Source: Methanosarcina sp. Ant1
GTDB lineage: Archaea > Halobacteriota > Methanosarcinia > Methanosarcinales > Methanosarcinaceae
DNA length: 33,076 nucleotides
NCBI GenBank assembly: GCA_001714685.2
Contig: MDTP02000009.1
Coordinates: 1 to 33,076 of the forward strand
Direction of reading: 5' to 3'
The notes under the pieces are model-generated. The model searched no databases, had not been told where the DNA came from, and saw only the letters and a program-made list of their open reading frames with translations. Of the stretch, positions 1 to 33,076 are shown piece by piece. Positions within the stretch are counted from its first letter, which is position 1. Each line of letters starts with the position of its first letter. Position numbers and translations under genes: made by a program.

Positions 1-408
1 CTATGGATGCTATTCTAGCGGCGCTCAATCAAGCGCCGCTATTATTCTGAGAGTTGCAGCATTTATATTAAATTATAACTTTTTTCAGTAGGCTGAATAG
101 TTACAAAATAACTTCAAGTTTTCACTTGGGAATGGCTCTATAATTCCAGTTTCCCAAATAACAATCAAAGACAATATCGGTAGCAGAAATATTTGAAATT
201 ATATTTTAGTCATTCCTTAGCTCTACAAATGTAATAGGTGTAAATTCCAAAGCTTGCATCCTTGAAGACGCAACTTCAAAAACCCCTTCCCGATGATTAT
301 TATTTTTTTTATGTTATTTAAAACTACTAGAATCATCAAAAATATAATTTTATGTTATGTAGATGGGCAATTATGAATAAATTAGATAAATGGTTGAGAG
401 AAAGAGAA
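1..408. other. Left-edge non-coding stretch
   Basis: No credible gene is visible. The stretch holds the hairpin at 16-41 and, from about 261 onward, sequence that is repeated at about 1503-1741 upstream of the PRC-barrel gene. The part at 42-260 is AT-rich and shows no recognisable structure. Confidence 0.5.
16..41. terminator. GC-rich perfect hairpin, possible terminator
   Basis: AGCGGCGCT (17-25) and AGCGCCGCT (32-40) are perfect inverted arms around a six-base loop, and the outer pair T16/A41 extends the stem to 10 bp. It stands out as a GC-rich island in very AT-rich DNA. It could end a transcript from a gene just outside the left edge, but there is no long T run beside it, so the terminator role is inferred. 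Confidence 0.4.
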
Positions 409-486
409 CTATTTGCCTATCAAAAGCTTTACTTTACATTCGAGAACATTGACTGGCAAAAAATCAGGATTATTTCTATCTGCCAT
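261..486 (-). repeat. Copy 1 of the PRC-locus 5' segment
   Basis: This segment repeats 1503-1741 as a diverged direct repeat. The best conserved block is about 285-400 versus 1530-1640, which shares a long AT-rich core with only scattered differences. Further along, both copies share an AAAGCTTT block, a GGCAAA block and a reversed start ATCTGCCAT. Read on the minus strand, each copy begins with the start of a PRC-like gene and runs into leader-like sequence, so the locus has duplicated and then decayed. Confidence 0.75.
409..486 (-). pseudogene. Remnant of a PRC-barrel gene N-terminus
   Basis: From ATG at 486 the minus strand encodes 25 codons and then a TAG stop (411-409). The first residues, MADRNNPDFLP, align with MAYRDNPYFLS of the intact PRC-barrel protein at 631-1461, and similarity fades after that. 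The sequence before this start (about 490-530) also matches the leader of the intact gene, sharing the CCCTAAATTTCAG block and the CATTTTAAAGCC block. It is best read as the 5' stub of a lost tandem copy. A functional 25-residue peptide is unlikely. Confidence 0.7.
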
Positions 487-630
487 AGTCCCAAATCCCT
501 AAATTTCAGTATACATACATTTTAAAGCCTGCACCCCCATGCATAAAATTAAATCTCTCCCCGATTAAGTTCTCCCAACCTTGCTATTTACAAGTAAGCT
601 TGACCTGTATCTGCTTGCACAGTTACAGGC

Positions 631-1461
631 TTAAATATTACCTGGCCGACTTTCCACCATCTCTGTCTGCCAGTAAGGCTGGTATCCATAGAACTTGTAC
701 ATAGTGGCAAGCCATTCGCGGTTAGTTGTAGGCCAGTGGTCTTTATCAAAGCCTTCTGCCTTTTCAAGGGTTTCTTTAGGAATATCAAGTAAGAAGGCGT
801 GCTCATGCGCCCTCAGTGTAAGAGCATTCCAGGGAATAGCAAATAGTTTATTGCCCATGCCCAGGAATCCACCAAAAGAGAGCACAGAATATGCTATTCT
901 TCCATCCTGGAGATCAATCATTAATTCTTCAATCTTCCCAAGGTTCTCTCCAGATCTATTGACGACCTTATCTCCTTTTATCGTGCTTGCTGACAAAAAA
1001 TCTGTATAATCTATACCTGCCGTACTCCCCATCCGGGCCATCCTTTCTGATTCGGTCTCTTCAGACATTCCTGTCAAAATTCTTGTTTGTCCCGCTACTC
1101 CTGTCTGCCAGTAAGGCTGGTATCCATAGTAGCTGTACATAGTGGCAAGCCATTCGCGGTTAGTTGTAGGCCAGTGGTCTTTATCAAAGCCTTCTGCCTT
1201 TTCAAGGGTTTCTTTAGGAATATCAAGTAAGAAGGCGTGCTCATGCGCCCTCAGTGTAAGAGCATTCCAGGGAATAGCAAATAGTTTATTGCCCATGCCC
1301 AGGAATCCACCAAAAGAGAGCACAGAATATGCTATTCTTCCATCCTGGAGATCAATCATTAATTCTTCAATCTTCCCAAGATTCTCTCCAGATTTATTGA
1401 CGATCTTATCCTTTTTTATCGTACTTGCTGACAAAAAGTATGGATTGTCTCTATATGCCAT
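631..1461 (-). CDS. Tandem PRC-barrel domain protein
   Basis: A 276-residue soluble protein made of two near-identical PRC-barrel units, at roughly residues 8-117 and 154-263. The units share the pattern GENLGKIEELMIDLQDGRIAY, a glycine-rich FGGFLGMGNK turn and a YYGYQPYWQT-like end. PRC-barrel domains (named from the photosynthetic reaction centre H subunit; also in RimM) usually mediate protein or RNA contacts, and the function of the archaeal stress-type members is not known. Most family members in methanogens have one unit of about 120-140 residues, so this looks like an in-frame fusion of duplicated genes. The linker (about residues 118-150) is rich in E, S, R and M. The start is supported by AGGGAG about 8 bases before the ATG. 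The two units are almost identical at DNA level over 663-952 and 1101-1390, which indicates a recent duplication or gene conversion. Confidence 0.85.
   Translation of the reverse strand: MAYRDNPYFLSASTIKKDKIVNKSGENLGKIEELMIDLQDGRIAYSVLSFGGFLGMGNKLFAIPWNALTLRAHEHAFLLDIPKETLEKAEGFDKDHWPTTNREWLATMYSYYGYQPYWQTGVAGQTRILTGMSEETESERMARMGSTAGIDYTDFLSASTIKGDKVVNRSGENLGKIEELMIDLQDGRIAYSVLSFGGFLGMGNKLFAIPWNALTLRAHEHAFLLDIPKETLEKAEGFDKDHWPTTNREWLATMYKFYGYQPYWQTEMVESRPGNI
663..1000 (-). repeat. PRC-barrel coding repeat, unit 2 (C-terminal)
   Basis: This direct repeat of 1101-1438 is offset by exactly 438 bp (146 codons). About 250 bases from 703 onward are identical, including silent positions. Differences gather near the start of each unit, where CCAAGG/CCAAGA and ATCTATT/ATTTATT differ. 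Confidence 0.85.
1101..1438 (-). repeat. PRC-barrel coding repeat, unit 1 (N-terminal)
   Basis: This is the partner of 663-1000 at an offset of 438 bp, lying in the same reading frame of the same gene. Confidence 0.85.
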
Positions 1462-1502
1462 AGTTCTTACTCCCTAAATTTCAGGAGATATACATTTTAA
1501 AG

Positions 1503-1741
1503 CCCGTGCTCTCAGCACAACTTCAAAATCTCCTCCCCGATGATTATTATTTTTTTATGTTATTTAAAACTACTAGAATAATCAAAAATATATTTTATGT
1601 TACTAAGAAAAAAGTTATGAATAAATTTTATAAAGAATGGGCAGGAAAAAAATTACATTCCTGCGAAAGCTTTCTGTCATATCCGGGATATTGAGCTGGC
1701 AAACAGCCTCAAGTACACAGAAAAAAATAATTATCTGCCAT
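1503..1741 (-). repeat. Copy 2 of the PRC-locus 5' segment, with a second broken gene start
   Basis: This diverged direct repeat of 261-486 forms the upstream region of the intact PRC gene. On the minus strand its far end carries another PRC-like start at 1741 (MADNYFF...), which hits TGA after ten codons. The block GGCAAA near 1697 and AAAGCTTT near 1668 align with 453 and 421 of copy 1. So two 5' stubs bracket the intact gene. The rest of the stretch between the PRC gene and 2058 (1742-2057) is AT-rich, holds a short repeated ACACAAATGATAAAG motif near 1856-1893, and has no gene I can support. Confidence 0.6.
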
Positions 1742-2057
1742 AAAATGCCTTGAAGTGACTGACAACTGAAAAGAAGAACGCCAGAGAAAAAAAATTTATT
1801 AATTTTAAGAAAAAGCTTTTTGATTTCCTTGAAACTCTCGCAGGAACATTTTACAAACACAAATGATAAAGCCTGCACAAACACAAATGATAAAGTCTGC
1901 AGATACTGAAAGAAAAAAACAGAGTACCAATTAGGTTATAACATTTTCCATTTTATCTTTTTGCAAGCTCTTTTAATCCAGAAAGTCGAAAATATGTATC
2001 AAAAGAATTCTTTCACTTAGGCAATATTTCTGTAAACGCACATACCAAGGTGATGAA

Positions 2058-2276
2058 ATGTTCCATACTTATGTTGATACTGAGTACTCTCCGGAAAAAT
2101 GTTTTCTTTGCAACGGAACCGGGCATGATGAAAGTGGAAATTGTGAAGCTTGCGGAGGACAGGGAGATGTACTCGTTGCCCAGCCTTCAAGAATATGTCA
2201 TCTATGCAGTGGGTCAGGGAACCTTGAAATAGGGATCTGCAGGGCCTGTGGAGGAAGCGGCTGGGCTCTTCTCTGA
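2058..2276 (+). CDS. Small free-standing DnaJ-type zinc-finger protein
   Basis: A 72-residue protein that is almost entirely a DnaJ-like cysteine-rich domain. Four CxxCxGxG-type motifs begin at C15 (CFLCNGTG), C29 (CEACGGQG), C47 (CHLCSGSG) and C61 (CRACGGSG), which is enough to bind two zinc ions in the DnaJ manner. No J domain or substrate-binding domain is present. In DnaJ this domain helps hold unfolded substrates, and small solo versions exist as adaptor or chaperone-like proteins. The start is set by AAGGTGATGAA just before ATG at 2058. It runs convergently with the HNH-like gene that ends at 2403. The specific role is unknown. Confidence 0.8.
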   Translation: MFHTYVDTEYSPEKCFLCNGTGHDESGNCEACGGQGDVLVAQPSRICHLCSGSGNLEIGICRACGGSGWALL

Positions 2277-2402
2277 GGAAAGAAAATGCCTCCAGCCTGG
2301 AGATTGTTCAATCGTCGCCCTAAATAATGCAACATTATGTCGCATACCCAAGATTTATGCCTCATTACTTAACGGTGACTATAGCATGCCGGGAAATTCT
2401 TT

Positions 2403-3041
2403 CTATGAGATCTGCCCTGAATTCTCCGGAAAATCCCCTTTTTTCTTTTGCCTTGCCAGGACTTCGTCCCTTTTCTCTTCGGGGAGGCAATCAAAGCAGG
2501 TATCATAGCGTAAAGACTTATACTTATTTCTGCATACAGGACAGAGTTCCATACCCCGGAGACTTGCAAAATGACAGCGTTTGCAGAGTGCAATTGCATT
2601 TGTTAGAGATTGGCATTCTTCTTCTGCCTTTTTAACTTCCTCATCGATCAGCTCTTTAATCCCGGCTTCTTCAAGCCAATCATGATAAAGCTTTTTGAAG
2701 TTGCCTTCTCCCGAATCTTCAACAAGAGCCTCAACATACTGTTCTTCAAGGTCAGCCTGGTCAGGCTCAATTTTATGTACAGTCGAGGCTTTGTGCCAGG
2801 CAGGGTGGCTTTTATGACGATGTTTACCAGTTTGTATGTGATCGAATTTCTGGTACTTTTGCCTGTAAACCTCTTTGAACCTGACATAGGCAGCGCTGTA
2901 AATCTCAGAACTGATCTGAGCCGGAGAAAAAGCCCTGGGAGTGTGGATGCACAAAGAGTCAGAAGTGCCGCACCAGGAACAGGTTTTACCTTTGAGAAAT
3001 TCTGCCCTTTTTTCTTTCCATTCCTTTAAGTTGCGTTTCAT
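2403..3041 (-). CDS. HNH-like zinc-binding protein of unknown role
   Basis: A 212-residue soluble protein with three cysteine pairs. CSWCGTSDSLCIH lies near the N-terminus (about residues 21-33), a block rich in histidine and lysine follows (about 67-90), and then come NAIALCKRCHFASLRG and CPVCRNKYKSLRYDTCFDC towards the C-terminus. The arrangement CxxC, then N-x3-LCkRCH resembles the zinc-stabilised core of HNH endonucleases. However, the usual His-His or Asp-His after the first pair is replaced by IHTPR, so nuclease activity is uncertain. The middle is acidic and probably helical. ATG at 3041 is the first start. The gene stands alone between the DnaJ-type finger and purL. An RNA- or DNA-binding zinc protein is the safer description. 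Confidence 0.6.
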   Translation of the reverse strand: MKRNLKEWKEKRAEFLKGKTCSWCGTSDSLCIHTPRAFSPAQISSEIYSAAYVRFKEVYRQKYQKFDHIQTGKHRHKSHPAWHKASTVHKIEPDQADLEEQYVEALVEDSGEGNFKKLYHDWLEEAGIKELIDEEVKKAEEECQSLTNAIALCKRCHFASLRGMELCPVCRNKYKSLRYDTCFDCLPEEKRDEVLARQKKKGDFPENSGQIS

Positions 3042-3438
3042 AGAGTTACCTGTAAGAGTTTGTTAAGAATGAAGCCACTAAAAAGCGGTTTGGAAGAATT
3101 GCCTCAATGGTATGATGACTTGAAAATAAATAATTATGCTCATACTAATGAAGAGTAATAAGAAGTACACAAGGCATTATGAAAGTAGAATATTTAAGAT
3201 AGAATGGTTAAGAGTAAAATTATGAGTTTGTTACGACCTTAACTCCGACTTTTTTAGAGAAAAATTCCTTTCAATAATCCTTCCTCTTAAGAAGGATTTG
3301 ATCCATTTTTCAAAAAAATTAGGAAGAAATCTGAGAAGAAGTATATGTAATTGCATTAAAACAAGGTTAAGATTCAAAAAATGCCGTAAAAAAATAAAGT
3401 TATAAAGAAAAGTAACAGCCTAAAAGGTAAGATGGATA
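3042..3438. other. Intergenic stretch between the HNH-like gene and purL
   Basis: These 397 AT-rich bases have no gene I can support. They should hold the promoter of the HNH-like gene and the 3' end of the purL transcript. On the minus strand after the purL stop there is a T-rich tract (about 3375-3400) that could end transcription. Confidence 0.5.
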
Positions 3439-5589
3439 TTATCCCACCATAAACCTTGTAAGACTGCCATACGCTTCCGAGATTTCTTTTATGGGGAGTG
3501 AAATCTCGAAATCTTTTCCCTTGATTTCCAAGGCCTTACCTCCCACCTTACCGATTATGGTGTGAGGTACATTTTTAAGGATTTCCTGCACAGCCTCTGG
3601 CTCGCCTGTAGCAAGCAGCGCTCTTGCGGGTGCTTCAGAGAACAAAACTTCATCAGCCTGCATTTCTGCAACTTCACTTAAGTCCACCTTCGCACATAAG
3701 TTTCGGCACATCTTTGCAAGCCCTGCACCGAGTCCTCCAAGAGAAAGATCATGAGCCGAACTGAGTTTTCCACTCTTGACGGCTTCAATTACGGCTTTTA
3801 TTATTGTTGGGGCATTTTCCGGGACTTGAGGCACTTTTCCGGAGTTTTCGGCTCCAATGCATGCATAATACTCCGAGCCTCCCATTTTCGGAGTTGTTTC
3901 TCCTACCAGAATAATGCTGTCTCCGGATTTTGCAAAGAAACCTGAAGGAAGGGGAGTTTCGAGATCTATTTTCCCTATCACCCCTATTGAGGGAGTCGGG
4001 AGAATTGCAGTCTTGAATTCGTCGCTTTCGTTATACAGAGAAACATTTCCTCCTACTATAGGAATAGAAAGTTCCCTGGCTCCGTCTCCAAGGCCAAGTA
4101 TAGCGTTTTTAAATTGCCAGTAAATTTCCGGACGGTCTGGGTTCCCAAAGTTAAGGCAATTTACAATGGCCAGTCCTTCCGCACCTTTCACTGCAAGGTT
4201 CATGGCATTTTCGATGATTGCAGTCTTTCCTCCAGAATAAGGATCAAGCAGTGTAGCTCTGGGCTGGCAGCCACAGGAAAGTGCAATTCCTTTTTTATCT
4301 GTAATCCTGAGCACGCCTGAATCTTCTCCAGGCTTGACTACTGTCCTGAGTTGGACTTCATGGTCATACTGTCTGTAAATCCATTCTTTTGAGGCAATGT
4401 TATAGGAGGACAGAACTTTCAGGAAAGCAGCCTTCAAATCTTCCGGAGTTTCAGGTTTTTTACCTTCTTCCTCCATCCTGGGAGCAGGTGCTATTGAAGG
4501 CTTCTCGCAGGTCGGGGCTCCACCTGTAAGGAAACCTATAGGCAGATCGGCAACGATTTCTCCTCTGAACTCAACTGTATACATGGGCTCTTCTGTCAGA
4601 TACCCAACTACAGCTCCATTAAGGTCATACTTTTCTGCTAGAGCGAGTACGGCATCGACGTCTTCAGGAGCTACTTCAAAAAGCATGCGCTCCTGAGATT
4701 CGGCAAGCAGAATTTCATAAGCGTTCATATTGGGTTCGCGCTGGGGTACCGAATCTGTAATGATGCGGGCTCCGAGTCCTCCCTTTGCAGCCAACTCCGA
4801 ACTTGCTCCTCCCAGACCCGCGGCTCCAAGGTCCTTGCATGATTTTACATAGCCCTTGTATATGGCTTCCAGAGTCATTTCTATTACAAGTTTTTCGGTA
4901 TATGGATCCCCTACCTGGACACTGGGGCGGTCTTCGGCTTCGGCTGATTCGGAAAGATCCCTAGAAGCAAAGGATGCTCCACCAAGTCCGTCTTTCCCGG
5001 TACTGGAGCCTGCAAGCACAAGCTTGTTTCCGGCTTTCTGGGAGCGGGCAGTCATGATATTTTCTTCCCGACAGAGCCCTACCGCGACAACATTTACCAG
5101 CGGATTTCCACTATATTTCCTGTCAAAGAAAGTCTCACCATTGACCACAGGCACTCCTATGCAGTTTCCGTACCCTGCAATTCCCTTAATGATTTGCTCG
5201 AAAAGGAAGAGATTTTTTGGGGTGTCCAGAGGCCCGAAATAGAGAGGGTCCATTAGGGCTATAGGGCGGGCTCCCATGGAGATTATATCCCGTACAATGC
5301 CTCCTATACCGGTAGCTGCTCCGTTGTAAGGGTCTACATATGAAGGGTGATTGTGACTTTCCATGCCTATGGCAAGCACGTATCCGTCTTCGAATTTAAT
5401 TATTGCAGCGTCATCTCCGGGGCCGATAATTACGTTTTCACCCGTGGTAGTGAAGGTTTTCAGGAGAGGGGCACTTGAGCGATAGGAACAGTGTTCACTC
5501 CATAAGTTTAAAAAGCAGCCCTGCTCTACCAGGGTAGGTTCTCGCCCGAGTTCTTTTTTAATGATCTTCAGATCTTCTTCAGGTAACAT
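3439..5589 (-). CDS. purL: Phosphoribosylformylglycinamidine synthase subunit II
   Basis: This enzyme makes FGAM from FGAR, ATP and ammonia in step 4 of purine synthesis, working with PurQ and PurS, which are not in this window. The protein has 716 residues, the usual length for a small-type archaeal PurL. Recognisable blocks are [15 protein letters not shown] near the N-terminus, [20 protein letters not shown], the first AIR-synthase-like half with [16 protein letters not shown], and [15 protein letters not shown]. The second half carries GGNVSLYNE and [12 protein letters not shown] chose ATG at 5589 because GAGG lies seven bases before it and the family starts with MLPEEDLK-like sequence; an ATG 39 bases further upstream has no good ribosome binding site. 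It is a single gene with a repeat-rich upstream region. Confidence 0.97.
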
Positions 5590-5752
5590 TGCCTTGCCTC
5601 TGATTATTAAGCCTCTTTTGGATTCCAAAGATTCAGTTTCTCTGATAATGATTCCGTCAATTTTCAGGGTTTTTAGTGTAGCATTAACAGACTATGCCGA
5701 CATAAAGGGATAAGGATTAGATAAATATTTCTTTGTCAGCAGAGTTGCACCA

Positions 5753-5822
5753 CCCGAGTTTCGCTTCCCGAGTTTCGCTTCCCGAGTTTCGCTTCCCGAG
5801 TTTCGCTTCCCGAGTTTCGCTT
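5753..5822. repeat. Five head-to-tail copies of a 14-bp repeat
   Basis: The unit CCCGAGTTTCGCTT occurs five times without a gap at 5753, 5767, 5781, 5795 and 5809. The last unit runs into TCGGG, so CCCGA (5809-5813) and TCGGG (5822-5826) form a small hairpin. There are no unique spacers, so this is not CRISPR. It lies about 160 bases upstream of the purL start, and its copy number probably varies by replication slippage. Confidence 0.9.
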
Positions 5823-5834
5823 CGGGAGCACGAG

Positions 5835-5860
5835 GTCCTTCTCGCTTCGCTCGAGAGGAC
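5835..5860. other. Hairpin beside the 14-bp repeat
   Basis: GTCCT (5835-5839) pairs with AGGAC (5856-5860), and CTCG (5841-5844) pairs with CGAG (5852-5855). There is one bulged base and a loop of seven. It sits directly after the tandem repeat and could be part of the same dispersed palindromic element or a terminator. Confidence 0.6.
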
Positions 5861-6036
5861 TAATTTATAACAACAGTTATTTTGTGTCTTCCGTGCTTTT
5901 CTAAGTTAAATTTTGGAGTAGTTTTTTCCTACAGTCGGTGTTTTCCTGCTCATGAAGCCTGAAATGAATTAAGCGTAAATATTTACTTTTGAGACTTCGG
6001 TTATTTCCTTAAAAAATATTGAATCGGATAAAAAGA

Positions 6037-6217
6037 GGTGGTCCACCAGTAGTCGATTGATATTATTCCAAAATAATCGAAATCCAGCTTCTACTCTTTC
6101 TTTTCCTGCATTTTTGGCGCTGCTGGGGTCAGCCAGCATTGCGAGCACATTAACACAAGCTGAAGCCATGTTGGAGAGTAAGTTATGAAAACATCAATCA
6201 CATATCAGTGGACGACC
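6037..6217 (-). mobile_element. Miniature inverted-repeat element, copy A
   Basis: A 181-bp element whose ends are imperfect inverted repeats: GGTGGTCCACCAGT at 6037, and GGTCGTCCACTGATAT read inward from 6217. It is flanked on both sides by the identical octamer TAAAAAGA (6029-6036 and 6218-6225), a perfect target duplication. Its minus strand aligns end to end with copy B at 21854-22032, with both ends and the GATTATT-x-TGGAATAA block best conserved. It is too short to encode a transposase, so it must have moved with help from a full-length element elsewhere. The short open frame at 5969-6169 runs through it and out past the target duplication, so I do not call that frame a gene. Confidence 0.85.
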
Positions 6218-6273
6218 TAAAAAGAGACAAATGAAATAAAAAGTAGATATAATTAAAATAAAGTGGATAAAAA

Positions 6274-6513
6274 TTAGATTTGCTGGATCATTTTTTCCAC
6301 TTTTACTCCGGTTTCTGTAAGGGAGTACATTTCTTCCTTTTTTGCAATTAATTCTTTCTCCTCAAGCTCATCGAGGGTCTTTGCGATAGTTGGATATACG
6401 ACTCTTAGAGTCTTGGATATTCTTTTTCCTTCCATTTCTCCTTTTGAGGAAAGTAAGGAGAGCACTTTTTGCCTGACATTATTTCCGTTCACAAAACCTA
6501 TTAATTCGTTCAT
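6274..6513 (-). CDS. Small winged-helix transcriptional regulator
   Basis: A 79-residue protein with the helix and wing pattern of archaeal MarR/ArsR-like regulators. VRQKVLSLLSSKGEMEGKRI is followed by a recognition-helix-like stretch (YPTIAKTLDELEEKELI), a wing (AKKEEMYSLTETGVKVEKM) and a short C-terminal helix. It has no ligand or metal domain, so it probably binds DNA as a dimer. GGGGG precedes the ATG at 6513, and a TATA-like TATAAAATT lies about 40 bases upstream. The target is not visible; the gene stands alone. Confidence 0.75.
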   Translation of the reverse strand: MNELIGFVNGNNVRQKVLSLLSSKGEMEGKRISKTLRVVYPTIAKTLDELEEKELIAKKEEMYSLTETGVKVEKMIQQI

Positions 6514-7040
6514 AAGAAGCCCCCGGGCATGTATTACTTAATTCCGGATAATTTTATACCAGTATATTTATATAATATAAGTATATATATATGTAATTAG
6601 ACCGATTATAGAAAGATGGAATTCAAGATATATTTAATTTCTTGCTGGCTAAGAGAAGCTTTTTCCGGCAAAAAAGAAGATTTCCGGGTTTTTCCTTTCC
6701 AGTTTGAGCATGATATTTCTGGGAAGTTTAGCTCTTGTATGATCCAAAGCAGGGTTCCCTCTTTCGCTTGTGGCCGGCATTCTTCAAGCAGCATATATTG
6801 TTGTTGAATTTTACTCTACTAACTTATACTCTATTAAAATAAAAAATTGAAAAATAAAGCTTTGGCTGGCTTTTTATGCTGTCGGAGATTTTTGTCCATA
6901 AGCTTAAATTCAGCATAAAGTGACAGAAAAATACCATTAGGCTTTAATACCTTCATTGAGAAGTACTTTATATCTATTCAGCAATTTTTGGATGTAAATT
7001 ACATATACAATGATTACAAATTCGGAGGACATACAAACAA
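6514..7040. other. Divergent promoter region between the regulator and aIF1
   Basis: These 527 bases have no gene I can support. On the minus strand, TATAAAATT near 6549-6558 and further TATA-like runs (6563-6595) serve the regulator. On the plus strand, TTTATATC at 6968-6975 is a plausible TATA box for aIF1. Two overlapping open frames of about 62 codons near 6606-6807, one per strand, lack ribosome binding sites and family features. Confidence 0.5.
6968..6975 (+). promoter_or_regulatory. Likely TATA box of the aIF1 gene
   Basis: TTTATATC would place transcription start near 7000, leaving a leader of about 40 bases. GGAGGACATACAAACAA then leads into the ATG at 7041, with a rather long spacing from GGAGG. 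Confidence 0.45.
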
Positions 7041-7349
7041 ATGAGCAGCGGAATGTGCCCGGTATGCGGGCTTCCAAAAGAACTTTGCATTTGCGAAGAG
7101 GTTGCAAAAGAGCAACAGAGAATTACTGTAAAAGTAAACAGAAGAAGATATGGAAAAGAAGTTACAGTTGTAGAAGGCTTTGATGCCAGTGAAATTGATC
7201 TACACGAATTATCCACTTATCTTAAATCAAAATTCGCATGCGGCGGTACAGTAAAAGGAAATACTGTAGAACTTCAGGGAAACCACCTGACCCGCATGAA
7301 AGAAGTCCTCATGGAAAAGGGTTTCTCTGCTGAACAAATAAAAAACTAA
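7041..7349 (+). CDS. Translation initiation factor aIF1 (SUI1 family)
   Basis: A 102-residue SUI1/eIF1-type factor, which acts on the small ribosomal subunit in start-codon selection. The N-terminus carries a small zinc-finger-like motif with C6, C9, C16 and C18. The SUI1 core follows: [20 protein letters not shown], then [17 protein letters not shown] and [18 protein letters not shown]. Length and motifs match other archaeal aIF1 proteins. It is apparently a single gene. Confidence 0.95.
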
Positions 7350-7376
7350 ACTATACAGCCTCCAGAAAGAAAACGG

Positions 7377-7406
7377 GCCTGAGAAATCAAAGTCGGGTTT
7401 CTAGGC
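7377..7406 (+). terminator. Hairpin after the aIF1 gene
   Basis: GCCT-(G)-AGAAA and TTTCTAGGC form a nine-pair stem with one bulge and a loop of eleven bases, 28 bases after the stop codon. It may shape or end the aIF1 transcript. There is no strong T run after it. Confidence 0.4.
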
Positions 7407-7551
7407 TCGGAGTTGTATAATTCTTACCAATTCTCGGTAGCATGCATTTTTGATGTGGTGCATCGAGGGAGACATAGTTTATACTTGGAAAATTAAAAAC
7501 AAGTACACTGTGTATTGAACTTCAATCTATTTATTCAGGCACTGGTCTCCC

Positions 7552-7917
7552 ATGAAAACAACTTGTGAAATTATGGTACAGAAAGTCTTGCCTGCAATCC
7601 GGGCCGAGCTTTCGAGGACGATGATTTTAGAGCATAGGTGCACGCAGCAGGATGTGGCGGATACTCTGGAACTCTCAAGGGCTGCGGTATCCCAATACGT
7701 GAGTGAAAAGCGTGGGGCTGAAGTTGATTTTTCTGAGGAGACGCAAAACGAAATTCGAAAATTTGCACTCATACTTTTAAACGGAGGCTTATCTTCTCAG
7801 GAAAAGGCAAAAGGCATGTGCGATATTTGCAGCTTTGTTCAGAACTCCGGCTGGCTGTACAGGAATGCTCCTGAAGCTAAAGCCTGCATCATATGTGAGG
7901 ACATGGATTCAAAGTGA
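7552..7917 (+). CDS. Helix-turn-helix regulator with C-terminal cysteine pairs
   Basis: A 121-residue predicted DNA-binding protein. Residues 31-51 (TQQDVADTLELSRAAVSQYV) form a classic helix-turn-helix of the Xre/Cro type. The C-terminal half has two cysteine pairs, C90/C93 (MCDIC) and C112/C115 (ACIIC), which could bind zinc or an iron-sulfur cluster; the metal is a guess. Its TGA stop overlaps the GTG start of nre (GTGA at 7914-7917), so the two are translationally coupled. That coupling suggests a role tied to DNA damage, but the sequence gives no direct proof. Confidence 0.8.
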   Translation: MKTTCEIMVQKVLPAIRAELSRTMILEHRCTQQDVADTLELSRAAVSQYVSEKRGAEVDFSEETQNEIRKFALILLNGGLSSQEKAKGMCDICSFVQNSGWLYRNAPEAKACIICEDMDSK

Positions 7918-9140
7918 ATAGCACATTATGTATTAAATGTAAAGGGAAAGGACTTTGCGGACGTCCTCGTTGCCCAATCCTTGAAAAATTTAAGTCCTTA
8001 CAATCGATTGCTCCTGTAATCTCAGGAGATTCTGTTTTTGGAGCATCTCCACCTGCTCTTTTCGTCGGAAGCTATGGTTACCCGAGAGTTTCCGCAGGCC
8101 CTCTGATCCCTCCGCTAGCAACGGAAAATGAAGCTTCTTTTCTTGAAGAGCCTTCAGCTTGGGCAAACATGCAGATTGAAGATATAATTTCCATGCGTTC
8201 CCGTATGGTCAGGGCAAATACAAATCTGCATATAAAAGATGCACGCAGCAAAGAAAATCCCCTACTTGCAAAGGCTCAGGAACTTGCTCTATCCAGAAAG
8301 CCAGTAGATACTGAAGCCTGGTTTTTCAAAGCTCCAAAACATGAACTCAAATTCGATGCCTTGCTCATGCCTATGGGTCCATCAGGCCTTGTTAAAAACT
8401 TTGAGCTCACAGAAAACCCGAACGTCCCGAGAAAGGTGGATTACCTTGTTTATGACACTGACGCCCTGGCAAAAGATGCTGTGATTGAACTCTATAAAGG
8501 TAAGATCTCAGCTGAACACATTACACGCCTGTTTTCAATTGGCCTGCTTGGAAAAGAAAGGAAAATCGTGCCCACTCGCTGGTCAATAACAGCTGTGGAT
8601 GATATGGCAGGAAAGGAACTTACAGATCGCATAAAGGATTTTCCCCTGGTTTCTGACATTCTGCTTTTCAGCGGGACCCATTTTGGGAACCGCTTTGAAA
8701 TCCTTATTCTTCCGCGGGCTTATTCCTTCGAGCTGATTGAAATCTGGCTCCCAAAAGCAATCTGGTCTGGAGAATCAAGCTGGATCGGAGAAGACAGTGA
8801 AGGTCTTTACGGGAAAAAAGGGTATTCCCCCCTGGCAGGAGGTTATTATGCCTCAAGGCTGGCTGTGCTTGAGTATCTTACGGAAATTAGAAGGCAGGCT
8901 TCGGTTTTCGTGCTCAGGGAAATAACTCCGGATTACTGGGCTCCCCTTGGGGTTTGGGTGGTTCGAGAGGGCATGAGAAGTGCTCTTCGAAATCCCCCAA
9001 AACAGTTCGATTCTCTTGAAGCAGCAGTTTCAGATCTTGCAGGCAGGATGAGCACGCCGAAAGCAGAATGGATGCAAAAGGCAAGTATGCTTTCTGACTT
9101 CCAATTTCAAACTACTCTGGATTTCTTTTTAAAGACATAA
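7914..9140 (+). CDS. nreA: Archaeal DNA repair protein of the Nre family
   Basis: A 408-residue protein of the archaeal Nre family, which is linked to repair of DNA damage together with PCNA. The N-terminal zinc motif has C6, C9, C15 and C20 and is followed by a PPALFVGSYGYPRVSAGPL block typical of the family. The last residues, QTTLDFFLKT, fit a PCNA-interacting peptide (Q-x2-L-x2-FF type at the extreme C-terminus). The start is GTG at 7914, overlapping the stop of the upstream regulator by four bases. The letter A in the symbol follows the common single-copy usage in euryarchaea and is less certain than the family. Confidence 0.9.
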   Translation: MNSTLCIKCKGKGLCGRPRCPILEKFKSLQSIAPVISGDSVFGASPPALFVGSYGYPRVSAGPLIPPLATENEASFLEEPSAWANMQIEDIISMRSRMVRANTNLHIKDARSKENPLLAKAQELALSRKPVDTEAWFFKAPKHELKFDALLMPMGPSGLVKNFELTENPNVPRKVDYLVYDTDALAKDAVIELYKGKISAEHITRLFSIGLLGKERKIVPTRWSITAVDDMAGKELTDRIKDFPLVSDILLFSGTHFGNRFEILILPRAYSFELIEIWLPKAIWSGESSWIGEDSEGLYGKKGYSPLAGGYYASRLAVLEYLTEIRRQASVFVLREITPDYWAPLGVWVVREGMRSALRNPPKQFDSLEAAVSDLAGRMSTPKAEWMQKASMLSDFQFQTTLDFFLKT

Positions 9141-9280
9141 TAAAGTTAAAAACAGAAAAACGTAAGTAAACAGGAACATTAGTAAGAGGAAACTGGTTAT
9201 TAAAAGCAAAAATAAAAAAGGAATAAAGAGAGTCTTGAAAGCCTTTATCAGACGTATTCAAGCTTCTAAGTTTTATATAT

Positions 9281-9994
9281 TTATTCAAATATTTCAGGCA
9301 CGATGCGCCGGGCAACCTCTTCGTAAGCTTTGGAAATGTCACCCTTGTCAAACCTGAAGACATCTTTATCCATTGACTGGCCGGTCTTTTTGTCCCAGAA
9401 CCGACAGGTATCGCAGGAAATCTCGTCTGCAAGAATGATCTCTCCATCCACTCTTCCGAACTCCAGCTTGAAATCAGGAAGTATGATACCTCTTTTATCC
9501 AGGTAGGGCACAAGGAGTTCGTTGATCCCCAGGGCAAGCTTCCGGAGTATGGCAAGTTCTTCCCGTGTTGCCAACCCAAGCGCAAGAGCAATATCGTCGT
9601 TTAACATCGGATCACCGTACTCATCGCTCTTGAAATCAAAAACGAGCACAGGTGATTCGAAAACAGTGCCTTCTTTCATGGGGTACCTTTTTGTAATCGA
9701 GCCTGCGGCGATGTTCCTGACAATAACTTCAATCTTTATGATTTCAACTTTCTTCACGAGCATATCAATATCGGAAAGCATTTCGATATAGTGAGTCTTA
9801 GTTCCCTCTAATTCGAGCATCTCAAAGAGCTTTTTTGAGATTTGGGCGTTGTAATACCCTTTTTTTTCCATTTCCCCTTTTTTTTCTCCGTTAAATGCAG
9901 TCAGACTGTTTCGGAATTCAGCGATAAGGGTTTCAGGATCATCTGTCTTATAGATAGTTTTTGCTTTCCCTGAATAGAGCTGTTCTCTTGTCAT
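9281..9994 (-). CDS. purC: SAICAR synthetase
   Basis: This enzyme joins aspartate to CAIR using ATP, giving SAICAR in purine synthesis. The protein has 237 residues, typical of the short form. Motifs are [13 protein letters not shown] at the N-terminus, [38 protein letters not shown] and [15 protein letters not shown] chose ATG at 9994 (MTREQLY) because GAGAGG lies just before it and homologues begin there; the frame stays open for another 52 codons upstream without family-like sequence. It is convergent with nre and far from purL, so it is probably transcribed alone. Confidence 0.96.
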
Positions 9995-10278
9995 GTAATG
10001 GTCCTCTCTAGGGATAATTCCGAATTTCCTTAGATAGAGAGATCTTCGGAATGATAGTTTTAATATAGGAGTTATGATAATGCAGAAGTTTTGATAATGC
10101 CGTAGTATTCCAGAAGTAAATCTGCAGATCGATTCTTTTTCGAAAAGCAAGTACCCTTCATGGCGCTAATCCGGTCATTTCCAGAACTCGCAACAACTCT
10201 CTGGAAATTGAGATATTACCTCGGATCGGCAGAGGCTTTTACCGAAAATATACTCCAAATTCCCTGAAGAGATAGAGT

Positions 10279-10315
10279 AGATGATAACTTCTTCTGCTAA
10301 ATAAAGTTATCATCT
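10279..10315. other. Perfect 12-bp inverted repeat
   Basis: AGATGATAACTT (10279-10290) and AAGTTATCATCT (10304-10315) are perfect inverted arms around a 13-base loop. It lies about 160 bases before the AAA gene. It could be an operator, a terminator or an RNA structure; the sequence does not decide. Confidence 0.6.
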
Positions 10316-10416
10316 CCAGTCGGCTTTCTATTATTTTGTCGGCGGCTTCGTAAATTATATCTTTGAAGAAAATCAATTACTAAGTTCAACAACTTAAAGA
10401 AAGATTTAAGAACTTA

Positions 10417-10449
10417 CCCCATTTGAGTGCATAACACTTGATAGTGGGT
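10417..10449 (+). promoter_or_regulatory. Hairpin just before the AAA ATPase start
   Basis: CCCA and TGGG close an outer stem. TTGAGTG and CACTTGA form an inner stem that includes G-T pairs, with a CATAA loop. Its end is 28 bases before the ATG at 10478, so it may affect translation or act as an operator. Confidence 0.35.
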
Positions 10450-10477
10450 TAATCTAAGCACGCAACGGGTAAAAAAA

Positions 10478-11758
10478 ATGTCAAGCACCATACTAGACAT
10501 CGTAGAATTGCTGCTGACCGCAGAGATCTATAATCGTTATCCAGAACTGGATGTAAACGATCTTCCTAAGAATATTCGAAAAAATTATTGGAGCAGCACA
10601 GAAAAAACGGTTCCCAAACCCATTACAGCTACATTTATCCGGATTGAAAAACTGTACGGGATTAAGGACATAGAAAAAAGCGTAAGAAACGTTCCCTTCA
10701 TAGTTACTGACAAGTCTCGTTTTGAACTTCGTTTGAGCGCTTTCGAACTTGCCACAGAATGGTTTGAAAAGCAGGAAGGTTCCAAGGAAAGGATTGAAAG
10801 TAATCCTGTCCTGGCCTATTACTACGGAGAAATTGGAAAGATTCAAGTTGCAAATTACGCGCTTGCAAAGGCAAAAATAAGGCCTAAGGAAGTTGACAGG
10901 GAATGGATAGAATCCCTCATAGCAGATATCAAGAAGGAAGACAAAAGCGAAGAAATGCTCAAACTCGTGGCAATTATCGCTCCTGAAGATGTAAAGCAAA
11001 AAATCAAGGACCTTGTGCTCACCGAAGAACAGGAGAGTGAAATTGAAAAGATCATGAAAGCCATAGAGCATAGGGAATACCTGAGGGAAATCGGCCTGCA
11101 TGACATAGGGAAACTTCTTTTTGTCGGGCCACCTGGAACCGGAAAAACCTCTGTTGCCCGTGCCCTTTCAGAACGGCTCTCCATTCCCTTTGTCGAGGTC
11201 AAACTCTCTATGATAACAGACCAGTATCTTGGAGAGACTGCAAAGAACATTGACAGAGTCTTCTTGCTCGCAAAGAAATTAAATCCCTGCATTCTTTTCA
11301 TAGATGAGCTGGATTTCGTAGCAAAAGCAAGAACATCCGACGAAAATGCTGCCATCAAGAGGGCAGTCAATACCCTCCTTAAGGCCATCGACGAAATCAG
11401 CCTTGTGGAGCATGGAGTCCTGCTGATTGCCGCGACCAACCACCCCCGCATGCTTGACAGCGCAGCATGGAGGCGTTTTGATGAAATCGTTCATTTCCCT
11501 CTTCCTGACCTTGAAATGCGTAAAAATATCCTGGATATTGTAACCAAGCACATCGAAGGAGACTTTGACACAGGGGAAATTGCAGAAATGACAGAGAGTT
11601 ATTCAGGTTCTGACCTGCGCATAGTCATCAGGGAAGCTGTCCTGAGCGCTCTTCTGGAAGAACGCAAAGTACTCACACAGATGGACCTACTGGAAGCTGT
11701 GACTTCTTTTGATGGAAGGGCTGATCTCAAATCCGAAGATTACGACAGGAAGAAGTAA
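10478..11758 (+). CDS. AAA family ATPase
   Basis: A 426-residue ATPase of the AAA class (Cdc48/proteasome-ATPase type). The first 200 residues are a charged, helix-rich domain with no family I recognise, probably the substrate- or partner-binding part. The ATPase core has Walker A GPPGTGKT (about residues 217-224), Walker B CILFIDELD (about 271-279), sensor-1 region IAATNHPRMLD and an arginine-finger-like AWRRFDEIVHF. A C-terminal helical lid follows (SGSDLRIVIREAVLSALLEE). It lacks the coiled coil and HbYX tail of the proteasome ATPase PAN. The stop is two bases before the ATG of the metallo-hydrolase, so the two form one unit. The substrate is unknown. Confidence 0.9.
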   Translation: MSSTILDIVELLLTAEIYNRYPELDVNDLPKNIRKNYWSSTEKTVPKPITATFIRIEKLYGIKDIEKSVRNVPFIVTDKSRFELRLSAFELATEWFEKQEGSKERIESNPVLAYYYGEIGKIQVANYALAKAKIRPKEVDREWIESLIADIKKEDKSEEMLKLVAIIAPEDVKQKIKDLVLTEEQESEIEKIMKAIEHREYLREIGLHDIGKLLFVGPPGTGKTSVARALSERLSIPFVEVKLSMITDQYLGETAKNIDRVFLLAKKLNPCILFIDELDFVAKARTSDENAAIKRAVNTLLKAIDEISLVEHGVLLIAATNHPRMLDSAAWRRFDEIVHFPLPDLEMRKNILDIVTKHIEGDFDTGEIAEMTESYSGSDLRIVIREAVLSALLEERKVLTQMDLLEAVTSFDGRADLKSEDYDRKK

Positions 11759-11760
11759 AC

Positions 11761-12501
11761 ATGAGGCTAACACTGCTGGGGACTGGCGATGCTGTCGGGA
11801 CCCCTAAAATAGGATGCAACTGTCCGGCATGCGAGGATGCCAGGATGGGGGGAAAGAGTCAGCGCCTTCGTTTTTCTATCCTTGTGGAGTCCGAGGGGGG
11901 TAAAATCCTTATAGATACCAGCCCTGATCTCAGACAGCAGTTTCTCAGGCAAAATCTTTCCTGCATAGATGGAGTGATCTGGACTCATGGACATTACGAC
12001 CATTACTCCGGATTCGGGGAGTTCTATCGGGTTCAAAACAAAGTTGATGTTTATGGAATTCCCGAAACTCTCGATTACATAAACAATTATGTCTCTTTCC
12101 TTAAACCCAGGTATCATTATGTGAAGCTCTGTGAGCCATTTGAAATTATCGGGCTGCAGTTCACCCTCTTCAAGGTCGACCATCCCCCTGTGGAAGTCCC
12201 TACAGGGGTTATAATCCGCGAAAGGGATACAAAAGTAGTGATTACCGGAGATACAAGCGCGGGAATTCCCAAAACCAGCATGGAGCTAATGAAAGATCCG
12301 GACCTTCTGATTGCCGATGCTATAGTCCCCCCGCATATCCATATCAAAAAGCATATGAATTCAGAAGAGGCTATGGCACTTGCAGAGAAACTCAATGCAA
12401 AAGAAGTAGTTTTGACTCACCTCAGCCACCTCTTCCGCCCTCATCATATTGAATCGATATTTTTACCCCTTGGATATGACGGGCAGGTCTTTGAGTTATA
12501 A
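11761..12501 (+). CDS. PhnP-like metallo-beta-lactamase fold hydrolase
   Basis: A 246-residue MBL-fold hydrolase. The metal site is visible as T75-HGHYDH (H76, H78, D80, H81), H141, the GDT motif with D164, and TH220-LSH223. The N-terminal GCNCPAC motif (C19, C21, C24) is the zinc-binding signature of the PhnP/phosphodiesterase branch, so a phosphodiesterase acting on a cyclic or nucleotide-like substrate is plausible. It lies two bases after the AAA gene and has no ribosome-binding gap, which indicates coupled expression. It is not a typical tRNase Z, since the exosite arm is absent. Confidence 0.88.
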   Translation: MRLTLLGTGDAVGTPKIGCNCPACEDARMGGKSQRLRFSILVESEGGKILIDTSPDLRQQFLRQNLSCIDGVIWTHGHYDHYSGFGEFYRVQNKVDVYGIPETLDYINNYVSFLKPRYHYVKLCEPFEIIGLQFTLFKVDHPPVEVPTGVIIRERDTKVVITGDTSAGIPKTSMELMKDPDLLIADAIVPPHIHIKKHMNSEEAMALAEKLNAKEVVLTHLSHLFRPHHIESIFLPLGYDGQVFEL

Positions 12502-12638
12502 TATCTTTTCTATAAAAGAAGGCTCTCAAACCTGGCGAAACAAGGTTATTTGCCTATCCTGCCAGATTTGATTCATTATCCCACTCCCTTTTAGCCCTGA
12601 ACTTTTTATTGGTTTTTCAACTAAGGTATCCATTTTCC

Positions 12639-15600
12639 TTAAGAGACTGTGATATATCCGGCCATGGTGTTAGTGTTACTACCCTGGGTATTTCTCACAG
12701 TCAGGGAAACAGTATATCTTCCTTTTTTAGTGTATGTATGTAAAGGGTTCTTGACTGTTGAAGATGTACCGTCTCCAAAACTCCACCTCCATGAAGTGGG
12801 CAATCCCGTACTTCTTTCAGTAAACTGCACCCTCAATGGCGCTTTTCCTGAAGTTGGAGACGCCGAGAATGCACCGGCTGGAGTTCTCAGGGGAGCTCCG
12901 ACGCTTATATATCCTGATCTAGTTAACATATTACTTCCAGCGGCATTCCTTGCTGTCAAGCTGATTGTATATTTTCCGGCTTTACTGTATGTGTGATCCG
13001 GATTTTGCTGTGTTGAAGTACTCCCATCCCCAAAAACCCAGTTCCATGAAGTTGGTGATCCTGTACTCCTGTCAGTGAACGTGACTTTCAATTGTGAGTT
13101 TCCTGAGGTTGGAGATGCCGAGAAAGCAGCAACAGGGGGTCTTAGCGCGTTTGCGACAATATAATTCGACCTTGTTACCGTGTTACTACCCGCGGCATTC
13201 CTTGCTGTTAGTCTGACAGTGTATCTCCCTGTTTTACTGTAAATGTGCACCGGGTTCTTCTCTATTGAAGAGGTCCCGTCACCAAAGCTCCAACTCCATG
13301 AAACGAGTGACCCGGTACTCCTGTCAGTAAAAGTGACATTCAACGGGATACTCCCGGAAGTGGGAGTTGCAAATAAAGCAGCTAAGGGGGGTCTTAGCGC
13401 GTTTGCGACAATATAATTCGACCTTGTTACCGTGTTACTACCCGCGGCATTGCTTGTTGTTAATCTAACAGTGTATCTTCCGGCTTTACTGTAAGTGTGC
13501 ACAGGGTTCTGCTCTGTTGAAGATGTACCGTCTCCGAAACTCCACGCCCATGAAGCAGGTGATCCACCAGTGCTCCTATCTCTGAACAATACTGTTAACG
13601 GTGCGGTTCCGGAAGTCAAATTCGCAGAGAGAGCCGCAACAGGTGCTCTCAAAGTCGCGGCAGTGATATAACTCGTCTTTCTTACTGTATTGCTGCCTGC
13701 TGCATTATTCACTGTAAGCGTAACCGTATAACTTCCAGCCCTTAAATAAGTGTGCGCTGGATTCTTTTGAATCGAATTTGTTGTTCCGTCTCCAAAATTC
13801 CAGTTCCATGAAGTAGGTGTGCCTGTACTCGTGTCAGTAAAGAGGACATTCAGAGGCGCATTTCCAGAAGTAATATTGCTACTGAAACTTGCTACAGGTG
13901 GTACTGGTTTTTCTGAGACATTGATCGTAACATCCTTTGACGCTGTAGTGTAACTTGCATAATCAGTAGGTGTGAAATCGACATGTAATGTATTCGTACC
14001 TGTGTTCAGTACAGTTCCTGCTGTTGGAGTATAGACAAATGTTCCAGGTACCGAAGCAGATGCAGTTAACTGAGTGCTGCTCAATTCTGTTCCATAGATT
14101 ATGCCGGCAGGGTTACTCCAGGTAATTGTAGGAGTCGATTTCAGGACATTAATTGTAACATCCTTTGACGCTGTAGTGTAACTTGCATAATCAGTAGGTG
14201 TGAAATCGACATGCAATGTCTTCGTACCTGTATTCAGTACAGTTCCAGCTGTTGGAGTATAGACAAATGTTCCAGGTACCGAAGCAGATGCAGTTAACTG
14301 AGTGCTGCTCAATGCTGTTCCATAGATTATGCCGGCAGGATTACTCCAGGTAATTGTAGGAGTCGATTTCAGGACATTAATTGTAGAAAGTTTTGAATCT
14401 GTACCGTTTCCATTGCTAGCTGTCAGGTTAACATTATAGGTACCTGCTGCAGAGTAAGTATGCGTTGGATTCTGCTGTGTTGAATAGGTGCTGTCCCCAA
14501 AGTCCCAGTTCCACACAGTCGTATTCTGAGAAGCATCTATAAACTGGATAGAAAGAGTAGGATAGCTGCCAGTTATATTACTGCTGAAGTTTGCAGTGGG
14601 AAGTATCGGTGTTGGCACATACAACTCTGATTTTGAAGCATACCTCGTATTTCCGTCCAGGCCTATGTTGATCCTGTTTCCATTGGGTTCCGGTTCGTTA
14701 GAACAATCCGACAAAGGATATCCGGTATCAATGCACTGGGAACTTACACTGTCATTTACCCAACCGCTCCCATCCCAACGACCTGCTTTTGACCTCAGGT
14801 GATAGTCGTATTTACTTCTGTCTGCGTATTGAGGATCTGCTGCTATATCCGAAGTTGATGCCTGAACATCTATAAAGTCGCCACCTGTGTTGTTATAGAA
14901 ACAGTTGCTCTGCAGTACAAAAGAGTGTGTGTCTGTAAGCAGGTTATATGTTCCATATCCATTTCCCCCGGCTGCTGATGTTCGAGTGTTCGTTATAATG
15001 TTGTTTCTTACTGTGACCATATACCCCGAGCCAGCTGGACCAGGAGAATACACATTATTCTGTACAATACCAGCCCCATATGAGCCATCAATCACGTTGT
15101 TTTCAATGAGAGCATTGAATCCATCGGATAAGATCCCGCCTATTAATTGGGTATTGGACTTAGTTCCGGTATCATAGATCTGATTGTGATGAATATGGAC
15201 ATTTGCAGAGGAAGTGGAATAAGATCCTGATCCGAAAACCCAGATCCCGGCGAGAGCAGTCCTGTATACTATGTTATTATACACCTCAATATCATCCATT
15301 GCAGGTGTTCCATACTTCTGGATCTCAATTCCTGCGCCTCCAGCATTTCTGGAAGTAATAGTGTTATCGTAGAAACTTGCATGGTTTGTATTATACAGCC
15401 TGAGACCACTATTCGTCCTGCAGGTTATCTTATTATTGTAAGCTTCCACGTTTGAGCAACCACTGGCATAAAGAGCATCATGGCCCAACTCGTATATCGT
15501 GTTGTTATATAACTTTATATTCGAGCAGGAATCTGTTTTCAACCCGTCGCCGTGGTTGTTAGTCAGGTACATATTACATACACTTATATTCTGACATTTT

Positions 15601-16061
15601 ATCAGGTGGATCATGTTGTAGTAATTTTGTCCGCTAATAACGTTAGTATTATTTTCCCTATTCCCATCAATTGTAAAGCCCTGGATGGCAATATCATGGA
15701 TGCCAACGCTCCTTTCTTCAATAATTGGCTTATAAGCTTCCCAATTAGCATTGTTGACAAGCTTGATTGTTGCACTGGAATCGCCTTCAAGAGTCGTATT
15801 GCTGCCAATCAGAAGAGTATCGTTTATGAAATATGTGAACGGACCTTTGAGGTAAACAGTTGTGTAACTGGAATTTTCTGCCACGAACTGAAGGGCCTCG
15901 TTAATCTGTAAGTCCGCTTCTGTCGCATTACAATTAAAATCACCACTCCCATCCCCAGAAACGTAGATAATCGGCGCGGAACTTACACACAAAACAGAAG
16001 GAATATCTGCAAGAATAAGGAAGCCCACAAAGAAAAGGATTTTTAACTTTCGATTCAACAC
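12639..16061 (-). CDS. Secreted beta-helix and PKD-repeat surface protein
   Basis: A 1140-residue exported protein. A signal peptide (LKILFFVGFLILADIPSVLC) is followed by a right-handed beta-helix of about 450 residues, with many short N-N-x-I repeats of the NosD/pectate-lyase type. Then come one PKD domain (WNWDFGDST near residue 520), two near-identical 76-residue Ig-like repeats beginning TITWSNPAGIIYGT (about 570-715), and five more PKD domains spaced about 85 residues, each with a W-x-W-x-FGDG core. No C-terminal anchor is visible, so it may be released or bound non-covalently. The frame opens at a GTG at 16070, but AGGTGAT overlaps that codon, so GTG at 16061 (or TTG at 16058) is the better start. 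PKD domains suggest adhesion or cell-envelope assembly. Confidence 0.85.
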   Translation of the reverse strand: MLNRKLKILFFVGFLILADIPSVLCVSSAPIIYVSGDGSGDFNCNATEADLQINEALQFVAENSSYTTVYLKGPFTYFINDTLLIGSNTTLEGDSSATIKLVNNANWEAYKPIIEERSVGIHDIAIQGFTIDGNRENNTNVISGQNYYNMIHLIKCQNISVCNMYLTNNHGDGLKTDSCSNIKLYNNTIYELGHDALYASGCSNVEAYNNKITCRTNSGLRLYNTNHASFYDNTITSRNAGGAGIEIQKYGTPAMDDIEVYNNIVYRTALAGIWVFGSGSYSTSSANVHIHHNQIYDTGTKSNTQLIGGILSDGFNALIENNVIDGSYGAGIVQNNVYSPGPAGSGYMVTVRNNIITNTRTSAAGGNGYGTYNLLTDTHSFVLQSNCFYNNTGGDFIDVQASTSDIAADPQYADRSKYDYHLRSKAGRWDGSGWVNDSVSSQCIDTGYPLSDCSNEPEPNGNRINIGLDGNTRYASKSELYVPTPILPTANFSSNITGSYPTLSIQFIDASQNTTVWNWDFGDSTYSTQQNPTHTYSAAGTYNVNLTASNGNGTDSKLSTINVLKSTPTITWSNPAGIIYGTALSSTQLTASASVPGTFVYTPTAGTVLNTGTKTLHVDFTPTDYASYTTASKDVTINVLKSTPTITWSNPAGIIYGTELSSTQLTASASVPGTFVYTPTAGTVLNTGTNTLHVDFTPTDYASYTTASKDVTINVSEKPVPPVASFSSNITSGNAPLNVLFTDTSTGTPTSWNWNFGDGTTNSIQKNPAHTYLRAGSYTVTLTVNNAAGSNTVRKTSYITAATLRAPVAALSANLTSGTAPLTVLFRDRSTGGSPASWAWSFGDGTSSTEQNPVHTYSKAGRYTVRLTTSNAAGSNTVTRSNYIVANALRPPLAALFATPTSGSIPLNVTFTDRSTGSLVSWSWSFGDGTSSIEKNPVHIYSKTGRYTVRLTARNAAGSNTVTRSNYIVANALRPPVAAFSASPTSGNSQLKVTFTDRSTGSPTSWNWVFGDGSTSTQQNPDHTYSKAGKYTISLTARNAAGSNMLTRSGYISVGAPLRTPAGAFSASPTSGKAPLRVQFTERSTGLPTSWRWSFGDGTSSTVKNPLHTYTKKGRYTVSLTVRNTQGSNTNTMAGYITVS
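13135..13199 (-). repeat. Exact 65-bp repeat between PKD units, copy 1
   Basis: Identical to 13387-13451, with an offset of 252 bp (84 codons). It covers a PKD-unit boundary (the SNYIVANALRPP region). Confidence 0.85.
13387..13451 (-). repeat. Exact 65-bp repeat between PKD units, copy 2
   Basis: Partner of 13135-13199. Identity at silent positions points to a recent duplication or conversion between neighbouring PKD units. Confidence 0.85.
13931..14388 (-). repeat. Two tandem 228-bp Ig-like coding repeats
   Basis: The units at about 13931-14158 and 14159-14388 are offset by 228 bp (76 codons) and nearly identical in DNA. Visible differences include TGTATTCG/TGTCTTCG and AATTCTG/AATGCTG. 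Each unit encodes TITWSNPAGIIYGT...SKDVTINV, similar to bacterial MBG-type Ig-like repeats. Confidence 0.85.
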
Positions 16062-16314
16062 AACTATCACCTGTTAATTTCATTCAATAAAATTTTGAAT
16101 AACTTTATTAAAAAATACGTAACCGAACGCTTAATATTTGACGATAAGTTCAGATTGGGCCCGGTCATTTATTTATTCAAAATCATGCACTTTGAAATCT
16201 TTAAGTGGATCCACGTCTGGTAAAGCCATTATCACCTTCAATATCGATTTTTTATATTTGACCTGGCAACTTTATAACTAAATGATTATTTTTAACCAAA
16301 AAATAGTAAGTGTC

Positions 16315-18282
16315 TTACTTTTTTCTATACAGAAATGCACCAAGCAGGCACGCGACTCCGCAAACCATTTCAAAGCCAGATATGCCTGGAATTTCTTTCT
16401 GTTTATTTTCCGGTCCTTTATTCCAGGCATTGGATTCATTAATTGCTCTATTCTTGGATTCAAGTTCCTTTTCCGTTTCATTATTTCTATTCGGAACAAA
16501 AGTTTGCGAAATTTCTTTAATCTCAACATTGCTTGCGGGTTCAGAAGATATACCGGCAACCCTATTTCCACTGCTACTTCTGTGGCTGCGCCCCTCAATG
16601 CTGCTTCCATCGGTTTCATCAGCACCGATACTTCCGTTGTCTCCGGAGTTATTTTCACTTCCCTCTGTGACATTTATTGTAGCAAGTTTTGAGGCAGTTC
16701 CATTTCCATTGCTCACTGTCAGATTCGCGACATAAGTTCCGGGAATTATATACATATAAGCCGGATTTTTATCGGAGGATTCAGACTGCCCATTGTTATC
16801 AAAATCCCAGCTCCAGGAAATTGCATTTTCCGAAAGGTCAGTAAACTGGACTGTAAGAGGAGCAGGACCCTGTGTTATATTGGCGCTGAAGTTTGCTACA
16901 GGAAGTATTGATTGTTCTAAAACAGTAATTGTAGAAAACACTGAATCCGTACCGTTTTCATTGATTGATGTCAGGTTAACGGTATAATTTCCTGGATCTA
17001 TGTACATGTGAACCGGATTTACATATACCGAGTCCGTATATCCATCGTTCTCAAAGTCCCAGTTTCTTTCGGCTGCATATTGAGAAAAGTCGGTAAATTG
17101 GACGAAAAGGGGAGCCTTACCCTGTGTGGTATTGGTACTGAAGTTTGCTGCAGGAAGTACAGGCACTGGATTTTGAGCAGGAAACGCTAGAGGCAGATAG
17201 TCGATATTTACTCCATTAAGAGAATATGGTTTTTCGGAGATACCATCTCCATTGGCATCAAAATGAGTCTGGGAAAAACCATCTCCATCAGGTCTTGCCC
17301 AACAGTTTCCACCGATGTAGGAGCCGCCTATGATATTTTTCCCTATAGTTCTGCTAGTATTCCAAGTGTTTTGTTCTTGCTGATTTCTTTGCAGATTTAC
17401 ATTTACCGTGTTATTAAAATAATTATTGTAAATGAGGTTTGCACCAGTATAATCCTTATAACCGTATTCATTAAAGAGTATAGTATTACCTGCAAAGATA
17501 TAGCCGCCGCCAATGCCGCCTACATTAATTCCGACGTCATTTTTCGTAATCGTATTGTCTTCAACTTGAGTTCGGATTTCTGAGGGGGTTGCATCTCCAT
17601 TTCCGAGATTAATTCCGGCTCCGCAGTTTAAAAGCTCATTGGCACTGATAGTGTTTTCAAAACCTTCCATATAGGTAATTCCGTTTTGACAGTTTGAAAT
17701 TTCGTTGTTGCTTACAATATTTTTACTACCTTCCCTAAAAGTAACTCCTTCTTGACAATTTGAAATTTTATTGTTACTAACAATATTTTCAAAACCTTCC
17801 GAGACTGCTATTCCATATTGACAGTTTGAAATTTCATTGTTATTCGCTACGTTGGATGCACTACCCGTTGGTATGTCAATGCCAGATACAGAATTCAATA
17901 TTTTATTATTCTCAATCCGACACTCTCCCATTCTGTCAATAACTGCAATTCCACCGTCACCATCATTACCCTTTATAGTGAAACCGTTAATAGTTATTTT
18001 AGATGCCAAAATAGTGAAACGAGGACCCTGTATTATCGTATCGTCAGGGTTACCTGATTGAGACCTAATTGTAAGACCATTGGTATATGCAGAGATTTGC
18101 TCCGTATAAGTGCCAGGTTCTACAATGATTAAATCGCCGGGGTTTGAATTATTAATTGCAGCCTGTATAGAGTCACCGTTATGCACAACAAACTCAGCTG
18201 CAGCTGCTCCGCTGCCTGTAATAGCTATGTTGACTACAAGAGCCACTGCAAACAATATTATTCTACTTTTATTTCGTTCCAC
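16315..18282 (-). CDS. Cell-surface NosD-like beta-helix protein with two PKD domains and a sorting tail
   Basis: A 655-residue exported protein. The signal peptide (IILFAVALVVNIAITGSGAAAA) is followed by a beta-helix domain with 23-residue repeats of the form ISNCQ-x-GI-x(6)-EN-x-VSNN. Two PKD domains follow (cores RNWDFENDG near residue 405 and WSWDFDNNG near 490), then a Ser/Gly/Asn-rich linker. The tail IPGISGFEMVCG...FLYRKK has a PGF-like motif, a hydrophobic stretch and basic end residues, as in archaeosortase substrates (PGF-CTERM type). It is therefore probably processed and lipid-anchored at the cell surface. I prefer GTG at 18282, with GGGTGGT about seven bases before it, over an ATG 39 bases upstream. 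It lies next to the other PKD protein on the same strand. Confidence 0.85.
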   Translation of the reverse strand: MERNKSRIILFAVALVVNIAITGSGAAAAEFVVHNGDSIQAAINNSNPGDLIIVEPGTYTEQISAYTNGLTIRSQSGNPDDTIIQGPRFTILASKITINGFTIKGNDGDGGIAVIDRMGECRIENNKILNSVSGIDIPTGSASNVANNNEISNCQYGIAVSEGFENIVSNNKISNCQEGVTFREGSKNIVSNNEISNCQNGITYMEGFENTISANELLNCGAGINLGNGDATPSEIRTQVEDNTITKNDVGINVGGIGGGYIFAGNTILFNEYGYKDYTGANLIYNNYFNNTVNVNLQRNQQEQNTWNTSRTIGKNIIGGSYIGGNCWARPDGDGFSQTHFDANGDGISEKPYSLNGVNIDYLPLAFPAQNPVPVLPAANFSTNTTQGKAPLFVQFTDFSQYAAERNWDFENDGYTDSVYVNPVHMYIDPGNYTVNLTSINENGTDSVFSTITVLEQSILPVANFSANITQGPAPLTVQFTDLSENAISWSWDFDNNGQSESSDKNPAYMYIIPGTYVANLTVSNGNGTASKLATINVTEGSENNSGDNGSIGADETDGSSIEGRSHRSSSGNRVAGISSEPASNVEIKEISQTFVPNRNNETEKELESKNRAINESNAWNKGPENKQKEIPGISGFEMVCGVACLLGAFLYRKK

Positions 18283-18743
18283 ACAAAAACCACCCAAATA
18301 AAAGATTTTTTTAATGTCCAAATTTTAATTTGTTATCAAAAAGTAAGCTTCTGGCTTTTAGTGTATTTAGGATCTGAAGATTATATTTTTAAAAGTATGT
18401 ACCAAATATTTTGAGCGTTCTTAAGTTATAGTAGCGGTTTTTATTCATTGAGATTAGAAATAATAACTAAAATTATTTTTGTAGCCATATAATCTTAACT
18501 TCTTTATATTTTTTACTGATGTGGACAATGGAATGCGATGTAAGAAAATATATGGATAGTATGTAATGTTTAACTGATTTTACAGAGCAAGAGGTACTGG
18601 TGAGCCTTCTCAAAAACTGGTGTTTTCCAGAACATTTGCACGCTCGCATTTTTTTTAGCAATGTCATTAGTATTCCTAAGAAAGTACACGCTGTTTTTTA
18701 TTGAGATGTTATCTCTATATATCCCGGGGACCCAAAACCATTT
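18283..18743. other. Divergent intergenic region before the photolyase gene
   Basis: 461 AT-rich bases. It holds the promoters of the surface-protein gene (minus) and photolyase (plus; TATA-like CTATATAT near 18715). A plus-strand frame at about 18567-18704 reads TDFTEQEVLVSLLKNWCFPEH..., lacks a start codon and is not assigned; it could be a gene relic. Confidence 0.4.
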
Positions 18744-20129
18744 ATGAACTCTAAACGTATTCGGACTCTAAAATCGGGGAAATCAGGCAACGGGCCTGTT
18801 GCTTACTGGATGAGCCGCGACCAGAGAGTAGAGGATAACTGGGCTCTGCTTTTTGCCAGGGGAATTGCGCTGGAAGCCGATGTGCCTGTAGTAGTGGTCT
18901 TTTGTCTGGCGAATGGGTTTTTAGGAGCCGTAAGAAGACATTATGAGTTCATGCTCAGAGGGTTGCAGGAAGTTGACGAAGCCCTTGCCAAAAAGAAAAT
19001 ACCTTTTTTCTTCCTGTCAGGAGACCCTGGAAAAAGAATCCCGGAGTTTGTAAGAGAATACGGGATTGGAACTCTTGTTACTGATTTTAGTCCACTTCGG
19101 GTTAAGCGGAGATGGCTGGAAAAAGTTGCACCGGAGATCGAAGTTCCCTTTTTTGAGGTAGACGCCCACAATATAGTCCCCTGCTGGGAAGCTTCTCAAA
19201 AGCAAGAATACGCTGCCTATACATTACGCCCTAAACTCTACAGGCTCCTTCCTGAATTTCTGGAGGAATACCCGGAACTTGAAGCTAATATCGAATTTCC
19301 TGAAATTTCTGCCAGCTCCGGAAAACTGGAAACCTTCCCAAAAATCCAGGAAAACTCAATTGAAGCTCTTCTTCCTGAGGAGTTTCGTGAAGAAAATGCC
19401 AATTCCTTCTCTAAACCTGAATATTTCGAACCCGGAGAAACAGCTGCCAGAAGAATGATGGATGATTTTTTTGCCAGGAAGCTTGAATCCTACTTCACCC
19501 TGCGAAATGACCCAACAAAAGACGGAATATCCAACCTTTCCCCTTATCTGCATTTTGGAAATATTTCGGCTCAGAGGGTCGTGTTTGAGCTGGAAAAGAC
19601 AAAGGCTGATCCGGAGTCTAAAAAGGCTTTTTTCGAGGAAATCTTTGTGCGTAAAGAGCTTGCCGACAATTTCTGCTATTATAAGCTTTTTTATGACAAC
19701 TTTGATGGTTTTCCCGAATGGGCGAGGAAAACCCTGAATTATCACAGGCATGACAGGAGGGATCATCTCTACACACTTGAAGAATTTGAAGCCGGAAAGA
19801 CGCACGATCCACTCTGGAATGCGAGCCAGAAGGAACTCCTTATCAGAGGGAAAATGCACGGCTACATGCGGATGTATTGGGCAAAGAAAATTCTCGAATG
19901 GAGCGAATCTCCTGAAAAAGCGCTTGAGATTGCAATCTACCTTAATAACAGATACGAACTGGACGGAAGAGATCCTAATGGGTATACAGGAATTGCCTGG
20001 AGTATAGGAGGGGTTCATGACCGGGCCTGGAAGGAAAGAGAAACTTTTGGGAAGCTCCGATATATGAGTTACGAGGGCTGTAAACGTAAGTTCGACGTTA
20101 AATCATACATCTCAAAATATTCTACGTAA
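18744..20129 (+). CDS. phr: Class II CPD photolyase
   Basis: This flavoenzyme uses light to split cyclobutane pyrimidine dimers in DNA. The 461-residue length fits class II enzymes, including the structurally studied one from M. mazei. The N-terminal antenna-binding domain has [18 protein letters not shown] and VFCLANGFL. The C-terminal FAD-binding helical domain has [52 protein letters not shown] and the class II signature [17 protein letters not shown], then GGVHDRAW. All key motifs are intact. It is a single gene, starting at ATG 18744. Confidence 0.97.
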
Positions 20130-20506
20130 TTTGTAGATATATACTTTCTTTTAATGTAATTTTAGCAATTGACGCTGTAATGAAATTTTAATATTTTCAA
20201 CTCTAATCAACTCTAATTACGCTTGCTCGGAAACAAACCCGGACAGGTATGGTACGCCTGTCCTCTCGTCGAGTCTGGTGGGTGGGTTTCTTCACCTCCC
20301 GCCCATAATCCAAAAATTTTATAGTTGGGATTATGTGTCGTGCATATAAAGAGTGGATAATCATCATATTGATGTTTGTGCTCACGCTTTTTTGCAGGTC
20401 TGATCGTAAAAAGCTTTTGTGATCTAATTAAATCACATTTAATAGCATGTCTTCGAGCCCAGGATAAGAATATATCAATCCTTAGTGAAAGCCCACTGGC
20501 GAGTGT
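20130..20506. other. Non-coding stretch after photolyase with a hairpin cluster
   Basis: No supported protein gene is present. A GC-rich island at about 20225-20310 contains consecutive hairpins (see 20241-20345). A TATA-like CTTTATATG reads towards it on the minus strand near 20345-20353, and a T6 run lies at about 20389-20394 on the plus strand. Confidence 0.5.
20241..20345. ncRNA. Candidate structured RNA or relic element end: three consecutive hairpins
   Basis: Hairpin 1 is GGACAGG (20241-20247) with CCTGTCC (20257-20263). Hairpin 2 is TGGGTGGG (20279-20286) with CCCGCCCA (20298-20305), including one G-T pair on the plus strand. Hairpin 3 is CATAATCC (20304-20311) with GGATTATG (20338-20345); it shares two bases with hairpin 2, so they may be alternatives. 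The strand is not certain. Possible explanations are a small RNA, or the structured end of an IS200/IS605-type element whose genes are gone. Confidence 0.35.
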
Positions 20507-20863
20507 CTAAAGAGCACCAAATGTAACATGTATTAAAAATATAGAGAGTATATAAAAAATTAAGTTTATAAATATTCTACCAGCTTTATAATCAGAATTA
20601 GCTTGATATTCATCTTCATATAGCTCAACGTATAATCTATAGTCTATTGATTTTCGATTCCAATTATCCATTAACAGACAAAATGCTCCTACTAATATAA
20701 TAGAAAAGCTAGCTTTTGTTGCTAAATTAACAACAACTGGATAACTCTTTATTACTAAGTAAGTAAGTATAAAGCCATCAATACCTATGAAATATTTATA
20801 ATAATCATCCAAAGCTATGAAATACTTATAATAATTATCCAAAGAAAGGTAACGCAGATCCAT
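20507..20863 (-). CDS. Small membrane protein of unknown function
   Basis: A 118-residue predicted membrane protein. The N-terminus has a short internal repeat (LDNYYKYFIAL then LDDYYKYFIGI). Hydrophobic stretches follow at about residues 30-45, 50-65 and the C-terminal 20 (FINLIFYILSIFLIHVTFGAL region), with a charged loop WNRKSIDYRLYVELYEDEYQ between them. I chose ATG at 20863, preceded by GGTG, over a TTG 30 bases upstream. I do not recognise the family, and no neighbour suggests a role. Confidence 0.5.
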   Translation of the reverse strand: MDLRYLSLDNYYKYFIALDDYYKYFIGIDGFILTYLVIKSYPVVVNLATKASFSIILVGAFCLLMDNWNRKSIDYRLYVELYEDEYQANSDYKAGRIFINLIFYILSIFLIHVTFGAL

Positions 20864-21511
20864 TTTTGTACACCATATGATATTCTTTAGCAATGTTAAA
20901 AATTAAGATAAATATTAACTTAATGTTTTAATACGCATTCAGTTTACCTGCTGATTGGTAGGTTTGAAAGCCAGTCTATCTAAAGAAATAAATCCAATTT
21001 AAGCTCTGCTTCCGGAATCAGGCGTAAACACTTCAATCATCTGGGAAAAAAGCAAATTTAAGCTTTAATAAGCTTGTATACATATCGAGACGATGAGGAA
21101 TGGACTCAGGCAAAGACTAGATGTATGTTTAATAAGATAAACAAGAATTGAAGTTAATTTACTCGTCTAAACAAAGATTATTTTGTCAGGGCAGGTGCAG
21201 TGCTAGGATTACTTCTTATAAAAAGATCCGCTTTTAGTTCGCCTGCTTTCATAAATGGCACTATTCATGTACTATATCTACAAATTACTTGAATTATCTC
21301 AAAATATCCGGTTCGAAGAGTGCCTGAAAAGTGAAAAGTTCCTGTACCAAAATAGCGATTTGGTTTCTTATTTTCGATTTTCTTTCTCTCAGAGGCTCTA
21401 ATTTTATATCAGTCACCTATAAATATAAGTACATTCAATTTAAAGATTGGGGTCTTTATATTTTTCCCTATTATGAAAAAGGAAAAATAAAACACAAAGG
21501 GAGTGATATTT
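20864..21511. other. Long intergenic stretch before the DUF378-type gene
   Basis: 648 bases without a supported gene. A TTAAGCTTTAATAAGCTTG palindromic patch lies near 21058-21076. No repeats, hairpins of note or RNA genes were seen. Confidence 0.45.
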
Positions 21512-21748
21512 ATGGCAGTAAGAAATCCAGTAGACTGGCTTGCACTTATACTTGTTGTAGTAGGCGGATTAAACTGGGGGCTTGTTGGGCTCTTTGACTT
21601 TGATCTTGTAGCTGCTATTTTCGGGGCGGGGAGTACCCTTTCGAGAATAGTATACATACTCGTCGCACTTGCAGCACTTTATATGATTTATTATGGTATT
21701 CGGAGTGACGAAAGTCATCCTGTTAGGAGTGCTGAAAGGCATATTTAA
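21512..21748 (+). CDS. DUF378-type small membrane protein
   Basis: A 78-residue protein with two membrane helices: WLALILVVVGGLNWGLVGLF and IVYILVALAALYMIYYGI. The GGLNWGLVG turn followed by DLVAAIFG is the hallmark of the DUF378 (YuzA-like) family, whose function is unknown. I chose ATG at 21512 because GGGAGTGAT lies just before it; a nearby ATG nine bases earlier lies inside that site. It stands alone, and the miniature element lies about 100 bases downstream. Confidence 0.85.
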   Translation: MAVRNPVDWLALILVVVGGLNWGLVGLFDFDLVAAIFGAGSTLSRIVYILVALAALYMIYYGIRSDESHPVRSAERHI

Positions 21749-21853
21749 AGTGCAAGTAACTAAAAAGAGTGCAAAGAAAGTAAAAATAGGAGTTTGAAAA
21801 ATTTCCTGGTTTAATCGCCATTGAAGGCAATATAATCAACCAGTCAATTTATT

Positions 21854-22032
21854 GGTCGTCCACTGATATAGGGTTGGTGTTTTAGGGGGAAATATCTAAA
21901 GCTCCTCTTGATGGCATTTTATCTTATTGCGACACGATAGTTCTAAAAACTCCAAAGTCACGAGAAAAGAATGAGGGTAGACGTTATTTTGATTATTGTG
22001 GAATAACAACAACTGAATACAAATGGACGACC
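21854..22032 (+). mobile_element. Miniature inverted-repeat element, copy B
   Basis: A 179-bp element starting GGTCGTCCACTGATAT and ending ATGGACGACC, so its tips are inverted repeats of GGTCGTCCA. It is flanked by a perfect 8-bp duplication, AATTTATT (21846-21853 and 22033-22040). It aligns over its whole length with copy A (6037-6217, opposite strand), but with clear divergence in the middle, so the two insertions are not recent copies of each other. The interval 21749-22222 holds nothing else I can support. Confidence 0.87.
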
Positions 22033-22222
22033 AATTTATTTCACATACTGAATTAAAAATTTCGGATATAACATATCCGTTCTTTTTTTACCTTATATCT
22101 TGATTAATAGCCTATGGGCTTACAAACACTTGCTAGGAGATAATTTCGCAGAATCTTAGAAGTACCTTTTAATTACCTTTTGGTACTTTTCGGACCTGCG
22201 GATAGCTCCGTATCTGGAAGAG

Positions 22223-22710
22223 TTACATATTATTCTCTTTCAATAGTTTAAGTTCCGAAAGTACCTTTTCGGCATGTCCTGCGGCTTTAACATTATCCCA
22301 GACTTTGACTATTTTCCCTTCCGTGTTTATAAGAAAGGTTGTCCTGACAGCACTTATAACTTCTTTGCCCCTGAAATTCTTCGAGTGAAGGACATCGTAT
22401 GTTCTGTGGACATCTGCCTGCTCATCTGAGAGAAGACCTATTTTAAGTTCTTTTTTCTCGATAAATCTTCGGTGGGATTCCACACTATCCCTGCTAACTC
22501 CGATAATTACTGCGTTTTCAGCTTCAAAATCCTTTTCCAAACAACTAAAGTTCTTTGCCTCCAAACTGCACCCTGGCGTGTTATCTCTCGGATAAAGTAT
22601 AGGACTACCCATTTCCCTCTGAAGTCTTCAAGGCATATCCGTTTCCCGTCCTGGTCGAACAGGCAAAAATCAGGAGCAGACTGCCCTACTTTCATTGAAG
22701 TTTTTGTCAT
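22223..22710 (-). pseudogene. Frameshifted peroxiredoxin (Bcp/PrxQ type)
   Basis: Thiol peroxidases of this family reduce peroxides through a catalytic cysteine. The first frame, from ATG at 22710, reads VGQSAPDFCLFDQDGK...GKWVVLYF. The family sequence then continues in another frame as YPRDNTPGCSLEAKNFSCLEKDF and on to the C-terminus with TTFLINTEGKIVKVWDNVKAAGHAEKV. The catalytic site TPGC is present in the second frame. One missing T in the T run at 22594-22596 explains the break (TACTTTATCC where TACTTTTATCC would be in frame). The rest is undamaged, so the event is recent, or it is a sequencing error. Confidence 0.85.
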
Positions 22711-22859
22711 ATTTTTCCCCTGATAAATAAGTACGCATTATTACGTTCATTGAATAATTATACAAAAATTATTAATTTATTTCATAATTTAAATAATATT
22801 TAATAAACCCTATGATTTAATTTAGGGTCAATATACATATTCCAATACTGTTTTAAATA

Positions 22860-23885
22860 CTACCCCTTACGCCTCCAGGGGAATACTGCAGCTTCGAATG
22901 CCAGAAGAGGTCCTATTAACCATCCTGCCCAGAACAAAAGTCCGGCTACCCCAATGACTAAGAAGTAAAGACGTTTTCTTGTTGACTTTGTACCATAATC
23001 CTCGTCTTTGAGACTTAAAATCAGGGCAGTAATTCCAAGTACTAAACTCGCCAGAATTAGGAAGAGAGTAACAAAAACGTCGGAAGAATATGAACTTTTG
23101 CTTAATGAAATAAGCATCTGGAAAATGAACGATAATCCTGTGCCCAGGAAGAAAAGGCCTGCGAAGGTTCCGGAGATACGAGCAGGATTGAAACCGGATA
23201 CAACTTCCCTTTTGAAGAAGATTACCAAGAGACCGAGTGCAAGAATTATCCCTAGAGGAGTAAAGATCAAAAACAAGCTCTGCCCTTCCCAGAGGTAGAT
23301 CTTTATCTGATTCAACGGAACGGATATCCATTCCTTCAAAGTAAAAGTTTCTCCATATCCTATAACTATCCCATAATTCCCTTTTCCCTGTGTAGAACTT
23401 ACTACAGCGTAATATGTCCCGTTTTCCGGAGCTTTAAGATCAGGACTGGCAAGAGAGTAGAAGGCACTCGGGGTAAATGCTTCATATACCGGACTTTCAG
23501 GCAGGTCACCTGGAAAAACTTTTACCCCATACCCATTGGGTACTTCAAGTGTCTCGGGTACTTTTCCCTCATTTGCAAGGCCCGGGCCCATAAGAATCAG
23601 GTCCGGATTAAAACCCTGGTTTCCTTGTTCAACAGGAACCGTGAGCCCGAGTACAATTCTGTCCCCTTGTTTCATCTCAAAACTGTAGTATCGGAGGTCT
23701 CCTGCAGCAAGCTGCCCGTAAAGGACCCTGGATTTTGCAGGATCTTCAATGAGAATTGCCATCTCATAACTTTTGCCCCCCTCTCCGAAAACCGGCACAT
23801 GGGCAAGCGCAGGAATGAGCAAAAAGTATATAGCTGTCAGTAGAATCAAAATAACTCCAGAGCACCGAAATCCCAACCTTTTCAT
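22860..23885 (-). CDS. Membrane protein with an exported N-terminal domain
   Basis: A 341-residue protein. An N-terminal signal or anchor helix (VILILLTAIYFLLIPALAHV) is followed by an external beta-rich domain of about 170 residues, with YGQLAAGDLRYYSFEMKQGD like a small sugar- or peptide-binding fold. Four or so membrane helices make up the C-terminal part (SLFLIFTPLGIILALGLLV, GTFAGLFFLGTGLSFIF, FVTLFLILASLVLGITALIL, LYFLVIGVAGLLFWAGWLI). I chose ATG at 23885 over a TTG two codons upstream. I do not recognise the family. It is divergent from the glycosylase gene. Confidence 0.65.
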   Translation of the reverse strand: MKRLGFRCSGVILILLTAIYFLLIPALAHVPVFGEGGKSYEMAILIEDPAKSRVLYGQLAAGDLRYYSFEMKQGDRIVLGLTVPVEQGNQGFNPDLILMGPGLANEGKVPETLEVPNGYGVKVFPGDLPESPVYEAFTPSAFYSLASPDLKAPENGTYYAVVSSTQGKGNYGIVIGYGETFTLKEWISVPLNQIKIYLWEGQSLFLIFTPLGIILALGLLVIFFKREVVSGFNPARISGTFAGLFFLGTGLSFIFQMLISLSKSSYSSDVFVTLFLILASLVLGITALILSLKDEDYGTKSTRKRLYFLVIGVAGLLFWAGWLIGPLLAFEAAVFPWRRKG

Positions 23886-24020
23886 GGACAATATTCTCTC
23901 ATGCAGTCGGTAAATAAGTATCAGAACAAAGAATCAGACACAGAACCTTAAACTAATTTTAGAATTAAATAATCATCTCTCCTCCGAAAGCCCTTTCTTA
24001 AATGCGCTCTGATTCATATT

Positions 24021-24350
24021 ATGAGAATCTGGGATATACCTCCTGATAAGTTGTGCAGGCAGCACCTACTGGGGGAACACCATGAACTGCATGCTTTATG
24101 GTCAATAATTATCAATAACAAGAAAGGCTTTGCCCATCACCCCGAAACCATGCGCTGGAGAGGAAAGCTAAGAGCTCTCTATTTTAGACATGAAGCTCTG
24201 GTCGAGGAAATGATAAAACGTGGTTATAAACATCGTACTCCTCTCGACCCTGCCTTTGCAACAGGAAAAGCCTTTCAGGACGAGTTTTTGAGCTCTTATG
24301 AGGAACAGGCTCGGATCCTGAAAGAAAGAGGATGCGATTGCAGGACTTGA
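24021..24350 (+). CDS. Pyrimidine-dimer DNA glycosylase-like protein (T4 endonuclease V type)
   Basis: A 109-residue protein resembling T4 endonuclease V and related pyrimidine-dimer glycosylases. LCRQHLLGEHHEL (residues 11-23) aligns with LADQHLMAEYREL of the phage enzyme, placing E22 at the catalytic glutamate. The later LYFRHEALVEEMIKRGYKHRTPLD also matches the phage [25 protein letters not shown] region in layout. In the phage enzyme the free N-terminal amine attacks the sugar; here residue 2 is arginine rather than threonine, as in many bacterial relatives (MRIW start). It is probably a UV-repair enzyme, but this is an inferred homology. Confidence 0.75.
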   Translation: MRIWDIPPDKLCRQHLLGEHHELHALWSIIINNKKGFAHHPETMRWRGKLRALYFRHEALVEEMIKRGYKHRTPLDPAFATGKAFQDEFLSSYEEQARILKERGCDCRT

Positions 24351-24536
24351 CCCGGTCTTTTTGGTCTTTCGAATATTTATGTGCAAATCTCTCTTCGTAC
24401 CGGAAATCACTTTAACAAGTTAGAGAGATAATATTCTTTCTTGGGAAAGCAGAGCCCCAGTAAACTTTTCATGTTTAAAGTAAATAAATAACAAGGCTCT
24501 TCCTGCAGCCAAATATTTCAGTTGCGGTGTTTTGTG

Positions 24537-25895
24537 ATGGATAGCTCAAGACCTTATTTCAACCCGGAAATCGAAGCCATGGAAAGGGGAGAACTTGACG
24601 CTCTCATCGAGGAGCGGGTGCGCTACACGGTAAAATATGCGGCAGAAAACTCCCCTTTTTACAGAAAATGGTTCGAAAAGCATGGAGTAAACCCTGCGGC
24701 TATCAAGACACATGAAGATCTTCTGGATCTTCCCGTAATTTCAGGAAAAACTATTCGAGAAAACCAGCCTCCTGAGGTTACGGAATTCATGTTCAGGAGT
24801 GTAGGTTGGGAGGACGTGTTCACTATCCATGAGACCAGCGGAACCAGCGGAACTCCGAAGAGCTTTTTCCTTACCTGGGAAGACTGGGAACGTTATGCGG
24901 AAAAGTACGCCCGTATTTTCAGGTCGCAGGGCTTCGGGCCCGGGGACAGGGTTGTTGTCTGTGCTTCTTATGGGATGAACGTGGGGGCAAACACTATGAC
25001 CCTTGCAGCCAAGCAGCTTGGCATGAGCATTATTCCTGAGGGCAAATGCACTTTCCCACTTCGTGTTATTGAAGCTTATAGGCCGACAGGCATAGTGGGC
25101 AGCGTATTCAAACTCCTGAACCTTGCCAGAAGGATGAGGGCAGCAGGTATTAATCCTCAAGAGTCAGGCGTAAATAAACTGGTTGTGGGAGGAGAAGCTT
25201 TTGCTGATGAGTCCAGAAATTACCTTTCTGAAATCTGGGGTTGTCCTGTATACAATACCTATGGGAGCACGGAAGGGACAATGTGTGGAGAGTGCAGTGA
25301 GATTTCCGGGCTGCATGTTCCAGAAGATTTTGTCCACCTTGATGTTTACGATCCCCATATTGAGAATTTTGTTCCTGACGGAGAGTGCGGAAGAGTAATC
25401 CTCAGCACACTTTTGCCTGCTGGGGCAAAAGCAGGGAACCTCCTGCTAAATTATGATACTGAAGACACCACAGTGGTGCTTACGCGCAAACCATGCCCCT
25501 GCGGAAGGACCCATATGAAAATCATGACTCCGCAGCGTGAAGCAGAAACTGTTTGGGTTGAGGGCGCTCCTTTTAACCGCGTAGATGTGGAAAGGGGTAT
25601 CTTCCAGCGCGAAAACATGGGTCATCTGACCGGAGAGTACGAAGCTTTTCTTTATGGCGGGGAAGATGAGGGAGAAACTGTACTGAGGATCAGCATGGAG
25701 TGCGAAAACCCGGATACCTGTGACAGAGATCTTATAAAAGAAAACTTCATTCACACCTTCTTCAGGTATAAGCCTCCTCTTTATCGGGCTTATGGAGAAG
25801 GCACCTTCAAGATCGTGTTTAATTTCACAGGCCCAATGGGGCTCGAGTTGAACAAGATCAAGGGTAGACCTAAGAGGCTTGTGGACCGAAGATAA
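24537..25895 (+). CDS. Coenzyme F390 synthetase-like adenylate-forming ligase
   Basis: A 452-residue member of the phenylacetate-CoA ligase (PaaK) branch of AMP-forming enzymes. The phosphate loop is TSGTSGTPKS (residues 100-109). A YNTYGSTEG block follows, then LLNYDTEDTTV with the PCPCGR cysteine motif. In methanogens this branch includes coenzyme F390 synthetase, which joins AMP or GMP to the deazaflavin F420 under oxidative conditions; the M. mazei-type homologues carry that name. Substrate assignment from sequence alone is uncertain, since aryl-acid ligases look alike. I chose ATG at 24537 with GGTG before it; the frame extends five codons upstream from a TTG. Confidence 0.8.
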   Translation: MDSSRPYFNPEIEAMERGELDALIEERVRYTVKYAAENSPFYRKWFEKHGVNPAAIKTHEDLLDLPVISGKTIRENQPPEVTEFMFRSVGWEDVFTIHETSGTSGTPKSFFLTWEDWERYAEKYARIFRSQGFGPGDRVVVCASYGMNVGANTMTLAAKQLGMSIIPEGKCTFPLRVIEAYRPTGIVGSVFKLLNLARRMRAAGINPQESGVNKLVVGGEAFADESRNYLSEIWGCPVYNTYGSTEGTMCGECSEISGLHVPEDFVHLDVYDPHIENFVPDGECGRVILSTLLPAGAKAGNLLLNYDTEDTTVVLTRKPCPCGRTHMKIMTPQREAETVWVEGAPFNRVDVERGIFQRENMGHLTGEYEAFLYGGEDEGETVLRISMECENPDTCDRDLIKENFIHTFFRYKPPLYRAYGEGTFKIVFNFTGPMGLELNKIKGRPKRLVDRR

Positions 25896-26191
25896 TGAAA
25901 AAAGGCGCTGAAACTCGCGGCAATTGTTTTTAGAAAGTCTTATTGAAAAAGAAGTCGAAATATTTTTTTTAAATTTTGCCATTTTTTTCATATTATTTAT
26001 CTTTAGCAGATAGTCTATTTCTTCTTCTGTAATAAAATTAATTATTTCCAAACATGATATTACTACAGAATGAATTGTCTATTAATCAACTCTAATATAT
26101 TAGTGATTAAGTGAAAAAAACATATATAGTAATACTTACAATATGCTAAAGTATTATCTTGTAGATAAATATGAGATTACCTGGTGATACG
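25896..26191. other. Intergenic region carrying the nikR promoter
   Basis: No gene is supported. It contains AT-rich sequence, then the TATA-like box and palindrome listed at 26121-26156. Confidence 0.5.
26121..26156 (+). promoter_or_regulatory. nikR TATA box and 8-11-8 palindromic operator candidate
   Basis: CATATATAG (26121-26129) is a TATA-like box. It is followed at once by TAATACTT (26130-26137) and AAGTATTA (26149-26156), perfect inverted arms with an 11-base spacer. A repressor here would block the start site, which should fall at about 26150. NikR is known to bind long-spaced palindromes in bacteria, so self-regulation is a fair inference. Confidence 0.6.
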
Positions 26192-26614
26192 ATGGAAACA
26201 GAACTTATGAGGATAGGGGTTTCCCTTCCCGATACCCTTCTGGGTAAATTTGATGAGATTATCGAAAAAAGAGGTTATTCTTCCCGTTCGGAAGGCATAA
26301 GGGACGCCATCAGGAGTTATATTTCCTATTACGAGTGGATGGGTGACATTAAAGGCAATCGTGTCGGAACAGTTGCGGTTATTTACGACCACACAAAACG
26401 TGGTCTTTCAAACGCCCTTGCAGATATCCAGCATCACTACTCTCACCTGATAAAGTCCTCCGTGCATATCCACCTCGATCATGACAACTGTTTTGAAGTA
26501 GTTGTTCTGGACGGGGATGGCGAAGAAATCAAAGAGCTTGCCGAAGCTATAATGTCCCTCAAAGGGGTAAAATTCTCAAAGCTTACAACTGTAGCATCAA
26601 ACGAAAAGATGTGA
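26192..26614 (+). CDS. nikR: Nickel-responsive regulator NikR
   Basis: A 140-residue regulator. An N-terminal ribbon-helix-helix DNA-binding domain ([34 protein letters not shown]) is followed by a C-terminal ACT-like nickel-binding domain. The nickel ligands of E. coli NikR (H76, H87, H89, C95) line up by spacing with H81, H92, H94 and C100 here, in [20 protein letters not shown] and the following NC. I chose ATG at 26192 because GGTGATACG precedes it, so a longer frame with seven more codons is not used. Nickel control fits the nearby Ni-Fe hydrogenase operon. It is convergent with ech. Confidence 0.93.
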
Positions 26615-26698
26615 ACCCTCAGTTAAATGATATGAATCAATAATTCAAAGCATTGAAAAGTCAAGCTGAGGAATAGGGAAAAATCTTCTCGGTTTTCC

Positions 26699-27055
26699 CT
26701 ATTTAAGTTTTCCCAAAGTGATCTTCATACGCTTCAGGAGCAGGCTCTCGAATTCTATGAGATCGTCGATCTGGAAACTTTGTTCTCTTCGCGAGCCCAC
26801 CATACCTCCTTCTTTTAAAAGTTTAAGGTGATATGAAAGGGCCGAATGCTTTTAATTCGTAGTTCCACAAGGACACATACGCAGAGGCTCTGGACTTTCA
26901 GAGCTTTGTGAATCATTTGGCTGCGGGGTCTGCAAATACCTTGAACGAGCCAACTATTTCTTCCATATCTTTATTCATTGCCGTATGAAAGGTTTCAAGC
27001 ATGTCTTCTGAAGGGAGTAAGCATCCCTTACTTTTATCATTTTCTTCTCTGACAT
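26699..27055 (-). pseudogene. Decayed ArsR-family metal regulator
   Basis: On the minus strand an ArsR-like regulator can be pieced together across three frame changes. The pieces are MSEKKMIKVRD..., then MLETFHTAMNKDMEEIVGSF followed by KVFADP, then MIHKALKVQSLCVCVLVEL, then KHSALSYHLKLLKEGGMVGS and so on to the stop at 26701-26699. The reading frames go 27055, 27002, 26916 and back to the first. LCVCVLVEL is the metal-site motif of the family, and HSALSYHLKLLKEGG is its recognition helix. An AGGTGG ribosome binding site still precedes the first ATG. It once was about 118 residues, a normal ArsR length. Confidence 0.78.
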
Positions 27056-27421
27056 TTCTTCCACCTGGCGATCAATTAGAGTGAAGCATGTCGTTATTTT
27101 TCAATTTATTTTCTAAAGCTTCCAGTTACCTCTCGTATATTAAATTGATTTGTTGTTCAATCCTACTAAGAGTTTATTAAAAGAGTTTGATCTGCCATTT
27201 ACAAATGAACTTCTCAGAAAGATTTGAACATTGAAGATCTCCAGTCATCAAGATATTGATTTTAATTCACAATTAAATCAATTTGATACTCGGAGAGGTA
27301 TTAAGAAGGAGTCATTTCCTTTCCCTAAGTACAGTTGTCCTAACTGTTCCACTTATCCTGAAAGGAATCATAACATTGTACAATTACAAAACGGAAATAC
27401 AAGAGCTTAAAAAAATGTAAT

Positions 27422-27461
27422 ATTTATCAACATGATCTATCATTTATCAACATGATCTATC
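27422..27461. repeat. Two head-to-tail copies of a 20-bp sequence
   Basis: Two exact copies lie at 27422-27441 and 27442-27461. The unit begins ATTTATCAAC and ends ATGATCTATC. It is AT-rich with no flanking structure. Confidence 0.8.
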
Positions 27462-27607
27462 AAAAATAGAGAAAATTAAATTTTAGTTAGCCATATGAAA
27501 TAGCGAAAAGCCCTTTATATAAAACGGCCATTTGCGCTATTCCAAGCCAGCGCTAACAAAAAATAAGTAGCAGCCTAATAAAAAAAGAATTAATTAAAAT
27601 TAAATTC

Positions 27608-27967
27608 TTATTTTGGAGGCGCTGCTTTTGGAGTGTCTACTTTTGGAACCAATATTTTAATATACTCTTTTGCACCCGTTTTTGCTCTTTCATTAGATAT
27701 TATTATACAATCTTTTGGGCAACTAGTAACGCATTCAGTGCACATAATGCATCTAAATACATTAAGTTCCCACTTTTTTTCGTCTTTAGTAACTTTTATT
27801 GCATCCGGGGGACATTTCTTTTGACATATCCCGCAGAGAATACAGTTTTCAGGATTGAAAACAATCTTTCCTTTAAACTCTGCATAAGGTGCCCTTATCT
27901 CGAAGGGGTAAAGTCTGGTAGCAGGTTTACGAGAAATATTTGTTAGTACAAGGTTTAGCATGCCCAT
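27608..27967 (-). CDS. echF: Ech hydrogenase ferredoxin-like subunit
   Basis: A 119-residue polyferredoxin-type subunit that carries electrons between ferredoxin and the hydrogenase core. Two [4Fe-4S] motifs are clear: C42, C45, C48, C52 (CILCGICQKKC) and C73, C76, C79, C83 (CIMCTECVTSC). The tail is rich in proline, alanine and lysine. It is the last gene of the operon, 16 bases after echE, with AAGGGTGATATA before the ATG. It is homologous to NuoI of complex I. Confidence 0.95.
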   Translation of the reverse strand: MGMLNLVLTNISRKPATRLYPFEIRAPYAEFKGKIVFNPENCILCGICQKKCPPDAIKVTKDEKKWELNVFRCIMCTECVTSCPKDCIIISNERAKTGAKEYIKILVPKVDTPKAAPPK

Positions 27968-27983
27968 TATATCACCCTTCCTT

Positions 27984-29060
27984 TTATCTTTCAGTGCAGC
28001 TAATGCAGGGATCTATAGTAAGTACAACTATAGGGACATCAGCAAGTTTTATGCCCGGGAGTGTCAGCAACAGCGAAGGTATATTTGCAAAGGTAGGGGT
28101 CCTTATTTTAAGTCTTTCCAGGTTTTTAGTACCTTTACCTTTCACATAATATACAACTTCACCTCTAGGCTGCTCTGTCCTCATAATCGCTTCACCGGTA
28201 GGGAAGCCTTTTATGGGTGTTGTAATCTCACCATTAGGCATCTTGGAGATCGCATTTCTTAACAATTTAAATGAATCATATAATTCAGTGATTCTTACTT
28301 TAGTTCTGGCGTAACAATCTCCATCTTTTTCGACGGCTGGCTTAAAACCGAGATCCTTATATATATCCCAGTCTGCTGATTCTCTTAGGTCAATGCTGTT
28401 CCCACTTCCTCTAAGTGTAGGGCCAGCAGTTCCAGCCTCATATGCGAGTTGCTTTGACATTGTAGCTAATCCCACAAGTCTTTGCTTTACTGAGTAATTA
28501 TTCACGAACACTTTTTCAAGATCTTTAACTTGAGGTTCCACAGTATCGCACATTTTCAGAATAAGATCAATATGTTCTTTAGTCAGATCTTTGCTAGCTC
28601 CTCCGACTTTGGAGATTGAATGTATAACTCTGTTTCCAGTGATTCTCTCCAATACATCTAATACTGTCTCTCTGTACTTCCAGCACTCATAAAAGAGACT
28701 TTCAAATCCAAAACCATCGGCAAACAGGCCAAGCCAAAGGAGGTGACTATGAACTCTATTGAGTTCACCAATTATCACTCTTATATACTGCGCTCTTTCA
28801 GGGATTTCGACATCGAATAGTTTTTCGACTGCCATTGTATAAGTTATACCATGGAGGGCACTGCATATCCCACATATTCTTTCACAAATATAGGTTGTTT
28901 GATTATAGTCCTTTGTGTCTATGAACTTCTCAAGCCCTCTGTGCACGTAGCCCAGTGAGGGAAGTGCTCCAACAACAACATCGTTGTCAATTTCAAGTTT
29001 TAACGATACTGGTTCGGGTAAAACGGGATGTTGAGGACCAAAAGGTATTACAGTTGTCAT
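27984..29060 (-). CDS. echE: Ech hydrogenase large [NiFe] subunit
   Basis: This 358-residue subunit carries the Ni-Fe active site where H2 is made or consumed. The two metal-binding cysteine pairs are R61-ICGIC (C63, C66) near the N-terminus and DPCISC (C352, C355) at the end. The protein stops three residues after the last cysteine (TER), so it lacks the C-terminal extension that a protease removes in most [NiFe] hydrogenases, as described for CooH and Ech-type enzymes. It is homologous to NuoD. GAGGAGAATCAC lies before the ATG, 22 bases after echD. Confidence 0.97.
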   Translation of the reverse strand: MTTVIPFGPQHPVLPEPVSLKLEIDNDVVVGALPSLGYVHRGLEKFIDTKDYNQTTYICERICGICSALHGITYTMAVEKLFDVEIPERAQYIRVIIGELNRVHSHLLWLGLFADGFGFESLFYECWKYRETVLDVLERITGNRVIHSISKVGGASKDLTKEHIDLILKMCDTVEPQVKDLEKVFVNNYSVKQRLVGLATMSKQLAYEAGTAGPTLRGSGNSIDLRESADWDIYKDLGFKPAVEKDGDCYARTKVRITELYDSFKLLRNAISKMPNGEITTPIKGFPTGEAIMRTEQPRGEVVYYVKGKGTKNLERLKIRTPTFANIPSLLLTLPGIKLADVPIVVLTIDPCISCTER

Positions 29061-29082
29061 GTGATTCTCCTCTCAAATTGCT

Positions 29083-29433
29083 TTAAGCCAGGGGTGCTTT
29101 TGGACTGTTTGGTGTTAAGTAAAGGTGGCCTTTGAAGTCAATTGCTAAACCTTCGAAAGTCAATCCGAAGAGATCCTGGTACTCATTCTCGATCAAGAGT
29201 GCACATAGATAAATGCCTGACACACTCTTGGGTTTCTCACCTGGTTTCACAAAGTACCTTAGATTTTTTAGCTTGTAATCTTTGTCAAAGATATATATAA
29301 AATCGTGGCCATCGTTAGCTTTAAGGCATATCATAGTAGCATATCGATAGCCATCATTTTTTAAACCCTCAACAGTTTTTAATAACTCTGCACCGTTTTT
29401 TATTTCTGTGGCCTCTATGGTATTCTCAAGCAT
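29083..29433 (-). CDS. echD: Ech hydrogenase NuoC-like subunit
   Basis: A 116-residue soluble subunit related to NuoC (30-kDa subunit of complex I). The core LLKTVEGLKNDGYRYATMIC, FVKPGEKPKSVSGIYLCALLIENEY and QDLFGLTFEGLAID are visible. It lacks metal motifs and probably has a structural role in the catalytic arm. Its ATG overlaps the end of echC by eight bases, and GAGGTG sits before the start. It is part of the ech operon. Confidence 0.93.
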   Translation of the reverse strand: MLENTIEATEIKNGAELLKTVEGLKNDGYRYATMICLKANDGHDFIYIFDKDYKLKNLRYFVKPGEKPKSVSGIYLCALLIENEYQDLFGLTFEGLAIDFKGHLYLTPNSPKAPLA

Positions 29434-29896
29434 TTGATGGCACCTCGTTTCCTTTCAATTTTACTTCTTTTCCTTTGATTTTACCTTGGCTCTTACTTTC
29501 AAGTATTGAAAGTGCTGCTACTACTCCATCAAGTATGGCTTCAGGCCTTGGGCAGCATCCGGGGACATATGCATCTACTGGTATGATCTGGTCCACTCCG
29601 CCTATTACATTATAGCAGTCATGGAAAATCCCGCCAGTAGATGCACAGGCACCTACTGCTAAAACAACTTTGGGATCGGGGATCTGGTTATAGATGTTCT
29701 TAAGCACATTTACATTTTTATAATTAATCGAGCCCGTAACCACCATTATATCAGCTTGCTTTGGAGTACCTATGTTTAAAACACCAAATCTTTCAGCATC
29801 ATATAGAGGAGTAAGACAAGCTACGACTTCAATATCACAGCCATTGCAACTGTTGCAATTCACGTGTATAATCCATGGGGATTTTGCTAAACTCAT
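29426..29896 (-). CDS. echC: Ech hydrogenase small subunit (NuoB-like)
   Basis: A 156-residue iron-sulfur subunit holding the [4Fe-4S] cluster nearest the Ni-Fe site. CNSCNGCDIEVVAC near the N-terminus, VGACASTGGI in the middle and DAYVPGCCPRPEAI near the end are the NuoB-type cysteine motifs. The frame is open ten codons further upstream, but GAGGGATATC lies directly before ATG at 29896, so I use that start; this leaves 13 bases after echB. Confidence 0.95.
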   Translation of the reverse strand: MSLAKSPWIIHVNCNSCNGCDIEVVACLTPLYDAERFGVLNIGTPKQADIMVVTGSINYKNVNVLKNIYNQIPDPKVVLAVGACASTGGIFHDCYNVIGGVDQIIPVDAYVPGCCPRPEAILDGVVAALSILESKSQGKIKGKEVKLKGNEVPSNA

Positions 29897-29909
29897 GATA
29901 TCCCTCATT

Positions 29910-30776
29910 TTATAATTTGACTCCACTAAAGTACAGGAACGCTATGTTTACAATGGAAATTCCCAGTAGGAATGTCCAACTCAATTTGAGCATCCATTGC
30001 CAGTATATTCTTGCAGTAATGTTGTCTATAACAATTACAAGCAAGAAAGCAGCAGTTGAGAGAAGGAAACCTATCAATGGGTTTACTGTCCAGAATACAA
30101 AAAGAAGTCCTGTTAAAAACACGTATTCGTAGAAATGTGCAACCTCAATAATAGCAAATCCCGGTCCTGAATATTCTGTAAGCATGCCTTTAACCAATTC
30201 CTGATGAGCATGGTGAGAGGTTGAATAGTCAAAAGGTGATTTTTTTAATTTTATATTCAGAACAAATATCATTGCTATGAATATAAGAGGTGTATAAGCC
30301 AGGAGAGGGGTCGATGCATCTACCACTGCAGATAATTTAAAGGTGCCGGTAAGCAGGTATATTGCAAGAGCGTATAAAATTAAAATTGGCTCATAAGCCA
30401 GTATAGCCATAATTTCCCTTGAACTTCCTATTCTGGCGTATGGAGAACCAGTGCTCATTCCTCCTACAACGAGTGCTATCGAAGCTACTGTGTATACGAA
30501 TATTATCATCAAAATATCTTGTCTGAAAATTAACATCAAGAGGCTCAAAACTATAAAGACTAAGTACACGACTACGAAAAAGTTTTGAGACTTATTTACA
30601 ACCATGTTGTCTTTACTGAGAAGCTTCCTGACATCATAGTATGGCTGCAAAAGAGGAGGACCAACTCTACCTTGCAATCTTGCAGTAATTCTCCTATCAA
30701 TTCCTGCAGCTAGACAGCCGACGATAGGAGCAACAATTAAAACAAGAATAGCGATTAGAACATCGTTCATATTCAT
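29910..30776 (-). CDS. echB: Ech hydrogenase NuoH-like membrane subunit
   Basis: A 288-residue membrane protein with about eight helices, homologous to NuoH, linking the catalytic arm to the ion channel. Visible blocks are IDRRITARLQGRVGPPLLQPYYD, GSPYARIGSSREIMAILAYEP and KSPFDYSTSHHAHQELVKGMLTEYSG, the last matching the quinone-site loop region in complex I. Its ATG overlaps the stop of echA by four bases (ATGA), with GGAGGGAT before it, so the two are translationally coupled. Confidence 0.96.
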   Translation of the reverse strand: MNMNDVLIAILVLIVAPIVGCLAAGIDRRITARLQGRVGPPLLQPYYDVRKLLSKDNMVVNKSQNFFVVVYLVFIVLSLLMLIFRQDILMIIFVYTVASIALVVGGMSTGSPYARIGSSREIMAILAYEPILILYALAIYLLTGTFKLSAVVDASTPLLAYTPLIFIAMIFVLNIKLKKSPFDYSTSHHAHQELVKGMLTEYSGPGFAIIEVAHFYEYVFLTGLLFVFWTVNPLIGFLLSTAAFLLVIVIDNITARIYWQWMLKLSWTFLLGISIVNIAFLYFSGVKL

Positions 30777-32686
30777 AGTATCCCTCCTGCTAATGCAATT
30801 ATAATCAGCAATATGGAAATTACGTACCCGAGTGTTGTAAGTTTGTTTTCACCAAATGTATTTTGAAGATAAATGTTAGAGGCACTACTTTTCTCGTAAC
30901 TGCAAAGTCCATTTCTGAACATTAATCCATCCTTTTCAAGGTTGTTTTCCCCACACATATAATAGTTAGCTGTACGGGGAGTGAACATATTTTTGGTAAC
31001 GAAATAGATCAGAATGGCCAGAGCAAGCACTATGAATATTGCTGCGTAAGCAAATGCCCCTATTTCAGAGGTAAACTGTCCAGCTTGTCCTGAAACAGCA
31101 GGAGCAATGTTTAGCAAAACCTCAACCTGAGGTTTAATGAAGTAATCATATATTGTGAATACAAAAATACTTGTAACTACAATACATAATCCAAGGAACG
31201 ATAGTGGGAAGTATGTTTCCAGTTTTGCATGGTGAACTGCATTTTTGTCCATGGTAGATGATAATACTGTTCCAAGCCACTTAGCATAATATACTGTGGT
31301 GAGTGCACTGCCAAGTATAAGGAATATTATGACAATAGGGTTGCTTGAAGCAGCTTCCATTGACACCCATTTTGTAAGCAATACCCCAAAAGGAGGTAAT
31401 AGCATGGATACCATTGCCAGAGATATGAGCACAGCAAGAAGAGGAGCCTTTTTTATTAATCCTGACATATCTTCGATATCTCTGCTTCCTATGGTGTGTT
31501 CAATTTCACCTGTACAGAGGAACAGAAGGGCTTTCGATATGGCGTGGAATAGAATAAGCATAATCGCAGCAGCTACAGCCAGAGGAGTGCCGATTCCAGC
31601 ACTTGCAATAATTAATCCTAGGTTTGCAATAGTAGAATATGCAAGCACTCTTTTAGCATTTCTTTGAGATAAGGCTAAAGCTGAACACATGACAAAAGTA
31701 AAGGCTCCGTAAATAGCAATTGCCGTTCCGAGAGTTGTGCCCGCAAAAGCAGGTACAAGCTTGACAATTAGGAAAACACCTGCATTTACCATCGTGCTTG
31801 AGTGCAGTAAGGCAGAAACCGGAGTGGGAGCTACCATCGCGCCTAAGAGCCAGCTCTGGAAAGGCATCTGGGCAGATTTTGCAAAGCCTGCAATACAGAG
31901 TAAGGCAACAGGAAGAGCTATGAGAGCCGCTGTTGTACTGGTTCCAACACTAGTTCCAATTCCAGAAAGGGTAGCTATATCAAATTTAGTACCTAGCAGA
32001 ATAATGGCTCCCGCAAAAGTAATTCCACCAACCAGGTTTAATGCTAGAGCTCTGAAACCATTATTTATTCCTTCTTCATCCTGGTTGTATGAGATCAACA
32101 CGAATGAACAAAGAGTTGTGATTTCCCAGAAAAGAAACAGCCATCCTAGTGTGTCAACCATGACCAGGCCGTTCATGGCTGCTAAGAAGAAGCTCATAGT
32201 AAAGTAAAATGTTTTTTGCCTATTCAGATGTCTGTGTTCCTCATAGTGGTCCATGTATCCAGTTGCGAATAATATGATCGCCGTACCGATAACATTCACA
32301 ATTAATATCATGACCTGAGAAAATTGATCAATATTAAAAAAAGCACTTTCAATTTCTGCAACATTAAAATGAGAGTAAACTGCTAAAGCTGCTGAAATTG
32401 CTATTAGTGCAAGTGTAGGCCAGTTTTTATGTTTTGCTGATACATAAAATACAAATAGTATTATTAGTGCTTCGAGTATAAGGACAATAGATTCGAACGT
32501 TGCAAAACTTGATCCAGCTACCTCAACTTTCCCAGTTCCATCCAATACTAACATAATTGAAAGAACTGTTCCTACTATGAAAAAAGCCCACGCGAGGATT
32601 TTATATAACGATTTGGGGAGGGCTACGAATAATAACGAAAAAAGTATAGGTGCTGCAATTAATAGCATAATGGTGGTATTCAACAT
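30773..32686 (-). CDS. echA: Ech hydrogenase NuoL-like ion-translocating subunit
   Basis: A 637-residue membrane protein with about 14-16 helices, homologous to NuoL/MrpA antiporter-type subunits. The helical core has the lysine/glutamate motifs seen in this family, such as FYFTMSFFLAAMNGLVMVDT, FLFWEITTLCSFVLI, MPFQSWLLGAMVAPTPVSALLHSSTMVNAGVF and RNAKRVLAYSTIANLG. It is the first gene of the operon, and GGAGGAATATCT lies before the ATG. Ion pumping (proton or sodium) is driven by electron flow from ferredoxin to H2 or back. Confidence 0.96.
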   Translation of the reverse strand: MLNTTIMLLIAAPILFSLLFVALPKSLYKILAWAFFIVGTVLSIMLVLDGTGKVEVAGSSFATFESIVLILEALIILFVFYVSAKHKNWPTLALIAISAALAVYSHFNVAEIESAFFNIDQFSQVMILIVNVIGTAIILFATGYMDHYEEHRHLNRQKTFYFTMSFFLAAMNGLVMVDTLGWLFLFWEITTLCSFVLISYNQDEEGINNGFRALALNLVGGITFAGAIILLGTKFDIATLSGIGTSVGTSTTAALIALPVALLCIAGFAKSAQMPFQSWLLGAMVAPTPVSALLHSSTMVNAGVFLIVKLVPAFAGTTLGTAIAIYGAFTFVMCSALALSQRNAKRVLAYSTIANLGLIIASAGIGTPLAVAAAIMLILFHAISKALLFLCTGEIEHTIGSRDIEDMSGLIKKAPLLAVLISLAMVSMLLPPFGVLLTKWVSMEAASSNPIVIIFLILGSALTTVYYAKWLGTVLSSTMDKNAVHHAKLETYFPLSFLGLCIVVTSIFVFTIYDYFIKPQVEVLLNIAPAVSGQAGQFTSEIGAFAYAAIFIVLALAILIYFVTKNMFTPRTANYYMCGENNLEKDGLMFRNGLCSYEKSSASNIYLQNTFGENKLTTLGYVISILLIIIALAGGIL

Positions 32687-33076
32687 ATAGATATTCCTCC
32701 GATCTACGTATTCTCCGTCTATTCCATCTAATTATCTTTCATTTACTTCTATTCTGCTTATTTATCCTCCAATTTGTTACTATAGGTATTACGCAGTTGA
32801 AGAACAAAATCACACATAACAGGCGCTGTGATTAGTATAACGTTTTAAGGTTTCAAGGCTTCTTGACATTGTTTTTCCAGTTCAATTGCGTAATTCCTGA
32901 ACATATAAGAATATGGGCTTAAATAGCCCGCAAATATATAAAATTCTTAAATCAAAATTACGAGAAATAATAATACGCAAACAATATCGATATGGTATCG
33001 ACATGTTACAAATATAACAAAGGCATATTTAAAGATAGTGATTTTTTTTCTATATTTATATGAGGCTCTCAAATTA
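32687..33076 (-). promoter_or_regulatory. ech promoter and long leader, right-edge region
   Basis: 390 AT-rich bases without a gene. A TATA box candidate on the minus strand, TTTATATATT, lies at 32933-32942. Transcription from it would start near 32913 and give a leader of about 225 bases. GGGCT-TAAAT-AGCCC at 32915-32929 is a perfect palindrome between the TATA box and that start, the usual place for a repressor site in archaea. It does not resemble the nikR palindrome. Confidence 0.5.

Follow-up and report, generated by a model that had tools for sequence, protein, structure and literature searches.

An AAA ATPase gene and the gene of a putative PhnP-type hydrolase form a real, old and vertically inherited two-gene operon in the phylum of Methanosarcina sp. 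Ant1. The pairing is not obligatory. In presumed haloarchaea, the ATPase of this operon carries a His/Asp-rich C-terminal tail, which is the new observation of this work. A search of the open literature for the ATPase-hydrolase pair found no description of it. The pair was analysed in a 33,076-nucleotide stretch of DNA (contig MDTP02000009.1, positions 1 to 33,076 of the forward strand), hereafter called the window.

Layout and spread of the gene pair

The features considered here are as follows.
10478..11758, + strand: AAA ATPase gene (426 aa), an ORF with Pfam and NCBIfam profile matches
11761..12501, + strand: gene of a putative PhnP-type metallo-beta-lactamase (MBL)-fold hydrolase (246 aa), an ORF with a dinuclear site and a Cys3-His zinc site
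10478..11035, + strand: ATPase N-terminal domain (residues 1-186), without a Pfam family, as modelled with AlphaFold
ATPase protein motifs: Walker A GPPGTGKT 217-224; Walker B D276-E277; pore loop Y250-L251-G252-E253; Arg-rich WRRFD 331-335
10279-10290/10304-10315, no strand: perfect 12-bp inverted repeat, operator-like, between the divergent purC and the ATPase gene
10418..10448, + strand: predicted 5'-leader hairpin, its sequence kept in Methanosarcina, no covariation support

Bases 11759-11760 make up the whole gap between the two ORFs, both of which lie on the + strand, so the sequence-only reading was right to place the genes two bases apart. Presence of the pair was counted in 294 genomes, all from the window's own phylum, at thresholds of E ≤ 1e-50 for the ATPase and E ≤ 1e-35 for the hydrolase, with a hydrolase profile applied later. 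A full-length ATPase was found in 226 of the 294 genomes. By E-value, the hydrolase was present in 210 of the 294, which left 18 ATPase genomes without it; the profile then added five of the six f15/f28 genomes among those 18, with the hydrolase adjoining the ATPase, and G018 was still negative. Results showed that, after the profile, 213 of the 226 ATPase genomes had both genes, and the hydrolase total came to about 215. The 13 ATPase genomes that lacked a hydrolase orthologue were G018, G019, seven genomes of family f4 and four of family f9, and 11 of these 13 are drafts with a completeness of at most 91%. The hydrolase occurred without the ATPase in two genomes (G006 and G071; 2/215), and searching these two with the N-terminal part of the ATPase gave no match. 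Weak hydrolase matches in G019, G027, G031 and G037 (E 5e-6 to 4e-9) were partial and not orthologue-like.

Linkage was read from the 100 genomes that had both coordinates among the matches listed. The hydrolase lay directly downstream of the ATPase, on the same strand and within 1.5 kb, in 94 of these 100, and the gap was 100 bp or less in 90 of them. The genes were far apart in six genomes, all of family f6 (G004, G057, G081, G112, G122 and G141). A protein scan with one genome per species returned 80 ATPase loci from Methanosarcinales or their kin, at 56-92% identity; one source among them is named just "Euryarchaeota archaeon" and occurs twice. The hydrolase was directly 3' of the ATPase in 77 of these 80 loci, and the exceptions were L031, whose sequence stops ~0.8 kb past the ATPase, and L077 and L078, which continue for more than 2 kb. 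Across the 24 families whose regions were read, the window included, adjacency was seen in 22; the two exceptions, f4 and f9, yielded no hydrolase. Of the 28 presumed haloarchaeal loci, 23 had the hydrolase within the stretch read and five did not. These results bear out the earlier claim of a two-gene module and show that the pairing is not limited to a few strains.

The families in which one partner is missing share a neighbour. In f4 and f9, aIF2-gamma directly follows the ATPase (L120, L124 and L152) and the hydrolase is missing; in f8, a hydrolase without the ATPase likewise precedes aIF2-gamma (L123 and L151). These arrangements around aIF2-gamma suggest that parts were lost separately from a seemingly older cluster. 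Since ATPase and hydrolase also occur apart, an obligate complex between them is unlikely.

In the window, the pair is flanked on the 5' side by the divergent purC (SAICAR synthetase) and, beyond purC, an archaeal Nre gene, and on the 3' side by large PKD surface proteins. The region 7552-9140 holds the Nre (archaeal DNA-repair) gene, which has a GTG start, and a 121-aa ORF that has no Pfam match, looks HTH-like by eye and overlaps the start of the Nre gene; in Methanosarcina loci, this ORF and the Nre gene stay together near purC. Two surface-type PKD-repeat proteins were noted, one with a Disaggr_assoc domain (12639-16070) and one with a NosD-type beta-helix (16315-18321). The ATPase is single-copy in the window's own genome, where the remaining matches cover the AAA domain only, and its nearest named relatives are from Methanosarcina. 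A mobile or viral origin of the locus was rejected: no plasmid match was obtained at 1e-60, and viral contigs held one distant relative of each protein (30% and 32% identity).

The sequence-only reading had also described structured DNA upstream of the pair. The perfect repeat and the predicted hairpin stood, and conservation of structure did not. The window contains one occurrence of the inverted-repeat pattern, where 0.02 would be expected. Among 11 Methanosarcina relatives, seven retain 10-11 of the 12 repeat pairs and four retain 7-8, so that the repeat is perfect in the window alone; the exact pattern, in which the spacer was too short, gave 0 matches over 223 loci. The hairpin stretch folded slightly better than shuffles (z about -1.4), no covariation above shuffles was detected in the repeat or the hairpin helix over 12 Methanosarcina loci, and an Rfam search of the upstream DNA gave no match. 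A structured RNA leader was rejected on these three grounds. On the simplest reading, the inverted repeat would be an operator or a promoter element that the divergent purC also uses.

The ATPase and the hydrolase

By its sequence, the ATPase belongs to the classical AAA proteins, where it forms a clade of its own, apart from PAN and Cdc48. The window protein matched PF00004 (132 bits) and AAA_lid_3 (42 bits), with the AAA domain running from residue 213; matches to NCBIfam AAA models began near residue 158-181, apart from some weak ones that began further N-terminal. Across 68 ATPase homologues, Walker A, Walker B and WRRFD were invariant. The YLGE pore loop, a motif type that marks peptide-threading AAA proteins, was present in 25 of 25 AAA domains from across the phylum. 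AlphaFold modelled the whole ATPase with a pLDDT of 86, and in structure comparison its AAA domain had the same fold as PAN and p97.

This fold, together with a proteasome beta gene nearby in three loci, might point to another regulator of the proteasome in the manner of PAN, Cdc48 or AMA, which share with the ATPase a classical AAA domain with an aromatic pore loop. Such a role is very improbable, and proteasome-regulator identity was rejected because the HbYX C-terminus was present in 0 of 146 ATPase orthologues, with a His-rich tail instead in presumed haloarchaea, and because the family forms a separate clade. In a tree with the PAN and Cdc48 domains of the same genome, the stem of the ATPase family measured 3.4 changes per site, and the split between ATPase and paralogues had a support of 93/98, just below the star threshold, with some paralogue branches long. 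One of the two PANs (L082) was left out of this tree, as its Walker motif lay outside the pattern used. With the PAN model NF003069 (cut-off 500 bits), the window ATPase scored 162.1 bits and the PANs of the same genome 587.9 and 548. AMA, an archaeal proteasomal ATPase, is reported to have a C-terminal HbYX motif (PMC4192671). Compared with AMA (by description only), PAN and Cdc48, the present ATPase has no HbYX, belongs to its own clade and has an N-domain that probably differs.

The top-scoring AAA models were those of IetA, the AAA ATPase of the anti-phage system IetAS (PADLOC IetA 209 bits; NCBIfam IteA 182.6 bits), and the best one spanned residues 157-415. An anti-phage IetAS identity was rejected, since the similarity is confined to the AAA part, the score of 182.6 bits lies below the cut-off of NF042959 (IetA, 510 bits) and the archaeal ATPase has a core, single-copy distribution. 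The match runs from residue 157 onward, so the N-domain of the archaeal ATPase is unmatched; the partner also differs, being the protease IetS in IetAS and here an MBL-fold hydrolase, which is another fold.

The N-terminal domain proved as unrecognised as had been claimed. Residues 1-186 of the window protein matched no Pfam family, even with the threshold relaxed to E 0.1, Pfam searches on the N-domains of 68 ATPase members returned just scattered weak matches, and the sole match of a PDB profile search was a designed repeat protein (E 3.5e-4). Prediction of its structure, which had been suggested as a check, gave a model of the domain alone (AlphaFold, pLDDT 87) whose fold matches were weakly winged-helix-like. 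Foldseek against the PDB found nothing at E ≤ 0.001, the best being DtxR/IdeR winged-helix proteins at a weak E of 0.085; a second structural aligner placed AF1382 first (Z 5.7, rmsd 2.5 over 73 residues) and ArsR and MarR-type winged helices next. Z values of this size often arise by chance, and the winged-helix core that the model may contain, from residue 1 up to about residue 105, is therefore a suggestion only.

The window hydrolase has the MBL fold (PF12706, 97.4 bits), with the motifs HTHGHYDH (residues 74-81 region), H141, D164, H220 and GCNCPAC. In an alignment of 47 homologues, made of tblastn-matched stretches from across the phylum with some ends cut, C19, C21, C24, H76, H78, D80, H81, H141 and D164 were invariant, and so were K197, H198, H220 and H223. 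The complete metal site and the GCNCPAC motif noticed earlier are thus confirmed. Every curated NCBIfam model scored below its cut-off, including the best match, the GPMC-system MBL (NF038231; 132.1 bits vs 360), the PhnP model TIGR03307 (95.6 vs 272.25) and the RNase Z model TIGR02651 (54.7 vs 292.95).

The best PDB profile matches of the hydrolase were 6b9v (E 1.9e-43), the Brucella entries 3py5/3md7 and PhnP, the cyclic ribose phosphodiesterase of the C-P lyase system (3g1p, E 7e-28). With PhnP it shares the MBL fold, the KH motif and both sets of metal ligands, namely the dinuclear HxHxDH site and the zinc site of three Cys and one His. It differs from PhnP in that its score is below the PhnP cut-off and no phn genes were among the scanned window neighbours. 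The Brucella beta-lactamase-like protein (PDB 3md7, 3py5) and 6b9v belong to the same MBL-superfamily subgroup, the Brucella protein being without two of the three zinc-site Cys in the alignment. In the Brucella study, the protein is reported to have two manganese ions and bound GMP/AMP, the authors suggest nucleotide hydrolysis, and the neighbours listed are metG and tatD, with no AAA ATPase (PMC3169410). We infer from the conserved active site that the hydrolase is probably a PhnP-type dinuclear-metal phosphodiesterase, whose substrate may be a small cyclic phosphodiester or a nucleotide. Homology supports the sequence-only reading in its pairing of a phosphodiesterase-type enzyme with a remodelling ATPase whose N-domain is unrecognised.

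Neighbouring genes and the functions they suggest

Which genes flank the pair depends on the lineage, and most of them are core genes; naming by profile covered gene-cluster representatives only. In other families, Met aminopeptidase and another M24 peptidase recur upstream, and further recurrent neighbours are aIF2-gamma with PIN_9 and Rpb7, aIF2-beta, Rpb11, and proteasome beta with FttA. These genes would suit a module linked to translation or RNA, in which the ATPase would remodel a complex associated with the ribosome or an initiation factor, and the hydrolase would trim either an RNA end or a product that bears a cyclic phosphate. Immediately upstream, 14 loci have Met aminopeptidase (M24); on the downstream side, nine have aIF2-gamma, with PIN_9 and Rpb7 after it in several, and three have the proteasome beta and FttA genes. 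RNase Z and RNase J, moreover, belong to the MBL superfamily. However, such neighbours are core genes that sit in long, conserved clusters, none of them is among the scanned window neighbours, and coenzyme-biosynthesis genes are neighbours in several families too. An RNA-binding domain was not found, and the RNase Z model fell far short of its cut-off. We consider a translation or RNA role unlikely. The RNA-processing system proposed from the sequence likewise received no direct support. The closest enzymes have small cyclic phosphates or nucleotides as their substrates.

Another set of neighbours raises the possibility that the missing MptB-type enzyme (EC 3.1.4.56) is this hydrolase. It would open 7,8-dihydroneopterin 2',3'-cyclic phosphate in place of the Methanocaldococcus HD-domain enzyme, and the ATPase would be a bystander or a helper. 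MptB is an HD-domain protein and the hydrolase has the MBL fold, so just a non-homologous replacement is possible. PhnP-type enzymes open cyclic phosphates, which fits this reaction. An MfnF-like gene (TIGR03123, methanofuran/H4MPT-linked) is directly 3' of the hydrolase in six loci of families f6, f27 and f31 (L133, L136, L148, L150, L153 and L156), an MptE-like gene adjoins in L123 and L151 (f8) and is a few genes off in L132 (f26), and MptA lies 3-10 kb off in many genomes of f5, f13, f16 and f22-f24 and near the pair in L027. The proximity of MptA may, however, be one ancestral arrangement. MptA was present in 282 of the 294 genomes, far more than the roughly 215 with the hydrolase, which leaves at least 65 MptA genomes that must rely on some other means; in a weak test that clustered the HD-domain proteins of ten genomes, without an MJ0837 reference, no HD family was confined to hydrolase-lacking genomes in the manner expected of a replacement. 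A different candidate, HVO_A0533, is named in PMC3087415. Taken together, we find the pterin role decidedly improbable. As a side observation, MptA (TIGR00294) gave two matches per genome in G000 and in G009, G019, G029 and G039 (family f11).

The pair may also be co-transcribed without any physical coupling, as two housekeeping genes in one operon that are needed in similar amounts. The ATPase would then act as a general unfoldase or disaggregase, and the hydrolase would clean up nucleotides on its own. The lineage-dependent, mostly core neighbours agree with this, and so does the finding of each gene alone in some genomes, which means that neither needs the other everywhere. But the linkage in 94 of the 100 genomes listed and in 22 of 24 families, kept though the other neighbours change, is more than ordinary operon drift, and a metal-type tail on the ATPase suits a metalloenzyme partner. 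Mere co-transcription is in our view somewhat unlikely.

The His/Asp-rich tail and a possible metal-loading role

An HDHDHDH-like tail ends the ATPase in seven presumed haloarchaeal families (f10, f15, f20, f21, f28, f30 and f33). In each of the 28 orthologues read from these families, HxH occurred two or more times within the final 40 residues. The tailed loci are L125, L128, L130, L131, L134, L135, L137, L157 and L226-L245, plus L132. The last 40 residues contained on average 5.9 His in the 28 presumed haloarchaeal orthologues, whereas the mean was 0.22 in the 138 other orthologues; one of the 138, L132 (family f26), has a similar tail and is the tree neighbour of the seven families (90/99). 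Outside the presumed haloarchaeal branch and this relative, the His-rich tail is absent. The control genes were 254 acidic ORFs of the same genome group, taken from twenty 20-kb stretches with our own gene calls (longest ORFs with ≥13% Asp+Glu): none had two HxH in the last 40 residues and 11 had one. None of 16 PAN/Cdc48 paralogues from six genomes (G060, G072, G089, G134, G180 and G220) had even one HxH in that segment. His/Asp-rich tails of the HDHDHDH kind are typical of metal-handling proteins. By its composition, the tail looks metal-binding and hints that the ATPase services the adjoining metal enzyme.

Tentatively, we favour the possibility that the ATPase remodels the hydrolase or loads it with metal, probably along with a few other clients. 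The ATPase, presumably hexameric and peptide-threading, would recognise a client with its winged-helix-like N-domain and pull a segment of it with the pore loop, and in the haloarchaeal branch the metal would be supplied from the His/Asp-rich tail. Coupling between ATPase and hydrolase is suggested by the gene linkage and the tail; the client relation, the delivery of metal and the substrate of the hydrolase are likewise put forward as the possible shape of such a system. Several findings weigh against metal loading. Thirteen of the 226 ATPase genomes are without the hydrolase and two of the 215 hydrolase genomes without the ATPase, the genes are far apart in the six f6 genomes, and five of the 28 presumed haloarchaeal loci are without a hydrolase in the stretch read. 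The tail is kept in G018, a genome without the hydrolase, and does not extend beyond the haloarchaeal branch and its relative. In addition, neither E. coli PhnP nor the Brucella enzyme is known to depend on an ATPase. The ATPase must have at least one further role, as it survives in genomes without the hydrolase.

A bolder form of the metal-loading proposal would make the family an undescribed class of AAA metallochaperones. A threading ATPase with a new N-domain would insert or strip the metal of a dinuclear phosphodiesterase encoded next to it, the His/Asp-rich tail would serve as a metal store in haloarchaea, and the client would possibly close the pterin gap. We regard this form as quite doubtful.

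A single-copy pair that is kept across most of the phylum, and whose two proteins both lack a curated name, likely has a basic role. A pterin role, if true, would fill a step recorded as missing in haloarchaea. The His-rich tail offers a concrete, testable handle on function, and either outcome on whether the metal or the activity of the hydrolase depends on the ATPase would tell what a core AAA family of archaea does.
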